Positions 1 to 64,000 of a stretch of 64,000 nt of DNA are shown in pieces. Origin of the DNA: an uncultured bacterium (GTDB lineage: Bacteria > Elusimicrobiota > Elusimicrobia > Elusimicrobiales > Elusimicrobiaceae); NCBI GenBank assembly GCA_949291515.1, contig CASEVY010000010.1:1-64000 (forward strand), given 5' to 3'. The notes beneath the pieces are model-generated. The model was not told where the DNA came from and made no database searches. It saw only the letters and a list, made by a program, of their open reading frames with translations. The position numbers were made by a program, and so were the translations under genes. Each line of letters opens with the position of its first letter. Position 1 is the first letter of the stretch.

Positions 1-141
1 GACATGATAATGCCTGGCGACAATGCGGAGATAGAAGTAACGTTGATAACGCCGGTGGCGATGGAAGAGGGAGTAAGATTCGCCATAAGGGAAGGCGGCA
101 GGACGGTAGGCGCCGGCGTCGTTACCAAAATCCTTGAGTAA
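1..141 (+). CDS. tuf: Elongation factor Tu, C-terminal end (partial)
   Basis: The window opens inside this gene; only the last 46 codons are present, ending in TAA. The translated tail contains [10 protein letters not shown], a Pro-Val pair followed by [18 protein letters not shown] and the end VVTKILE, which is the conserved third beta-barrel domain of EF-Tu. EF-Tu carries aminoacyl-tRNA to the ribosome as a GTP complex. Its position just upstream of the S10 operon fits the usual str-tuf-S10 order. A terminator follows directly. The family assignment is very secure even though the GTPase domain lies outside the window. Confidence 0.97.
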
Positions 142-159
142 TTTAAAATTAAACAAGAA

Positions 160-191
160 AAGGGCCGACTATAAAAGCCGGCCCTTTTTTG
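160..191 (+). terminator. Rho-independent terminator after tuf
   Basis: Stem AGGGCCG/CGGCCCT with an 11-base loop followed directly by a run of six T. It closes the tuf transcript before the ankyrin gene. Confidence 0.85.
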
Positions 192-302
192 CTTTTATAA
201 AACGAGTGTCTAAAATTGATATAATATAAAAATAGTAATAAAAGCCCGAAATAAGAGGGGAAAGCTGATAAACGGAATTTGCCTCTATTTTGAAAAACAG
301 AT

Positions 303-331
303 TTGACAAGAATACTTATTCGGGCTAAAAT
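303..331 (+). promoter_or_regulatory. Sigma-70-like promoter of the ankyrin-repeat gene
   Basis: A perfect -35 box TTGACA (303-308) and a -10 box TAAAAT (326-331) are separated by 17 bases. This is the closest match to the bacterial housekeeping consensus seen in the window. A small hairpin GGCGA/TCGCC (346-359) lies between it and the ribosome-binding site AAAGGTG. Confidence 0.8.
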
Positions 332-373
332 TAGATTATATAGAAGGCGAAATATCGCCAAAAGGTGTACGCT

Positions 374-1564
374 ATGAAAAAAACTTTTATTATAATTACC
401 GCTTTGGCGGCGGTACTGTTGTCGCCTTTGATTTTAAAGGCACAGGTGTCACTTTCTTTTCAAGAGAATGCGGAGGCTTTAAAAGAGGAATTGTCAAAAA
501 CCGAAAAGAAGGGCAAATCTGACCGTTCCAAAGTTTTGGGCGAACGTCTTATACGGGCAGTAAAGGAAAACGACGAAGAAGGCGTATACGCTGCGGTATG
601 GGCCGGCGCGGATATAAATTATGTCGATAAGAAAGGACGTTCCGCGATTTCTTATGCGTTTGATATATTGGATCAAGACAATACAAAAATAGTTAAATTT
701 TTGTTGGACGGCAGCGTATTATTGAAGAAACCTGCCGGGATTCGTTCGGAAAGTATAGAAAAAATACCTTTGGGCGAAGGGAAGACGATGTCAGTACAGC
801 GCGCCAATTTGAAGTTGCCTAGCAATGACTCTTCCAATATCGGCTGTTATATGTGGCAGTTGGTTTTGAACAACCGTTTGGATTTGTTCAAGAAACTGTT
901 GGATAGGGGCGTGAGCCCAGATTCAAGATGTTATAAGGAAAGATACCCCCTGCTTTCTTTAGCCATATTTACCAATCCCAAACCTAATGAAACTGTTTTT
1001 GCTTGGTATGAGGAAGCGGCGAAAATTCTGATTGAAAAGAAAGCGGATTTGTTTGCCAAAGACGAGTTAGGCAATATCCCTATGCATTATGCCGTATTTA
1101 GATATGCCCCGGAGTTGTATTCGTGGAATATGATGCCCTCGACGCCATTTTCTTTGCTGCTGAAAGACAGTTTTAATCAGGATAAGCAGTTGTTGGAAAC
1201 GAATAAAGACGGCGTTACTCCGTTAATGGCGTCCATACGTGGGAATACCGATCCCAATTATAGACTTTTAAAATATTTTTTGGAGATGATCCCTCCTTGC
1301 AGCAAGGAAAAAGGAGAATGCCTTATAGATAAGCAAAAAACAAAAAAAGAGGGCTATACCGTTTATATGATAGCCGCGCGCAGAGGATTGGAGCCTTTTT
1401 GTCTTATAAGAGTTAAACTTAAACCTTCGGAAGACGTAGTTTCCAAAAAAGGTTTAAAGGCATACGATTATTTGGGCATAGGGTATAGGAGCTATGTCAA
1501 TTCCGGACGGTGCGAAAAGATGTTGGGCGTGGAAGAAATACAAACCGACACCGGTATATTGTAA
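374..1564 (+). CDS. Secreted ankyrin-repeat protein
   Basis: The start is taken at ATG 374, nine bases behind AAAGGTG; an in-frame GTG at 365 overlaps that ribosome-binding site and is less likely. The 396-residue product begins with a signal peptide (MKKTFII, a hydrophobic core, then LKAQ). Several ankyrin-like units follow, for example around WAGADINYVDKKGRSAISYA, LDRGVSPDSR, EKKADLFAKDELGNIPMHYA and NKDGVTPLMASIRGN. Ankyrin repeats bind other proteins; the partner cannot be read from the sequence. It has its own promoter and terminator, so it is a single-gene unit inserted between tuf and rpsJ. Export to the periplasm or cell surface is inferred from the signal peptide. Confidence 0.8.
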   Translation: MKKTFIIITALAAVLLSPLILKAQVSLSFQENAEALKEELSKTEKKGKSDRSKVLGERLIRAVKENDEEGVYAAVWAGADINYVDKKGRSAISYAFDILDQDNTKIVKFLLDGSVLLKKPAGIRSESIEKIPLGEGKTMSVQRANLKLPSNDSSNIGCYMWQLVLNNRLDLFKKLLDRGVSPDSRCYKERYPLLSLAIFTNPKPNETVFAWYEEAAKILIEKKADLFAKDELGNIPMHYAVFRYAPELYSWNMMPSTPFSLLLKDSFNQDKQLLETNKDGVTPLMASIRGNTDPNYRLLKYFLEMIPPCSKEKGECLIDKQKTKKEGYTVYMIAARRGLEPFCLIRVKLKPSEDVVSKKGLKAYDYLGIGYRSYVNSGRCEKMLGVEEIQTDTGIL

Positions 1565-1587
1565 GGAATTTAGGCAATCAAAGTTTA

Positions 1588-1621
1588 AATCCGCCAAAAT
1601 GATTTTTTGGCGGATTCTTTA
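1588..1621 (+). terminator. Rho-independent terminator after the ankyrin gene
   Basis: Perfect 12-bp stem (AATCCGCCAAAA, 1588-1599, against TTTTGGCGGATT, 1605-1616) with a 5-base loop, followed by a T-rich stretch. Confidence 0.85.
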
Positions 1622-1748
1622 TTTAAGACAATTACTGCAAAACGGAATTAGAATTATAGTATAATATAATAAGGAAAGAAGTAAGCGCCAGGAGTTTAAG
1701 CGCAGAGGTGAAAAACGCAAAAAACGTTGGCGCAAAAGCCTGATAATT

Positions 1749-1757
1749 TGGTATAAT
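1749..1757 (+). promoter_or_regulatory. Extended -10 promoter of the S10 superoperon
   Basis: TGGTATAAT (1749-1757) is an extended -10 element; the nearest -35-like hexamer is TTGGCG (1727-1732) with a long 19-base spacer. Transcription would begin near 1764, giving a 115-base leader before rpsJ. A second TATAAT at 1660-1665, with no good -35 box, could be an additional upstream promoter. Confidence 0.65.
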
Positions 1758-1785
1758 AGAACATACCAAGTTGTAGGATAGGCAG

Positions 1786-1836
1786 CAGATTCCTTACCGG
1801 TCCGTCGAAGAGAACGGCCCGGAGAAGGAGTTTCTG
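1786..1836 (+). promoter_or_regulatory. Structured 5' leader of the S10 operon
   Basis: A long stem is visible: CAGA/TCTG (1786-1789 with 1833-1836), TCCTT/AAGGA (1791-1795 with 1825-1829), CCGG/CCGG (1797-1800 with 1819-1822) and CCGT/ACGG (1802-1805 with 1814-1817), stacked and separated only by small internal loops, with an 8-base apical loop. Together with the promoter at 1752 this forms a folded mRNA leader. Ribosomal protein operons commonly use such leaders for autoregulation; binding by an operon-encoded protein (for example L4) is inference. Confidence 0.6.
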
Positions 1837-1878
1837 TCGTATAATTGTTTAAGTAAAAATGATTTAAGGAAAATAAAA

Positions 1879-2226
1879 ATGGCAGAGAAAACAGAAAAGA
1901 AAACGGCAAAGTTAAGCGGACAGGAAAGGATCCGCATAAAACTTCGCTCTTACGATTACAGAATGCTGGACAACTCCGTTGCCAGAATAGTAGATACTGC
2001 TAGAAAAACCGGCGCTATTGTAGCCGGCCCTGTTCTTTTACCCGTAAAGATAAGGAAGTACACGGTGCTTCGCTCACCGCATACGGATAAGAAATCGAGA
2101 GAACAGTTCGAAATGCGTATCCACAAAAGGTTAATCGATTTAAAGAGCCCCACACCTAAAACCGTAGACGAGCTTATGAAGCTTGATTTACCCGCGGGCG
2201 TAGATGTGGCAATCAAAAGCAACTAA
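1879..2226 (+). CDS. rpsJ: 30S ribosomal protein S10
   Basis: The 115-residue product has the S10 core: [15 protein letters not shown], the segment with [19 protein letters not shown], and the closing part [16 protein letters not shown] followed by [12 protein letters not shown]. It is about a dozen residues longer than the usual 103 because of a charged N-terminal extension ([14 protein letters not shown]). S10 is part of the 30S head and of the NusB-S10 antitermination complex. The start ATG has AAGGAAA upstream. It is the first gene of the superoperon and follows the structured leader. Confidence 0.98.
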
Positions 2227-2241
2227 GAAGTGCTAGAGCGT

Positions 2242-2288
2242 CTTTCCCGAGAGGGGAAGGCGGGTGCAGAAAACACAGGAACTCTGCA
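2242..2288 (+). promoter_or_regulatory. Tandem hairpins in the rpsJ-rplC spacer
   Basis: Two hairpins follow each other: CTTTCCC/GGGAAGG (2242-2248 with 2254-2260, 5-base loop, one G-U pair) and a perfect TGCAGA/TCTGCA (2265-2270 with 2283-2288). Neither is followed by a T run, so they look like regulatory or processing elements and not terminators. Confidence 0.5.
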
Positions 2289-2363
2289 TTAGTAAAAAAT
2301 GAGGTGACGCAGTAAACATTGAAAGATGCTTATGATGCGGCCGAGAAAAAGGAAAAGCAAGTA

Positions 2364-3140
2364 ATGTCAGAAGAAACAAACACACAGACCGCGGCGGCGC
2401 AGGAAGCCAAAGCGGAAGTAAAGACAGCTCCGGCGACGCTTCGTTTCGTATTAGGCGAGAAGTTGGGAATGACGCAGCTGTTTGACGATAAGGGCAATCT
2501 ACATGCGGTTTCCGTAGTAAAAGCGGGACCTTGTAAAATTGTAAGAGTCAGAACCCAGGAAAAAGACGGTTACACAGCCGTAGCTTTGGGTTTTGGCGAT
2601 GTAAAGGAAAGCAAGCTCAATAAACCCGATATGGGCAATTTCAAGAAATTGGGCGTGGCTCCTGTAAAACACATTAAAGAATGCCGCTTGGCGGATGTTA
2701 CCGGTTTTGAAGTAGGTCAGGTAATAGATTTGGGAAGCGTATTTAAACCGGGCGATTATGTAGACGTACAGGGCAAGATAAAAGGGCGCGGTTTCGCCGG
2801 CGCGATGAAACGTCACGGCTTTGCCGGACAGCCTGCCTCACACGGCGCCTCGGACAGGGAAAGAGCTCCGGGCGGTTTAGCTTCAAGAAGATCACTTGGT
2901 AAAGTATTGTCCGGCCAGAGAATGGCGGGCCATTATGGTTTTACCACCACCACAGTTTCCAAGATAGAAGTAGCGAAAGTAGATACGGCAAACAACTTAA
3001 TATTCTTAAAAGGTTCGGTTCCGGGCGCGAAAGGAACTATCGTATCCGTTTTGGAAACCTCCAAACCTAAGAAACACGTAGTAGCCGCGCAGGTGCAGAA
3101 GATATCTGCCTCGAAAGCTGCTAACACCAAGAAGAAATAG
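2364..3140 (+). CDS. rplC: 50S ribosomal protein L3
   Basis: L3 is an early assembly protein of the large subunit, reaching toward the peptidyl transferase centre. The family core starts at VLGEKLGMTQLFDDKGN and includes the signature stretch around FAGAMKRHGFAGQPASHG and the SLGKVLSGQRMAGHYG segment. The reading frame is also open upstream to a TTG at 2319 with GAGGTGA 11 bases before it; ATG 2364, preceded by AAGG, is preferred because ATG is used by almost every neighbour. Either start leaves a 25-40-residue acidic/Ala-rich extension and a Lys-rich C-terminal tail, both longer than in typical L3. Confidence 0.95.
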   Translation: MSEETNTQTAAAQEAKAEVKTAPATLRFVLGEKLGMTQLFDDKGNLHAVSVVKAGPCKIVRVRTQEKDGYTAVALGFGDVKESKLNKPDMGNFKKLGVAPVKHIKECRLADVTGFEVGQVIDLGSVFKPGDYVDVQGKIKGRGFAGAMKRHGFAGQPASHGASDRERAPGGLASRRSLGKVLSGQRMAGHYGFTTTTVSKIEVAKVDTANNLIFLKGSVPGAKGTIVSVLETSKPKKHVVAAQVQKISASKAANTKKK

Positions 3141-3151
3141 GAAGGTTGACA

Positions 3152-3760
3152 ATGGAAACTAAACTTTTAAACATACAAGGGAAAGAACAAGGGACGGTAA
3201 CCTTGCCCGAAGCGCTCTTTGGCAAGAAACCCAATCCCACATTCCTTCATGAAGTAATTACGGCGTTTTTGGCCAATCAGAGATCGGGCACCGCGGACGT
3301 AAAGACTCGCGGCGAAGTATCCGGTACGGGAAAGAAGCCTTGGAAGCAGAAAGGCACCGGCCGCGCCAGACACGGCAGCATGAGAACCCCGATATGGAGA
3401 CACGGCGGCGTGGCGTTCGGGCCGACCCCGAGGTCCTTCAGGCAGGACTTGCCCGCGGCTAAGAGAAGACTTGCCTTGGCGCAGGCGCTTACTGCCAAGT
3501 TGAATTCCGACAGTGTGGTAGTTCTCGACAACTTTGACATCAAAGAAGCCAAGACCAAAGCGGTAGCGGAAGTCTTGAAGGCCTTAGATGCCGGCAAGAA
3601 GCCGTTGATAGTAAGTTTGGCGGACGCCAAATTGGAAAGAGCGGGCCGCAACATCGCGGGCGTGACGCAGATGGTACCGTCCGACTTGAACGCTTATGTA
3701 GTTTTAAACTGCAGCAAAGTAATTTTTACCAAGGAAGCTCTTGAGAAGATGGCTGCTTAA
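3152..3760 (+). CDS. rplD: 50S ribosomal protein L4
   Basis: The 202-residue product contains the L4 loop that lines the exit tunnel: DVKTRGEVSGTGKKPWKQKG followed by TGRARHGSMRTPIWRHGG. In E. coli L4 also represses its own operon through the S10 leader, which makes it a candidate ligand for the folded leader at 1786-1836 (inference). ATG 3152 is chosen over an in-frame TTG at 3146 because AGGAAGG ends seven bases before it. Confidence 0.97.
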   Translation: METKLLNIQGKEQGTVTLPEALFGKKPNPTFLHEVITAFLANQRSGTADVKTRGEVSGTGKKPWKQKGTGRARHGSMRTPIWRHGGVAFGPTPRSFRQDLPAAKRRLALAQALTAKLNSDSVVVLDNFDIKEAKTKAVAEVLKALDAGKKPLIVSLADAKLERAGRNIAGVTQMVPSDLNAYVVLNCSKVIFTKEALEKMAA

Positions 3761-3775
3761 GCGGAGGAAAGGAAA

Positions 3776-4072
3776 ATGACGAAGATATATGAAACTATAA
3801 AGAAACCTCTCTTAACCGAAAAGAGCTTAATCTTAAGAGATAAAAACAACTGCTATTGTTTCGTGGTCGAAAAGACCGCCAACAAGCACGAGATCCGCGA
3901 AGCGGTGGAAAAGATATTCAACGTAACGGTTGAAGACGTAGCCACGATAGCTTTGCGCGGCAAGGTAAAAAGAATGGGACGCTTTGCAGGAAAGAGGCCC
4001 GATTTGAAGAAGGCCCTCGTCACATTAAAGAAAGGCGATAAAATAGACACGGTAGAGGCCGCGTCTAAGTAA
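3776..4072 (+). CDS. rplW: 50S ribosomal protein L23
   Basis: 98 residues, the family's usual length, with [10 protein letters not shown] near the start and the central motif [18 protein letters not shown]23 sits at the exit of the peptide tunnel and is the docking site for trigger factor and SRP. A clear GGAGGAAAGG ribosome-binding site precedes the ATG; the gap from rplD is 15 bases. Confidence 0.98.
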
Positions 4073-4098
4073 CAGAGAAAAGGAGAAAAGTTACAAAT

Positions 4099-4941
4099 AT
4101 GCCTATAAAGACATTCAAACCGTATACTCCGTCGAGGAGAACGATCACGGTTGCCGACTTCTCCGAAATAACCAAGAAGACTCCCGAAAAGAGGCTTACG
4201 AAAGGTTTAAGGAAGAGCGGCGGCAGAAACAATACGGGTATGATTATGGTACGCCATATCGGCGGCGGCCATAAACAATCCTACAGGAAAATAGATTTTA
4301 AGAGAGCCAAATACGGCGTACCGGCCAAGGTCGTATCGATAGAATACGATCCTAACAGGTCCGCGCGCATTTGCCTTTTAAATTACGCTGATGGCGATAA
4401 GCAGTATATGATACATCCCATCGGTTTAAAAGTCGGCGATACAGTTATGTCAGGGCCCAAAGCAGATATTAAAGTGGGTAACTGCCTTCCGTTAAAAAAT
4501 ATTCCCGAAGGTACTTTTATCCACGCGATAGAGCTTAAAGTAGGCAAGGGCGCGCAGTTGGCGCGTTCGGCCGGATCACAGGCTCAAATCATGGCCAAAG
4601 ACGGCGGCTATGTCCATATCAAGATGCCCTCAGGCGAGATCAGGCTCATTCCGGAGAACTGCTGCGCCACAATCGGCCAGGTAGGCAACACGGAACATAA
4701 CGCGGTAGTAATAGGTAATGCCGGCAGGAACAGACATCGCGGCATTAAACCGACGGTACGCGGTAACGCGATGAACGCGGTAGACCATCCTATGGGCGGC
4801 GGTAGAGGCCACTCAAAGGGCGGCAATATACCCAGATCGCCTTGGAACCAGATTTCTCGCGGTTTGAAGACCAGACCCGCGAAGACCTGGGATTGGATGA
4901 TCATAAAAGACAGACGTAAAAACTCGTCGGGAGCTAACTAA
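4099..4941 (+). CDS. rplB: 50S ribosomal protein L2
   Basis: 280 residues with the L2 landmarks in order: [48 protein letters not shown], and the C-terminal [18 protein letters not shown] that contains the conserved histidine near the peptidyl transferase centre. L2 is needed for subunit association and peptide bond formation. Start ATG 4099 follows AAAAGGAGAAAAG. Confidence 0.98.
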
Positions 4942-4943
4942 TT

Positions 4944-5225
4944 ATGTCAAGAAGCACAAAGAAAGGTCCTTATGTAGACCATAACTTACTTGAAGCTGTA
5001 GAGGCTATGTCTCCGACAGATAAGAAGCAAATCAAGACATGGTCCAGAGCATGCACTATAGTTCCCGCGTTTGTGGGGCATACGTTCTTGGTACATAACG
5101 GCAGGAAGTTTTTGCCCGTATATGTAAGCGAAAGAATGATAGGGCACAAACTTGGTGAATTCGCTTTCACCAGGACGTTTAAAGGCCACGGCGGTATGAC
5201 CAAAGAGTCCAAGGCCTTGAAATAA
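4944..5225 (+). CDS. rpsS: 30S ribosomal protein S19
   Basis: 93 residues beginning [20 protein letters not shown], with the S19 signature ITWSR-like stretch ([19 protein letters not shown]) and [20 protein letters not shown]19 forms the 30S head with S13 and contacts the A-site tRNA. It begins two bases after the rplB stop codon, so translation is probably coupled. Confidence 0.98.
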
Positions 5226-5244
5226 GAGATAACGAGGATTTGAT

Positions 5245-5625
5245 ATGGAAGCTTGTTCAAAAGCTAAATTTCAAAGGTACGGCAGCAGGAAGGTAGGCTT
5301 GTTGTTGGACTTGGTACGCGGCAAAAGCGTAAAGGCGGCGGAAGGAATGATTCCTTTTACCGGTCTTCGCTGCAGCGATTTGGTCCAAAAGACAATACAT
5401 TCCGCGGCTTCGAACCTGCAGGTAAAATCCGGCAAGAAGTTGGATTTTTCCAAAGTATACATCAAAGAGGCTTATGCGAACATAGGCCCTATGAAGCACT
5501 TAAAAAGAGTACAGCCCGGCCCGCAAGGCAGAGCTATGCCTTATAAGAAAAGCGTATGTCACTTAACGGTAATCGTAAGCGACGAGAAGAAGGGCGCACG
5601 CCCCGCAAAGGGAGGGCTTAAATAA
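5245..5625 (+). CDS. rplV: 50S ribosomal protein L22
   Basis: 126 residues. The L22 features are visible: [17 protein letters not shown], the [20 protein letters not shown] segment, and the tunnel-lining beta hairpin [20 protein letters not shown]22 helps form the exit tunnel constriction. Its stop TAA shares one base with the rpsC start (TAATG). Confidence 0.97.
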
Positions 5626-6392
5626 TGGGACATAAGATACACCCCAAAGGATTAAGGCTTGGATATACCCAAGATTGGCAGTCAAGATGGTTTGCCCCCA
5701 AGAATATGCCTGCTCTTATTATGGAAGATTACCAAATAAGGCAGATAGTGGAATCGAGGTTCCAGCTCGCGGCGGTAAGTTCCGTCGGAATAGAGAGGGC
5801 GGGATCCTTTTTAAGGGTAAACATACACACGGCGAGGCCGGGTGTGGTAATCGGCAAGAAAGGGGCCGATATTGAAGCTTTGAGAAAGGACTTGGAAAAG
5901 CTCACGGGCAGCAAGACCTTTGTCAACGTAATAGAGATAAAGAACCCCGAAACGGACGCCAGACTGGTAGCCCAGTCGATAGCTTTCCAAATAGAGAAAC
6001 GCGCTCATTACGGCGCCGCTATGAAGAAAGCCATAGATAAGGCTTTAGCCGGCAAGGCTTTGGGTATTAAGATAATGGTAGGCGGCAGACTCGGCGGCGC
6101 GGAAATCGCCAGGACCGAGTGGAAGAGAGAGGGCCGCGTACCTTTGCATACTCTCTGCGCAGATATAGACTATGGCACATATGAAGCCAATACGGTCAGC
6201 GGAAAGATTGGCATAAAGGTATGGATATTCAAGAAGATCCACTTTGCCAAAACTCCCAAAGAGATATTAAACGAACTTAGAAAGCACAGAGAAATGCAGG
6301 AAGGCAGCGCTACGCACGGCGTAGAGGAGAAGGTAACCCCCGCCGAAGAGAGCAAAGCGCCGGCTAAGAAAGCCGCGGCGCAGGACAAATAA
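5625..6392 (+). CDS. rpsC: 30S ribosomal protein S3
   Basis: 255 residues. It begins [20 protein letters not shown] and carries a type II KH domain whose GXXG loop is GVVIGKKGADIEALR. The C-terminal domain retains GIKIMVGGRLGGAEIART and EGRVPLHTLCADIDYG. S3 lies at the mRNA entry tunnel. The last 30 residues are a Lys/Ala/Glu-rich tail longer than in E. coli. Confidence 0.98.
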   Translation: MGHKIHPKGLRLGYTQDWQSRWFAPKNMPALIMEDYQIRQIVESRFQLAAVSSVGIERAGSFLRVNIHTARPGVVIGKKGADIEALRKDLEKLTGSKTFVNVIEIKNPETDARLVAQSIAFQIEKRAHYGAAMKKAIDKALAGKALGIKIMVGGRLGGAEIARTEWKREGRVPLHTLCADIDYGTYEANTVSGKIGIKVWIFKKIHFAKTPKEILNELRKHREMQEGSATHGVEEKVTPAEESKAPAKKAAAQDK

Positions 6393-6410
6393 GGGGGAGA
6401 GGAATAGAAT

Positions 6411-6821
6411 ATGTTAATGCCTAAAAGAGTAAAATATCGCAAACCTCATTCGGCTCCCCGCATAAAAGGGAACGCCAAGAGAGGCGCGGAAGTATCGTTC
6501 GGCGAATACGGCTTAAAGGCTTTGGAGCCGAAATGGATAACCGCCAGACAGATAGAGGCCGCTCGTATCACTCTTTCCAGATTCGTAAGGAAGAAAGGGA
6601 AGATGTGGACGAGGATTTTCCCCGACAAAGCCATCACTAAGCACCCTGCGGAAACGAGGATGGGAAAGGGAAAAGGCGCACCGGACCATTGGGTATGCGT
6701 AGTGAAGCCGGGCCGCATTTTGTTTGAGATTGAAGGTACAGCTTTAGAGGAAACGAAACAAGCTTTTCGCCTTGCGTCAGACAAATTGCCTATAAAGACG
6801 AAACTTGTGGTAAGAAGGTAA
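6411..6821 (+). CDS. rplP: 50S ribosomal protein L16
   Basis: 136 residues, the standard length. [11 protein letters not shown] aligns with the common L16 start MLxPKRxKxRK, which supports ATG 6411 (behind GGGGGAGAGG) over the ATG two codons later. Later motifs are [35 protein letters not shown] and [24 protein letters not shown]16 contacts the A-site tRNA. Confidence 0.98.
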
Positions 6822-6824
6822 TTT

Positions 6825-7028
6825 ATGAAGGCCAAAGAAAAAGAAACCTTAAAACAGAAGAGCTTAGCGGACCTTCAGGATCTGCTGGCCAAAGCAAAAG
6901 AGAAACAGTTTAACCTTCTCTTTAAACACAGCACGACTCCGCTATCCAACCCTATGGAAATTAGAGTCGTCAGACGCGAAATCGCCTTGCTCAACACATT
7001 GATAAGAGAGAAGGCGCAGTCCAAATAA
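6825..7028 (+). CDS. rpmC: 50S ribosomal protein L29
   Basis: 67 residues of mostly charged helix. The family pattern is seen in LKQKSLADLQDLLAKAKE and the conserved ending RVVRREIALLNTLIREK. L29 lies near the tunnel exit next to L23. It starts three bases after the rplP stop codon, without a strong ribosome-binding site of its own, suggesting translational coupling. Confidence 0.95.
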   Translation: MKAKEKETLKQKSLADLQDLLAKAKEKQFNLLFKHSTTPLSNPMEIRVVRREIALLNTLIREKAQSK

Positions 7029-7041
7029 GAGGATTTGATAA

Positions 7042-7311
7042 ATGGAAAATATTACAAATCGCGCAAAAAGGAAAGTGATGACGGGCGTAGTAACCTCCGA
7101 CAAGATGAACAAGACTCGCACTGTGGAAGTTACGACGACGAAGAAGCACTCTTTTTACGGAAAGATAATCAGAACTTCCAAATGCTATCACGCCCACGAC
7201 GAGGGTAATGAGAGCAAAATTGGCGACAAGGTAGAGATAATGGCAACGAGGCCCTTGTCCAAACTTAAAAGATGGCGCATTTCCAAGATAGTGGAAAAGG
7301 CCCTTGGATAA
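7042..7311 (+). CDS. rpsQ: 30S ribosomal protein S17
   Basis: 89 residues with the S17 core RKVMTGVVTSDKMNKTRTVEV, then KHSFYGKIIRTSKCYHAHDE, the motif GDKVEIMATRPLSKLKRWRI and VEKAL at the end. S17 is a primary 16S rRNA binder. AGAGGATTTGATAA upstream provides a ribosome-binding site. Confidence 0.97.
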   Translation: MENITNRAKRKVMTGVVTSDKMNKTRTVEVTTTKKHSFYGKIIRTSKCYHAHDEGNESKIGDKVEIMATRPLSKLKRWRISKIVEKALG

Positions 7312-7332
7312 AAGTAACGGAGAAGAGAGAAT

Positions 7333-7701
7333 ATGATTCAGTTAAGAAGCATACTTAATGTGGCAGACAACTCCGGCGCGAGAAAGGTGCAGTGCTTTAA
7401 GGTAAGAGGCGGGCACCACAGGGACTTTGCCTCACTTGGCGATGTTGTGATGTGTTCCGTAAGGGACGCAATCCCGACCTCCAACGTAAAGAAAGGCGAC
7501 GTAGTTCGCGCGGTAGTGGTAAGAGTCGCCAGAGAGAAACGCAGAAAAGACGGATCCTATATCCGCTTTGACGACAACGCCGTATGTTTAATCAACGAGA
7601 ACGGCGAGCCGAAAGGAACGCGTGTGTTCGGGCCTGTGGCGAGAGAACTTAGGGAAAAGAATTTTCTTAAGATAATCTCCTTGGCCCCGGAGGTAATATA
7701 G
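7333..7701 (+). CDS. rplN: 50S ribosomal protein L14
   Basis: Exactly 122 residues, as in most bacteria. It begins [20 protein letters not shown] and has [20 protein letters not shown], a conserved basic stretch, and [15 protein letters not shown] near the end. L14 forms part of the intersubunit bridge. It opens the part of the operon that corresponds to the spc operon of E. coli. Confidence 0.98.
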
Positions 7702-7703
7702 CT

Positions 7704-8009
7704 ATGAATCTTAAGAAGAACGATAAGGTAATCATTCTGGCCGGCAAAGACAAAGGGAAGACGGGCGAAATAAGGGAAGTAATGCCGTCTAAGAACAAAG
7801 TTGTGGTAACCGGAATAAATATGATTTCCAAGCACGTAAAACCGAACCAGAACAACAAAGGCGGCATACAGAAGATGGAAGCGCCGATAGACGCCTCAAA
7901 CGTGGCGGTGGTGTGCTCCAAATGCAAGAAGCATATGACGCCCAAGAACAAAGTAGAGCAGAGCGGCACGGTAACGAGAATTTGCCGCAAATGCAACGAA
8001 GCGATATAA
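7704..8009 (+). CDS. rplX: 50S ribosomal protein L24
   Basis: 101 residues. The N-terminal KOW motif is present ([20 protein letters not shown]). The C-terminal part carries two CXXC pairs (VCSKCKK and ICRKCNE), the zinc-ribbon form of L24. L24 starts 50S assembly by binding the 5' end of 23S rRNA. It begins two bases after rplN. Confidence 0.97.
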
Positions 8010-8022
8010 GGCGGGAAGAGAA

Positions 8023-8622
8023 ATGACTGAGAAAAAAGAAACGAAGAAAACGGTAAAAGCTGAAAACTATCAGCCCAGGCTTAAGACGTATTATAAAGAG
8101 AACGTTCTTCCGGCCCTTCTCAAAGATTTGGGAGTAAAGAGCCCCATGGCCGCCCCGAAACTTGAGAAGATAGTAATCAATATCGGCGTAGCGGACGCTA
8201 AGGAAGATATCAAATTTTTGGATATCGCGAGGGAAGACCTTACCAATATAGCGGGCCAACTCGCCCAAGTCAGAAGGGCAAAGAAATCCATCTCCAACTT
8301 CAAACTGAGAGAAGGTATGCCCATCGGCGTGAGAGTAACCTTACGCGGCGACAAGATGTACGAATTTTTTGACAGATTCGTCAACATAGTAGCTCCGCGC
8401 ATAAGGGACTTTCAGGGTTTTGGCAAATGCTTTGACGGGAGAGGCAATCTCAACATCGGCATTCGCGAGCACTACGTATTTCCGGAGATAGACGTGGAAA
8501 AATCTCCCAAAGCACATGGAATGAACATCTCGTTCGTAACGACCGCCAAGAAAGACAGCGACGGCGAAAAATTGATGGAATTCATGGGTTTTCCTTTCAG
8601 AAAAGAGAAAGGCACAAAATAA
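8023..8622 (+). CDS. rplE: 50S ribosomal protein L5
   Basis: 199 residues, about 20 more than usual because of a Lys/Glu-rich N-terminal extension before PRLKTYYKENVLPALLKDLG. L5 motifs follow: PKLEKIVINIGVADAKED, LREGMPIGVRVTLRGDKMYEF, and FPEIDVEKSPKAHGMNI. L5 holds 5S rRNA in the central protuberance and contacts the P-site tRNA. Confidence 0.97.
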   Translation: MTEKKETKKTVKAENYQPRLKTYYKENVLPALLKDLGVKSPMAAPKLEKIVINIGVADAKEDIKFLDIAREDLTNIAGQLAQVRRAKKSISNFKLREGMPIGVRVTLRGDKMYEFFDRFVNIVAPRIRDFQGFGKCFDGRGNLNIGIREHYVFPEIDVEKSPKAHGMNISFVTTAKKDSDGEKLMEFMGFPFRKEKGTK

Positions 8623-8642
8623 TAAAGGAGCGCGACTGAACT

Positions 8643-8828
8643 ATGGCTACAAAAGCATGGGTTGCGAAAATGGCGAAACCGCAAAAATTTGCAGTAAGGT
8701 ATCATAACCGCTGCCAGATCTGCGGAAGAGCGAGAGGATATTACAGAGATTTCGGTCTTTGTCGTATCTGTTTCAGGAAAATGGCCCATCAGGGATTGAT
8801 TCCTGGTGTAAAAAAATCAAGCTGGTAA
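8643..8828 (+). CDS. rpsN: 30S ribosomal protein S14, zinc-binding type
   Basis: 61 residues, the short zinc-containing form (also called type Z). [16 protein letters not shown] leads to a CXXC pair (CQICGR) and a second one (CRICFR), then [15 protein letters not shown], the usual C terminus. S14 is assembled late in the 30S head. A long spacer with hairpins follows it. Confidence 0.98.
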
Positions 8829-8840
8829 CAGGAGGAAGCT

Positions 8841-8921
8841 TTAAACGGGTTTAACTCCGCGCCGGGCCATGCCCGATGAAATTATAGGCGGAAAGTAAGT
8901 TCGTTTTAGCTAAACTAGAAT
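8841..8921 (+). promoter_or_regulatory. Structured rpsN-rpsH spacer
   Basis: The 93-base gap is unusually long for this operon. It holds an inverted repeat TTAAAC/GTTTAA (8841-8846, 8849-8854) and a perfect hairpin CGGGC-CAT-GCCCG (8863-8875). No Shine-Dalgarno lies within ten bases of the rpsH ATG; instead TAAACT (8911-8916) ends five bases before it. S8 autoregulation is known in other bacteria, so an S8 site here is a reasonable guess only. Confidence 0.45.
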
Positions 8922-9314
8922 ATGGATCCAATAGCAGATTTCTTAACAAGAATAAGAAACGCAAATATGAAGAAGAAGGAAAGAGTAGACATTCCTTTTT
9001 CCAAAATCAAAACCGAGATCGCCCGTGTTCTTAAAGAGGAAGGCTATATATCAAACTATAAAGCCATTCATAACGAGACGAAAGGCGGTTTTGTCAGAGT
9101 ATTTTTGAAATATACCGATGATAACTTAAGCGTTATCCAAGGTTTGAAGAGAGTCTCCCGCCCGGGCAGAAGAGTATACAGCTCTTATACCGATATACCT
9201 ACGGTTCGCGGCGCTTTTGGGACCTCGATACTCTCAACTTCCAAAGGCATAATGACGGACGCCAAAGCCAGGGAAGAGAAAGTCGGCGGCGAAGTGCTTT
9301 GCCAGATCTGGTAA
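8922..9314 (+). CDS. rpsH: 30S ribosomal protein S8
   Basis: 130 residues with the usual start MDPIADFLTRIRNANMKKKERVDIPFSKIK, then LKRVSRPGRRVYS and the RNA-binding C-terminal motif GTSILSTSKGIMTDAKARE, ending in EVLCQIW. S8 binds helix 21 of 16S rRNA and is a classical translational repressor of spc-type operons. The unusual spacer upstream is described separately. Confidence 0.98.
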   Translation: MDPIADFLTRIRNANMKKKERVDIPFSKIKTEIARVLKEEGYISNYKAIHNETKGGFVRVFLKYTDDNLSVIQGLKRVSRPGRRVYSSYTDIPTVRGAFGTSILSTSKGIMTDAKAREEKVGGEVLCQIW

Positions 9315-9332
9315 TTGTAAAGGAGAAAAGAT

Positions 9333-9881
9333 ATGAGCAGAATAGGAAAGAAACCGATACAAATACCGTCTAAAGTAAAGGTAGAGATAAACGGCAGCGC
9401 CTTGAAAGCCACCGGCCCGTTGGGGACATTGTCCTACAATATTCCGGAAGGGATCAGCGCGAAACTTGAAGGCGCGGTGCTGACTTTCAGCGTAGACCCG
9501 AAGAGAGAAGAAGAACTTAACGCTTTATACGGGACTACGAGAGCCAGAGTAGCCAATATAGTAAACGGCGTGGAAACCGCTTTTACCAAGGTGTTGGAAG
9601 TAAACGGCTTGGGATATAAAGCGACGGTACAGGGCAACAAACTTAATCTTGAGTTGGGTTTTTCGCACCCGGTATTATTGGATATACCGCAAGGCATAAC
9701 GGTAACTGCAGACGCCAAGAACCCTATCGTTGAGATTAAAGGCAGCGACAAAGTGTTGGTAGGCGATTTTGCGGCGAAAATCCGCAAGATAAGACCGCCC
9801 GAACCGTATAAAGGCAGCGGAATCAAATACCAAGGCGAGCATATCACGAGAAAAGCCGGTAAAGCTGCTGGAGGTAAATAA
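9333..9881 (+). CDS. rplF: 50S ribosomal protein L6
   Basis: 182 residues with two repeated L6 folds. The start [19 protein letters not shown], the segment [10 protein letters not shown]-like ([18 protein letters not shown]), and the signature near the end ([19 protein letters not shown]) are all present. L6 sits near the GTPase-associated centre. Ribosome-binding site AAGGAGAAAAG precedes ATG 9333. Confidence 0.98.
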
Positions 9882-9883
9882 TT

Positions 9884-10249
9884 ATGGCTACTAAACAGGA
9901 AAGATATACATACAGGAAAGAGAGAACCAAAAGGAAATTGGCGGCGGCCGGCTTGAAGAGGCCCAGATTGTCCGTATACAGAAGCCTTAACTATTTATAC
10001 GCTTCGGTGATAGACGACGCTAACGGTAAAGTCGTGGTAAGCGCGGCTACTTCCAGCAAGGATTTGGAAGGGAAGTTTAAAGCGTCTGGCAAGAGCATAG
10101 AAGCGGCCGGCGTTCTTGGCGAGTATATAGCCAAGAAAGCTATGGAGAAAGGCGTCAAGGAAGTCTGCTTTGACAGAGGCGCCAGAATATATCACGGCAG
10201 GATAAAAGCGTTGGCGGAAGCGGCGCGCAAAGCCGGGTTGAAATTTTAA
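9884..10249 (+). CDS. rplR: 50S ribosomal protein L18
   Basis: 121 residues. The family pattern is seen in [38 protein letters not shown] and the ending [26 protein letters not shown]18 binds 5S rRNA together with L5. It starts two bases after the rplF stop. Confidence 0.98.
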
Positions 10250-10262
10250 CAAAGGTGAATAA

Positions 10263-10868
10263 ATGTTAAATAAAGAAACGCCAAAGAGCGAAAACAAGAA
10301 AGAAGCGAAAGGTCAGAGGACCGAGTTTCAGATGCGCCCGAAAGCGGAAGGTGTAACCACCGTAATCCAAGTGGCGAGAACGGCCAAAGTGGTAAAAGGC
10401 GGAAAACGCTTTGGGTTCAGAGCTTTAGTCGTAGTCGGCGACGGCAACGGCAAAGTAGGCGTATCAATAGGTAAGGCGAACCAAGTGCAGTTTGCCGTAT
10501 CTAAGGCAGAATTTCACGCCAAGAGGCATACGATACAGTTCCCGATCGTAAACGATACTATCCCGCATGAAGTTATAGGCAAATTCGGGTCGGCGTCGGT
10601 GTGGATGAAACCGGCGGCGCCGGGTACCGGCGTAATCGCGGGCGCTGGAGTGAGGCTCGTATTGGAAGCAGCCGGTATAAAGAACATATTGGCCAAGAGC
10701 TTGGGCAGCACGAATGCGTGCAACTTGGCTTATGCCACGATGAACGCTCTTGAGCAGCTTAAAAGCAAAGAAGCCGTTTTGGCTCAGCGCGGCAAGACAG
10801 TAGAGGCTTCGGCCCCTGCCGCCGCGCCGGAAGTTGCGGCGGAAGAGAATACGCAAGCCGCGGCTTAA
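10263..10868 (+). CDS. rpsE: 30S ribosomal protein S5
   Basis: 201 residues. The S5 N-terminal dsRNA-binding domain (VARTAKVVKGGKRFGFRALV, VVGDGNGKVGVSIGKA) and the C-terminal domain (PAAPGTGVIAGAGVRLVLEAAG, KSLGSTNACNLAYATMNAL) are intact. S5 helps unwind mRNA at the entry tunnel and affects fidelity. The last 25 residues are an Ala/Glu-rich tail. The next gene is rplO, not rpmD. Confidence 0.98.
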   Translation: MLNKETPKSENKKEAKGQRTEFQMRPKAEGVTTVIQVARTAKVVKGGKRFGFRALVVVGDGNGKVGVSIGKANQVQFAVSKAEFHAKRHTIQFPIVNDTIPHEVIGKFGSASVWMKPAAPGTGVIAGAGVRLVLEAAGIKNILAKSLGSTNACNLAYATMNALEQLKSKEAVLAQRGKTVEASAPAAAPEVAAEENTQAAA

Positions 10869-10886
10869 GGCATAGGAGAGAACAAA

Positions 10887-11348
10887 ATGGTAGATCTTAG
10901 CACACTTTTTCCGAAACACGGTTCCAGAAAACCGAAGAGAAGAATCGGCTTGGGCGTAGGCTCGGGCATGGGGCGCTCCTCAACAAAGGGTATGAAAGGT
11001 CAGACTTCCCGTTCAGGCAATACCAGGAAGGAGTCCAAAGAAGGCGGCCAGATGCCTTTGGTAAGGAGAATCCCGAAGAGCGGTTTTTCCAACGCTATGT
11101 TTGAGAACAGATACGAATTGGTAAATATCGGTTCTTTCGACAAAGTATTTAAAGCCGGCGAAGAAGTAACCCCCGAAATTTTGAAGAAGAAAAATCTTGT
11201 CAAGAAATTGGGCAAGGTAAAAGTTTTGGGCAACGGCGAAATAAAGACGGCTCTCAAGATCAGCGCGCACGCTTTTTCGGCGTCCGCGAAAGCGGCGATA
11301 GAAAAAGCCGGCGGCAGCGTAACGGTAATAGAAAAAAAGGCTAAATAA
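10887..11348 (+). CDS. rplO: 50S ribosomal protein L15
   Basis: 153 residues. It shows the glycine/arginine-rich N-terminal tail (KRRIGLGVGSGMGRSSTKG, then KGQTSRSGNTRKE), EGGQMPLVRRIPKSGFSN, and the C-terminal globular domain with LKISAHAFSASAKAAIEKAGG. L15 is a late assembly protein of the 50S. Its TAA overlaps the secY start by one base (TAATG). Confidence 0.97.
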   Translation: MVDLSTLFPKHGSRKPKRRIGLGVGSGMGRSSTKGMKGQTSRSGNTRKESKEGGQMPLVRRIPKSGFSNAMFENRYELVNIGSFDKVFKAGEEVTPEILKKKNLVKKLGKVKVLGNGEIKTALKISAHAFSASAKAAIEKAGGSVTVIEKKAK

Positions 11349-12682
11349 TGGATAACAACCCTTTAGCGAATATTCTGCAGTCACCCGAACTCAGGAAGAG
11401 GATATTATTTGTAATAATAGCTCTGGCGGTGTTTCGGGTGGCCGCTGTAGTTCCGATACCCGGCATCAACGCCGATGCCATAGCCAGCTTCTTTAAGCAG
11501 CACGAGGGTGGTATGTTGGGTTTTCTCAACATATTCTCCGGGGGCGCTTTGGGAAGGTTCTCGATATTGGCTTTGGGTATTATGCCTTATATCAACGCGT
11601 CCATCATTATGGGCTTGGTAAAAGGCGCGCATATCTTCCCTGCTTTGGACAAACTTAGCAAGGAAGGGGAATACGGCCGCAGAAAGGAAAACCAAATCAC
11701 GAGAGTGTTCGGTTTGGTTTTGGCATTACTGCAGGGTTTTGGTCTTACGGTTGCGATAACGAAGATGTCGGCTCCGGGCGGATTGGCGATAGTAATAGAT
11801 CCGTCTTGGTCGTTCATATTGACGACTACGCTCACGCTTGCGGCGGGGACAATGTTCCTTATGTGGCTGGGCGAGCAGATGACGGAGAAAGGCATAGGCA
11901 ACGGTATATCGTTAATCATCTTTGCCGGCATAGTTGAGCGTTTGCCTTCTGCCATTTACACTTTGGTGGAATTGGTAAGAAGCGAGGAAATGCAGCTTGT
12001 TACGGCGCTTATCATAATAGCTTTGGTAGTGGTGATAATGGGATTGGTCGTTTGGGTGGAAACCGCTCAAAGGCAGATACCGGTACAGTATGCAAAGAGA
12101 ATGGTAGGCAACAAGATGTACGGCGGGAAGACGAGCTATCTTCCTTTGAAAATAGACCAGTCTGGCGTAATCGCGGTAATCTTCGCGATGTCGATACTTT
12201 CGATGCCGTTGACAATAGCGCAGTTTATGCCGGAATCGCGCTGGGCACAGGTGGTAATGGACTGGATGGGCCGCGGTCATATAACGTATATGATCGTATA
12301 TGTAGCTTTGATTATATTCTTCTGCTATTTCTACAATTCGATGACGTTCAACCCGAAAGATATGGCGGAGAATATGAAGAAATGGGGCGGTTTTATACCG
12401 GGCATACGTCCGGGCGAGCCGACGCAGAAGTATATAGAATGGGTAATGAACAGGATAACGCTGTCGGGAGCGGTGTTTGTTTCTTTGATAGCGGTGCTGC
12501 CCGACTTTCTGAGGGCGAAGTTCAATGTTCCATTCTACTTTGGCGGAACGGCCTTGCTGATCGTAGTGGGCGTTGCATTGGATACGGTTGGACAGGTACA
12601 GGCGCACTTGTTGGCGCATAACTATCAGCCGTTGATGAAAGGGCGCGGTATAAAAGGGCGCTGGTTTAACGTAGGCGAATAA
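11348..12682 (+). CDS. secY: Preprotein translocase subunit SecY
   Basis: 444 residues with ten predicted membrane segments, the usual size for the protein-conducting channel of the Sec pathway. The plug-region motif GGALGRFSILALGIMPYINASIIM, the loop KLSKEGEYGRRK and the cytoplasmic loop VVWVETAQRQIPVQYAKRMVG are typical. The C-terminal end includes LMKGRGIKGRWFNVGE. It lies in its usual place between L15 and adenylate kinase. Confidence 0.98.
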   Translation: MDNNPLANILQSPELRKRILFVIIALAVFRVAAVVPIPGINADAIASFFKQHEGGMLGFLNIFSGGALGRFSILALGIMPYINASIIMGLVKGAHIFPALDKLSKEGEYGRRKENQITRVFGLVLALLQGFGLTVAITKMSAPGGLAIVIDPSWSFILTTTLTLAAGTMFLMWLGEQMTEKGIGNGISLIIFAGIVERLPSAIYTLVELVRSEEMQLVTALIIIALVVVIMGLVVWVETAQRQIPVQYAKRMVGNKMYGGKTSYLPLKIDQSGVIAVIFAMSILSMPLTIAQFMPESRWAQVVMDWMGRGHITYMIVYVALIIFFCYFYNSMTFNPKDMAENMKKWGGFIPGIRPGEPTQKYIEWVMNRITLSGAVFVSLIAVLPDFLRAKFNVPFYFGGTALLIVVGVALDTVGQVQAHLLAHNYQPLMKGRGIKGRWFNVGE

Positions 12683-12704
12683 GCGGACGTTAAAAGATTT
12701 TAAA

Positions 12705-12739
12705 TTGCTCGGCTTTCGTTTGTGCGGGGGCCGAGCAAT
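12705..12739 (+). promoter_or_regulatory. Hairpin in the secY-adk spacer
   Basis: A perfect 9-bp stem TTGCTCGGC/GCCGAGCAA (12705-12713 with 12730-12738) with a 16-base loop. There is no T run after it, so it is more likely a processing or stability element than a terminator. Confidence 0.5.
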
Positions 12740-12773
12740 AAAGCAGTAAAGCAAGCAGGACGAAGGTGTGACG

Positions 12774-13418
12774 ATGAATATAGTTTTACTTGGTTTTCCG
12801 GGCGCGGGCAAAGGCACGCAAGCGGAGAAACTTGTTGCAAAATATAATTTCAGGCATATTTCTACGGGTGACCTTATCCGTCACGAAATAGCTTTAGGCA
12901 CACCTTTAGGCAAAGAAGTGGAAGCGACGATAGACAGCGGCAATTTGGCGTCCGACGAGATGATAATTAACATACTCATCAAAGCGATTAAGGACGAGAA
13001 ACGCGGCGTAATATTTGACGGCTTCCCGAGAACTATAGCTCAGGCCGAGGCATTGGACGTATATTTGGCGCGGCACGGCGGCGGAGTGGATGCGGCTGTG
13101 CTTATAAAATTGAGCGAGGCGGAAGTGTTAAAGCGGATAACATCTCGCAGAGTATGCAGAGATTGCGGAGCCGTATATAACATCAACGCCGAAGGCTACA
13201 GCGGCAAATGCGGCAAATGCGGCGGCGAATTGTATATAAGGCACGATGATGACGAGCAAAGCGCGCGGCACAGGCTTGAGGTATTTCATAAGGAAACTCA
13301 GCCGCTTATCGAGTATTATGAGAGAAGCGGCAAATGCAAAGCTGTAGACGGAAGCAAGAGCATAGAAGAAGTCTTTGAAGAGATAGAAACAGTGTTGGGA
13401 CTGTCAAAAGGCGAATAA
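12774..13418 (+). CDS. adk: Adenylate kinase
   Basis: Catalyses ATP + AMP = 2 ADP. The 214-residue product starts at ATG 12774, six bases after AAGGTG; an in-frame GTG at 12768 lies inside that ribosome-binding site. Seen in order: P-loop GFPGAGKGTQ, the AMP-binding STGDLIRHEI, IFDGFPRTIAQAEAL, and a long LID with four cysteines (CRDCG and CGKCGG), the zinc-stabilised LID known from Gram-positive enzymes. The position after secY is conserved in many bacteria. Confidence 0.97.
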   Translation: MNIVLLGFPGAGKGTQAEKLVAKYNFRHISTGDLIRHEIALGTPLGKEVEATIDSGNLASDEMIINILIKAIKDEKRGVIFDGFPRTIAQAEALDVYLARHGGGVDAAVLIKLSEAEVLKRITSRRVCRDCGAVYNINAEGYSGKCGKCGGELYIRHDDDEQSARHRLEVFHKETQPLIEYYERSGKCKAVDGSKSIEEVFEEIETVLGLSKGE

Positions 13419-13420
13419 AA

Positions 13421-14167
13421 ATGATAGAATTAAAGAGCAGCGAAGAAATAGAAAAAATGCTTGCGTCAGGCAAAATTGTTTCCAAAGTTCTCAAAACGAT
13501 GCAAGAAGAGGCGGTCGCCGGAGTATCTACTTGGCGGCTGGATCAGATTGCGGAGGAAATAATAAGGTCTGCCGGAGCGGTGCCGTCATTTCTCGGCTAC
13601 GCGGGCTATCCTGCGAGCATATGCGCTTCGATAAACGAAGAGGTTGTTCACGGGATACCTTCGAAGGAGAGAATACTTAAAGAAGGCGACATAATCGGGA
13701 TAGATGTAGGCGCCTATTTAAACGGCTTTCACGCTGATGCGGCTCTCACCGTACCCGTAGGGAAAGTTTCAGGCGAGGCTAAGAGGCTTCTTGGTACGAC
13801 CAAGAAAGCCTTGCACAAAGCAATAGAGCTAATAAAGCCGGGGATACATTTAGGAGATGTATCGTATACGGTGGAAACTTATGCTGCGGAAGGTAAGCTG
13901 GGTATAGTCAGGGACTACTGCGGCCATGGAGTAGGCCGTAGATTACACGAGGATCCATGCGTCCTTAACTTTGGAAGGAAGGGGACGGGGCCGATATTAA
14001 AGGCCGGTATGGTACTCGCGATAGAGCCTATGCTTAATCTAGGTGGAGATGAAGTAGAAGTTTTAGACAATGACTGGACCGTAGTAACAAAGGATGGCAG
14101 TTTGTCTGCCCACTTTGAGCATACGGTGGCGGTAACGGAAAACGGGCATCTTATACTGACGGCCTAA
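13421..14167 (+). CDS. map: Methionine aminopeptidase, type I
   Basis: 248 residues. Removes the initiator methionine from nascent proteins. The fold's metal ligands are visible: IGIDVGAYLNGFHADAALT supplies the two aspartates, GHGVGRRLHEDP the histidine, and the two glutamates lie in AIEPMLN and the FEHTVAVTE segment near the end. There is no N-terminal zinc finger (type Ia form). It starts two bases after adk. Confidence 0.97.
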   Translation: MIELKSSEEIEKMLASGKIVSKVLKTMQEEAVAGVSTWRLDQIAEEIIRSAGAVPSFLGYAGYPASICASINEEVVHGIPSKERILKEGDIIGIDVGAYLNGFHADAALTVPVGKVSGEAKRLLGTTKKALHKAIELIKPGIHLGDVSYTVETYAAEGKLGIVRDYCGHGVGRRLHEDPCVLNFGRKGTGPILKAGMVLAIEPMLNLGGDEVEVLDNDWTVVTKDGSLSAHFEHTVAVTENGHLILTA

Positions 14168-14229
14168 TGCCGGCAAATAAGGCCCTATGCCAGAGGAGAG
14201 AAAGGGAGGACTGAAGCCCACGGGCAAGT

Positions 14230-14442
14230 ATGAGCGACAAGATAGAAGTTGAAGGAAAGATATTGGAAGCTTTGCCGAACGCTATGTTTAAGGTAGAGAT
14301 AGCGGGCGGTAAAGTGATATTGGGACATATATCAGGCAAGATGAGGATGTTCCATATCAGAATATTGCCCGGGGATAAGGTAAAACTGGAACTTTCCCCT
14401 TACGACTTAACCAAAGGCAGAATAATCTACCGGGAGAAATAA
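14230..14442 (+). CDS. infA: Translation initiation factor IF-1
   Basis: 70 residues, one short of the common 71-72. The S1-type OB fold is complete: [38 protein letters not shown] and [16 protein letters not shown]-1 blocks the ribosomal A site during initiation. The likely ribosome-binding site GGGAGGA (14204-14210) is 19 bases from the ATG, longer than normal; a weak GCC/GGC pairing between them may shorten the distance. Confidence 0.96.
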
Positions 14443-14556
14443 ATGAAAGTCAGAGCAAGCGTAAAGAAGATATGTCAGAAGTGCAAAATCGTTAAAAGAA
14501 ACGGTGTAGTGCGCGTAGTATGCCCAATAGCGAAGCATAAACAGCGCCAAGGTTAA
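14443..14556 (+). CDS. rpmJ: 50S ribosomal protein L36
   Basis: A 37-residue gene: [20 protein letters not shown] then [17 protein letters not shown]. The zinc ligands are C11, C14, C27 and H32, spaced C-X2-C-X12-C-X4-H exactly as in zinc-type L36. It begins immediately after the infA stop codon. The small size makes it easy to miss, but sequence and position between infA and rpsM leave little doubt. Confidence 0.98.
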
Positions 14557-14578
14557 TAAACAGGAGTCTTAAAACAAT

Positions 14579-14959
14579 ATGGCAAGAATTGCAGGTATAG
14601 ATTTACCAAAGAACAAGAGGATAGACATTGCTTTGCAATACGTCTACGGAATCGGCCCGAAGATCGCTAAAGAGATTTTAGGGAAAGTAGAAGGGCAGAT
14701 AGAGGCCTCTACCAGAGTTAAAGACTTAACGGAACAGCAGGCCGGTTTGCTTAACACCATTTTGCAGAAGGAATACAAAGTGGAAGGCGAACTTAGGCGC
14801 GAGGTAGCGCAGAATATACACAGACTGATTGAGACCGGTTCTTACAGAGGCAACAGACACAGAAGGAACCTTCCCGCGCGCGGGCAGAGAACCAAGACCA
14901 ACAGCAGAACCAGACGCGGCCGCAGAAAGACGGTGGGCGCAAAAGTAAAGGCAGCATAA
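14579..14959 (+). CDS. rpsM: 30S ribosomal protein S13
   Basis: 126 residues. [34 protein letters not shown] and the basic C terminus ([20 protein letters not shown], then [14 protein letters not shown]) are diagnostic. S13 contacts the P-site tRNA and forms bridges to the 50S. GGAGTC upstream serves as ribosome-binding site. Confidence 0.98.
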
Positions 14960-14984
14960 AAAATTTTAAAAGTCAGGTAGAAAC

Positions 14985-15413
14985 ATGGCAGAAGAAATAA
15001 AGAAAGAAACAAACAGCACGACCGTACCGGCAGCGGCCGGTAAGGGCAAGAAGAAAGCAGCTAAAGCGCCTGCGCACGGAGTAGTGCACATAAGCTGCTC
15101 GTTTAACAACACGATTGTAACCGTAACCGACGACAAAGGCGGGACGATAGTATGGTCCACCTCCGGCTCACACGGTTTTAAAGGCACCAAGAAAGGCACA
15201 CCGTTTGCCGCTCAGGTAACCTGCAACAAAGTAGGCGAGAAAGCGGTAGCGTTGGGCATGAGAGAAGTAGCCGTAAAGGTATGCGGGCCCGGCCAGGGCA
15301 GAGAAACCGCAGTAAGAGCTTTGCAGCAGGCAGGGCTTATCGTTACCTCCATCAAGGACGTAACGCCGATACCGCACAATGGTTGCAGACCACCGAAAGC
15401 CAGGAGAGTATAG
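14985..15413 (+). CDS. rpsK: 30S ribosomal protein S11
   Basis: 142 residues. The core begins at [19 protein letters not shown], with [41 protein letters not shown] and the ending [19 protein letters not shown]11 lies on the 30S platform by the E site. A Lys/Ala-rich N-terminal extension of about 25 residues makes it slightly longer than E. coli S11. Confidence 0.98.
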
Positions 15414-15417
15414 TAAT

Positions 15418-16047
15418 ATGTCAAGATATACAGGACCGAGCTGCAAGAAATGCAGAAAATTAGGTTGTAAATTATTTTTAAAAGGAACGAAGTGCTACAG
15501 CAACTGCGTAATGGACAAATTGGCCAGCGCCAAGAAAGGCAAAGGTATGCAGAGAAGAGCCAAATTATCGGAATACGCGGTACGTTTGCACGAGAAACAA
15601 AAAGCGAGATTTATTTCGGGTATGACGGAAGTACCGTTTGCCAACTTGTTTGAGAAGGCTACCAAATCGGCCGGACAAACGGGCGAGCAATTCCTTAAAT
15701 ATTTGGAGACGAGGCTCGACAACGTAGTAAAGAGAGCGGGTTTTGCCTCATCGTTAAGGAGCGCCAGGCAGATAGTATTGCACGGGCACATCAAGGTAAA
15801 CGATAAAGTGATCAATGTTCCTTCCTATCAGGTAAAGGTTGGCGACAAGATAACCTTAGACGCCAAATTGGCCGCGAACGTAATGGTAAAGCAGGGCTTG
15901 GAAGACGCCGAGAAACGCGCTTTAAGGCCTAGCTTTATAGAGTTTGATGCGAGCAAAAATACAGCCACGTTGCTGAGATTTCCGGACAGAAGCGAAAGCA
16001 GCTATCCGGTAAACGATCAGCTGATAGTAGAACACTATTCCAAATAA
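15418..16047 (+). CDS. rpsD: 30S ribosomal protein S4
   Basis: 209 residues from ATG 15418 (MSRYTGPSCKKCRK); an earlier in-frame ATG at 15379 lies inside rpsK and is rejected. Four cysteines (C9, C12, C26, C30) form a zinc site of the C+ type of S4. The S4 RNA-binding domain is at FASSLRSARQIVLHGHIKVN. S4 nucleates 30S assembly and in E. coli represses the alpha operon. Confidence 0.97.
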   Translation: MSRYTGPSCKKCRKLGCKLFLKGTKCYSNCVMDKLASAKKGKGMQRRAKLSEYAVRLHEKQKARFISGMTEVPFANLFEKATKSAGQTGEQFLKYLETRLDNVVKRAGFASSLRSARQIVLHGHIKVNDKVINVPSYQVKVGDKITLDAKLAANVMVKQGLEDAEKRALRPSFIEFDASKNTATLLRFPDRSESSYPVNDQLIVEHYSK

Positions 16048-16059
16048 TTTGGAGGAACA

Positions 16060-17022
16060 ATGGCTTTTGAGAATTTAGTATTACCTAAGGAAATCAAAGT
16101 AGAGCAGGAAAGCGCGACATACGGCAAATTCATAGCGGAACCCTATGAATCTGGCTTGGGACACACCGTAGGTAATTCTTTGAGGAGGATATTACTTTCC
16201 GGCTTGGAAGGCGCGGCGGTAACGGCCGTAAAAGTGGAAGGTACCACCCATGAGTACAGCACTATCCCTAACGTAAGGGAAGATGTTATACAGATACTTT
16301 TAAACTTGAAGAAGTTAAGAGTAAAGATGGAAGGCTCCCAGAAAGAATACTTGACGTTGGAAGCGGATAAGCCGGGCGTAGTGACGGCGGCTGCCATCAA
16401 GGAGATCAGCGGCGTAGAGATAGTAAATAAAGATTTGCCGATAGTCACCTTGGAAGCGGGCGGCGCGATCAAGATGGAGATAGAAATATCCAGAGGCAAG
16501 GGTTACGGCGAGGAAGACACTAAGGCTACGAGGCCTGCGGGTTTTATGCCGATAGACTCTATATTTTCGCCCATTTTGAAGGTTCACTATGACGTAGAGC
16601 CGGCGCGCGTAGGCCAGAAGACGGACTATGACAGGCTCATTTTGGAGATTACGACCGACGGCACATTGGAACCGAGAAAGGCATTGCATAAAGCGGCGGT
16701 GCGCTTATCGCAGTCTTTGCACATCTTCACGATAGAGGGGGAAGAAATTCCCGCGGTGCAAGAGAGTGCAGAGGCGGAAGCGGCGGCGCCAGCGGCGGGC
16801 AATGATAAACTTGACGAAGTATTGGACCAGCCGGTAGATTTGATAGAGCTTTCTTCCAGGTCATTAAATTGCCTTAAATCGGAAGACATCAAGACGGTGC
16901 GCGATTTGGTGGCAAAGACGGAAGGCCAGCTGAAAATGGTAAAGAACTTCGGTGCGAGATCGCTTGACGAAGTGAAGGCAAAACTTGCCGATATGAACCT
17001 TCATCTTGGTATGAAGTTTTAA
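16060..17022 (+). CDS. rpoA: DNA-directed RNA polymerase subunit alpha
   Basis: 320 residues. The N-terminal dimerisation domain has EPYESGLGHTVGNSLRRILL and the loop with VKVEGTTHEYSTIPNVRED. The C-terminal domain that contacts UP elements and activators starts after an Ala/Glu linker at DQPVDLIELSSRSLNCLK and ends with FGARSLDEVKAKLADM. GGAGGAACA precedes the ATG. Confidence 0.98.
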   Translation: MAFENLVLPKEIKVEQESATYGKFIAEPYESGLGHTVGNSLRRILLSGLEGAAVTAVKVEGTTHEYSTIPNVREDVIQILLNLKKLRVKMEGSQKEYLTLEADKPGVVTAAAIKEISGVEIVNKDLPIVTLEAGGAIKMEIEISRGKGYGEEDTKATRPAGFMPIDSIFSPILKVHYDVEPARVGQKTDYDRLILEITTDGTLEPRKALHKAAVRLSQSLHIFTIEGEEIPAVQESAEAEAAAPAAGNDKLDEVLDQPVDLIELSSRSLNCLKSEDIKTVRDLVAKTEGQLKMVKNFGARSLDEVKAKLADMNLHLGMKF

Positions 17023-17046
17023 GAGATATTAAGGAGTAATTCAGGT

Positions 17047-17391
17047 ATGATAAAGAATACGGGATACCGTAAATTGGGCAAGACGACCTCCCACAGGAAA
17101 GCGATGCTCAGCAATATGGCGGTAAGCATAGTATTACACGAGGAAGTAAAGACGACCTTACCCAAAGCCAAAGAAGTAAGACGCGAGGTTGAGGGACTTA
17201 TAACCTTGGCCAAGAACGGCGAGAAATTGGCGTTGAAGAACGCGGTAAACGACAAATTGGCTTATAAGAAATTGGTGGAAGTGCTTTCCGAGAGATACGC
17301 CAAAAGAGACGGCGGCTACACCCGCATATACAGAGCCGGAATCAGAAAGGGTGACAACGCCGAAGTGGCGATAATCAAATTGGTGGACTAA
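17047..17391 (+). CDS. rplQ: 50S ribosomal protein L17
   Basis: 114 residues. The pattern [35 protein letters not shown] and the ending [20 protein letters not shown] is diagnostic. L17 lies near the tunnel exit. It normally ends the alpha operon; here mreB starts one base after its stop codon. Confidence 0.98.
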
Positions 17392-17392
17392 T

Positions 17393-18418
17393 ATGCTGAT
17401 AGACTATTTAGGCGGACTGCTTTCCAACGATATGGGAATGGACCTTGGTACGGCCAACTGTCTGATATACGTAAAGGACAAAGGGATAGTGCTTAGGGAG
17501 CCTTCGGTAGTAGCGTTGGACAGAGACAGCGGAGAAGTGAAGGCTGTAGGCAGCAAAGCCAAGCAGATGCTTGGCAGAACGCCTGCCAATATAGTCGCAG
17601 TACGCCCGATGAAGAACGGCGTCATCGCCGATTTCGAAGTAACGCAGGAGATGATAAGATACTTCATCAGGAGCGTACATACCAGGAAGAGCCTGCTTAG
17701 GCCGAGAATAGTTATAGGGATACCTTCGGATATAACGGGGGTGGAGCGCAGAGCGGTGGAAGACGCCGCTAAACAGGCTGGAGCCAGAGAGGTTTATCTT
17801 ATAGAGGAACCTATGGCTTCGGCTATGGGCGCGGACCTGCCTATAACGGAGCCGCACGCCAGTATGATAGTGGATATCGGCGGCGGCACTACGGAGATAG
17901 CGGTAATATCATTGGGCGGTATGGTAGTAGCCAAATCCATTGATATAGCGGGCGACGAAATTACCGACTGCATTATCCAATATTTTAAGAAGAAATACAA
18001 TCTTATCATCGGCGAAACTACGGCCGAGGACGTAAAGATAAATATCGGTTCGGTCTATCCTCTGGAAGAGGAAAAGACTATGGAAGTAAAGGGAAGGGAT
18101 CAAACTCAGGGTTTGCCCAGAACGATGACTGTCACTTCCGAAGAGATAAGGCAAGCCTTGCTTGAGCCGGTCCGCGCGATAGTGGAGCTGGTAAAGAGCA
18201 CATTGGAAGAGACTCCCCCGGAACTGGCGGCGGATTTGGTTGACCGCGGCTTGGTAGTGGCGGGCGGCGGCTCTCTTTTAAGAGGCATTACCGAACTTAT
18301 CCGCAAAGAGACCGATATCCCGGTACACAGAGCGGCGGATCCGTTAAGCTGCGTGGCTTTGGGGACGGGGAAATATTTGGAATTTTTGGCAGAAGGGAAA
18401 TTTAAAAAGTTCCTGTAA
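17393..18418 (+). CDS. mreB: Rod shape-determining protein MreB
   Basis: 341 residues, the usual length for this bacterial actin that directs the elongasome. Phosphate 1 loop [31 protein letters not shown], phosphate 2 loop [17 protein letters not shown] and adenosine motif [14 protein letters not shown] are intact. ATG 17393 follows the rplQ stop by one base, so it is co-transcribed and probably translationally coupled to the ribosomal operon. A terminator follows, separating it from mreC. Confidence 0.97.
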
Positions 18419-18434
18419 TTGTTTTTAGTACAAT

Positions 18435-18475
18435 AAAGCGGGAGCCGCCTTGGTTTAAGGAGGTTCCCGCTTTCG
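18435..18475 (+). terminator. Terminator after mreB
   Basis: Stem AAAGCGGGA/TCCCGCTTT (18435-18443 with 18465-18473), extended inside by further pairs, followed by TTCGCTTT. It ends the superoperon. The T tract is short, so read-through into mreC is possible. Confidence 0.65.
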
Positions 18476-18615
18476 CTTTATAAGGCGCCGAAGCCGATAT
18501 TTGCACTGCGGAAAAAGGCGGGCGGTTTTAATTGGCCGTTTGTGTTATGCAAACGGGAAGGAACGGCGCGAGAACGTTTTGATTTCATATAAGATTAGGG
18601 CTTATTGCAATATTT

Positions 18616-19488
18616 ATGGAAAGGAAAAAGAAGAATTTAACGGCGTATGAAAGGGGGTATTCAAAGATATTGCCTTGCGTGTTTGCGATAATATCTTTGT
18701 TTATAATACTGTTGCCTTTACAGACGACAATAAATTCTGTCAGAATGTTGCTTTCGTACATATTTATACCTCAGTTGAGGGCTTCGCACGGGGTAACTCA
18801 GTATTTGGGCGGAGTTAACGAAACGGTAGGCAATTTGCTAAAAGTTGCGGAAGAAAACGCCATACTTAAAGAGGAAATAGCTTTGTTAAAAATACAGACT
18901 TCTAAAATGGAGAGTTTGGAAAAAGAGAATGAACGTTTGGCTTCCGCTTTGCAGCTTAGCAGGCAAGAGCGATGGCGCGGAGTATGGGCTAAGGTGGCGT
19001 ATAGGGAGCCTTCAAGGCGCGGCAGCGTGATAATAGACAAAGGCGCGGACGACGGGGTGGAACTCCGTTCTCCGGTTATAGCGATACAAAATGGGGCAGC
19101 CGGTTTGGCGGGTAACGTGGTGGAAGTAACGCCGAAGACGGCGAAGGTAATGCTTCTTAACGACGAGGATTTTTCCGCCGCAGCCAGAGTCGAAAGCAAA
19201 GGGGCGGAAGGATTGATATCTGGCAACGGGAACAATGGCGTTAATTTAAAATATCTGCCTTTGGAAAGCTCGGTAGAGAAAGGCGATAAAGTATACACGT
19301 CATCTTCCGGAGCATTGTTTCCCGACGGTATTTTGATTGGGGAGATTCGTGAAACCGGATATGAAAGCAAAAAGAGTTACGATACTTCTCTCACCTCAAA
19401 ACTTAGGCCGGTAATAGACGGCGGCAGCGTAAAAGAGGTTTTTGTTATGCCTGCATTAAGGCGCGGCGGCGAGGGTAAAAATGCTTAA
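18616..19488 (+). CDS. mreC: Rod shape-determining protein MreC
   Basis: 290 residues: a short basic N terminus, one membrane segment at about residues 18-40, a coiled coil at about 75-110 (rich in Leu and Glu, KVAEENAILKEEIALLKIQ) and the periplasmic beta domains with VIIDKGADDGVELRSPVI and GNGNNGVNLKYLPLESSVEKGD. MreC links MreB to the wall synthases. No clear Shine-Dalgarno precedes ATG 18616. Confidence 0.93.
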   Translation: MERKKKNLTAYERGYSKILPCVFAIISLFIILLPLQTTINSVRMLLSYIFIPQLRASHGVTQYLGGVNETVGNLLKVAEENAILKEEIALLKIQTSKMESLEKENERLASALQLSRQERWRGVWAKVAYREPSRRGSVIIDKGADDGVELRSPVIAIQNGAAGLAGNVVEVTPKTAKVMLLNDEDFSAAARVESKGAEGLISGNGNNGVNLKYLPLESSVEKGDKVYTSSSGALFPDGILIGEIRETGYESKKSYDTSLTSKLRPVIDGGSVKEVFVMPALRRGGEGKNA

Positions 19489-19993
19489 ATTTTTAAACGC
19501 TTTTTTAATTTTTATAGTAGCGACGATATTAAACTGGACGGCGATAGAGTTATTCGCGCCGCTGGACATAAATATCGGGATAATGTTGATATTTTCGATA
19601 ATAATGGCCGGGATACTGAGCGAAGCGGGCGGATATTCCTTCGCGTTTATGAGCGGACTGTTCTTGGATTTTTTCAGCGACACTTTGTTTGGCGGATACG
19701 CTTTGGTTTTCACTTTGATAATGTTTGTATTTTACCGCATAGACGACAAAATAGATTTTAAGGATATGGGGCCGCAGATAGTCATAACCACCGCGCTTAA
19801 TTTGTTATGCGTGGTGTTGTACGGATTAAGCGGCATAATATTTACCGGCGGATTTTTGTGGCAAGGTCTTAAGAGCTTTATTGCCGGTTCGGTATTGACC
19901 GGTCTGTTTATGCCGTTTATATATATATTTGTGACGAAGTATTTGCTTTTTAAAGTTTTTAAAGAAAACAATGAAAACAAAACCCTTTTTTAA
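19481..19993 (+). CDS. mreD: Rod shape-determining protein MreD
   Basis: 170 residues with five or six hydrophobic segments, the size and topology of MreD. The pattern FAPLDINIGIMLIF and FMSGLFLDFFSDTLFGGYAL is characteristic, including the acidic residues in the FLDFFSD stretch. It overlaps the end of mreC by eight bases and the start of mrdA by 23 bases. Confidence 0.88.
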   Translation: MLKFLNAFLIFIVATILNWTAIELFAPLDINIGIMLIFSIIMAGILSEAGGYSFAFMSGLFLDFFSDTLFGGYALVFTLIMFVFYRIDDKIDFKDMGPQIVITTALNLLCVVLYGLSGIIFTGGFLWQGLKSFIAGSVLTGLFMPFIYIFVTKYLLFKVFKENNENKTLF

Positions 19994-21749
19994 TTTATCA
20001 AGACTTAAGCATTTGTTGATTTTGGCGTATTTGGCGGCAGCGGTAATAGCGATAAGACTGATAGACATACAATTTATTTCGCACAGCCGCTACACGCAGG
20101 CGGCGGAGCAGAATCGCACGCAGATTTTGTATCAGACGGCGCCTCGCGGGCGGATATTGGCGGCGGGCGGCGAGGTCTTGGCGGGCAGCCAGCCGGCATT
20201 CAGCTTATACTATTTACCCGCATTCGAACAGAACAGCCAGGACTATCTGGAGAGTTTAAGCTCGGACATTGCCAATTATCTGGGCGAGGACAAAGAGAAA
20301 CTTCTTAGACTTTTGAAGAAAGCCGACAAAAGCGGCAAGGCAATAGCTTTGGCGCAGAATATATCTCCCAAAACGGCATTTTCATTTGCGGAACTGCAAA
20401 GTTATTATTCCGGATTATATCTTCTTGAAGAAAGTAAACGCTATTATCCCTCGGGCGCTTTTTTGGCGCATTTATTGGGATATATGGGGACGATGGACAA
20501 TAAATTTTGGTCTTTGCGCGACGACAGTTTGGACTATCGTTTAAACTCCAAGATAGGCAAGAGCGGTATAGAAAAACGTTATGAGAGCGAACTAAAAGGG
20601 CGCGACGGCGGGCTGTTGTTGGAAGTCGACTATATGGGGCGCGTCAAGAAGAAGATAAAAGACAATTACGGCCGCGCCGGCGCAGACGTTTATACTACGA
20701 TAAATTATGACGTACAGAAAGCCGCTGAAGAGGGAATAAAAAATTCGATAACTGGGCGCGGCGCGGTAGTGGCTTTGGACCCAAGAAGCGGCGCGGTGCT
20801 GGCGATGGTATCTGCGCCGGATTTCGATCCAAATATATTTGTGCCTTTTTCGGACGAGGAACGTACTGTTCTCAAGCGCTCGATACCGGAGTATAATTTG
20901 GCGATACAGGGCTTGTATCCGCCCGCTTCGACATTTAAATCCATCACCGCGATAGCGGGTTTGGAAACGGGCCGTTTAAAAGTGGAAGAGGAAACAACCT
21001 GCGACGGTAAAGTATATATGAACGGGCGGGAGTTTAAGTGCTGGAAGAAGCACGGCCCGCACATCGATTTTTGGGAAGGAATGGCGCAGTCCTGCGACGT
21101 GTATTTTTATGAGTTGGGCAGCAAAGTGGGCGCTTCTCACATAGAACGGATACAGAGGCTGTTTCGTTTTGGGCGGCAGACGGGTATAGATTTGCCTGGA
21201 GAGAAGTCCGGCAATATTTACGGGCCCAGCAAGCGCGCGCGCAATAAGACATATTGGTTCGGCGGAGACACTTTAAATTTATCTATAGGCCAGGGCGAAT
21301 TGCTTTTGACGCCGATACAGATGGCGGTATTTGCGTCCACTTTGGCCAATAAGGGGAATATATGGCGTCCGTATTATGTAGATAAGGTGGTAAGCGCGGA
21401 AGGGGAAACTCTTTTCAAAGCGGAGCCTGATTTGTTAAGCCGAGTTGAATTAAAGCCGGGCGTATTTGATATTATCTCCAAGGCATTAAAGGGCGTGGTG
21501 GATAATGCCACCGGGCGCGCGGCGAAGGTGGAAGGGATAGAAGTTCACGGCAAGACGGGTACGGCGCAAAATCCGCACGGCGACGACCACGGTTGGTTTA
21601 TGGCTTTTGCCAATAGGCCCGGCGAGGAGCCCGATTTGGCCGTTGCGGTATTTGTTGAGTTCGGCAAAGGTGGCGCGGGCGCGGCTGCGCCGATAGCGCG
21701 CGAGATTATAAAAACATATTATGGGGTAGGGCGGGAAAATGTTAAGTAA
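19971..21749 (+). CDS. mrdA: Penicillin-binding protein 2 (peptidoglycan transpeptidase)
   Basis: 592 residues. A single N-terminal membrane segment, a dimerisation domain beginning near QTAPRGRILAAGGEVLAG, and a C-terminal transpeptidase domain. The active-site motifs are complete: SXXK as STFK in YPPASTFKSITA, SXD as SCD in MAQSCDVYFYELG, and KTG in VHGKTGTAQNPHG. It crosslinks lateral-wall peptidoglycan together with RodA, whose gene follows. Confidence 0.97.
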   Translation: MKTKPFFNLSRLKHLLILAYLAAAVIAIRLIDIQFISHSRYTQAAEQNRTQILYQTAPRGRILAAGGEVLAGSQPAFSLYYLPAFEQNSQDYLESLSSDIANYLGEDKEKLLRLLKKADKSGKAIALAQNISPKTAFSFAELQSYYSGLYLLEESKRYYPSGAFLAHLLGYMGTMDNKFWSLRDDSLDYRLNSKIGKSGIEKRYESELKGRDGGLLLEVDYMGRVKKKIKDNYGRAGADVYTTINYDVQKAAEEGIKNSITGRGAVVALDPRSGAVLAMVSAPDFDPNIFVPFSDEERTVLKRSIPEYNLAIQGLYPPASTFKSITAIAGLETGRLKVEEETTCDGKVYMNGREFKCWKKHGPHIDFWEGMAQSCDVYFYELGSKVGASHIERIQRLFRFGRQTGIDLPGEKSGNIYGPSKRARNKTYWFGGDTLNLSIGQGELLLTPIQMAVFASTLANKGNIWRPYYVDKVVSAEGETLFKAEPDLLSRVELKPGVFDIISKALKGVVDNATGRAAKVEGIEVHGKTGTAQNPHGDDHGWFMAFANRPGEEPDLAVAVFVEFGKGGAGAAAPIAREIIKTYYGVGRENVK

Positions 21750-23091
21750 GTTATATACGTCCGAGCAGTCTATAAAGCGGCGGAAATTGGATTATGTAAT
21801 ACTGGCCTGCGTATCTTTGCTGGCGGCGGTTGGTTTTTTTATAGTGCTTTCCGCGGTTAGCGGGCTTTCTTACGGTGCGGGCGTTATAAGGACGCATTTG
21901 ATAGCTTTGCCCGTGGCTGCGGGCGCATTTATATTTGGCTGGCTGTTCAATTATCAAATATATAACGAACAATACAAAACTCTTTATGCGCTTATTATAG
22001 CTATGCTTATAGGGGTGCTGATATTTGGGGTGGTGTCGAGGGGGTCTAATTCTTGGTTCAGATTGGGTTTTATATCGCTGCAGCCGGCTGAGCTTTGCCG
22101 CATAGCCACTATACTTATAGCTGCGGCGTTTCTTACCAGGAACTATCAATCTGTAAAGGAAGCCAAGACTTTGGTATGGCTGGCCTTGCTGATACTGCCG
22201 ATTTTCGCGCTTATAATGAAGCAGCCTGATTTCTCTTCCATAGTGGTAACGGCGCCGGCTTTGCTTATTTTGCTTTACGCGGCGGGCGTGAATACTTTTT
22301 ATTTCGTTTTGCTTGTGGCTTTTGGGGTATCGGCTGCTTTGTTCCCGATAATATGGACTTTTATCACTTTACACCCCGAGATAACCCAAGACAGCCTATT
22401 GCTTTACACGATAGGGCAGATGTCGTCGGATTGGGCATATATCGCCGGTTTTTGCGGTGCGGTAATGGCGGCTGGTTTTGCGATAATGTATATTTTAAGA
22501 CAGTTTAGGGTGTATATCGCGCCGATATTCGTGTTGATAATGTCCGGCGTTATAATAGCGGGTTTTTTCTCCGGCTTGTTCGTAAACAAACAGATGAAGA
22601 ATTATCAGCGCAAACGAGTGGAGGCGTTTTTGGCGCCCAACTCCGATCCAAAGGGCGCGGGATATAATGTATTGCAGGCGCAGATAGCGATGGGTTCGGG
22701 CGGAGTATTGGGGAAAGGGTTCTTTTCCGGCACGCAATCCAGGCTGGGCTTTGTGCCTGAGCGCCATACCGACTTTATTTTGGCGGTGCTTGGCGAGGAA
22801 ACGGGCCTTATGGGTACATTGTTCGTTTTGACTTTGTATATTATACTTTTATGGCGTACGGCATATATAGCTGCGCTTTCTAGCGACAGATACGGCTATT
22901 TGGTATGCTGCGGGATATTCGGGATATTCTTCGTATATATGATATTTAACTTCGGCATGCTGATAGGCTTGGTGCCAGTAGCCGGGATACCTTTGCCGTT
23001 TATTTCATACGGCGGATCGAACTTGGTTGCCAGTATGTGGGCATTTGGGATAGTGGAATCGGTATACAGGCGCAGATTATCGATAATCTAA
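21739..23091 (+). CDS. rodA: Rod shape-determining protein RodA (SEDS glycosyltransferase)
   Basis: 450 residues with about ten membrane segments. SEDS family marks: SRGSNSWFRLGFISLQPAEL, KQPDFSSIVVTAPALLI, and the C-terminal VAGIPLPFISYGGSNLVASM. RodA polymerises lipid II as the partner of PBP2. It overlaps mrdA by 11 bases. Confidence 0.96.
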   Translation: MLSKLYTSEQSIKRRKLDYVILACVSLLAAVGFFIVLSAVSGLSYGAGVIRTHLIALPVAAGAFIFGWLFNYQIYNEQYKTLYALIIAMLIGVLIFGVVSRGSNSWFRLGFISLQPAELCRIATILIAAAFLTRNYQSVKEAKTLVWLALLILPIFALIMKQPDFSSIVVTAPALLILLYAAGVNTFYFVLLVAFGVSAALFPIIWTFITLHPEITQDSLLLYTIGQMSSDWAYIAGFCGAVMAAGFAIMYILRQFRVYIAPIFVLIMSGVIIAGFFSGLFVNKQMKNYQRKRVEAFLAPNSDPKGAGYNVLQAQIAMGSGGVLGKGFFSGTQSRLGFVPERHTDFILAVLGEETGLMGTLFVLTLYIILLWRTAYIAALSSDRYGYLVCCGIFGIFFVYMIFNFGMLIGLVPVAGIPLPFISYGGSNLVASMWAFGIVESVYRRRLSII

Positions 23092-23098
23092 AAATGGT

Positions 23099-23761
23099 AT
23101 GATAGAAACAGAGAAGAATTTCAAATACAGAATAAGAATGAGCAAGAGCAGTGAATCTCTGCCCCGTTCGCAAGTCAGGAGTATGCTTGGCGAAGCGATA
23201 AAACAAAGCGGCGTGAACTACGCGCTTGGCAAGAGCGGGCCCAAAATAGCATTGGGGCCGTGCAGCGGGGAAGGCGAGGCGAGCATAAGCGAATATGCCG
23301 ACATATGCCTGAAGGAGAGTATTGACGTTGAAGAGTTAAGACTGAAATTGTCGCCCCATATAAGCGGCGGTTTTAGCGTTGAAGAAATAAATGAAATCCC
23401 TTACGGTTTGTGCTCGCTGGAATCTTTATGCGAGTATGCGGGGTATATAATAAGCCCGATAGACGGGGCTAAGTTTAAGGCCATGGACAGGTGTAAGGCG
23501 GAAATTGAAATCCCGCACGAAAACGGAATAAGGGAATTTAAGTCGGTCAGGCGTTTAATTTACGATATGAAAGAGCTTGGCCGCGACGAAGTGGAAATAA
23601 TAATAAAGCTGGCCACGCTAAGAAGTTTTGGCTTAGAGCGGATTTTAACGGCGTTGCTCGGCCTGGAAGGCGGCGTGAGCGGGCTAAAGAAGCTGCGGCG
23701 CGAACTGTATTGGTTAAACGCGCAGGGTTCTTTGGAACCGTTGCGGCAGGAGAAAAATTAG
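23099..23761 (+). CDS. DUF2344 (TIGR03936-like) protein
   Basis: 220 residues. It resembles the DUF2344 family, which in many bacteria follows a radical SAM protein and precedes ribonuclease G. Seen: an N-terminal FKYRIRMSK, the PKIALGP segment, and VEEINEIPYGLCSLESLCEYAGY. The family's function is not established. Here no radical SAM gene is adjacent; the protein lies directly between rodA and rng, which keeps half of the known context. The N-terminal part is divergent from the usual family pattern. Confidence 0.72.
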   Translation: MIETEKNFKYRIRMSKSSESLPRSQVRSMLGEAIKQSGVNYALGKSGPKIALGPCSGEGEASISEYADICLKESIDVEELRLKLSPHISGGFSVEEINEIPYGLCSLESLCEYAGYIISPIDGAKFKAMDRCKAEIEIPHENGIREFKSVRRLIYDMKELGRDEVEIIIKLATLRSFGLERILTALLGLEGGVSGLKKLRRELYWLNAQGSLEPLRQEKN

Positions 23762-23764
23762 AAG

Positions 23765-25216
23765 ATGAAAAAACTTTCGGATAATCCAAAAATAGAAGTG
23801 CTGGTAAACACCTCTTTCGAGGAGACCAGAATAGCGATACTTGAAGACGGCGTCCTTTCGGAACTGATGTGGGAAAGGCGCGGCTCTTTGAATATAGTGG
23901 GCAATATCTATAAGGCGGTGGTGGAGAACGTGCTGCCGGGGATATCGAGCGCATTTTTAAATATCGGATACGAAAAGAACGCGTATTTGTACATTTCCGA
24001 TGTGATAGAAGGCGACAAACGACCCATAGACAAGATACTTTACAAAGGCCAGGAGATAATGGTCCAGGTGGTCAAAGACGCCATCGGCACTAAAGGAATG
24101 AAGGTTACTATGGACGTTACTTTGCCGGGCCGATATTTGGTGCTTACGCCAAATCAGCGTTTTGTCGGAGTGTCGAAAAATATCGAGGACGAAGCCCAGC
24201 GCGAAAGGCTTAACTCGATGGTGGAGAAACTCGCGGAAAAATATTTGGACGGTATGGGCTGTATAGTTCGCACTGAAGCCGAGGAAGCCAGTGAGGAAGA
24301 GTTGGAAAAAGAAATCAAATATCTATACCGCCAGTGGAAGACGATAATAACCAAATTTGAGCGTGCGCCTTCCCCGTCTATATTGCACGAGGATATGGAC
24401 GGCGTTTTGCAAGTGTCACGGGATATACTTTCCGAAGACGTGAAAGTGTATATGCTTGACAATAAAAAGGATTATGAAAAGGTAGTGGATTTCGTATCCA
24501 AAATATCGCCCGAACTTAAAGACAGGATAAAACTGTACAAAGGCAAGACGCCGATATTCGAGGCTTTTAATATCGAGCCCGAAATAGAAAAGCTGCGCCG
24601 CATCAAACTGCCTTTGGAAAACGGCGGCAGTATTATCATACAGGAAGCGGAATCGCTGTGCGCGATAGACGTTAATACCGGGAAATTTACTGGGAGCAAA
24701 TCTCAGGAAGAGACTGTAACCCAGACCAATATAGAAGCGGCCTACGCTATAGCGCATCAGCTTAGGCTAAGGAATATCGGCGGCATTATAGTTATAGACT
24801 TTATCGATATGAAGAAAGCCTCCAACCGCCACAAAGTGGTGGACGCCTTAAACGACGCGGTAAAACGCGACAGGGCGAAGATAAGAATATTGCCGATTAC
24901 GAGGCTGGGCCTGGTGGAAATGACGCGCGAACGCAAGAAGGAAAGCACCGGCAGTCTGATAACTGAAGAATGCCCCCAGTGCCACGGCAGCGGGCGCGTG
25001 CTTTCGGCCGAGAGCATGAGGATAAAAGTCCAGCGCGAGATATACGATCTTACGCAAGGTCGTCCGGGCGGCAATTTGAGGCTTGTTTTGCACCCGCTTT
25101 TGGCCGATTATATCAAGCAGAAGCAGAGCGTGATAGAACAGAACATACACCGCAGTTTAAAAGTGCAGTCGGACCCGCAAATAGCGTGGGAAGATTATAA
25201 GATTGTGTTAGAGTAA
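23765..25216 (+). CDS. rng: Ribonuclease E/G family endoribonuclease
   Basis: 483 residues, the RNase G size. An S1-like domain starts near KIEVLVNTSFEETRIAILEDG; the catalytic aspartates lie in LCAIDVNTGKFTGS and IVIDFIDMKKASN; the zinc-link is ECPQCHGSGRV. RNase G matures rRNA 5' ends and degrades mRNA. The C terminus ends shortly after the small domain, with no RNase E-type scaffold. It starts three bases after the DUF2344 gene and ends at a strong terminator. Confidence 0.96.
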   Translation: MKKLSDNPKIEVLVNTSFEETRIAILEDGVLSELMWERRGSLNIVGNIYKAVVENVLPGISSAFLNIGYEKNAYLYISDVIEGDKRPIDKILYKGQEIMVQVVKDAIGTKGMKVTMDVTLPGRYLVLTPNQRFVGVSKNIEDEAQRERLNSMVEKLAEKYLDGMGCIVRTEAEEASEEELEKEIKYLYRQWKTIITKFERAPSPSILHEDMDGVLQVSRDILSEDVKVYMLDNKKDYEKVVDFVSKISPELKDRIKLYKGKTPIFEAFNIEPEIEKLRRIKLPLENGGSIIIQEAESLCAIDVNTGKFTGSKSQEETVTQTNIEAAYAIAHQLRLRNIGGIIVIDFIDMKKASNRHKVVDALNDAVKRDRAKIRILPITRLGLVEMTRERKKESTGSLITEECPQCHGSGRVLSAESMRIKVQREIYDLTQGRPGGNLRLVLHPLLADYIKQKQSVIEQNIHRSLKVQSDPQIAWEDYKIVLE

Positions 25217-25218
25217 AA

Positions 25219-25248
25219 GAACCCCGGCTTAGGCCGGGGTTTTTTATT
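25219..25248 (+). terminator. Terminator after rng
   Basis: Perfect 8-bp stem ACCCCGGC/GCCGGGGT (25221-25228 with 25233-25240), 4-base loop, followed by TTTTTATT. Confidence 0.93.
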
Positions 25249-25313
25249 GTTTATAAACTTAGGCATATTTTTAAAGAGCAGGCGGCACATTTGATAAATT
25301 TGATTTTGTTGTA

Positions 25314-25325
25314 TAGAATATTAAC
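25314..25325 (+). promoter_or_regulatory. Candidate leaderless promoter
   Basis: TAGAAT (25314-25319) ends exactly six bases before ATG 25326 and no Shine-Dalgarno is present, so transcription would begin at or within a base of the start codon. A weak -35-like TTGATA lies at 25291-25296. Confidence 0.5.
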
Positions 25326-26351
25326 ATGAGGATATTGCTTAATAAAACGGCGGCGGTTTTTCTGGCGGTTTTACTGATAGGTGCGGCTCAGCCTGTTTTC
25401 GCCCAAGCGATTACATATCGGCAAGAGCAGCTGAAATTAATTGACCCGGACGGGGACGAAGTATTGTTGAAGCTCTTTTCGGATACGTGTAAGACCGGCA
25501 TTAAAAAATGCATAACCTTTACAAATGTTCCACCTGCCGAATCACAGCTGCGGGTTCCGCGTTTCGCGTCGGAAAATCCCGTTTTGGATATAGAGGACAA
25601 TCGCGTTGTCGACAACAGCAAAGCGGAAGCGATGTTCGATATGGAAGCTACTTTGGAAAATTTGAAAAACATAATGAAAAACGGAGAGTATAGAATTTCT
25701 CTCGGTACGATGCATCGCTGGGCGTTAAAAGATTTTCTTTCGGCTAAAGTTGTGGCATCTAAAATATTGATGTGTCTTGCCACGGCGACTTCAGCGCGGT
25801 TTATGTATGTCGGGCAGGAAGTTCCGCTGATTGACTGGATACTTTCCCGCCAGGATAATTCCGTTACCATAGAGCAGCTTTTCGAAGAAAGCTATAATTT
25901 GAATAAAGGCAATGTCTATTTGACTGTTTTGACTATAGAAAACGTCCTTTCCGATTCGACTTTTGAGGCGGATCGGGAAAAAACGGCAGTCAACCGAAAA
26001 CTGTCCGATTTGTATGCCGGCAGTCCTAATAAATTTGGTGATTGGTATCATCTGTTCGGCACTATGCTTGCGGGGTATGCGAACGAACATGCCGAAGCCA
26101 TTGCGGATTTATACGGAGTATATAGGAAAATCAGCAGAGGTTCAAACGCCGAAAAGGCAACCATCTCCGCCGATAAGATTGGGGCTAAAATGGGGAGACA
26201 ACTTCGCCAGTTTGTATTCGACAACGATAAAGAACTGCAGAGAGAACTGGTGGAACAGATAAAGAAAAGGGATAATGCCATGAAGTATAGCCATGGCAAT
26301 TTGAAATATATAGGGCCGGACGGCAATGCCTATATCGGCTTTAACCGTTAG
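25326..26351 (+). CDS. Secreted protein of unknown family
   Basis: 341 residues. I do not recognise the family. A signal peptide is clear: MRILLNKTAAVFLAV, a hydrophobic core, then PVFAQA with probable cleavage after AQA. The mature part is about 315 residues, mixed alpha/beta in composition, with two cysteines in SDTCKTGIKKCITF that could form a disulfide, and a charged helical C-terminal third (RQFVFDNDKELQRELVEQIK). No repeats or catalytic motif were seen. It is a single-gene unit with its own terminator, like the ankyrin gene and the Sel1 gene, which are also exported proteins. Confidence 0.75.
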   Translation: MRILLNKTAAVFLAVLLIGAAQPVFAQAITYRQEQLKLIDPDGDEVLLKLFSDTCKTGIKKCITFTNVPPAESQLRVPRFASENPVLDIEDNRVVDNSKAEAMFDMEATLENLKNIMKNGEYRISLGTMHRWALKDFLSAKVVASKILMCLATATSARFMYVGQEVPLIDWILSRQDNSVTIEQLFEESYNLNKGNVYLTVLTIENVLSDSTFEADREKTAVNRKLSDLYAGSPNKFGDWYHLFGTMLAGYANEHAEAIADLYGVYRKISRGSNAEKATISADKIGAKMGRQLRQFVFDNDKELQRELVEQIKKRDNAMKYSHGNLKYIGPDGNAYIGFNR

Positions 26352-26431
26352 CTTTTAATCCGCGTGCGTACGCCTTCGGAAAGGCAAAAGGATTATTGTT
26401 TAATTTGTTATGTTTTTTGAGTTTTTTATCG

Positions 26432-26461
26432 CTCCCCCGGTTATCCGGGGGATTTTTATTT
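26432..26461 (+). terminator. Terminator after the unknown secreted gene
   Basis: Stem CCCCCGG/CCGGGGG (26434-26440 with 26445-26451), loop TTAT, then ATTTTTATTTG. The same CCCCCG-type stem followed by ATTTTTATTTG recurs at 39323-39353. Confidence 0.92.
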
Positions 26462-26528
26462 GTCTGTATTATTCCGCCATACGCGAGCGCGTGTAAATAT
26501 TAATATTAAAATGATAAATATATTTTTA

Positions 26529-26540
26529 TAAAATGTATCT
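26529..26540 (+). promoter_or_regulatory. Candidate leaderless promoter
   Basis: TAAAAT (26529-26534) ends six bases before ATG 26541. There is no Shine-Dalgarno sequence and no good -35 box. Confidence 0.5.
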
Positions 26541-27212
26541 ATGGCTGATTTTGACATAGAAACCACAATAAGCGACGTTAAACTTTTTATAGAGAAACTG
26601 AAAAGCGACTTGCCGGAAGTTTTCAAAGACGAACCGCGCGCGTCCGAAAAGGACGGGCGTGCGGCGGACGCTTCTGTCGCGCCGGTCTGCGGGAAGGTAC
26701 TGTATCAGGGCAAATTGCTTAATTGCCAAGTGTCTTTGGAGCGGGCCCTTAAAGAGCCGCTTATAATACAGGAGGGAGAGGAACTGAAAATAACGATAAA
26801 CGATGAAAGCGTTTCTCTGCCCGACCTGGTGGAAAATTGGATAAGAGAGCAAGCGAAAAAAATATTGCCCGTAAAAGTGCGCGAAACGGCGCAGAAGATG
26901 GGCGTAAGCTACAACAATATAGTGATTAAAGACCAAAAGACGATGTGGGCGAGCTGCTCTTCCAAGAACAATTTAAATTTTTCTTACCGTATTTTAAAGA
27001 CGCCTTCGATAGTGCAGGATTATCTTATAGTGCACGAGTTGGCGCATTTGTTGCATTTCAATCACGGCGCGGAGTTTTGGGGCGAGGTGGAAAAGTATAT
27101 ACCTTCCTACAAAGAGCAGCGCAAATGGCTGAACGCAAACAGGTATGCCGTTATGGCGCCGTTGGACATCAAATACGAACCTTTAAAAGAGGAAGGACAT
27201 AGCGATGCTTAA
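26541..27212 (+). CDS. YgjP/DUF45-type metallopeptidase-fold protein
   Basis: 223 residues. The C-terminal half holds the family's zinc motif, HELAHLLHFNHGAEFW (HEXXH plus a third histidine), preceded by the conserved QKTMWASCSSKNNLNFSYRI and followed by WGEVEKYIPSYKEQRKWLN. Members of this group are annotated as M48-like or SprT-like peptidases; a substrate cannot be assigned here. The first 60 residues are acidic and not conserved. Its last eight bases overlap the start of the amidase gene, so the two are one transcript. Confidence 0.85.
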   Translation: MADFDIETTISDVKLFIEKLKSDLPEVFKDEPRASEKDGRAADASVAPVCGKVLYQGKLLNCQVSLERALKEPLIIQEGEELKITINDESVSLPDLVENWIREQAKKILPVKVRETAQKMGVSYNNIVIKDQKTMWASCSSKNNLNFSYRILKTPSIVQDYLIVHELAHLLHFNHGAEFWGEVEKYIPSYKEQRKWLNANRYAVMAPLDIKYEPLKEEGHSDA

Positions 27213-28923
27213 GAAACTCTTTTTGCCTTTGTTTTTGCTTTTGGGATTTTCTTTTTGCCAAGCGGCTACGGAAGTACCGGTAGAGATGTTGGGCAAGAAC
27301 AAAGGCGAAGTGAAGATAATAAACAAGGACGGCGTGGATTTCGTGGAGGCTTTGCGGCTGTCTAAAATATTAAAATTTCAAACTTCTTGGTTTGGCAGAT
27401 CAGGCCAGTTGAATTTAAAGGGCGGAGCGGGCTTTTTCTGCGTGTTGAGGGAGGGCGATTCTTACGCCTTGATAAAAGGGGAGAAATACTCCCTGCAGGC
27501 GCCCGTTTTCATAGAGGACGGAACCCTCTACGCGCCTTTAAGTTTTTTTAATTCCGACAAGATTAGATATTATTCCACATATCAGACGGAGTTTTCCGGC
27601 GGGAAAATAGTTATAGAGAAACTTTACGACATAGAATTGCTGGAAGTAAAAAACGACGACAATAAGGCCGATATAATTTTCAAGACGAAAGGTTCTGTTT
27701 CTTTCAACAAGGACAACAGGGGCAAATATTTTGCGGAAGTATTTTTCCCCAAGGCGGTTGTAAAGCGGGAAGAAACCATTCGCCCGAAAAACGAGTTTAT
27801 AGACAGGATAAAAATCCGCCAAACCGACGAAGGCACCGCCTTGACTGTTCAGCTTAAGGGGCGGGGCAACAATTGGGAAGTGTTCCAAGAAGGTGATTAC
27901 ATAGCTCTTTCCTGCGGGGAGAAAGCGCCGTCTTCTCCTTTGGGTTTATACGCATCGAACACGTCGTCTTATTCCGAGCAGAGTAGGGCCTCAAACGCAG
28001 GAGGAACGGGCGTTTTGGGCAAGCCGTCGGTTTTGGGTGAAGGTGTGGCCTCGCCTTTTACGAGCGGGGACGAGGATATTACGGAACTTGGGGACGAGTT
28101 TTTCGCGTCTTCCTCTTCAACGGGGTCCTCTTCCAAGCCTTCGGCGACTAAGGTAACGGTGGTAAACAAACTTGTTACTGCCAGGGAGTATGAGGAACGC
28201 AAGAATCCCTCGGCTGGCGAGCGTAAGTTTAGGATACTTATAGATCCCGGCCACGGCGGCAAGGACCCCGGCGCGGTAAAGCGTGGCAGCGCGAAGGAAA
28301 AAGACATCAATTTGGAAGTTGCCAAGAGTCTGTACAATCTGTTAAAGAAGGAACGCGGTTTTGAGGTAAAAATAACCAGGGATAAAGATGTCTTTATCAC
28401 TTTAGGCAACCGCGCTACGATGGGCAACGATTTTAAGGCGGACGTATTCGTATCGATACACGCCAATGCGGCCAAGCGCGCTTCGGCAAACGGTTTTGAG
28501 GTTTATTTCAGGTCGGATAAAGCCTCCGACGCGGAAGCTGCGGAAACGGCCGCTTTGGAAAACGAGGCTTTGCAATATGAAGGCAAAGAGGGGGGTAAGG
28601 TAACCTTTGCGGATTTGCTTCTTAAGTCGCTTGCCAACAACGAGAATATCAACCAAAGTTCCAAGCTGGCCGGGCATATAAGAAACAGCGTCAGCAAGAA
28701 GAGTTCCTCTTTGGGGATAAGAGTCCGCCAGGACAACGCCATAAGGCAAGCCAACTTTTACGTACTTAGAGGCGTACACGCGCCCGCGGTTCTGGTTGAG
28801 ATGGGCTATTTGAGCAACGCAAACGACAGGAAGCGTCTTAACACCAAAAGCGTAAAGCAGAAAATGGCGGAAAGTATCCGCGACGGGATAGTATCCTACG
28901 CCAAAGCGGAAGGCTGGCGGTAA
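27205..28923 (+). CDS. N-acetylmuramoyl-L-alanine amidase (AMIN + Amidase_3)
   Basis: 572 residues. A signal peptide (MLKKLFLPLF to about residue 20) is followed by a copper amine oxidase-like N-terminal domain, an AMIN-like region around FAEVFFPKAVVKREETI, a long Ser/Gly-rich linker, and the catalytic Amidase_3 domain from about residue 345: ILIDPGHGGKDPGA with the first zinc histidine, a glutamate in KEKDINLEVAKSL, DVFVSIHANAA with the second histidine, and PAVLVEMGYLSN. It would cleave the stem peptide from muramic acid in the periplasm, as in daughter-cell separation. Confidence 0.94.
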   Translation: MLKKLFLPLFLLLGFSFCQAATEVPVEMLGKNKGEVKIINKDGVDFVEALRLSKILKFQTSWFGRSGQLNLKGGAGFFCVLREGDSYALIKGEKYSLQAPVFIEDGTLYAPLSFFNSDKIRYYSTYQTEFSGGKIVIEKLYDIELLEVKNDDNKADIIFKTKGSVSFNKDNRGKYFAEVFFPKAVVKREETIRPKNEFIDRIKIRQTDEGTALTVQLKGRGNNWEVFQEGDYIALSCGEKAPSSPLGLYASNTSSYSEQSRASNAGGTGVLGKPSVLGEGVASPFTSGDEDITELGDEFFASSSSTGSSSKPSATKVTVVNKLVTAREYEERKNPSAGERKFRILIDPGHGGKDPGAVKRGSAKEKDINLEVAKSLYNLLKKERGFEVKITRDKDVFITLGNRATMGNDFKADVFVSIHANAAKRASANGFEVYFRSDKASDAEAAETAALENEALQYEGKEGGKVTFADLLLKSLANNENINQSSKLAGHIRNSVSKKSSSLGIRVRQDNAIRQANFYVLRGVHAPAVLVEMGYLSNANDRKRLNTKSVKQKMAESIRDGIVSYAKAEGWR

Positions 28924-28953
28924 TATTATATAATGATTTTGACCGAGGTCTAT

Positions 28954-30030
28954 ATGGAAAAAGAACTTAAAAAAACGGCTTTATACGACGTCTGTCTGGC
29001 GGCGGGCGGCAAAATGGTGGATTTCCACGGGTGGCTTTTGCCCGTGCAGTATGAGGGTATAATAGCGGAACACAAGGCCGTACGCGAAGCGGCCGGAATG
29101 TTTGACGTTTCTCATATGGGGCAGATATATTTTACCGGTAAAGACGCATATAAATTTTTACAAAGCGTGGCGACCAACGATTATAAACTTGAAGCGGGCC
29201 GCGGCGCTTATGCACATATTCTTAACGAGGCGGGCGGCATTATAGACGATATCATAGCATTCTGTCTTAACGAGGAGGAATTTTTGGTGGTGGTCAACTC
29301 CGCCGCACGCGATAAAGATTATGCCTGGTTTAAGAAAAAGGCGGAGGGCTTTGACGTGGCCGTAAGGGACGCTTCCGACGAATTTTCCATGCTGGCGCTG
29401 CAGGGCCCTAAGGCTTTGGATTATTTGGAACAGCTGGATCCTTGCATAAAACAGCTAAAGCGTTTTTGGATAAAGAAGGTTTCGCTGTTTGGGGCGGACT
29501 GTTATGTTACGCGTACCGGATATACCGGTGAAGACGGCGTGGAGATAATGGGGCCGCACGAAACCATAAAAGAGCTTTTTAAATGGTGTCTTTCCAACGG
29601 TTTTAAGCCTTGCGGGCTTGGCGCGCGCGACGTGTTAAGATTGGAGGCGGGATATTTGCTTTCCGGCAGCGATATGGACGAAAGCAGGAATCCGTACGAG
29701 GCTTCTTGCGGGTGGGTAGTCAAGCTGAATAAAGAGCAGGATTTTACGGCTAAGGATATAATGGCCAGGGTCAAAGCCGAAGGCGTAAAGGAAAGGCTAA
29801 TGGGTTTTAAAGTAAAGGGCGCGGGTATAGCGCGCGAAGGCTGCGCGGTATATAAGGACGGGAAGAAAATCGGTTCTTTAACCAGCGCCACCTATTCTCC
29901 GCTTTTTAAAGCTATAGGGGCGGGGTATGTCCCCAGCGGCATACAAGACGGGGACGCAGTTGAAATAGAAATACGCGGCAGGCTGGTAGCGGCCCAAGCC
30001 GTAAAGATGCCTTTTTACAAAAACATTTAA
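28954..30030 (+). CDS. gcvT: Glycine cleavage system T protein (aminomethyltransferase)
   Basis: 358 residues from ATG 28954 (MEKELKKTALYDVC), behind CCGAGG; an in-frame ATG at 28933 would add seven non-conserved residues. T protein transfers the methylene group from the lipoyl arm of H protein to tetrahydrofolate. Typical segments are KMVDFHGWLLPVQYEGI, MFDVSHMGQI, ALQGPKALDYL, RTGYTGEDGVEI and GLGARDVLRLEAGY. First gene of the gcvT-H-PA-PB-lplA run. Confidence 0.97.
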   Translation: MEKELKKTALYDVCLAAGGKMVDFHGWLLPVQYEGIIAEHKAVREAAGMFDVSHMGQIYFTGKDAYKFLQSVATNDYKLEAGRGAYAHILNEAGGIIDDIIAFCLNEEEFLVVVNSAARDKDYAWFKKKAEGFDVAVRDASDEFSMLALQGPKALDYLEQLDPCIKQLKRFWIKKVSLFGADCYVTRTGYTGEDGVEIMGPHETIKELFKWCLSNGFKPCGLGARDVLRLEAGYLLSGSDMDESRNPYEASCGWVVKLNKEQDFTAKDIMARVKAEGVKERLMGFKVKGAGIAREGCAVYKDGKKIGSLTSATYSPLFKAIGAGYVPSGIQDGDAVEIEIRGRLVAAQAVKMPFYKNI

Positions 30031-30042
30031 GAGAGGTTAAAA

Positions 30043-30417
30043 ATGTACGATCAAGAGAAATGCAAATTTGCCAAGACGCACGAATGGGCCTTTGTCGATG
30101 GCGATACGGCGACGGTCGGGATAAGCGACCACGCCCAGCACGAGATAAGCGACATAGTATTTGTGGAGCTTCCTCAGAAAGGCGCGCAGGTAAAAGCGGG
30201 GGAAAGATGCTGCGTGATAGAATCGGTAAAATCCGCTTCTGATATTTTCAGTCCCGTCAGCGGGGAAGTGGTGGAAGTAAACGAATCTGTAACTGCGGAT
30301 CCTTCTTTGGTCAACCGCGAGGCGCACGGCGCGGGCTGGCTGTTCAAAGTTAAAATGAGCGACGCTAAAGAGCTTGACTCGCTTTTGACTTTCGAAGATT
30401 ATAAAGCCACCTTGTAG
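30043..30417 (+). CDS. gcvH: Glycine cleavage system H protein
   Basis: 124 residues. The lipoyl domain is complete; the modified lysine is in CCVIESVKSASDIFSPVSG. KTHEWAFVDGDTATVGISDH is the typical N-terminal part and GAGWLFKVKMSD the C-terminal. H protein shuttles the aminomethyl group between P, T and L proteins. GAGAGG precedes the ATG. Confidence 0.98.
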   Translation: MYDQEKCKFAKTHEWAFVDGDTATVGISDHAQHEISDIVFVELPQKGAQVKAGERCCVIESVKSASDIFSPVSGEVVEVNESVTADPSLVNREAHGAGWLFKVKMSDAKELDSLLTFEDYKATL

Positions 30418-30435
30418 TTTGTCGTTTTAAATTTA

Positions 30436-30470
30436 CCCTTGCGCCCGCAATAGGCGCAAGGGACAGTATT
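30436..30470 (+). promoter_or_regulatory. Strong hairpin between gcvH and gcvPA
   Basis: Perfect 10-bp stem CCCTTGCGCC/GGCGCAAGGG (30436-30445 with 30453-30462), 7-base loop, followed only by ACAGTATTTTTG. It may act as a partial terminator or as a 3' protector that makes more gcvTH than gcvP mRNA (inference). Confidence 0.55.
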
Positions 30471-30484
30471 TTTGAGGGGAAGAA

Positions 30485-31813
30485 ATGTTTATATCCAATA
30501 CCGAAAAAGAAAAGCAGGAAATGCTGGAAGCGATAGGCGTAAAGTCTATAGAGGATTTGTTTGGGGATATCGATAGCGGCCTTTTGGCGGATAAGATAAA
30601 TCTGCCCGCCGCTCTGACTGAAGGGGAGCTTAGCGCCGAAGTGAAAAAGAAAGCGGCTTTAAATAAAGGGCTGATCAATTTTGCGGGCGCGGGGATATAC
30701 GAGCATTTCATACCCGCGGCGGTAAACGCGATAAGTTCGCGCGGCGAATTTCTGACGGCCTATACGCCCTATCAGGCGGAAGCGAGCCAAGGCACTTTGC
30801 AGGCTATTTACGAATATCAAAGCTGTATTTGCGCTTTGTTTGATATGGACGTATCTAACGCGTCGCATTATGACGGCGCCACCGCTTTGGCCGAGGCCTG
30901 CGGCGCGGCGGCGAGAATAAAGAACAAGAATAAAATTTTGCTTTCTTCCGCGCTTAATCCCGAATATAAACAGGTATTGGACACTTATTTTAAGGCGGGC
31001 GAAGCGGTTAAGTTCGAGCAAGTTCCGCTTAAAGGCGGCACATTGGACGAATCGGCCTTAAAAGAGCTTTTGGCAAGCGGAGAGTACGCCGCTTTCGTGC
31101 TTTCAAACCCGAATTTTTACGGCTGTTTGGAAGAAGCTCAAAACATATCCGATATCGTACACGGCGCCGGCGCTCTTTTGATAGCGCAGGTCAACCCGAT
31201 AAGTTTGGGCGTTTTGCAGACGCCCGGCTCTTACGGCGCGGATTTTGCCGTAGCCGAGGGGCAGTGCCTGGGCAATGCGATGAACTTCGGCGGGCCGACT
31301 TTGGGTATTTTCACTTGCAAAAAAGAATACGTGAGATATGTACCGGGGCGCATTTGCGGTATGGCAAAAGACGCGGCGGGCAAAAGGGCTTTCGTGCTTA
31401 CTTTGCAGGCCAGAGAACAGCATATAAGAAGGGAAAGAGCTTCGTCGAATATATGTTCCAATCAGGCTTTATGCGCGCTTAACGCGGCGATATATCTTAC
31501 GCTTATGGGGCCTCTGGGAATGCGCGAGGTGGCCGAGGCGAATATAGAAAACGCCCATATCCTAAAAGATATGCTCTGCGCGGACGGCAAGTACAAACTT
31601 AAATTTGACAGGCCGTTCTTTAACGAATTTGTTTTGGAATGCCCCGCCGCGGCGGGCAAGATAATTAAAGCGGCCGCCAAGAAAGGCTTTTTGGCGGGCT
31701 ATGACTTGGGGCGCGTCGATAAAAACCTCAAGAACTGCCTTTTAATCTGCGCGACGGAAACCAAGACCCGCAAGGATTTGGAAGATTTCGCTTCCTTAAT
31801 GAGGGGGATATAA
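30485..31813 (+). CDS. gcvPA: Glycine dehydrogenase (decarboxylating) subunit 1
   Basis: 442 residues, the alpha half of the split P protein. It begins MFISNTEKEKQEMLEAIGVK, with FAGAGIYEHFIPAAVNAI, FLTAYTPYQAEASQGTLQ and ERASSNICSNQALCALNAA, all conserved in this subunit. P protein decarboxylates glycine with PLP and loads H protein. GAGGGGAAGAA lies before the ATG. Confidence 0.97.
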   Translation: MFISNTEKEKQEMLEAIGVKSIEDLFGDIDSGLLADKINLPAALTEGELSAEVKKKAALNKGLINFAGAGIYEHFIPAAVNAISSRGEFLTAYTPYQAEASQGTLQAIYEYQSCICALFDMDVSNASHYDGATALAEACGAAARIKNKNKILLSSALNPEYKQVLDTYFKAGEAVKFEQVPLKGGTLDESALKELLASGEYAAFVLSNPNFYGCLEEAQNISDIVHGAGALLIAQVNPISLGVLQTPGSYGADFAVAEGQCLGNAMNFGGPTLGIFTCKKEYVRYVPGRICGMAKDAAGKRAFVLTLQAREQHIRRERASSNICSNQALCALNAAIYLTLMGPLGMREVAEANIENAHILKDMLCADGKYKLKFDRPFFNEFVLECPAAAGKIIKAAAKKGFLAGYDLGRVDKNLKNCLLICATETKTRKDLEDFASLMRGI

Positions 31814-31815
31814 AT

Positions 31816-33261
31816 ATGAACAATTATCCGCACAATTTACTTTCGATAGAGAAATCTTCAGCCTTAAGGCGCGGGGTGCAAATAAGGAAAGCGGGCAAAC
31901 GCGCGGGCGAATATTTGGACGGCAGATTTTTGCGTTCAAAGCCGCCTTTGCTGCCTTCGATGAGCGAGTTTGACGTCGTACGCCATTTCACCAATCTGTC
32001 CAGATTGAATTTCTGTTTGGATACTCATTTTTATCCTTTGGGGTCCTGCACGATGAAGTATAACCCCAAAGCCTATGACGTTTTAAGCGGCTTGGACGGT
32101 TTTTCCTCTTTGCACCCGTATTGCCCCGAAGATTGCGCGCAAGGCACTTTAAGCATTATATACGGCTTGGAAAAACAATTAAAAGAGATAACTGGCTTGG
32201 CGGCTTTTACTCTTCAGCCTGCGGCGGGTGCGCACGGCGAGTTTACGGGCGCTTTAATAGCGCGCGCCTATCATAAGGACCGCAAAGATTTTGACCGCAG
32301 CGAGATTATCATACCAGATACCGCCCACGGCACCAATCCGGCTACGGCGGCGATGGCCGGGTGCAAGGTGGTGAACATTAAGTCCGGCCCGGACGGCAGA
32401 GTGGATTTGGAAGAACTGAAAAAGGTTCTAAGTTCCAAAACCGCGCTTGTTATGCTTACGATACCCAATACGGTCGGGCTGTTTGAGAAAGACATAAAGG
32501 AAATCGCGCGCCTCACGCATGAGGCGGGCGCGCTTCTTTATATGGACGGCGCGAATTTAAACGCCTTAATAGGCATAGTAAAGCCCGCGGATATGGGCGT
32601 AGACATTATGCACATCAATTTGCATAAGACGATAGCTACTCCGCACGGCGGCGGCGGGCCCGGCGCGGGTGCGGTGGGCGTCTGCGGGAAACTGGCCGAT
32701 TTTCTGCCCGTTCCGCGCGTCATTTGTGACGGCAAGAAGTATAAATTGGACAGCAAATCCAAAAAGAGCATCGGCAAAGTAAAAAGTTTTTACGGCAATA
32801 TATCGGTGCTTATAAGGGCATATTGTTATTTAAGGCAATTTGACGGGGACAGCCTTAAGGAAGTGGCGCGCGGCGCGGTATTAAACGCCAATTACGTAAG
32901 GGTTAAATTGTCTAAATATTTCCCCGCTTATTTTGACGAAGTCTGTATGCACGAATGCGTTTTGACGATAGACAAAGGCGTATTGCCCAATGCCAAAACG
33001 ATAGACGTAGCCAAAATGCTGCTTGATATGGGCTTTCACGCGCCGACGATATACTTTCCGCTTATAGTGCCGGAGGCCATTATGGTGGAGCCTACGGAAA
33101 CGGAAAGCAAGCAGACTTTGGATAAATTTATAAGCGCGATGACGAGCATCTTTTTGGAGGCGGGCACCAATCCCGAGGTTCTGCACGAAGCGCCTAAGAA
33201 CTGCCCCGTAAAGAGGATAGACGAAGTCAGCGCCGCAAGAGAGCCGAATTTGAGATGGTAA
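31816..33261 (+). CDS. gcvPB: Glycine dehydrogenase (decarboxylating) subunit 2
   Basis: 481 residues, the PLP-bearing half of the split P protein. The cofactor lysine is in MHINLHKTIATPHGGGGPG. Other conserved segments are PLGSCTMKYNPK, LQPAAGAHGEFTGALIARAY and DTAHGTNPATAAMAG. It starts two bases after gcvPA, consistent with the 1:1 heterodimer pair. Confidence 0.98.
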   Translation: MNNYPHNLLSIEKSSALRRGVQIRKAGKRAGEYLDGRFLRSKPPLLPSMSEFDVVRHFTNLSRLNFCLDTHFYPLGSCTMKYNPKAYDVLSGLDGFSSLHPYCPEDCAQGTLSIIYGLEKQLKEITGLAAFTLQPAAGAHGEFTGALIARAYHKDRKDFDRSEIIIPDTAHGTNPATAAMAGCKVVNIKSGPDGRVDLEELKKVLSSKTALVMLTIPNTVGLFEKDIKEIARLTHEAGALLYMDGANLNALIGIVKPADMGVDIMHINLHKTIATPHGGGGPGAGAVGVCGKLADFLPVPRVICDGKKYKLDSKSKKSIGKVKSFYGNISVLIRAYCYLRQFDGDSLKEVARGAVLNANYVRVKLSKYFPAYFDEVCMHECVLTIDKGVLPNAKTIDVAKMLLDMGFHAPTIYFPLIVPEAIMVEPTETESKQTLDKFISAMTSIFLEAGTNPEVLHEAPKNCPVKRIDEVSAAREPNLRW

Positions 33262-33953
33262 AAATACTTTCTTCGCCGCGATTTGACGTCTTCGCGCAAA
33301 TGGCGTTGGACGAGGTTTTGGTCGGGGAAGAAAGTTTAAAGACGGAAGATTTATGCCGTTTCTTTAATTGGAGCGGCGGAGTTTGCGCAACTTTCGGGTA
33401 TGCTCAGTTTTATCAATCGTGCAAGGCTCAGTTTGAGGCTTTGGGCATAACGGAATACACCCGACGTCCGACGGGCGGCGGTATAGTTTTGCATAAGGAC
33501 GATTTGACTTTCAGTCTGATATTTAACTATGGCGGGGTCTTAAACGTTCGGCAGATATACGATAAGCTGCACGGCCTGATAAGGGAAGGCTTTGAGCGAA
33601 GCGGGATAAAGGTTGATTCTTACGGCGCGCAAAGCGATTATCGGCCCGCGCCGGGCGGGGTAAGCGCTAGCTGTTTTACAAATCCCGTCGGCGGGGACCT
33701 GATGGCGGGCGGGCGCAAGATTTTGGGCGGCGCTATGCGCCGCTACGGCGGAAGGATACTTTATCAGGGCAGTTTGCAGTATAAAGACGCACGCGGCAAT
33801 GGCGGTTTCGAGGATATTATAGCGCGCGCATTTGCCGAGTTTTTGGGCGGCGCCGATTTGCGGAAGACGGATCTCCCGCCCGATATCGTCAAGGAGGCCG
33901 AAAGTTTGGCTTTGGGAAGGTACCGCACGCAAAGCTGGATAGGCAAGTTTTGA
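33255..33953 (+). CDS. Lipoate-protein ligase A-like / octanoyltransferase family protein
   Basis: 232 residues with the biotin/lipoate ligase catalytic fold: FNWSGGVCATFGYAQ, the binding loop YTRRPTGGGIVLHKDDLTFS, and GGRKILGGAMRRYGGRILYQ followed by GSLQY. Overlapping the end of gcvPB by seven bases, it is almost surely the enzyme that lipoylates GcvH. The cysteine in SASCFTNPVGGDL is where LipM-type octanoyltransferases keep their nucleophile, so transfer from octanoyl-ACP is as possible as ATP-dependent ligation; the C-terminal accessory domain of E. coli LplA is absent. Confidence 0.85.
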   Translation: MVKILSSPRFDVFAQMALDEVLVGEESLKTEDLCRFFNWSGGVCATFGYAQFYQSCKAQFEALGITEYTRRPTGGGIVLHKDDLTFSLIFNYGGVLNVRQIYDKLHGLIREGFERSGIKVDSYGAQSDYRPAPGGVSASCFTNPVGGDLMAGGRKILGGAMRRYGGRILYQGSLQYKDARGNGGFEDIIARAFAEFLGGADLRKTDLPPDIVKEAESLALGRYRTQSWIGKF

Positions 33954-34666
33954 TGGTTATGAATCGTATAGCCAAATTATTTTTGGGCATAGTACTGTTG
34001 CCGCTGGCCTTTAGCATATTGCTTTCGGTTTTTGAGGTTTTATGGTATATAGCCAAAGGCTATAAGATAACTTTGTATTTTATATTGGGTGCGGTTTTAT
34101 ACGTATTGATTCATTTGTTCTTTTATAATTTTTCAAGGTTTTACGTAATGGCGCACGAGTTCAGCCACGCAGTCGCGGCCTGGATCTGCGGATATAAAGT
34201 AAGCGGATTGAGCGTAAGAAGCGACAGCGGGGAAGTGAAAGTAAGCGATATAAACACTTTCGTTTTGCTGGCGCCTTACTGTGTGCCGCTTTACAGTTTA
34301 ATTGTTACGCTTGTTTATTTGCTTATTAATTTATTTGTAGATGGGGCGGAGCGATACGGCAGTATATTTTTGGCGCTTTTCGGTTTTTGTACGGCGCTGC
34401 ATTTGACGCATACGTACAAGGCTTTGACGGAGACGGAGCAGAGCGACATAAGCAGAGCGGGCGGCGGGATATTTTCCTTTTCGCTGATAATACTGATAAA
34501 TATGGCCATAATTTTAGCTTTGGCGGAGATATACTTTCCGGGGATTATTCCGATAGGGTCTTTAAGCGGCGGGATAATAAAGCGCACTATACAATTTTGG
34601 AAATGGTTTTTTGATAATTTATATTCGTTTGGCATTAAGTTTTTTGACGGTACGGTCGAGTCATGA
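33953..34666 (+). CDS. Membrane HEXXH protein, possible M50-like peptidase
   Basis: 237 residues with about six membrane segments. A zinc-type motif HEFSHA (residues 68-73) lies at the end of a hydrophobic segment, as in site-2 protease-like M50 enzymes. No clear second motif (NPDG) was found, so the peptidase assignment is tentative. ATG 33953 overlaps the preceding stop (TGATG), and the gene overlaps the AsmA-like gene by four bases, suggesting a linked envelope function. I cannot name a family with certainty. Confidence 0.62.
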   Translation: MVMNRIAKLFLGIVLLPLAFSILLSVFEVLWYIAKGYKITLYFILGAVLYVLIHLFFYNFSRFYVMAHEFSHAVAAWICGYKVSGLSVRSDSGEVKVSDINTFVLLAPYCVPLYSLIVTLVYLLINLFVDGAERYGSIFLALFGFCTALHLTHTYKALTETEQSDISRAGGGIFSFSLIILINMAIILALAEIYFPGIIPIGSLSGGIIKRTIQFWKWFFDNLYSFGIKFFDGTVES

Positions 34667-36939
34667 AGAAGAAAATTGCTAACTTTTTTTTAAGAACGAT
34701 AAAACTTGCCTTAAAGAGTTTGGTAAGAGTAATGTTTTTGATAATAACGCTGCTGTTGGTATTGGCGGGCGCGGTATGGTTTACCGCGCTTAAATACGTC
34801 AGCGCGGAACATATCGGGAAGGAATTTGCTTTGGCTTTGCAGGGTGCGCTTAACCGCCCGGTGATAATAGGAGATTTCGAGCTTACATCGTTAAACAGCA
34901 TTTCGATAAACAATTTCAGGATAGTAGATACGGAGCTGGACGAGTATAATGAATTTTTGTCGGTCGAGAAAGTGATAATAAAATTCGATTTGCTTCCGCT
35001 CAGGGATAATATCATAGACATAAAGGAAGTAATGCTTTATAACCCCGTAGTGACGATAATCAAAGACGAAAAAGGCCGAACCAATATCCCCAAAGCGAGC
35101 GTATCCAACACGCAAAGCGCCTTGGGCCAGCAGTTTAACATCACTTCGGGCGAGGGCCGGCATTGGCAGGTCGTAGTTGAAGACTGGGTAATAAGAAACG
35201 GCGTCTTCGCCTATAGGGATATCGCAGCCAGAACCAGCCATTCCCTAAACGGAATATTTATACGCTTTTATAATTTAAAATTCCACGGCTTTACCGATTT
35301 CGCACTTAATTTTGTGCTGAGAAATAAAATCAAGGACAAAATTATGGAAAACGAGATTGTAGCCGAAGGCAGCGTTGACTTGGCCGACTTCAAATTGGGC
35401 GAAATGGTTTTGAAAGACACTTCCCTTGAAGTCCGCGGCGCGCGCCAGCCTCTTAAGCTGACGCTTAACGCGAAGGATTTTCTTAACCCTTCGATAAAAT
35501 TTTCTTCCGTCTTGCCTAATTTAAGTTATGACGACGTGTCTTTGTATGTGGAAAAGCCCTTCGATTTTTCCGTCCCTTCCGCTTCCGTCAAGGCGGATAT
35601 ATCTTTTGGCGAAAAATTTTCCAAAGTAAAAGTCGCCTCGCTGGACTTAAAGAACAAGGATATTTCTCTTAACATTAAAGGTTCCGCGGATTTATCGGCC
35701 AAACCGATATCGGCGGAGGCGGACTTCTCTACCGGCGAGTTTAAGGCGGAGAATGCCGACTATCTGGGCTTGTTGAAACCCTATCAGGTAAAAGGCGCTT
35801 TAAAAGCGCGCGGCAAATTGATATATAAAGACGGCAAATTCAGCAGTCCGCAGATTACCGCCGATTTGAACGGCGTATCGGCTTTCATAAGCAATTTTAC
35901 GATAGAAGGCGTCAAAGGCACTTATAAAGCCGAAAATAATTTTAACGATATGAGCGCCGACGTCAAAGACGGCGTATTTAAGGTGGGGCGGCAGACGATA
36001 TCCAAGATAAAAGGCACCGCGGCGTATGAGCATAAAAAACAGAATTTTTACGCCAAAATAAAAGATACTATGTTCAACTCCAATACCGTTACGATGAGCG
36101 TTGCGATATCCAAGGTACGCCGCGCCGACAGAGTAATAAAAGCTAATATCTATCTTAATTTGCTTAAGCCCGTAGAGATTTTTGAAACTACGGAAGATTT
36201 CGTCCAGGCTTTGTCAAAGCATAAGACTTCAGGGCGGGTGAAAGACGAAAGCAGTCTTGCCTGGCTTAGGAATTTCCGTACGGCGATACCGAAGTTTATG
36301 CCCAACTTCAACGGATTTGTCTATGCCGAAAAATTCGAAACGCCGATAATATCCGGTTATGATTTTAACGCGGAGTTTAATTTAAAGAATATGCTGCCTG
36401 GTATGGATAAATTAAGCGGCAGCATAGACGCAAAAATCCAGCAGGGGGTAATATACAAACTTCAGGAGGCGGCAGACAGGCAAAAGGCTTTGGGCATAGC
36501 CTTCCAGCCCTTTGTGATAATGAGCAAGATGGAGCGCGCTGGGTCTTTTAAAATGGGCAAGATACTAAAGGATACGCCTTTTGAGGTAATGACGGCCTCG
36601 GTCGACTTTAATAATGGTAAAATGGATATTAACAATTTTTACGTGGACGGGGACGTTATCGCGGCTACGGTGGGCGGCGACGTGGACTGGGTAAAAGAGA
36701 ATTTGGATTTGGATATAGTGACGATGTTTAAGAACACTTCCAAGCGCGGGGCTCTTTCGGAGAATTTGACGGACGAAAGCGGAGAACCGGCCTTGGCCTT
36801 CAGAGTTTACGGCGAGATGACAAAGCCCGCCGTCCAGATGAAAAGCCCCAAAAAGACAAGCGCCACGATAAAAGCGGCGCGCGACAAAGGCTTGCGTACC
36901 GATTTCAGCGCGGGTCAGGAATTTATAAAGGAGAAATAG
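34663..36939 (+). CDS. AsmA-like envelope protein
   Basis: 758 residues. One N-terminal membrane segment (about 22-45) precedes a long periplasmic beta-rich part. The N-terminal pattern LNRPVIIGDFELTSLNSISINNF, VEKVIIKFDLLPL and VVTIIKDEKGRTNI is that of the AsmA/YhdP/TamB group, now thought to move phospholipids between membranes in diderms. The C-terminal region has the AsmA-type repeats ending in AFRVYGEMTKPAVQM. It supports a two-membrane envelope. Confidence 0.82.
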   Translation: MKKKIANFFLRTIKLALKSLVRVMFLIITLLLVLAGAVWFTALKYVSAEHIGKEFALALQGALNRPVIIGDFELTSLNSISINNFRIVDTELDEYNEFLSVEKVIIKFDLLPLRDNIIDIKEVMLYNPVVTIIKDEKGRTNIPKASVSNTQSALGQQFNITSGEGRHWQVVVEDWVIRNGVFAYRDIAARTSHSLNGIFIRFYNLKFHGFTDFALNFVLRNKIKDKIMENEIVAEGSVDLADFKLGEMVLKDTSLEVRGARQPLKLTLNAKDFLNPSIKFSSVLPNLSYDDVSLYVEKPFDFSVPSASVKADISFGEKFSKVKVASLDLKNKDISLNIKGSADLSAKPISAEADFSTGEFKAENADYLGLLKPYQVKGALKARGKLIYKDGKFSSPQITADLNGVSAFISNFTIEGVKGTYKAENNFNDMSADVKDGVFKVGRQTISKIKGTAAYEHKKQNFYAKIKDTMFNSNTVTMSVAISKVRRADRVIKANIYLNLLKPVEIFETTEDFVQALSKHKTSGRVKDESSLAWLRNFRTAIPKFMPNFNGFVYAEKFETPIISGYDFNAEFNLKNMLPGMDKLSGSIDAKIQQGVIYKLQEAADRQKALGIAFQPFVIMSKMERAGSFKMGKILKDTPFEVMTASVDFNNGKMDINNFYVDGDVIAATVGGDVDWVKENLDLDIVTMFKNTSKRGALSENLTDESGEPALAFRVYGEMTKPAVQMKSPKKTSATIKAARDKGLRTDFSAGQEFIKEK

Positions 36940-37515
36940 ATGCTCAGGAAACCGAAGATAGACATAATCAGCGTTTTGGAAGAGAACGAGGCTTTTATAG
37001 ACGGCCATTTTGAATTGCCTGGCGGTCTGCACATACAGAACTATGTCGACACCGCGGCGGTGATGCAGTACCCCAATTTGGCCGCGAAGATAGGCGCGGC
37101 ATTGGCAGATTTGTTTGACGTCCGCGTAGACGCGGTATTTTCTCCCACTCCGGAAAACTCCATATTGGCGCAGGAGGTGGCGCGCGTAAAGAACGCCAGA
37201 GCCGTTTTCGCGACGGACGCGGGCGGCGCCATGCAGCTTAAAGGCGTAATGAAGATAAACCCCGGCGAAAATATACTTATAGTCGATAACGTCACAATGA
37301 CATGCCGCAAAGTTCGGGAAGCCGCCTCCCTTATAAAAATGCTTAAAGCCAATGTCGTGGGCGCCGCGGTAATAGTGGACAGATCCACAACCGGCGCGGT
37401 AGGCAATATAGCGCTCAGGTCGCTTTTGAGCTATCCGTTGGATACCTATAGGCCGGAAGATTGCCCGATGTGCAAAGCGGGCGTAAATTTAACCAAGAAA
37501 GGTGCCAAAAGATGA
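36940..37515 (+). CDS. Orotate phosphoribosyltransferase-like protein
   Basis: 191 residues of the type I phosphoribosyltransferase fold. FELPGGLHIQNYVDTAAVMQ matches the orotate-type hood (normally a serine-GxHSxxY pattern), and the PRPP loop region is ILIVDNVTMTCRKVREA. The usual loop is acidic-acidic with TTG; here it reads DN and MTC, so catalysis as true PyrE is uncertain. Two cysteines in CPMC near the end are unusual. It begins directly after the AsmA-like gene and overlaps the next one by four bases (ATGA). A regulatory or altered PRTase is possible. Confidence 0.75.
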   Translation: MLRKPKIDIISVLEENEAFIDGHFELPGGLHIQNYVDTAAVMQYPNLAAKIGAALADLFDVRVDAVFSPTPENSILAQEVARVKNARAVFATDAGGAMQLKGVMKINPGENILIVDNVTMTCRKVREAASLIKMLKANVVGAAVIVDRSTTGAVGNIALRSLLSYPLDTYRPEDCPMCKAGVNLTKKGAKR

Positions 37516-38684
37516 AAGAAATAAGAATAAAGGCCAAAGAAGAGCACAGAATAAACAAAGGGCATTGTTGGATATTCTCAAATGAGCTTGAAAAAGTGGA
37601 CACGACGATAACTCCCGGCAGTATCGTCAGGGTGCTGGACAGCAAAGGGCAGGTTATAGGTACGGCGTTTTTCAATCCGCACAGCTTGATATCTGCAAGG
37701 ATAATAGCGAGGGGGGAGAAGCCTTTGGAAAAGGATTTTCTCTTCGAACGTATGGATAATGCCTATTCTTACAGAAAGCAGTTTGGCGTCAGGCGTTTTG
37801 GCAGAATGGTTTACGGCGAAGCCGACGGCTTGCCCGGTTTGGTGATAGACCGCTACGGCGATTATCTTGTTATAGATATTTTGACTGCGGGTATGGAATC
37901 TTTGAAAAGCGATGTTAAAGAAGCTGCGAACAAAATATTCAAACCCAAAGGAATGGTGTTTAAGAACGATTCTTCTTTCCGAGTTTTGGAGGGCCTGAGC
38001 GGCGGGCCGGAGATTGAAGGCGAAGTGCCTCAGGAAACGCAAATAGAGGAAAACGGCGTAAAATATTTCGTGGCTTTGCACGGCGGCCAAAAGACCGGTT
38101 TTTACTTCGATCAGCGCGATAACCGCGAATTTATGAAGCCTTACTTCAAAGACAAAATAGTTATGGATTTGTATTCGTATACCGGTTCTTTCGGGATAAC
38201 CGCGGCTTTAAACGGTGCGGCTGCCGTATGGGGTACGGACTCTTCGGCTCCTGCGGTGGAATACGCAAACAGGAACGCGGAACTTAACGGCGTGGCCGAT
38301 ATATGCCAATACCGTAAAGACGACGCTGAGCGGCTTTTGTCCGCGATGAAAAAGGGCGAACTGCCGGAAAAGCCCGATATAGTCCTCTTGGATCCGCCCG
38401 CTTTCGTCAAGAACAGAAAGGCCCTGGCGCAGGCGGTTAGCTTGTACGTGAAGTTAAACAAGATGGCGCTTGAAGGATTGGAAAGCGGCGGTATGCTGGC
38501 GACGTCTACGTGCTCTCACCATATAAGCAGGGAGATATTTGTCGACATATTAAAACAGGCTTCGGCCAAAGCGGGCAAACGAGTGACTATGATAGAGCTT
38601 CGCGGTCAGGCTAAAGACCACCCTGTGCTTTTGGGTATGCCTGAAACGGAGTATCTGCATTTTGCATTGTTGCAGGTCCGATAA
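37512..38684 (+). CDS. RlmI-like 23S rRNA cytosine methyltransferase
   Basis: 390 residues from ATG 37512 (MKEIRIKAKEEHR); the frame is open further upstream but only inside the previous gene. An N-terminal PUA-type domain (HRINKGHCWIFSNEL) is followed by an EEHD-like middle part (FGRMVYGEADGLPGLVIDRY) and the SAM-binding domain: VMDLYSYTGSFGITAALNGA and the catalytic-loop motif VLLDPPAFVKNRK. The cysteine in TSTCSHHISRE fits an m5C enzyme. Confidence 0.9.
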   Translation: MKEIRIKAKEEHRINKGHCWIFSNELEKVDTTITPGSIVRVLDSKGQVIGTAFFNPHSLISARIIARGEKPLEKDFLFERMDNAYSYRKQFGVRRFGRMVYGEADGLPGLVIDRYGDYLVIDILTAGMESLKSDVKEAANKIFKPKGMVFKNDSSFRVLEGLSGGPEIEGEVPQETQIEENGVKYFVALHGGQKTGFYFDQRDNREFMKPYFKDKIVMDLYSYTGSFGITAALNGAAAVWGTDSSAPAVEYANRNAELNGVADICQYRKDDAERLLSAMKKGELPEKPDIVLLDPPAFVKNRKALAQAVSLYVKLNKMALEGLESGGMLATSTCSHHISREIFVDILKQASAKAGKRVTMIELRGQAKDHPVLLGMPETEYLHFALLQVR

Positions 38685-38754
38685 AAACGGGCTTGATTTT
38701 GATATAAGCAAATTTGCTAATATTTATGATATGTTGGGATAATTTGGAGGGATA

Positions 38755-39300
38755 ATGAAAGTATTTTTAAAATTTTTTGCGGTGTTTTTCGCGGTTCTTG
38801 CGGCAGGCTGCTGCTGCCAGGACGACGGCGGCGATGTTTTAAGCGGAGTCCCGGCGGAAGAAAGGCCCGCCATACAGGAAGCATTGGATAAGGCTTCCTC
38901 AGGCGATACGAATGCGCAGGCTTATTTGGGCGTTTTGTTTTATACCGGCACTATAGGGCGCAATAACGAGGCGGCTTTTACGTGGTTTAAGAGAGCCTCG
39001 GAAAACGGATCTGGTGAGGCGGACTTCTTCCTCTATGAAATGTACGATAAAGGCATACACGTTGCCCAAAATGCCGAAACGGCATACAAATATTTACGGG
39101 CTTCGGCCTTGAAAGGTTTTACGTCCGCGCGCATAAAGCTGGCGGAACTTTACTTAAACGGAGAGAAGACCGAAGATCTTGACAGAAAGGAGCTTTTGGA
39201 ATGGCTGGGCACTTATACTGCGCAAGGCAATGAAAAAGCAAAAGAATTGTTGGGTAAATTCCAAAAAGACGCATCTCCGGCAAAGAAAGACGAAAAATAA
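38755..39300 (+). CDS. Sel1-repeat lipoprotein
   Basis: 181 residues. A lipobox LAAGC puts the lipidated cysteine at residue 19, followed by two more cysteines. At least three Sel1-like helical repeats follow: NAQAYLGVLFYTGTIGRNNE, EADFFLYEMYDKGIHVAQNA and SARIKLAELYLNGEKTEDLD. Sel1 repeats bind proteins, often in envelope or wall-related complexes. TTTGGAGGGATA is a good ribosome-binding site. It is a single-gene unit with its own terminator. Confidence 0.88.
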   Translation: MKVFLKFFAVFFAVLAAGCCCQDDGGDVLSGVPAEERPAIQEALDKASSGDTNAQAYLGVLFYTGTIGRNNEAAFTWFKRASENGSGEADFFLYEMYDKGIHVAQNAETAYKYLRASALKGFTSARIKLAELYLNGEKTEDLDRKELLEWLGTYTAQGNEKAKELLGKFQKDASPAKKDEK

Positions 39301-39320
39301 AAACAATTTCCGTCATTTTG

Positions 39321-39353
39321 TTCCCCCGCCGAAAAAGCGGGGGATTTTTATTT
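39321..39353 (+). terminator. Terminator after the Sel1 lipoprotein gene
   Basis: Stem CCCCCGC/GCGGGGG (39323-39329 with 39337-39343), then ATTTTTATTTG. Confidence 0.92.
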
Positions 39354-39486
39354 GTCGTCTAAAAACAGAGTATTATCGTGCGTGATGATATTTCGGCTAA
39401 AGATAGCTTGGCGTTTAAATATATTTGCCGCGCGGCCTGCTTGCCGGCGAAAGAAATGAGATCTTTGGAAGAATGGCCTTACAATA

Positions 39487-39516
39487 AAAACGCCCCGCTT
39501 AAAAGCGGGGCGTTTT
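39487..39516. terminator. Bidirectional terminator facing the oxidoreductase operon
   Basis: Perfect 12-bp stem AAAACGCCCCGC/GCGGGGCGTTTT with loop TTAAAA. A/T tracts on both sides allow it to work on either strand; it closes the minus-strand operon. The 130 bases between it and 39353 show no gene. Confidence 0.9.
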
Positions 39517-39541
39517 AAAGCGCAATCTTTAAAAGATTGTT

Positions 39542-40081
39542 TTATTCAGCCTTAAGTTTAGCGCCCGCTTCCAAGGCTTTCCTGTTGAGCGCGATCATTT
39601 CGGGCTTGGCGCGTTTGAAAACTTTCTTCATAGCGTTTTCAATAGCGTCAAGGCTCACGGCGCCGGTATTACCCGCGAAAGCGCCCAGCGCAACCATAGT
39701 AGAAGTCCTTGCAGAGCCGACTTCTTCAGCTATTTCGTTGCATGGCACATAGATGACTTTAATATCGGTTCTGGTCGGTTTGCTCTTGATAAGCGAACTG
39801 TTAATGATCAACAGTCCTCCGCTTTTAAGCATAGGCTCAAACTTAGGCAGAGAGGGTTCGTTCATCACGATGGCGGTATCCGGCGCGCAAACTACGGGCG
39901 TGGCAACTTCTGTGTCGGAAATAACTACCGAGCAATTTGCCGTACCTCCTCTCATTTCGGGCCCGTAAGAAGGGAACCAGCTTACCGCTTTACCTTCTAC
40001 AAGTCCGGCTTGGGCCAATAATACACCGGCGGAGACTACGCCCTGCCCGCCGAAACCGGCTATTCTTACACCTTGATACAT
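39542..40081 (-). CDS. 2-oxoacid:ferredoxin oxidoreductase, gamma subunit
   Basis: 179 residues from the ATG at 40081 (MYQGVRIAGFGGQGVVSAG), which has GGAGGG about seven bases before it; the longer frame starting at 40111 lies in the upstream gene. GFGGQGVVSAG, SWFPSYGPEMRGGTANCSVV and the closing helix (AIENAMKKVFKRAK) are family hallmarks. The gamma subunit completes the CoA-dependent oxidative decarboxylation of 2-oxoacids with ferredoxin reduction. Confidence 0.96.
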   Translation of the reverse strand: MYQGVRIAGFGGQGVVSAGVLLAQAGLVEGKAVSWFPSYGPEMRGGTANCSVVISDTEVATPVVCAPDTAIVMNEPSLPKFEPMLKSGGLLIINSSLIKSKPTRTDIKVIYVPCNEIAEEVGSARTSTMVALGAFAGNTGAVSLDAIENAMKKVFKRAKPEMIALNRKALEAGAKLKAE

Positions 40082-40082
40082 A

Positions 40083-40838
40083 TTATTTGCCCTCCTGTTT
40101 TTTGCCTTCATCTTTAAATACGCCTAAGGGATACTGAGGCATCATTTTTTCTCTTAGGAACTCAAGCGCTTTGATAGGTTCCACTCCCCAGTTTGTCGGG
40201 CAGATGGAAAGCACTTCCACGAAGGAGAATCCTACTCCGTCTATTTGATTTTGGAAAGCCTTTTTTATGGCTTTCTTCGCGTTCATCACGTTTTGCGGAG
40301 TATCGACGGAAACTCTTTCGATATATTTCGCGCTTTTAAGCTGGCTTAGCATTTCCGATACGTTTATAGGGTTGCCTTGCAGCTTTTCGTTTCTGCCTTT
40401 AGGCGCGGTGGTGGCGACTTGTCCGACCAATGTCGTAGGGGCCATTTGTCCGCCGGTCATACCGTAGATGGTATTATTGATAAATATTACGGTAATGTTT
40501 TCGCCTCTGGCGGCGGCGTGTACGATTTCGGCCATACCGATTGAGGCCAAATCGCCGTCGCCCTGATAGGAGAACACGACAGTATCGGGTCTGGAGCGTT
40601 TAATGCCGGTGGCTATGGCCGGGCCTCTGCCGTGCGGGCCTTGAATGGCGTCGCAGTTGAAGTATTTATCGGCGAAGACCGCACAGCCCACAGGCGCTAT
40701 GCAGATGGTGCGTTTGCGGATATCCAGTTCGTCCATAACCTCGGCTACAAGGCGGTGTACGACGCTGTGTCCGCAGCCGGGGCAGTAATGGGTGGGAATA
40801 TCCACCAAAGATTCAGGCCTTTTGGTTACGGGTTTCAT
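40083..40838 (-). CDS. 2-oxoacid:ferredoxin oxidoreductase, beta (TPP) subunit
   Basis: 251 residues. Thiamine pyrophosphate binding is seen in YQGDGDLASIGMAEIVHAA and INNTIYGMTGGQMAPTT. HYCPGCGHSVVHRLV and CAVFADKYFNCDAIQGPHGR are typical of the Kor/Vor group and not of pyruvate:ferredoxin oxidoreductase. The start overlaps the end of the alpha gene by four bases. Confidence 0.96.
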   Translation of the reverse strand: MKPVTKRPESLVDIPTHYCPGCGHSVVHRLVAEVMDELDIRKRTICIAPVGCAVFADKYFNCDAIQGPHGRGPAIATGIKRSRPDTVVFSYQGDGDLASIGMAEIVHAAARGENITVIFINNTIYGMTGGQMAPTTLVGQVATTAPKGRNEKLQGNPINVSEMLSQLKSAKYIERVSVDTPQNVMNAKKAIKKAFQNQIDGVGFSFVEVLSICPTNWGVEPIKALEFLREKMMPQYPLGVFKDEGKKQEGK

Positions 40839-41998
40839 AATAAGGTACCCTCCTTGCAGATTTTATTTTCCGGTTTATGGCAGGTGTTATCCGCCTTTTC
40901 GGCCAAATCGGCGAGATTGAAAAGGAAGTCTTTCTTGCCGCTTAGTATCGATTTTACCGCTACGGCGATTTCTTCCGCTACGGGGAAGAACGCGCCGGGT
41001 TTGGCGTAAAGGTGTACGGGTATTTTGCCCGCGGTGGCCAATTTTACGTCGGTAATCATTTGGCCGAGGCTCATCTCGGCGCAAAGCATTGCCTTGCAGC
41101 CGTTTGCCAATTCGGCCAGCCTTTTGCTCGGGAACGGCCAAAGCGTTATCGGCCTGAAGAGGCCCGCTTTTACGCCCTCGCTTCTTAAAGCGTTTACCGC
41201 GGCCATACCGGCGCGGGAGCTTATGCCGTAGGCGACGATTATTACGTCGGCGTCTTCGGTAAAGCGTTCTTCGTAGCGGACTTCGTCGCGTTCTATAAGG
41301 GCGTAGCGTTCAGCTCTTTTAAGTATCATTTTCTCCAGTTCGCCTTCGGCCAAACCGTAGGAAGATATCATATTCTTGCCTCTGCTGCCATCGTTTATGC
41401 CAAGCGCCCAAGGTTTCGCAGGCAGAGTTTTGGGATCTATCGGATCGAAATTATAGCTCATACCCTCCATCATTTGGCCCAATATGCCGTCAGCCAAAAT
41501 CATTGCGGGCATTCTGTACTTTTCCGCCAGCTCAAAAGCGGTTTTGGGGAAATTGCCCAACTCTTCTACGCTGTTGGGCGCCAACACTATAAGCCTGTAA
41601 TCGCCGTTGCCGCCGCCTCTTGTCGCCTGAATGTAATCGCCCTGCGCGCCGGCTATATTGCCAAGGCCGGGGCCGCCCCTCATCACGTTTACTATCAGGC
41701 AGGGCAAATCAGCACCCGCCATATAGGAAATGCCTTCCTGTTTCAAACTTACGCCGGGGCTGGAAGATGACGTCATCGCACGCGTACCGGTGGAAGCCGC
41801 GCCGTAAATCATATTGATTGCCGCCACTTCGCTTTCGGCCTGCACGAACGCTCCGCCGACTTCCTCCTGACGCCAGGACATATATTCCGGCACTTCGTTT
41901 TGCGGCGTTATCGGATAACCCGCGAAAAACCTGCATCCGGCTCTTATCGCGCCTTCGGCCAGAGCCTCATTGCCTTTCATTAAAACTTTTTCTGCCAT
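40835..41998 (-). CDS. vorB: 2-oxoacid:ferredoxin oxidoreductase, alpha subunit (VorB-like)
   Basis: 387 residues. It begins MAEKVLMKGNEALAEGAIRA, with GYPITPQNEVPEYMS, VQAESEVAAINMIYGAASTG, RAMTSSSSPGVSLKQEG and MRGGPGLGNIAGAQGDYIQA. This pattern fits the branched-chain 2-oxoisovalerate enzyme (VorB) best; 2-oxoglutarate (KorA) is the main alternative. The enzyme would turn deaminated valine, leucine or isoleucine into acyl-CoA while reducing ferredoxin, matching amino-acid fermentation. Confidence 0.93.
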   Translation of the reverse strand: MAEKVLMKGNEALAEGAIRAGCRFFAGYPITPQNEVPEYMSWRQEEVGGAFVQAESEVAAINMIYGAASTGTRAMTSSSSPGVSLKQEGISYMAGADLPCLIVNVMRGGPGLGNIAGAQGDYIQATRGGGNGDYRLIVLAPNSVEELGNFPKTAFELAEKYRMPAMILADGILGQMMEGMSYNFDPIDPKTLPAKPWALGINDGSRGKNMISSYGLAEGELEKMILKRAERYALIERDEVRYEERFTEDADVIIVAYGISSRAGMAAVNALRSEGVKAGLFRPITLWPFPSKRLAELANGCKAMLCAEMSLGQMITDVKLATAGKIPVHLYAKPGAFFPVAEEIAVAVKSILSGKKDFLFNLADLAEKADNTCHKPENKICKEGTLL

Positions 41999-42008
41999 TT
42001 TTTACCTC

Positions 42009-42212
42009 TTATCTATATACGGTTATAGCTAAATCCGGGCATACCATATAACACATACCGCAGCCTATGCAGGATTCGGGTTTAGCAAGTTTGGCGGGGT
42101 AATATCCCGTCTTGCTGAAAGTATCAGACATTTCTATGCATTGCTTCGGGCACGCTTTCGTGCACAGCTTGCAGCCCTTGCAGCGCATATCGTTGACTTC
42201 TATTTTAGGCAT
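42009..42212 (-). CDS. 2-oxoacid:ferredoxin oxidoreductase, ferredoxin-like delta subunit
   Basis: 67 residues with two 4Fe-4S sites: CKGCKLCTKACPKQC and CIGCGMCYMVCPD. It passes electrons from the TPP subunit to free ferredoxin. AAGGAGGTATT gives it an excellent ribosome-binding site. First gene of the four-gene minus-strand operon (delta-alpha-beta-gamma). Confidence 0.96.
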   Translation of the reverse strand: MPKIEVNDMRCKGCKLCTKACPKQCIEMSDTFSKTGYYPAKLAKPESCIGCGMCYMVCPDLAITVYR

Positions 42213-42343
42213 AATACCTCCTTGGGTTCCTCACATATTAGTATAAATTTTTTTAAAGACCAAGCGCAATGATAAAAACAGAGTATTTTTTCGTTTCCCA
42301 GTTTAAAATATAGTGCGGGCTGGATATCCCGCCAAAAATTTAT

Positions 42344-42355
42344 TATAAATTCTGT
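42344..42355 (+). promoter_or_regulatory. Candidate leaderless promoter
   Basis: TATAAA (42344-42349) ends six bases before ATG 42356; no Shine-Dalgarno sequence. On the other strand the oxidoreductase operon may use TATACT (complement of 42240-42245), so this 143-base gap is a divergent promoter region. Confidence 0.45.
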
Positions 42356-42820
42356 ATGAACGGAAATAATTCTCAAATTGCCCGGCAGGCTCTCGCTTTG
42401 CTTGGCGCGACTAAAGACATTACGGCCAATATGGCTAATCTTTCCGCATTGATTTATCAAAATACGGCGGATATAAACTGGGCGGGTTTTTATATCCTTA
42501 AGGGTGATAAATTGGTATTGGGGCCTTTTCAGGGCAAGCCCGCCTGCGTGGAAATAGAAAACGGCAAAGGCGTTTGCGGGCTGTGCGCGAAAAGCAAAAA
42601 GACGGTTCTGGTGCCCGACGTTCATAAATTCCCAGGCCATATCGCCTGCGACGCCGCAAGCCAAAGCGAAATAGTGGTTCCTCTGTTTAAAGCCGACGGC
42701 ACGCTTTACGCGGTTATGGATATAGATTCGCCGAAAACCGAGCGCTTCGGGCCGCAAGAGCGGGAATTGTTTGAAACTTTGGCCGATATTTTAACGCGCG
42801 CCTGCTGCGGTTTTAATTGA
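42356..42820 (+). CDS. msrC: Free methionine-R-sulfoxide reductase (GAF domain)
   Basis: 154 residues forming one GAF domain. The three working cysteines are C64 (KPACVEI), C74 (GKGVCG) and C98 (HIACDAASQSEIVVP); their spacing of 10 and 24 residues is the same as C84, C94 and C118 of the E. coli enzyme. It reduces free methionine-R-sulfoxide, protecting the methionine pool from oxidants. It is a single gene next to the oxygen-sensitive ferredoxin oxidoreductase. Confidence 0.94.
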   Translation: MNGNNSQIARQALALLGATKDITANMANLSALIYQNTADINWAGFYILKGDKLVLGPFQGKPACVEIENGKGVCGLCAKSKKTVLVPDVHKFPGHIACDAASQSEIVVPLFKADGTLYAVMDIDSPKTERFGPQERELFETLADILTRACCGFN

Positions 42821-42824
42821 TTGG

Positions 42825-42853
42825 CGAAACAAAAGCGGCCTTTTAGGCCGCTT
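42825..42853 (-). terminator. Terminator of tRNA-Phe
   Basis: Read on the minus strand: AAGCGGCC/GGCCGCTT stem with a 5-base loop followed by TTGTTTC. It follows the tRNA-Phe gene by about 25 bases. On the plus strand no T run follows. Confidence 0.7.
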
Positions 42854-42875
42854 CCGAGCATCTTTAAATGAAATA

Positions 42876-42947
42876 TGCCGAGGGACAGGATCGAACTGTC
42901 GACACCCGGTTTTTCAGACCGGTGCTCTACCACTGAGCTACCTCGGC
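42876..42947 (-). tRNA. tRNA-Phe (anticodon GAA)
   Basis: The minus strand folds into a full cloverleaf of 72 bases: acceptor GCCGAGG/CCTCGGC with discriminator A, D arm GCTC/GAGC, anticodon arm CCGGT/ACCGG with loop CTGAAAA (anticodon GAA), variable region GTGTC, and T arm GACAG/CTGTC with loop TTCGATC. The CCA end is not encoded. Confidence 0.97.
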
Positions 42948-43059
42948 ATTTGCTTCAGCGTCGTTTACACTCCGCCAAATCAACAAATCTGTTTTTTGCT
43001 ACCCTATTATGATATCAAATTAGGGCGCATATTTCAATGTTCTTAAGAGCCTTTTGTTC

Positions 43060-44259
43060 TTATGCTTGGCTTTGCCCGCTTTTATCGGCTTTAGCCGCCG
43101 CCAGACAAAATAAAGCCGCGGGCAGTACGAATAACATCGTAGAAAGCACCGCCGTTCTCAGCCCCAAAGTATCCGATACCGCGCCGACAAAAGCGGGCGA
43201 TATCGCGTCGCCCAGCGCGTGTATGATAAATATGTTTACCGCAAAAGCCATAGACCTTATCTTTATATCCGTCAAATTGACTATCGCCGCGTTCAGCGGG
43301 CCCGTCTGCAAAAAAGCGAACATTATCGCTATGCCCAAAAAAGTAAGGGCGGCTATAGGATTGCCAAAAGAAAGCGCCGCCACCGCGAAGGGAAGCGCGG
43401 CCGTAAAACTTACCGCGGAAACCAAATAATACGCCTTCTTGGTTCTTTTTAACATCTTATCGGCCAAAAAGCCGCCCAAAAAAGTGCCCGCCGCGCCCGA
43501 TATTATCGTTAAGGCGCCGAAGACCGTACCCGCCTGCGCGACGGAAAAATCGTAATAACGGTGCATAAAAGTTGGCATCCAGGCCGCCAGTCCTCCCAAA
43601 GTAAATGTACCCATAGCCTGCGCCAAGCAGACGAAGAGAAACGGTTTGTTTTTCAGCAGGGAAAAATAATTTTTGAGTTTCGGTTTTTCCGTTTTGAGGT
43701 TTTTTTCCCTTCCGTCTTTTAGTTTTAATAATATGAATACCGCTATCAAAGCGCCTGGCAGACCGACTAGGAAAAATGCGCTCCTCCAACCTAGGTGAAA
43801 CCCCAAAAAACCGCCCAGCAAATACCCTAAGGCGCTGCCCGCGGGCAAGGCCATACCGAATAAGGCCAAGACTTCCGCTCGTTTGGCGGCGGGGAATTTC
43901 TCCGCCAAAAAAGAGGGCGATACGCTGGTAAAGCCAGCCTCGCCTATCCCTATAAAACTGCGCGCGGCGAATAAATGAAAGTAATTTTTGGCCGCGCCAG
44001 AAAGCATAGTCGCCCCGCTCCATAAAAAAGCGCAAACCGCCATAGCGTATTGACGCGGCGTTCTGTCGGCGATGTATCCTATTGCCGGCGCGGCGAACAT
44101 ATACACGAACATAAAAGCCGAGGCCAATATCCCAAGTTTAGCGTCGGATAAAAGCAAATCCTCTTTTATCAGCGGAAAGACGGAAAACAGTATTTGTCTG
44201 TCTATGTAATTTAGCAGATTGAGCGAAAAGAGCAATACAAATACCGTTTTTGCGTTCAT
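43060..44259 (-). CDS. Major facilitator superfamily transporter (spinster-like)
   Basis: 399 residues with twelve hydrophobic segments. MFS signature parts are seen: NLLNYIDRQILFSVFPLIKE in the first segment, GYIADRTPRQ in the loop between segments 2 and 3, and RSFIGIGEAGFTSVSPSFLA in segment 4. NYIDRQ and the GIGEAGF pattern are those of the spinster-type branch. The substrate cannot be read. Its start shares one base with the trmL stop. Confidence 0.9.
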   Translation of the reverse strand: MNAKTVFVLLFSLNLLNYIDRQILFSVFPLIKEDLLLSDAKLGILASAFMFVYMFAAPAIGYIADRTPRQYAMAVCAFLWSGATMLSGAAKNYFHLFAARSFIGIGEAGFTSVSPSFLAEKFPAAKRAEVLALFGMALPAGSALGYLLGGFLGFHLGWRSAFFLVGLPGALIAVFILLKLKDGREKNLKTEKPKLKNYFSLLKNKPFLFVCLAQAMGTFTLGGLAAWMPTFMHRYYDFSVAQAGTVFGALTIISGAAGTFLGGFLADKMLKRTKKAYYLVSAVSFTAALPFAVAALSFGNPIAALTFLGIAIMFAFLQTGPLNAAIVNLTDIKIRSMAFAVNIFIIHALGDAISPAFVGAVSDTLGLRTAVLSTMLFVLPAALFCLAAAKADKSGQSQA

Positions 44260-44714
44260 TAAAAATCCTTTGTTTGGCGCAGAGCCTCATAGAGGCATAT
44301 CGCCGCGGAAGTGGATAGATTTAAAGATCTTACTTCGCCCGGCATCGGGATTTGATACAAATAATCTTTATATTCTTTATACAGTGCCTTGGGCAGGCCG
44401 CAAGATTCGCTGCCGAAAAGCAAATAATCGTTCTTTTGGAATTTGATGTCCCAGAGCGATTTTTCGCCTTTCGTGGAAAAGAAAAACAACCTCGCGCCCT
44501 CGGGCAGAGTGTTTTTGAAATCGGCGAAAGTATCGTATCTGGTGTATTTTAGTTTGGGCCAGTAATCCAGGCCGCTGCGTCTGATTTCTTTGTCCTCTAT
44601 TTTAAAGCCGAGTTTGCCCACCAAATGCAGATGGGCGTTGGTGGCCACGCAAGTCCTGCCGATATTGCCCGTATTGAAGGGAATTTCGGGATTGATTAAG
44701 ACTATGTTCATCAT
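44259..44714 (-). CDS. trmL: tRNA (cytidine(34)-2'-O)-methyltransferase TrmL
   Basis: 151 residues of the minimal SPOUT fold: MNIVLINPEIPFNTGNIGRT, the YLLFGSESCGLPKAL segment and the knot motif IPMPGEVRSLNLSTSAAICL. TrmL methylates the wobble ribose of tRNA-Leu species. No Shine-Dalgarno is seen: TAGAAT ends six bases before the ATG, and the region forms a 17-base palindrome CATAGAAT-T-ATTCTATG. Confidence 0.95.
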   Translation of the reverse strand: MMNIVLINPEIPFNTGNIGRTCVATNAHLHLVGKLGFKIEDKEIRRSGLDYWPKLKYTRYDTFADFKNTLPEGARLFFFSTKGEKSLWDIKFQKNDYLLFGSESCGLPKALYKEYKDYLYQIPMPGEVRSLNLSTSAAICLYEALRQTKDF

Positions 44715-44731
44715 AGAATAATTCTATGAAA
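44715..44731 (-). promoter_or_regulatory. Candidate leaderless promoter of trmL
   Basis: On the minus strand TAGAAT is followed by TATTCT and then the first ATG of trmL. The spacing of six bases is the same as at 25326, 26541, 42356 and 56065. The hexamer lies inside a 17-base palindrome that overlaps the first ATG by a few bases. Confidence 0.45.
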
Positions 44732-44734
44732 CTT

Positions 44735-45807
44735 TTATTCTTCGGGCAAACCGCGCAGTGAAATTTCCCTCAAAGGAAAAAATATCCCGTAAAAGAAAAT
44801 CAGCGGATTGATTATAATGCGGGCAAAGCGCGGCATAAAGTAAAGATTATGTTTTAACGCGAATTTGAACAAAGCGAATTTTACTTTAAAGATAATATTC
44901 CTTTCTTTAAACAGATCCGGCGGCAAGTTTAAATAAAAATCTTTGCATTTGCCGAACAATCTTTTTATTTGCTCTTTATTGGACTGTTTTAAAGCGCCGT
45001 TGCCTATACATTCGCCGCCTATTATTTGTTTTAAAAGGATATATTCAAATTCTTCTTGTACTTCGGGATATATTTTGGACTTCTTCAGCGTTTCCCTTAT
45101 ATGGGAATAATTTTCGAAATTCGCGTTTGCGGAATCGCGCTTGCCTGTTTTCCCCAAAGAACCGACCGTATCCCTAAATTTGACGAGAGTTTCTTTTAAG
45201 AAAACAAATTTGTTTGCGCAAGAAAACAAAGCGCCCATAAAAGGGACGTCTTCGCTTCCCCGCCCTTCGGGGAAACGCAAATTGTTGTCTTCTATAAGGC
45301 TTCTTTTTATAAGGCTGCCCCACGGTCTGCCTATTATGCCAGCGCCCACATATAAAAGCTGCGAACGGGAGTTCGGCGGAACGATTAGTAATGAAGCATT
45401 TCTTTTGAGGAAAAAGCTCCGATCGGCTCCCCTGTTTCTTTAAAATAAATATAGGAGCAGGTTGCTATATCGGCTTTTTTCTCTTCCGCTTTTTTAAAAA
45501 GGATTTCGCAGGCGGTTTTTTCCAAGATATCGTCGCTGTCAAAGAACAAAACATATTTGCCTTTCGCGTGTTTAAGGCCCTCGTTTCTGGCGCCGCCCGC
45601 CATTCCGCCCTCTTTGTAAAGATAATGGAAGTTGGGATATTTGCGCGCAAATTCCTTTATTATTTCGGGCGAGCCGTCTTTGGAGGCATTGTCCACGCAC
45701 AAAACTTCAATATTCTTAAATGTTTGTTCCGCGGCAGATTGCAGGGCTTGGCGCAGGAACTTCTCTGAATTGTATACGGGTATGATTACGCTTATTTCAA
45801 CAGACAT
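44735..45807 (-). pseudogene. Family 2 glycosyltransferase split by a frameshift
   Basis: Two minus-strand frames together make one glycosyltransferase. The first half (45385-45807, start MSVEISVIIPVYNSEKFLRQ) has the GT2 nucleotide-binding fold with VDNASKDGS and the DXD motif in FFDSDDILEK, and stops at TAA 45385. The second half (44735 to about 45395, annotatable from GTG 45349) has the continuation GIIGRPWGSLIKRSLIEDNN and EGRGSEDVPFMGALF. The frames differ by one missing base (or two extra) near 45385-45400. Either the gene is decayed, a slippage or phase switch exists, or the assembly has an error. The ATG is preceded by GGAGAAGAA, which lies in a hairpin. Confidence 0.8.
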
Positions 45808-46077
45808 TTCTTCTCCGGAGTTTTGGGAGAAGAATACTTTTTGCAGACAAAAAACGGCCGTATGTATTTTATGGCGAATCACCCTCATAAAATAAAACAG
45901 CCGTAGCTGGCTTTCCGTAAGAAAGCCAGCATTAACGCGAAATAATCGGGTTAATTACTCCCTTTTATTTCGCGTTTAGAACGACTGCTTTTGGGGTGAT
46001 TCGTCTTTTGATTGCAAAAGAGTTCCTTTCGGATCCCAAAAACAGATAAATTTTTACCGGCCTTTAATTCAAGGCCG
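45808..46077 (-). promoter_or_regulatory. Riboswitch-like structured leader before the glycosyltransferase
   Basis: Between the phosphorylase and glycosyltransferase genes six perfect stems are found: 46058-46064/46071-46077 (7 bp), 46004-46010/46015-46021 (7 bp), 45989-45995/46035-46041 (7 bp), 45934-45945/45965-45976 (12 bp), 45906-45915/45921-45930 (10 bp) and 45875-45884/45994-46003 (10 bp). The last one would enclose the 12- and 10-bp hairpins as a three-way junction, but it shares bases 45994-45995 with the third, so the two exclude each other. A further 9-bp hairpin (45808-45816/45826-45834) buries the Shine-Dalgarno GGAG of the downstream gene right up to its ATG. No known riboswitch class was recognised. 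Confidence 0.6.
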
Positions 46078-46100
46078 TACTGCTTAGTTCAATTCTCCTT

Positions 46101-48650
46101 TTACATCTCCCACCTTACGTATATCGGCGTAAAGGGGTGGGGTATAGCGCTGTTAAACGGCAATATGCGCATGGCGTAATCTTGGCGGCCGCTGGTTTCG
46201 GGGTGGATTTCCACCTCGTATAATAAGGCGTCGCCTTCTCTTCCGACCATATCCATAGTATAGTCTTTGACGCTTTCAAATCCGCCGCCCAAGCCGCGCA
46301 GGCCCAGCTGGGTCTGTACGACTACGTCTTCGGGTTTAAGATCGCCCAAAGTCACCTTCGCTCTGAATTTCAAAGTCTCGCCCACCAATACGGTGCGTGA
46401 TATATTGCCCGTAATATCCACTATCGACACTCTTGGCCAGTTGGCCGCAATTCTGCCGCGCCAAGCCGCCAAAGCGGCTGTTTGTCCTTCGCTTCTTAAA
46501 ATATTGCCGTAGTAATGGGCTTTGGTGTAGAATCTGTCGTAATATTCCTGCACCATTCTGTTGGTGTTGAAGAACGGCACTATCGTTTTGATGGACGTCT
46601 TCATTTTCGATACCCACTGCTGTGGGATATTGTCTTGGTCTCTGTCGTAGAATACGGGCGCGATTTCGTTTTCTATCAAATTGTAAAGCGCCTGTGATTC
46701 GACCTCGTCGCGCTGTTCGTCGCTTTGGTAAGACTGCGCCCCGATTATCGACCAGCTGAAATCGCAAGGCCCCACTTCGTCCCACCAGCCGTCGAGTATC
46801 GATAAGGCCAAAGCTCCGTTAAGCGCGGCTTTCATACCGCTTGTGCCCGAAGCCTCCATCGGCCTTACCGGGTTATTGAGCCATACGTCTACGCCCTGCA
46901 CCATATAGCGCGCCAAGTTCATATTATAATCTTCCGCGAAGACGACTTTCCCTCTAAAGCGCGGATCTAGCATAATATTATATATCTGCTTTATGAACTC
47001 TTTGCCCGCCGTATCCGCCGGGTGGGCTTTGCCCGCGAAGACGAACTGCACCGGCCTTTGCGGATTGTTGACTATCGCAGAAAGCCTGTCGAGGTCTTTA
47101 AAAAGCAAAGTCGCCCTCTTATAGGTTGCAAATCTTCTCGCGAAACCTATCGTCAGTATTTTATCCCTTAATACTTTTGATGCCTGATTGGCCAGCATTA
47201 CATTGCCCGAAAGCCTGTTGGCCTGCAGAGCCATCTTGTTGCGGATATATTTTATGAGTTTGTTTTTTCTCAGCTCGTGCGTTTTCCAAAGTTCTTCGGC
47301 GGGGATATTTTCCACCTTATTCCATACCGACTGGTTGAAATTGTTTAAACTGTCGTCGCCGTCAAAAAGGTATTTGCGGTAAAGTTCGCTGTATTCGTGG
47401 CTTACCCAGCTGGCGGGGTGTATGCCGTTGGTTATGCTGGTTATGGGCACTTCGGAAGTGTTAAGCCCGTTCCAGATATTCTTCCACATTTCTCTTGATA
47501 CCACGCCGTGCAGTTTGGCTACGCCGTTAAGATAGGCGGAAAGTTTCAGCGCGAATACCGTCATGCAGAACATCGGCGATTGAGGCGTTTCTTTACCCAG
47601 ATCGAGGAAAGCGTCCCACCCTATGCCCAGCTGCGATACATAAGGCTCCATAAATTTCTTTACCAAATTGAAATCGAAGTATTCGTTGCCCGCTATTACC
47701 GGTGTATGCGTCGTAAATACCGAGGTCGCCCATACAAGTTCCTTGGCTTCGTTGAAGGAAATCTTTTTCTCCTGCATAATCTCTATTATGCGCTCGCACA
47801 GCAGGAAGGCCGAGTGCCCCTCGTTTATGTGGTAGACCGTCGGGTTCATACCCATCGCCTTTAAAGCCTTTACGCCGCCGACGCCCAATACTATTTCCTG
47901 TTTGATTCTGTTTTCCCTGTCGCCGCCGTAGAGCTGTTCGGTTATCGTTCTGTGAGCGGGCGGGTTTTCGGGGAGATTTGTATCCAAAAGGTAGAGCGAT
48001 GTTCTGCCTACGGGCACGCGCCATATCATCGCTTTAACTATTTCTCTGCCCAGCGGGATATCCACCGTAAGATTATTGCCTTTATTGTTGCGCACCGCTT
48101 CTACCGACATATGCGCCCAGTCGTTTTCCGGATATTCCTCGCCTTGCCAGCCGTCTTTGTTAAGCACTTGCTTTACGTATCCTTTTTGGTAGAACAGGCC
48201 TACGCCTATTAAAGGAAGGCCCAAGTCGCTCGTGCTTTTGATGTGGTCGCCCGCCAGCATACCGAGGCCGCCCGAATATATCGGCAAGCCTTCGCCTATG
48301 CCGTACTCCATAGAGAAATAGGCCGTAAGGAAGTTCTCCTTCCCTTCGCCTTTTACTTTGTTGTACCAAGTGTCTTTGTTGTTTTGGTAGTTTCTGTAGA
48401 GTTTCTCCACAAAGTTAAGATGCGCTATAAAATCTTCGTCTTTGCTTAGCTCTTCCAGCCTTTTCTGGGATACCGTCGCCATAAGCCATTTCGGCATTCT
48501 TTGGGATTTTTCCCAAAGCTGTTCGTCTATTCTTAAAAAGAGCATTATCGCCGGCCAGTTCCAGGCAAACCACATATTGTTGGAAAGTTCCTCGAGAAAT
48601 TTCATATTGTCCGGCAGGTTAGGTGTTACTTTGAAAGAATGAATTTTCAT
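46101..48650 (-). CDS. glgP: Alpha-glucan phosphorylase
   Basis: 849 residues, the GT35 family in its short bacterial/archaeal form. The N-terminal DUF3417 domain (LEELSNNMWFAWNWPAIMLF) is followed by SMEYGIGEGLPIYSGGLGML, VYHINEGHSAFLLCERI and the PLP-lysine region EASGTSGMKAALNGALALSI. It releases glucose-1-phosphate from glycogen or maltodextrin. The C-terminal 110 residues form an added beta-rich domain (VLVGETLKFRAKVTLGDLKP). AAAGGGAG lies about ten bases before the ATG. Confidence 0.96.
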   Translation of the reverse strand: MKIHSFKVTPNLPDNMKFLEELSNNMWFAWNWPAIMLFLRIDEQLWEKSQRMPKWLMATVSQKRLEELSKDEDFIAHLNFVEKLYRNYQNNKDTWYNKVKGEGKENFLTAYFSMEYGIGEGLPIYSGGLGMLAGDHIKSTSDLGLPLIGVGLFYQKGYVKQVLNKDGWQGEEYPENDWAHMSVEAVRNNKGNNLTVDIPLGREIVKAMIWRVPVGRTSLYLLDTNLPENPPAHRTITEQLYGGDRENRIKQEIVLGVGGVKALKAMGMNPTVYHINEGHSAFLLCERIIEIMQEKKISFNEAKELVWATSVFTTHTPVIAGNEYFDFNLVKKFMEPYVSQLGIGWDAFLDLGKETPQSPMFCMTVFALKLSAYLNGVAKLHGVVSREMWKNIWNGLNTSEVPITSITNGIHPASWVSHEYSELYRKYLFDGDDSLNNFNQSVWNKVENIPAEELWKTHELRKNKLIKYIRNKMALQANRLSGNVMLANQASKVLRDKILTIGFARRFATYKRATLLFKDLDRLSAIVNNPQRPVQFVFAGKAHPADTAGKEFIKQIYNIMLDPRFRGKVVFAEDYNMNLARYMVQGVDVWLNNPVRPMEASGTSGMKAALNGALALSILDGWWDEVGPCDFSWSIIGAQSYQSDEQRDEVESQALYNLIENEIAPVFYDRDQDNIPQQWVSKMKTSIKTIVPFFNTNRMVQEYYDRFYTKAHYYGNILRSEGQTAALAAWRGRIAANWPRVSIVDITGNISRTVLVGETLKFRAKVTLGDLKPEDVVVQTQLGLRGLGGGFESVKDYTMDMVGREGDALLYEVEIHPETSGRQDYAMRILPFNSAIPHPFTPIYVRWEM

Positions 48651-48756
48651 CTATTATTACTCCCTTTTCTTTTTAATCTTTATATTAGTATATAAATTGG
48701 AAAAGGGGCAAGGCAACAAAAATAAGAAATATTTTCGTCCTTTTTTGCTCTCTTTG

Positions 48757-48836
48757 CGGGACGAAGGAGGGGCTTATTCTTAAAAAGCGAAACGCTTCTC
48801 GTTCTTTTTCGCCGCCCCGCAAGCGGCGCAGTCCCG
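48757..48836. other. Folded intergenic segment between glgP and tRNA-Glu
   Basis: CGGGAC (48757-48762) and GTCCCG (48831-48836) can close a region holding AAAAAG/CTTTTT (48782-48787 with 48804-48809) and CGCCGC/GCGGCG (48810-48815 with 48823-48828). No start codon, promoter or terminator was clearly linked to it. It may be the 5' leader of the tRNA transcript or a small RNA. Confidence 0.3.
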
Positions 48837-48894
48837 TCCTGAAAATGCGAAAGCGCGAAAAATATTGTAAAATATCAATATATAAGAGGTTTAT

Positions 48895-48968
48895 GTCTCG
48901 TTCGTCTAGCGGTTTAGGACGCCGCCCTCTCAAGGCGGAGATCACGGGTTCGAATCCCGTACGAGACG
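48895..48968 (+). tRNA. tRNA-Glu (anticodon CTC)
   Basis: 74 bases: acceptor GTCTCGT/ACGAGAC with discriminator G, D arm GTCT/GGAC, anticodon arm CCGCC/GGCGG with loop CTCTCAA (anticodon CTC), variable AGATC, T arm ACGGG/CCCGT with loop TTCGAAT. The CCA end is not encoded. Confidence 0.97.
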
Positions 48969-48990
48969 TACTCCCCCGTAGGATTTTTAC

Positions 48991-49020
48991 TCCGCCGCAG
49001 TGCGGATATTTTTATTTTTA
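48991..49020 (+). terminator. Possible terminator after tRNA-Glu
   Basis: Short stem TCCGC/GCGGA (48991-48995 with 49002-49006) followed by TATTTTTATTTTT. It lies close to the ychF ribosome-binding site AAGGAG. Confidence 0.6.
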
Positions 49021-49031
49021 AGGAGCTTTTT

Positions 49032-50105
49032 ATGGATATAGGAATAGTGGGTTTGCCCAATGTCGGCAAATCGTCCCTTTTCAATGCGCTTACCAATGCC
49101 GGCGCGCAGGCTTCCAATTATCCTTTTACCACCATTGAGCCCAATGTCGGCGTAGTGCCTATACCCGATAAGAGGCTTGACGCTTTATTTGATTTGTTCA
49201 AACCGCCAAAGAAAACGGCCGCTTTTATCAGATTTGTCGATATAGCCGGCATTGTGGAAGGCGCGAGCAAAGGCGAAGGCTTGGGCAATAAGTTCTTGGC
49301 CAATATACGCGAAGTCGACGCGATAATACACGTAGTGCGCCTTTTTGAGGACGAAAATATTACGCACGTATCGGGCAGCGTCGACCCTTTGAGGGATATA
49401 GAAATTATAGAAACCGAGCTTATGCTCGCCGATTTGGAAAGTGTGGAAAAGATGCTTCCCAAAGCGCAAAGCAATGCCAAAAGCGGCAGCAAAGAAGCCA
49501 AAGCCAGATTGGAAACCCTGCTTAAACTGCAAAAGGCTTTAAGCGAGGGGAAACCCGCTTCAAGCGTGGAACTGGAAGAAGAGGAAAAGAAGGATCTCCA
49601 GCTCCTTACGCTTAAACCGATGCTGTATGTCGGCAACAATTCCGAAAAACCTAACGAGGAAAACTCCCGCAAGCTGCGCGAGCACGCCCAAAAGACGGGC
49701 GCGGGCTTTGTGGAGCTGTGCATAAAATTCGAGGCGGAAATAGCGGAACTTGACGAAGAAGAAAAACATCTTTTCTTGGCGGAAGTCGGCTCGGAGTATA
49801 CGGGTCTGGAAAAAATAGTAAGAGAAGGTATGAAACTTTTAAATATGTGCACTTTCTTTACGGCCGGGCCGGAAGTGGAGGTGCGCTCTTGGCTGATACC
49901 CGTCGGCTGCCCCGCGCCGAAAGCGGCGGGCAAAATCCATTCCGACATAGAACGCGGCTTTATCTGCGCGGAAGTGTACAGCGTAGACGATATTTTAGAA
50001 TATAAATCGGAAAAGGCCTTAAAAGAAAAAGGGCTTATCCGCCAGGAAGGGCGCGACTATATAATGAAGGACGGCGACGTCTGCGTATTCAGGTTTAACG
50101 TATAA
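49032..50105 (+). CDS. ychF: Redox-regulated ATPase/GTPase YchF
   Basis: 357 residues, Obg-family. Motifs in order: G1 GLPNVGKSSLFNALTN, the switch NYPFTTIEPNVGVV, G3 VDIAGIVEGASKGEGLGNKF, and in place of NKXD the ATP-preferring YVGNNSE. A coiled-coil insertion (SVEKMLPKAQSNAKSG onwards) and a C-terminal TGS domain (SDIERGFICAEVYSVDD) complete it. It binds ribosomes and affects oxidative stress tolerance. AAGGAGC precedes the ATG. Confidence 0.98.
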   Translation: MDIGIVGLPNVGKSSLFNALTNAGAQASNYPFTTIEPNVGVVPIPDKRLDALFDLFKPPKKTAAFIRFVDIAGIVEGASKGEGLGNKFLANIREVDAIIHVVRLFEDENITHVSGSVDPLRDIEIIETELMLADLESVEKMLPKAQSNAKSGSKEAKARLETLLKLQKALSEGKPASSVELEEEEKKDLQLLTLKPMLYVGNNSEKPNEENSRKLREHAQKTGAGFVELCIKFEAEIAELDEEEKHLFLAEVGSEYTGLEKIVREGMKLLNMCTFFTAGPEVEVRSWLIPVGCPAPKAAGKIHSDIERGFICAEVYSVDDILEYKSEKALKEKGLIRQEGRDYIMKDGDVCVFRFNV

Positions 50106-51307
50106 TGGCGTGCAAGAGTTTCGGCGTTTGCGGGGGCTGTTCTTTAAAGCAGGACGACTATCCCGCCCAAGTCAAATTGAAGCAGGGCAAAGTAAAAGCC
50201 CTGCTGGTGCCTTTCTACGGCGGAGAAATAGAGGTAACTCTTTCCCCGCTTACCGAGTATTTCAGAAACAAAATAGAACTTAGCTTCTGCCGCCAGGTCG
50301 TCTGGAACGAGCCTTACGGCAAAAAGAAAAAGGTCGTCCGCGACAAAACCAAACCCTTGGAATTTGAAAATACTTTCGGCTTCCGCCTAAAAGGCCGCTG
50401 GGACCGCTGCGTCAATATAGAAGACTGCATTTTATATGAACCCAATCTATCCGATTACGCAAAAGCCTTGCGCGCCTGGGCTGAGGAAAAGGAAATTACT
50501 TTCTACGACCAGCGCACGCACGAGGGTTTACTCAGGAATTTGATTTTAAGGCGCGGCGTCAATACGGGGGAAGGTATGGCCGTACTGATAACCGCTTCGC
50601 CTTTTGAATACGACGAGGATTTTGCCAAACTGACGGAAACCTTTTATCCTTCTTATCATATCCTTACGGCGGTAAACGACGGCGTTTGCGACGCTTCGGG
50701 CTTAAAGGATATAAAGGTAATAAAAGGCAAAAGCGTCATAAGGGAAAAGCTCTTTGAAAGCGGACGGGAAATAATATTTGAAATATCGCCGCAGTCATTT
50801 TTCCAAACGAACACGAAAGCGGCCAATTTGATTTATGAAAGGGTGGCCTCAAAAATGGCGGAGTTAAAACCGGCCGTTATGTACGATTTTTACGGCGGGG
50901 CGGGCAGTTTCAGCCTATGCTGTGCGCCTTATGTCGGCAAGAGTTTGTGCGTGGAAAGCGTGCCCAGCGCGGTAAACGACGGCGTAAGAAACGCAAAAAT
51001 CAATAAAATAGACAATGTCAATTTTTTCTGCGCCACTACGGAAGATTTTTTGGCCAAGAATAAAATAGGCTCTCACAATTCCGTGATAGTGCTCGACCCG
51101 CCCAGAAGCGGCGTACACCCCGCGGCCTGCGCCAAGATATTAAACAGCGGCGCGCCGAAAATATTTTATATATCCTGCAACCCCGTAACTTTGGCGGAAA
51201 ATCTAAAAACGCTCAGCGCGAAGTATAAAGTAACCCACGCGGAATGTTTTGACTTTTTCCCGCACAGCGAACATATAGAAACTTTAGCGGAACTTGAACT
51301 GAAATGA
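50105..51307 (+). CDS. TrmA/RlmD-type RNA m5U methyltransferase
   Basis: 400 residues. Cysteines C3, C9, C12 and one further in NIEDC fit the 4Fe-4S site of RlmD-type enzymes. The SAM site is YDFYGGAGSFSLCCA, followed by VIVLDPPRSGVHPAA; the nucleophile is in YISCNPVTLAENL. It methylates uridine C5 in rRNA or tRNA; exact position unknown. There is no clear N-terminal TRAM domain. It shares one base with ychF (TAATG) and overlaps pcrA by four bases. Confidence 0.93.
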   Translation: MACKSFGVCGGCSLKQDDYPAQVKLKQGKVKALLVPFYGGEIEVTLSPLTEYFRNKIELSFCRQVVWNEPYGKKKKVVRDKTKPLEFENTFGFRLKGRWDRCVNIEDCILYEPNLSDYAKALRAWAEEKEITFYDQRTHEGLLRNLILRRGVNTGEGMAVLITASPFEYDEDFAKLTETFYPSYHILTAVNDGVCDASGLKDIKVIKGKSVIREKLFESGREIIFEISPQSFFQTNTKAANLIYERVASKMAELKPAVMYDFYGGAGSFSLCCAPYVGKSLCVESVPSAVNDGVRNAKINKIDNVNFFCATTEDFLAKNKIGSHNSVIVLDPPRSGVHPAACAKILNSGAPKIFYISCNPVTLAENLKTLSAKYKVTHAECFDFFPHSEHIETLAELELK

Positions 51308-53622
51308 ACAATATAGACGAAATTTTATCCACTTTAAATCCCCGCCAGCTCGAAGCGGTAAACTATAACGGCGGGCCTTGCCTGATAATAGCGGGCGCGG
51401 GTACGGGCAAGACGAAGACTCTTACCTGCAAAGTCGCCAAGCTGATACACGACGGCGTTTCGCCCTCCAGAATTTTGGCCGTAACTTTTACCAATAAGGC
51501 GGCGCAGGAAATGCGGGAGAGGATTGAAAGTCTTGTTCCGGGCAATTCTTCGCGCGTGTGGATACATACTTTCCACTCTTTTGCCGTAAGGGTTCTTAGG
51601 CAGAACGCGGCCGCGGCGAAGTTAAATAAAGATTTCGTAATTTACGACGAAAGTGAGCAAAAGAAAATGATAACGCTCGTTTTGGAAGAGATGGGCGTAA
51701 AGGAAGGCAAAAAAGAAACGGGCTATTATGTCTCGGCCATATCCAGAGCCAAAGACGATATGCTCGACCCCGATTCTTTCCTTATCCACGCGCACGCTTC
51801 CAATAATCCAAGGCGTATTCAGACGGCGGAAGTGTACAGAAGGTATCAGCGTAAATTGGAAGCGGCCGGCGCTTTGGATTTCGGCGATTTGCTGATGAAA
51901 GTGGTGGCCCTTTTTAAGGAGAGCCCCCAAACGCTGGACTATTATCAGGATTATTTCCGCTATATTCTTGTGGACGAGTATCAAGATACCAACCATACTC
52001 AATACACTTTGACCAAGGCTTTGGCGGCCAAGCACCGCAATTTATGCGTGGTGGGCGATCCGGACCAATCAATATATTCTTGGCGCGGCGCAAATATCCG
52101 CAACATTATGGAATTTGAGCGCGATTTTAAGGACGCCAAAGTAATCACGCTTGAGCAAAACTATCGTTCCACCCAAGTTATTTTGGACGCCTCCAATAAG
52201 CTGATACGCAAGAATATAAACAGACGAGAAAAGAATTTATACAGCGAAGTGCAAAGCGGGGAGCCTATCTGCGTACGCGAGCTGGCCAGCGAAGGCGAGG
52301 AAGCCCGCTGGGTCTGCAACCGCATACAGACTATGGTGGAGGACGACGGCATAAATTTAAACGACGTGGCGGTATTTTACAGAACCAATGCCCAGTCAAG
52401 GAGTTTTGAAGACACTTTCCGCCGCTATCAAATGCCGTATAAACTTATCGGCGCGGTAAAATTCTACGACAGGAAGGAGATTAAAGACGTTCTTTCCTAC
52501 GCGCGCCTTTTGGTCAATCCGAACGACACCGTAAGCCTGCTGCGCGTGATAAATACGCCAAAGCGCGGATTCGGGCAGAGCGCGCAGGACGCTTTGACGG
52601 CTTATGCCGGCGCGAAAAACATATCACTTTACGCCGCTTTGAAAGACAGGGAATTTACCGACACTTTAAAACCTACCGCGCGCCGCGCCGCCAAGGAATT
52701 TATGGATCTGTTTGAGAGTTTGGCTCTGGAAATGACTTTTAATACGCCAAGCGCTTTGTTCGCGAAATTGCTGGAAGGCTCGGGCTATGAGCAAGCGCTT
52801 CAGGCTGAGCTGGAAAAAGATCCCGAAGCGGAAAGCCGCCTGCGCAATATCGGCGAGCTTGGCGGCGCCATTAAAGATTATGAGGAACGCTGCGTCAAAG
52901 AGGGCAATGAGCCTTCTCTCTCGGGATATTTGCAGGAAGTTTCTTTAATAAGCGGGGCGGAGGAAGTCAGCGGGTCTTTAAACGGCGCGGTAACCTTAAT
53001 GACGGTGCATCTCGCCAAAGGGTTGGAGTTCCCCGTAGTATTCGTTACGGGTTTGGAAGAGGGCTTGTTCCCGCTTAGCGGCAAGGACGACGACGATATG
53101 GAAGAGGAACGCCGCCTGTGTTACGTCGCTATGACCAGAGCGAAAAAATATTTGTATATGACTTACGCCTCCACAAGACGACTCTTCGGCAAGACTTATC
53201 AGAATTTGGCCTCCAGATTTCTCTTTGACAGCGAACTCTTGGAACCGGCCTCTTACAGCGGCCCTATGGAGCGCACCGAAATCAATCCGCGCGCCCGTTA
53301 TTTAAACGGGGGCTATAACAGGTGGACTTTGAACAACAGCACCTCTTACGATAATTCCGACAATTACCAAGATACGTTTAAGCAATTCGCGCCCGCTTTC
53401 GCCAAGCCGGAGCCCGCCGCGCAAAATGCGGACTGCGCCGAGCAGGGCGAGAAGAATGCCTCTTCTGTGCGGGTCGGCAGTATGGTAAAGCACGGAGTGT
53501 TTGGCAAAGGGCGGGTAAGCGCGATAAGCGGATCGGGCGACAATACCAAAATAACGGTAATATTCGCCAACGGGACAAAACGCGTATTCATTTTGCGCTT
53601 TGCTCCTTTGGAAATACTTTAA
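51304..53622 (+). CDS. pcrA: ATP-dependent DNA helicase PcrA/UvrD
   Basis: 772 residues, SF1A helicase. Motif I AGAGTGKTKTL, Ia AVTFTNKAAQEMRER, II ILVDEYQDTNHTQ, III VGDPDQSIYSWRGA, IV LEQNYRSTQ, V LMTVHLAKGLEFPVVFVTG, VI RRLCYVAMTRAKKYLYM. The C terminus (SMVKHGVFGKGRVSAISGSG) is the Tudor-like RNA polymerase-binding tail typical of PcrA. It works in nucleotide excision repair and in resolving transcription-replication conflicts. Confidence 0.97.
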   Translation: MNNIDEILSTLNPRQLEAVNYNGGPCLIIAGAGTGKTKTLTCKVAKLIHDGVSPSRILAVTFTNKAAQEMRERIESLVPGNSSRVWIHTFHSFAVRVLRQNAAAAKLNKDFVIYDESEQKKMITLVLEEMGVKEGKKETGYYVSAISRAKDDMLDPDSFLIHAHASNNPRRIQTAEVYRRYQRKLEAAGALDFGDLLMKVVALFKESPQTLDYYQDYFRYILVDEYQDTNHTQYTLTKALAAKHRNLCVVGDPDQSIYSWRGANIRNIMEFERDFKDAKVITLEQNYRSTQVILDASNKLIRKNINRREKNLYSEVQSGEPICVRELASEGEEARWVCNRIQTMVEDDGINLNDVAVFYRTNAQSRSFEDTFRRYQMPYKLIGAVKFYDRKEIKDVLSYARLLVNPNDTVSLLRVINTPKRGFGQSAQDALTAYAGAKNISLYAALKDREFTDTLKPTARRAAKEFMDLFESLALEMTFNTPSALFAKLLEGSGYEQALQAELEKDPEAESRLRNIGELGGAIKDYEERCVKEGNEPSLSGYLQEVSLISGAEEVSGSLNGAVTLMTVHLAKGLEFPVVFVTGLEEGLFPLSGKDDDDMEEERRLCYVAMTRAKKYLYMTYASTRRLFGKTYQNLASRFLFDSELLEPASYSGPMERTEINPRARYLNGGYNRWTLNNSTSYDNSDNYQDTFKQFAPAFAKPEPAAQNADCAEQGEKNASSVRVGSMVKHGVFGKGRVSAISGSGDNTKITVIFANGTKRVFILRFAPLEIL

Positions 53623-53636
53623 ACCTATATGTTTGG

Positions 53637-53664
53637 CGGGCGGTTATAAACCGCCCGTTTTTTT
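53637..53664 (+). terminator. Terminator after pcrA
   Basis: Perfect 9-bp stem CGGGCGGTT/AACCGCCCG (53637-53645 with 53649-53657), 3-base loop, then seven T. Confidence 0.93.
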
Positions 53665-53727
53665 GTTCGAGGGAAAAGAAACGCCCACGTGTGGGCGGGT
53701 AAGCGTTTTGTAAGTTATGGCTGACGT

Positions 53728-53757
53728 AAAAAGCCCCGCTTTTAAGCGGGGCTTTTT
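53728..53757. terminator. Bidirectional terminator before the DUF2339 gene
   Basis: Perfect 12-bp stem AAAAAGCCCCGC/GCGGGGCTTTTT with loop TTTTAA, usable on both strands; it closes the minus-strand gene. A further inverted repeat CGCCCAC/GTGGGCG is at 53682-53697. Confidence 0.9.
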
Positions 53758-53821
53758 TGAAATTGGCCTTTTTATCTTAGCGAAATCGCATTTAGAAAGG
53801 CAAATGCTCGTAGCGCAAGTT

Positions 53822-55993
53822 TCATTGCTCAACATTTTTGTTGAACTTTTGGAACAGAAACGCCACGGCTATCAAAACGGCGGCCATACCGAATACTCCG
53901 AATATTCTGTAAAGCGTATCAAGTTTCCATAAATCCACGAGGGCGAGTTTTACTACGGCGACGCATATAATAATTATTCCGCATTTGGCAAGTATCTTGC
54001 TCCTGTTAAAGAACAGTGAAAAGAAATAAGCCGCCGCGCCGTATGCCGCCCAAGCCAGCGTATAAGTTACCGCCTCGGCGAGATTGCCGGAGAAATTAAA
54101 ACGCAAAGCTCCGCCTTCGGAGAAATAATCGGCTATCTCGATATTTAACAAAGCGAAAAGCAAAAACGCGCCGCCCGCTTTGAGCATAGCTTTGAAGTTT
54201 ACATATTTCTCCGTAGAGAAAGATGCCCCCGCGAACATCGCCGCCGCAGAAAGACCAAAGACCAACATATACCAGTTGAATATTTTTACTTCGCTTGCGC
54301 AGTATTGGGCAAGCGCCGGATTAAGCACCAGCCTTACAAATACTACCGCGAATAGTATCCCGGCCAAAGGCATAATAATTTTATTGTTGATTTTGCCGTT
54401 AAGCCAACATAAAGCCGCGGCGTATACCGCCAAGAATACTGTAAGCCATTTTTCGGTAAATTGTATCGGTATAATGAGAGTCGCGAAAGCTATCGTCGCG
54501 GCTATAAACAGCGCTTTCGTTTTCTTAAATTCTTCCTTATTTAACAGATAAAGCGCGGGGAAGAGATAGCACAATGCCAAGAAGAGCGGTACAATTCCCA
54601 AAATGTCTTCGAAATATATTTTGCCTATATTATGATACAGCGGCAGAAAGACCGCCGCGCCGGCCGAAACGGCCGCGATCCACTGGGCCGAACAATCTTT
54701 TATCTTCCCCTTAAATATCATCGGGAAAGCGTAGTAAAGCGCAAATACGCCCAAAGCGCAAAGGCCCAGCTCCGCGTTTTCGCGGAATATTATGGCGTAT
54801 GCGATATAAAAAACTATCCAAGAGCCCAATGCGAAAAACGCATTTTTGTTTGTACGGCAAACCAAATCGAACAGGAACGCCAGCAATGTTATAAGTATGG
54901 CGGCCGAGAAGATGATGGTTTTCGTTTCGCCGTTTAGGCATACGGCTAAAGTAAATATCTGTAATACGGCGAATATGCCAAAGGGCGTAAAGAGGCCGCG
55001 GTCGATTTTGTCTTTAGGCAGCAGAGCTGTCGCCAAAGCCATTAAAGCGTAACAGATGAAAACTATATGCAGATAAGGGGCGTTTACCCCGTGTATAAAA
55101 TAAGAGATTTGGCATAGGAGCGTCAATGCCAGCGAGGACCAGGCAAGCGGCTTCCAATTTTTCCTTATCGCTATTGCCGCCGCGGATATGTTGACTATCA
55201 GCAGATAAGAAAAGAAAAACAGATATTTTTCTTGCCCGGAAGAGAGCAATATCGGCGTCAGAAATGCCGCCGCCACCGCCAAGAAAGCTATAAATTGTTT
55301 GTCTTTAACGTAGGATACCGCAAAAGAAATTAAAGCCGTTGCCGCCATAAACACGAAAGCGGAACTTATGTCCAGCACTCCAAAAAACGCGCAAGCCGAA
55401 TAGGCCGATACGAAACATATGCTTATTCCGGCCGCGCATAAAGAAGATGCCACGATTTGCAGTTGCTTGTCTTTGATGGCCAAGCCCGCCGCACACATCA
55501 AAGCGCCTAAAGCCGCCGCCAAAGATAAAATCATCGATATGGTTATCAAGCCTTTTTGAGCCATATAGGAGAAGGTAAACAAAGCGCCCAGTACCAACAG
55601 CACCGCCCCTACCCAAGAGAACAGCTTGGCTATGTTAAAACCGGTTTTGGCGTTTTCGCTGTCAGTGCTGATTTCGGGCTTGGGGTTCTCTTGAGGGCCT
55701 TCTTCCGCCGATGCCGCTGCAAGCGGAGCGTCGGTTTGCTCGGGGGGCTGCTGTTGCGTCAGTTGATTTTGCACCTCGCTCAATACGGTTTTATTTTCCG
55801 TAGGAGCGGACATATTTTCTTGCGGATTAGATTCCGCGGCGGACGCTTGCGAAGGCAAGGGCTTTTCCGTTTCGGGCTTAGCTGCCTGTTTTAATTTATC
55901 TTCCAACATTTGGATTTTCAAATCCGCGGAAGATGCTTTTGACAATGCAACTATCGATAAAATTAAAGCTATTATTGAAAATATTATACCCAT
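53822..55993 (-). CDS. DUF2339 family multi-pass membrane protein
   Basis: 723 residues. A first membrane segment is followed by a short coiled stretch (LKIQMLEDKLKQ), a Pro/Glu/Gln-rich linker to about residue 115, then some twenty hydrophobic segments starting with LFSWVGAVLLVLGALFTFSY. GITHER-type catalytic motifs are not seen. This layout and the first-segment pattern match DUF2339, a family without an assigned function. Single gene, with GAGGATATTCAA before its ATG. Confidence 0.85.
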   Translation of the reverse strand: MGIIFSIIALILSIVALSKASSADLKIQMLEDKLKQAAKPETEKPLPSQASAAESNPQENMSAPTENKTVLSEVQNQLTQQQPPEQTDAPLAAASAEEGPQENPKPEISTDSENAKTGFNIAKLFSWVGAVLLVLGALFTFSYMAQKGLITISMILSLAAALGALMCAAGLAIKDKQLQIVASSLCAAGISICFVSAYSACAFFGVLDISSAFVFMAATALISFAVSYVKDKQFIAFLAVAAAFLTPILLSSGQEKYLFFFSYLLIVNISAAAIAIRKNWKPLAWSSLALTLLCQISYFIHGVNAPYLHIVFICYALMALATALLPKDKIDRGLFTPFGIFAVLQIFTLAVCLNGETKTIIFSAAILITLLAFLFDLVCRTNKNAFFALGSWIVFYIAYAIIFRENAELGLCALGVFALYYAFPMIFKGKIKDCSAQWIAAVSAGAAVFLPLYHNIGKIYFEDILGIVPLFLALCYLFPALYLLNKEEFKKTKALFIAATIAFATLIIPIQFTEKWLTVFLAVYAAALCWLNGKINNKIIMPLAGILFAVVFVRLVLNPALAQYCASEVKIFNWYMLVFGLSAAAMFAGASFSTEKYVNFKAMLKAGGAFLLFALLNIEIADYFSEGGALRFNFSGNLAEAVTYTLAWAAYGAAAYFFSLFFNRSKILAKCGIIIICVAVVKLALVDLWKLDTLYRIFGVFGMAAVLIAVAFLFQKFNKNVEQ

Positions 55994-56052
55994 TTGAATA
56001 TCCTCATAAAATACGGCCTGGCATATGAATATATTTTATATTATAAAATTGG

Positions 56053-56064
56053 TAAAATAAATAT
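56053..56064 (+). promoter_or_regulatory. Candidate leaderless promoter of gatC
   Basis: TAAAAT (56053-56058) ends six bases before ATG 56065; no Shine-Dalgarno. The 71-base gap to the divergent DUF2339 gene also contains TATAAAAT further upstream. Confidence 0.5.
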
Positions 56065-56349
56065 ATGGAAATAAGTTTAGAAGATATAAAAAAGACCGCC
56101 AAATTGGCCAAATTTAACATAACTTCCGATGAGGCCGAACTTTATACCAAACAAATGTCGGCCGTATTGGATTGGGTGGCGCAGCTGCAAAAGGTGAAAA
56201 CCGATATTCCCGCTGCCCAAGTGCGCCGCGCGGCGAGCGCGCCTCTTAGAGAGGATAATCCTCGTATCGATGAGGTCTGCGCGCGTGAAATAAGGGCCGC
56301 TTTCAACGATAAAGACGGCGACAATTTAAAAGTCAAAAAGGTTTTATAA
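56065..56349 (+). CDS. gatC: Aspartyl/glutamyl-tRNA amidotransferase subunit C
   Basis: 94 residues. The pattern ISLEDIKKTAKLAKFNITSD, LDWVAQLQKVKTD and the end segment APLREDNPRIDE is typical. GatC stabilises GatA in the enzyme that makes Gln-tRNA(Gln) or Asn-tRNA(Asn) by transamidation. gatA follows after two bases; gatB is not in the window. Confidence 0.95.
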   Translation: MEISLEDIKKTAKLAKFNITSDEAELYTKQMSAVLDWVAQLQKVKTDIPAAQVRRAASAPLREDNPRIDEVCAREIRAAFNDKDGDNLKVKKVL

Positions 56350-56351
56350 TT

Positions 56352-57743
56352 ATGAATGCCAGCCAAACGGCCGCCAAAGTGCGCTTGGGCGAACTTAAGG
56401 CGGAAGAACTTACTAAAGATTGCATTAACAAAATAAAGGAAAGCAATGCCGGGATCAATGCTTTCTTGGAGATTTTCGAGCAGTCCGCTCTCGCTCAGGC
56501 GCGCGCAGTGGACGCCAAAGAGCCTTGCAAAAGAGGCAAGCTCGCGGGTGTGTGCGTCGCGATAAAGGATAATATCCTTTACAAAGGCCATATCGCTTCC
56601 TGCGCTTCGAAGATGTTGGAAAATTATAAGGCGCCATATAACGCTTTTGTGGTGGAAAGGCTCCTTGCCGAAGACGCAATAATAATCGGCCGTACGAATA
56701 TGGACGAGTTCGCGATGGGTTCTTCCAATGAAAATTCAGCCTTTGGCCCAGTTAAAAATCCTTTGGATTTGGAAAGAGTACCTGGCGGCAGCAGCGGCGG
56801 CAGCGCCGCGGCAGTGGCTGCGGGAATGGTAACTATGGCGCTTGGCAGCGATACCGGCGGCTCTATCCGCCAGCCGGCGGCGTTCTGCGGAATTTACGGA
56901 ATGAAACCCACTTACGGGTCCGTTTCAAGATACGGGCTGGTGGCTTTTGCTTCCAGCGCGGACCAAATAGGCCCTTTAACGGCGGACTTGCAGGATAATG
57001 CTCTGCTGCTGGAGGTCCTTTCCGGCTATGACCCGAAAGACTCTACAAGCGCGCAAAGGCCTGCCTTTAAAATGACGCCGGCGGAAACAAAAGGTATTAC
57101 CGTTGGCATTCCTTCCGATTTTCTGGAAAATCTTAATCCCGAAATAAGAGCATGCCTCGATAAAGCCAAGGAAATTTTATCGGGCAAAGGCGTAAACTTC
57201 AAGGATATTTCTCTGCCTTATGCCAAATATGCTTCGCCCTGTTACTATATTTTAACCAGCAGTGAAGCCAGCAGCAATTTGGCCCGTTTCGATGGGCTAA
57301 GATACGGCTATAAGGACGAAAGCGCGCAGAATTTGGAAGATTCTTACCTTAAGGACCGCGCGAAATTCGGTCCGGAAGTCAAGCGCCGAATAATGCTTGG
57401 CACATTTTCCTTAGGCAGCGCTCATGCGGAGGATTATTATTTAAAAGCGCAGAAAGTGCGCAATCTTATAGCCAACGATTTTGCAGAGGCGTTCAAGCAG
57501 GTCGACGCGATACTTATGCCCGCTACGCCAAATACGGCTTTTAAACTCGGCGAAAAGACGGAAGATTTGATTTCCCTGTATCTTTCGGATTTGTATACGG
57601 CGCCGGCCAATATAGCGGGTTTGCCCGCTTTGAGCTTCCCTTACGGCAAAGATGAAAAAGGCCTGCCGGTGGGGCTTCAGCTTTACGGCAATTATTTTGA
57701 CGAGGCCAAATTATACTCTTTGGCCGAACTTTTGGAGAAATAA
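56352..57743 (+). CDS. gatA: Aspartyl/glutamyl-tRNA amidotransferase subunit A
   Basis: 463 residues of the amidase signature family. The Ser-cisSer-Lys triad is visible: lysine in GVCVAIKDNILYKG, serines in VPGGSSGGSAAAVAAGM and SDTGGSIRQPAAFCG. It releases ammonia from glutamine for transamidation. The conserved MDEFAMGSSNENSAFGPVKN and PTYGSVSRYGLVAFASS are also present. Confidence 0.97.
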   Translation: MNASQTAAKVRLGELKAEELTKDCINKIKESNAGINAFLEIFEQSALAQARAVDAKEPCKRGKLAGVCVAIKDNILYKGHIASCASKMLENYKAPYNAFVVERLLAEDAIIIGRTNMDEFAMGSSNENSAFGPVKNPLDLERVPGGSSGGSAAAVAAGMVTMALGSDTGGSIRQPAAFCGIYGMKPTYGSVSRYGLVAFASSADQIGPLTADLQDNALLLEVLSGYDPKDSTSAQRPAFKMTPAETKGITVGIPSDFLENLNPEIRACLDKAKEILSGKGVNFKDISLPYAKYASPCYYILTSSEASSNLARFDGLRYGYKDESAQNLEDSYLKDRAKFGPEVKRRIMLGTFSLGSAHAEDYYLKAQKVRNLIANDFAEAFKQVDAILMPATPNTAFKLGEKTEDLISLYLSDLYTAPANIAGLPALSFPYGKDEKGLPVGLQLYGNYFDEAKLYSLAELLEK

Positions 57744-57745
57744 TT

Positions 57746-58234
57746 ATGGTAGTACCGGAGTTTTCCTGCGGCGGAGTAATGCTTGAAGGCAGCAAGGTTT
57801 TGCTTGTTCAGGTAAAGAGTATGAAAGGCCGGAAAATATGGACGTTTCCAAAAGGCCATATAGAGCCGGGCGAAACTCCGCGTCAAGCCGCGCTGCGGGA
57901 GGTCTTGGAAGAAACAGGCTATAAAGCGAGCATATTAAAACCGATGCTGAAGGTGCGATATGCATTCACGCTTAAAGGAAAATACGTTAAGAAAGTCGTT
58001 CAGTGGTATTTGATGAAGAAGCTGGGCCGCATAGGCAAACATGATCCTTCCGAAATTCTGGCGATAAATTGGGTATCCATAAGCAAAGCCAAGGAGATGG
58101 TGGAATACCCCAGCGATTTGAGGCTTCTGGATATAATAGAGCGGGAATACGCGCTCGCGCTGCAAAGCCAAAAGCATTTGGGCGCAGTAGCGCAGGAAGT
58201 GGAAAACGACTGCGAGGAAGAATCTGAAGACTGA
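57746..58234 (+). CDS. Nudix hydrolase (Ap4A hydrolase-like)
   Basis: 162 residues. The Nudix box is complete in GHIEPGETPRQAALREVLEETGYKA. WTFPKGHIEPGE resembles diadenosine polyphosphate hydrolases, with a conserved region KKVVQWYLMKKLG. It begins two bases after gatA, so it belongs to that transcript. An acidic C-terminal tail ends the protein. The true substrate is not certain. Confidence 0.9.
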   Translation: MVVPEFSCGGVMLEGSKVLLVQVKSMKGRKIWTFPKGHIEPGETPRQAALREVLEETGYKASILKPMLKVRYAFTLKGKYVKKVVQWYLMKKLGRIGKHDPSEILAINWVSISKAKEMVEYPSDLRLLDIIEREYALALQSQKHLGAVAQEVENDCEEESED

Positions 58235-58261
58235 GCATTTCCCGGCTTGAACCTGTTTTTT

Positions 58262-58287
58262 AAAGCCCCGTTTTACGGGGCTTTTTG
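58262..58287 (+). terminator. Terminator after the Nudix gene
   Basis: Stem AAAGCCCCG/CGGGGCTTT (58262-58270 with 58276-58284), 5-base loop, followed by TTGTTG. Confidence 0.85.
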
Positions 58288-58500
58288 TTGCCCGTTTTTT
58301 TGGCTGATATCTTTAAATTTTATGAATTTGGGGCTGAATATATTGGCCTTGGATTATATTAAGATGTTTTTTCGATTATCTTTATGCCGTTCGGTTTTCT
58401 CTAAGGCTGATTGAAATGCGGTTAAAGAAAATTGTCTGCAAGGCGGCAAGTTTGCGTTAAGCGCGTTATAATATCGTCCGATATCCCCGCAGCAGCCAAT
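58288..58500. other. Intergenic region without a recognisable gene
   Basis: A convergent spacer between two terminators. AT-rich at first and then mixed; no reading frame with family similarity, no tRNA fold and no repeat was found. Confidence 0.6.
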
Positions 58501-58530
58501 AAAAAAGCCCGCTTTTAAGCGGGCTTTTTA
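58501..58530. terminator. Bidirectional terminator after the POT transporter
   Basis: Stem AAAAAGCCCGC/GCGGGCTTTTT with loop TTTTAA. It closes the minus-strand transporter gene and shares its core with 39487-39516 and 53728-53757. Confidence 0.9.
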
Positions 58531-58545
58531 AAGTTTGTCTAACCT

Positions 58546-59916
58546 CTATTTTACACCGTGCATCCAATACTTTACCTTCTTTGTCATAATCCACATTATT
58601 ATACCAAAGAGTATCGAAAGGCCTGCGGGTATTGAGAACAACGTTGTAAGGCTCCAAGATTCGTAGAAGCTCGCGAGCCAACCGGCAAGCAAGTTGCCGA
58701 AGAAGCTGGCCATAAGCCAAACGCCCATAAACAGGGACATAAATTTCAACGGGGCGAGTTTCGTCACCATAGAAAGACCCACGGGCGAGAGGCACAATTC
58801 ACCCATCGTGCAGAACAGATAGGTAAATACCAGCCACAGCGCGCTTACCGGGCCTTGCGCGATAAACATACTGCCTATCGCCACTACGGTAAAGCCCAAA
58901 CCCTGCAGGAACAAACCCCAGCCGAATTTGCTCGGTATCGAGGGATCTTTGTCGCCCATCTTAATCCACAGTCTGGCGAACATCGGCGCCAAGAGGACTA
59001 CGAATATCGGGTTAATGGCTTGGAAGTAAGACGCTTTTAATGTTACCTCTCCTATGAAAGGAAGCACCGGGTTGAGATTTGTGGATTCTTTCGCGAAGAA
59101 GTTAAGCGAAGTACCCGCCTGCTCAAAGAAAGCGAAGAAGAACACCGCGAAGAACACGAAGGTGAAAATCGCCTTGATTTTATCCCACTCTTCCTGGGTA
59201 AGCGGCTTTTCGGCCGCGGCGTTTTGCTCAGCAGACTCGTCTTTATTCTTGCCCACGGGGTAGAGGCCGATATGGCCGAGGTATTTATTTTGAGAAACAA
59301 GGTACCAAATCAAACCGATTATCATACCTACGCCCGCGGCCATAAAACCGTATTTCCATTTATAGGCTTCAAGAGCGTTAAGCGGATCGTGAGGCTCGCC
59401 CAAGAATCCGCAGATAAACGGAGCAAAGAAAGCACCCAAGTTAATACCCATATAGAAAATGGTAAAGCCGCTGTCTCTTCTGGGGTCGCCGGGCTCATAG
59501 AGTTCGCCGACTATAGTGGAAATGTTCGGTTTAAAGAAGCCGTTTCCCAAAATAATAAGCACTAAGCCCGTAGCAAGCGCTAAATGAGGGTTGATGATTT
59601 CATAAGAAGCCAAAGTGAATTGGCCCAAAGCCATTAAAATAGCGCCGATGGTAATGGAATGCCTTTTACCTATATATCTGTCCGCCAGATAACCGCCGAG
59701 TACCGGCGTAAGGTATACCATAGCCGTAAACATCCCGTATATTTTGCTGGACGTTTCCTTGGTGTATCCTATTACGGTGCTGATCATAAACAAGGAAAGC
59801 AAGGCTCTCATACCGTAGTAGTTGAATCTTTCCCACATTTCGACCATAAAAAGCATATATAACGCTTTGGGCTGGCCGTGTTTGGTAAGATTATGCTTAA
59901 CTTCGCTGTCTGTCAT
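58546..59916 (-). CDS. POT family proton-coupled di/tripeptide transporter
   Basis: 456 residues from the ATG at 59916 (MTDSEVKHNLTKHG), seven bases after GGAG; another ATG two codons earlier is too near the Shine-Dalgarno. POT marks: the proton-coupling EMWERFNYYGMRALL, GGYLADRYIGKRHSI and the PTR2 signature FTIFYMGINLGAFFAPF. About 14 membrane segments. It imports small peptides, consistent with amino-acid fermentation. On the minus strand TATAAT (complement of 59987-59992) is a likely -10 box. Confidence 0.95.
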   Translation of the reverse strand: MTDSEVKHNLTKHGQPKALYMLFMVEMWERFNYYGMRALLSLFMISTVIGYTKETSSKIYGMFTAMVYLTPVLGGYLADRYIGKRHSITIGAILMALGQFTLASYEIINPHLALATGLVLIILGNGFFKPNISTIVGELYEPGDPRRDSGFTIFYMGINLGAFFAPFICGFLGEPHDPLNALEAYKWKYGFMAAGVGMIIGLIWYLVSQNKYLGHIGLYPVGKNKDESAEQNAAAEKPLTQEEWDKIKAIFTFVFFAVFFFAFFEQAGTSLNFFAKESTNLNPVLPFIGEVTLKASYFQAINPIFVVLLAPMFARLWIKMGDKDPSIPSKFGWGLFLQGLGFTVVAIGSMFIAQGPVSALWLVFTYLFCTMGELCLSPVGLSMVTKLAPLKFMSLFMGVWLMASFFGNLLAGWLASFYESWSLTTLFSIPAGLSILFGIIMWIMTKKVKYWMHGVK

Positions 59917-60018
59917 TAACATTCTCCTTAATACTTTAGATAAAGTTTTCCGCGGGAGGAGTATTCCCGTTTTTATATCAATTTATATTATACAAAAAAT
60001 ATGTATATCATTCTTTGC

Positions 60019-62592
<2,574 letters not shown>

Positions 62593-62601
62593 GGAGAGTG
62601 T

Positions 62602-64000
62602 ATGTTGAAGCGGATATGTTTGGAAACAGGATCGTTTTTTGTTAAACTCGGCAAGTCTTTAATGCTGCCGATAGCCGTTTTGCCGATAGCGGGCCTTTTG
62701 CTTAGGCTCGGCCAGCCAGATCTGCTTGATATAGCGTTTATGTCGGCTGCGGGTCAGGCGGTGTTTAACAATTTGTCGCTAATATTCGCTTTGGGCGTGG
62801 CGGTGGGTTTCGCAAAAGAATCGCACGGCGCGGCTGCGATTTCGGCTTTTGTGGGCTATATCGTTCTTACGGCGACCTTAAAGGAATTTGACGAAAATAT
62901 AGATATGGGTGTATTCGGCGGCATAATAATCGGCGTACTGGCAGGCGGGCTTTACAATAAATACAAGGATATAAAACTGCCGTCTTATTTGGCGTTTTTC
63001 GGCGGGCGGCGTTTCGTCCCGATAGTTACCGGCTTTTCCGCTTTGGTTTTGGCCGTAGTATTCAGCTTTATATGGCCGCCGATACAAGGCGTGATAAAAG
63101 GGTTCGGCAACTGGATAATAGGATCTGACAATATCGGCCTGTTCGCTTACGGTACCGCAAACAGATTGCTTATTCCGCTGGGTTTGCATCACATTCTCAA
63201 TACGCTGGTGTGGTTCCAATTTGGCGACTATCAGATAATAGAGAGCGGTTTGCAGGTAATCAAGCACGGCGATTTGACAAGGTTCTTCGCCGGCGATCCG
63301 ACTGCGGGCGCTTTTATGGCGGGGTTCTTCCCGATAATGATGTTTGGCTTGCCGGCTGCGGCCGCGGCTATGATTGTGGAATCGTATAAAGCCAACAGGA
63401 AGGCGGCAAGCGGTATTTTGCTCTCTTTGGCTTTGACTTCTTTCCTGACGGGTATAACCGAACCGATAGAATTCGCTTTTATGTTCCTCGCTTTTCCGCT
63501 TTACGTTCTGCACGCTTTGCTTACGGGCTTGAGTATGGTAATAATGAATGTACTTGACGTGAAACTCGGTTTCACTTTCTCGGCCGGCTTGATAGACTAT
63601 CTTTTAAATTACGGCATAAGCACCAATCCGCTTATACTAATCCCCGTAGGCTTGGCTTACAGCGTGGTGTACTTCTTCCTGTTCCGTTTCGTCATAAGGA
63701 AATGGAATTTGGCCACGCCCGGCAGAGAAGAAAAAAAGGAAAGCGAAGCGGCTAAAGCGCAAAGCGCGCCTGCCGCCGCTAAAGAAGAAATAACTTCCGC
63801 TAAAGAAGAAACGCAATCCGCGCCCGCCCAAAACGAAGGTACGGAAAGGGCGAAACTCTATTTGGAAGGACTTGGCGGCGCGGGCAATATAAAAGTTTTG
63901 GGCGCCTGCGCTACCAGACTTAGGGTGGACATAAACGACAATGCTCTAGTGAAGGAAGATATCCTTAAAAAGGCCGGCGCGCGCGGCGTATTAAATAAGA
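62602..64000 (+). CDS. nagE: PTS EIIC-EIIB permease, N-acetylglucosamine/glucose type (partial)
   Basis: 466 codons are present; the frame is open to the window end. The EIIC part (about 1-370) closely follows the NagE pattern: LPIAVLPIAGLLLRLGQPDL, FFGGRRFVPIVTGFSALVLA, ANRLLIPLGLHHILNTLVWF, MMFGLPAAAAAMI and FLTGITEPIEFAFMFLAFPL. After an Ala/Glu/Lys linker comes EIIB with its phosphocysteine in LGACATRLRVDIND. The gene follows the EIIA-HPr-EI fusion by nine bases behind AAGGAGAG, so the two form one sugar-uptake operon. N-acetylglucosamine is the likelier substrate; glucose is possible. Confidence 0.92.
   Translation, partial: MLKRICLETGSFFVKLGKSLMLPIAVLPIAGLLLRLGQPDLLDIAFMSAAGQAVFNNLSLIFALGVAVGFAKESHGAAAISAFVGYIVLTATLKEFDENIDMGVFGGIIIGVLAGGLYNKYKDIKLPSYLAFFGGRRFVPIVTGFSALVLAVVFSFIWPPIQGVIKGFGNWIIGSDNIGLFAYGTANRLLIPLGLHHILNTLVWFQFGDYQIIESGLQVIKHGDLTRFFAGDPTAGAFMAGFFPIMMFGLPAAAAAMIVESYKANRKAASGILLSLALTSFLTGITEPIEFAFMFLAFPLYVLHALLTGLSMVIMNVLDVKLGFTFSAGLIDYLLNYGISTNPLILIPVGLAYSVVYFFLFRFVIRKWNLATPGREEKKESEAAKAQSAPAAAKEEITSAKEETQSAPAQNEGTERAKLYLEGLGGAGNIKVLGACATRLRVDINDNALVKEDILKKAGARGVLNK

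Follow-up and report, generated by a model that had tools for sequence, protein, structure and literature searches.

The window, the whole 64,000-nt stretch of DNA analysed here (positions 1-64,000 of contig CASEVY010000010.1, assembly GCA_949291515.1, Elusimicrobiaceae, Elusimicrobiota), carries on its minus strand, between glgP and a gene for a family-2-type glycosyltransferase, a series of inverted repeats that an earlier note on this DNA had described as a set of stems. All of these stems are present (Table 1); that of P4 is 88% complementary across 17 nt, and the segments paired in P1 belong to a helix of 11 nt that contains one mismatch. The minus strand has a folding energy of -114.9 kcal/mol, as compared with -67.1 +/- 5.2 kcal/mol for dinucleotide-shuffled sequences (z = -9.2, 0 of 100 shuffles as low). 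The plus strand also folds well (z = -8.8), as expected from inverted repeats, and the RNA was hence assigned to the minus strand on the basis of its conservation, its U-tract and the orientation of downstream genes. Its sequence contains a P1 domain with two hairpins, the hairpins P4 and P5 and a terminator with a U-tract (P6/P7, 45849-45905, minus strand). A pseudoknot of about 10 bp joins the P1 domain to the loop of the terminator, the P4 loop is self-complementary, and a gene on the same strand lies directly 3' of the element. Hairpin P0 is a helix of the element itself and adjoins the AAGGAG site. An AU-rich stretch lies between P0 and the P1 5' strand, and in the window copy the joining segments are UCGUU between the P1 3' strand and P4 and AAUG between P4 and P5. 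The glycosyltransferase gene is frameshifted near codon 140 in the window and intact, at 357 aa, in two close relatives.

Table 1. Positions of the RNA element, its parts and the adjoining gene in the window
Feature	Positions	Strand	Paired segments	Basis
Whole RNA element, P0 to terminator U-tract	45849..46077	-		R1 match with P0 added
Shine-Dalgarno-like AAGGAG	46095..46100	-		Sequence; such a site in a subset of copies only
TTG-AAC-TAA after AAGGAG, possible mini-ORF	46084-46092	-
Hairpin P0	46058..46077	-	46058-46067/46068-46077	Perfect stem; P0-region folding in Elusimicrobiaceae
P1, 5' strand (CUGUUUUUGGG)	46035..46045	-	45989-45995/46035-46041
Hairpin P2	46024..46034	-		6/6 modelled pairs vary on both sides; 97% of cells paired
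Hairpin P3	46004..46022	-	46004-46010/46015-46021	Stem and covariation alignment
Pseudoknot strand 1 (CGAAUCACCC)	45994..46003	-	45875-45884/45994-46003
P1, 3' strand (CCCAAAAGCAG)	45985..45995	-	as P1, 5' strand
Extension (GCAGUCGUU); with P1 3' strand can pair P6 5' arm (antiterminator)	45980..45988	-
Hairpin P4	45934..45976	-	45934-45950/45960-45976	14/14 modelled pairs vary on both sides
P4 loop AGUAAUUAA, palindrome UAAUUA, proposed kissing loop	45951..45959	-
Hairpin P5	45906..45930	-	45906-45915/45921-45930	9/9 modelled pairs vary on both sides
P6, 5' arm (UACGGCUGUUUU), terminator 5' arm or antiterminator partner	45894..45905	-
P7, upper part of terminator hairpin	45865..45894	-	45865-45873/45886-45894
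Pseudoknot strand 2 (GGGUGAUUCG), inside P7 loop	45875..45884	-	as pseudoknot strand 1
P6, 3' arm and U-tract (ACGGCCGUUUUUU), terminator	45849..45861	-		Sequence; pairing conserved
9-bp hairpin over glycosyltransferase Shine-Dalgarno, local, outside the family	45808..45834	-	45808-45816/45826-45834
Family-2-type glycosyltransferase (ATG 45807-45805)	44735..45807	-		Family by similarity to L122 GT2

Distribution and covariation of the RNA

Diverged copies of the element were found in the same genus and family by blastn against 60 relatives. A covariance model (R1), built from an alignment of ten copies and comprising 218 positions and 57 pairs, gives a full-length match in the window at 45850-46056 with 168.8 bits, the window copy having belonged to the training set. 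With a limiting E-value of 1e-6, the RNA was detected in 80 of 90 Elusimicrobiaceae genomes; R1 E-values are rough because calibration was shortened, copy counts from the large scans are to be read as "at least", and nearly all genomes are metagenome assemblies. Copy number is uneven, with one to five copies in most Elusimicrobiaceae genomes (three in the window's genome) and about 50 in some, among them G008, with 54 R1 matches, and G014, with about 50 full-length matches (the list at E <= 0.01 has 55 entries, including a few antisense shadows). Elsewhere in a 295-genome sample of the phylum the RNA was found only in family f15, with up to 25 matches per genome among those listed, plus one weak match in another family, and it was almost absent from the roughly 190 other sampled genomes. 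The assignment of f15 to the class Endomicrobiia rests on one f15 genome, whose match coordinates are those of the record for Candidatus Ruminimicrobiellum caprinum, a member of that class. A pattern scan of 84,980 GTDB species returned 86 stretches, listed as 80 loci, 79 of which were confirmed by R1 (91 matches) in records named Elusimicrobiota or "uncultured bacterium". A SAR86 record (L222) harbors the search pattern without confirmation by the covariance model and was treated as a chance occurrence. No matches were found in viral contigs, phages or plasmids.

The earlier note had recognised no known class, and the Rfam searches bear this out, with no match to the element at gathering or relaxed thresholds. 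In the window only two tRNAs reach the Rfam 15 gathering thresholds, neither over the element, where the best sub-threshold match has E = 0.059. At 16 loci with other copies there were five Rfam matches at E <= 1, none of them on the RNA model match; one, a weak match in L266, lies immediately upstream of it. No paper linking Elusimicrobiota to such an RNA was found in the open-access literature, most subscription journals lying outside its coverage. Judged against Rfam 15 and this literature, the RNA, of about 210 nt, is a previously uncatalogued family, and the stretch in the window is one member of a large family and no one-off.

Covariation was assessed on the 91 copies from the GTDB scan (90 distinct sequences). 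Standard pairs occupy 90.1% of pair cells among the distinct sequences, versus 73.2% when shuffled, 53 of 68 pairs vary on both sides, and every helix covaries. The covariation score is 0.491, versus 0.201 for shuffled and at most 0.147 for slid alignments, with none of 500 shuffles as high; Endomicrobiia copies alone score 0.362, versus 0.150. The compensatory changes that the earlier note had proposed looking for in relatives are therefore abundant, and their excess over shuffled and slid controls indicates a structured RNA under selection. Since the covariation alignments were fitted to the structure of the model, the pseudoknot and the palindromes were tested in an alignment-free manner.

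The region of P0 folds at -6.9 kcal/mol in Elusimicrobiaceae copies, versus -3.3 kcal/mol when shuffled. The possibility that P0 is merely the terminator of glgP was discarded, as a hairpin recurs there at many copies whatever gene lies upstream. Upstream of the RNA, -10-like boxes are present in 101 of 142 Elusimicrobiaceae copies, versus 58 and at most 67 in shuffles. A start-stop mini-ORF (ATGTAA or ATGTAG) follows a strong Shine-Dalgarno in 15 of 145 Elusimicrobiaceae copies, versus 0.7 in shuffles, and either precedes or opens P0, 18-28 nt before P1 in L103, L105, L107, L117, L118, L127 and others; its counterpart in the window is AAGGAG-AA-TTGAACTAA. Given this frequency, and with none seen by eye in Endomicrobiia, the mini-ORF was rejected as a general feature and is regarded as a subset trait. 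Short variants with a reduced P4 or P5 also occur (L138, L140, L141, L142), in which P1, the pseudoknot and P6 are kept where testable.

Competing strands and the P4 loop

The earlier note had proposed a structured leader with two alternative folds, in which the stem 45875-45884/45994-46003 would exclude 45989-45995/46035-46041. The structured leader and the two folds stand, but the competing stems differ from those named. Both of the latter are kept in nearly all relatives and coexist, the first being the pseudoknot onto the loop of the terminator hairpin, which in the window overlaps P1 by 1-2 nt. Its roughly 10 bp are conserved, yet its sequence differs in nearly every copy. In the alignment-free test, strands score a mean of 24.0 against their own partner versus 13.8 against swapped ones, with 74 of 78 copies above the 95th percentile.

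The strands that compete are the P1 3' strand with its extension (P1b, consensus AAAACAGUCGU) and the P6 5' arm (P6a, ACGGCUGUUUU), between which at least 8 pairs are kept in 72 of 78 copies. For the 114 copies that deviate from the consensus, a copy's own P1b and P6a pair better than in all of 2000 permutations. When P1b position 7 is U, P6a has A in 8 of 11 copies, versus 0 of 160 when it is C, counts that are uncorrected for shared ancestry. Pairing with P6 is open to extension position 10 in 163 of 173 copies and to position 11 in 162, though both are unpaired in the terminated fold. Sequence conservation of the antiterminator strands leaves little covariation there, inherited changes enter the counts repeatedly, and part of the P1b/P6a match arises because P1a and P6a share the word CUGUU. 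In a folding model that omits pseudoknots and co-transcriptional kinetics, the antiterminator pairs with a mean probability of 0.62 as long as the P6 3' arm is missing and of 0.12 in the complete RNA, in which P1 and P6 reach 0.82 and 0.86; the window copy behaves alike. Since the complementarity, the co-changes and the folds of truncated and full transcripts agree, the element likely works as a transcription attenuator. The expression platform, which the earlier note had placed in the hairpin over the Shine-Dalgarno, hence appears to be this terminator and antiterminator. Between P4 and P5, ARUG is found in 142 of 173 copies, and UCGUUNUA recurs before P4.

The loop of P4 contains a palindrome of at least 4 nt in 155 of 173 copies (mean 67 and at most 82 after shuffling) and one of 6 nt in 109 of 173 (mean 10 and at most 18), and the same shuffle test reveals no palindrome excess in the loops of P2, P3 and P5. 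At least ten different palindromes occur, including the six-base UAAUUA, UCAUGA, UUAUAA, UUCGAA, UUGCAA, UCUAGA, CUCGAG, CACGUG and UAGCUA and the four-base GAUC, AGCU and GGCC. Because the loop is self-complementary in so many copies through so many different palindromes, dimers formed by kissing P4 loops, as predicted from the loop sequences, are the simplest reading. One group of copies, several of them before TPR genes, carries GACG in place of the palindrome, a loop for which kissing dimers are described in Moloney viruses (PMC7357161). In L127, L128, L134, L135 and related copies the palindromic loop is replaced by AGUA-NCC-GACG-GGN-GAAAGU, which resembles a bulged-G (loop E) motif capped by a GACG tetraloop.

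Downstream genes and probable segment exchange

In 55 of 61 copies the nearest open reading frame downstream shares the strand of the RNA, usually at a distance of about 100 nt or less, and the genes upstream are unrelated to one another and occur on both strands. A pilin N-terminus is encoded after 77 of 137 Elusimicrobiaceae copies, 23 of 46 copies in G014 and 8 of 26 in Endomicrobiia. Other downstream genes encode GT2, GT1/4, GT8, GT9, LicD, pyruvyl transferases, SNase and TPR proteins, or restriction systems (EcoRI-type, type III, type IIG, McrB-like). As annotated from sequence, most downstream genes belong to the type IV pilins, the glycosyltransferases or the restriction/defence genes. 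Some copies have no recognisable gene after them. The gene downstream of L120 (478-3957) encodes a PLD/SNF2-helicase protein with relatives among the defence proteins of the DISARM and BREX types. PF07963 pilin-like matches are numerous for such small genomes (108 in G014, 82 in G018 and 59 in G033). About a fifth of those in G014 carry the RNA and no RNA was detected in G018 or G033, so the association between RNA and pilins is an enrichment and not a necessity.

At the glgP locus, glgP adjoins trmL in many relatives, and G017 presents the order glgP-RNA-trmL, without a glycosyltransferase. In G001 and G011 the glycosyltransferase is intact and stands behind another leader. In the close relatives L231 and L232 a different leader of about 165 bp replaces the RNA in the gap between glgP and the glycosyltransferase, with a strong hairpin and a U-run (e.g. 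ACGUGAAACAA...UUGUUUCACGU-CGAUUUUU), and may represent a second leader family. At the EF-Tu locus, the RNA-pilin segment of G011 differs wholly from the corresponding segments of G001 and the window's genome, between flanks that are about 96-99% identical, a pattern suggesting that segments were exchanged and not transposed. Positions 148-1863 of the window, after the end of EF-Tu, differ entirely from G001 and G011 between flanks about 93-99% identical; to judge by this comparison, the stretch is an exchange hot spot.

Interpretation and relation to known systems

With moderate confidence, we interpret the RNA as a new family of cis-acting leaders that would act as transcription attenuators of surface and restriction/defence genes and contact one another through their P4 loops. 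During transcription, the P1 3' strand and the next four bases would first pair with the P6 5' arm, and this putative antiterminator would, together with P4 and P5, enclose a three-way junction, the joining bases of which are conserved. If nothing holds this state, the terminator would form, P1 would close and the pseudoknot would lock the OFF state. The P4 loops would allow two leaders to pair through a kissing interaction, and the ON state could be held by a ligand, by a protein or by RNA-RNA contact between leaders. A dedicated NusG paralogue was discarded as the antiterminator, each genome having at most one NusG match, with or without the RNA. An extension of the scheme, in which dozens of leaders, each "barcoded" by its pseudoknot, kiss via a few palindromes, sense each other's transcripts in trans and so set which surface and defence genes are on, is speculative and in our estimate improbable.

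A metabolite riboswitch, in which a small molecule stabilises the antiterminator by binding to the conserved joining bases of the junction, would be a special case of attenuation. The terminator/antiterminator platform, the ARUG segment and the motif before P4 suit it, but the downstream genes share no common pathway and strictly conserved unpaired bases are few for a 210-nt aptamer; the conserved three-way junction need not be a binding site, and we consider a riboswitch doubtful. Cyclic di-GMP was rejected as the ligand and has no special support, GGDEF proteins occurring equally in genomes with and without the RNA. The sugar metabolites that the earlier note had in mind gain none either, since pilins and other surface or restriction/defence genes make up most of the downstream set. 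A stand-alone small RNA acting in trans or architecturally, with its own promoter and terminator and forming kissing homo-oligomers, would merely share a cassette with the downstream genes. The -10-like boxes, the strong terminator at the 3' end, the palindromic loop and the exchange of whole cassettes at the EF-Tu locus agree with such an RNA, as does its persistence in G017 in the absence of the glycosyltransferase, which a pure cis-regulator would not need and which, with the copies that lack a recognisable downstream gene, counts against attenuation. The same-strand orientation of the next gene and the coherence of downstream gene types across two classes speak against it, and the antiterminator complementarity would be purposeless; we regard this alternative as unlikely.

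The two other explanations that the earlier note had entertained fare far worse. Its 9-bp hairpin exists, is perfectly paired and covers the Shine-Dalgarno up to the ATG, and would suit an RNA thermometer or translational switch, but it was seen at the window copy only, lies outside the conserved element and precedes a gene that is frameshifted in the window, which makes a thermometer very improbable. A mobile palindromic repeat (MITE, REP or IS-derived) would account for the dispersal of many copies in some genomes. Within one genome, however, the copies are highly diverged yet keep their pairing, and they stand in a fixed orientation to the gene that follows. At the EF-Tu locus, the only one compared, strains differ in the entire intergenic segment instead of in a small insertion with ends of its own, and viral, phage and plasmid sequences yielded no matches; such an origin is hardly credible.

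The attenuator reading would add to gut Elusimicrobiota a common, uncatalogued RNA family, expanded to about 50 copies in some small genomes, and would place type IV pilins, surface glycosylation and restriction/defence genes under a single control by RNA. Genes of these kinds are reminiscent of those subject to phase variation in other bacteria, and the RNA may thus offer a way to vary the surface. Through its varied palindromic loops, the family would provide a rare example, in nature, of bacterial leader RNAs that dimerise. Transcription-attenuating riboswitches and T-box leaders share with the new RNA a long structured leader, an antiterminator alternative and a strand common to an aptamer-like helix and the terminator. 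Unlike them, the new RNA has no known ligand or tRNA and no Rfam match, locks its terminator loop to the leader through a pseudoknot of about 10 bp, and reaches about 50 copies per 1.4-Mb genome before surface and restriction genes. It is also much larger than the HMP-PP (thiS) riboswitch. In that riboswitch the terminator is likewise part of the folded sensing domain, a terminator-embedded aptamer with a known ligand that serves thiamin genes (PMC6478431, in part). GOLLD, ROOL and OLE are bacterial structured RNAs that form homo-oligomers, as is only predicted for the new RNA, but they are large, whereas it is about 210 nt long, multi-copy and gene-linked, with no Rfam relation found (PMC12286853, in part). 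The closest likeness of its P4 loop is to the six-nucleotide palindromic apical loop of the HIV-1 DIS and, in a subset of copies, to the Moloney GACG tetraloop; those loops dimerise retroviral genomes, whereas here at least ten palindromes occur in bacterial leaders (PMC7357161).
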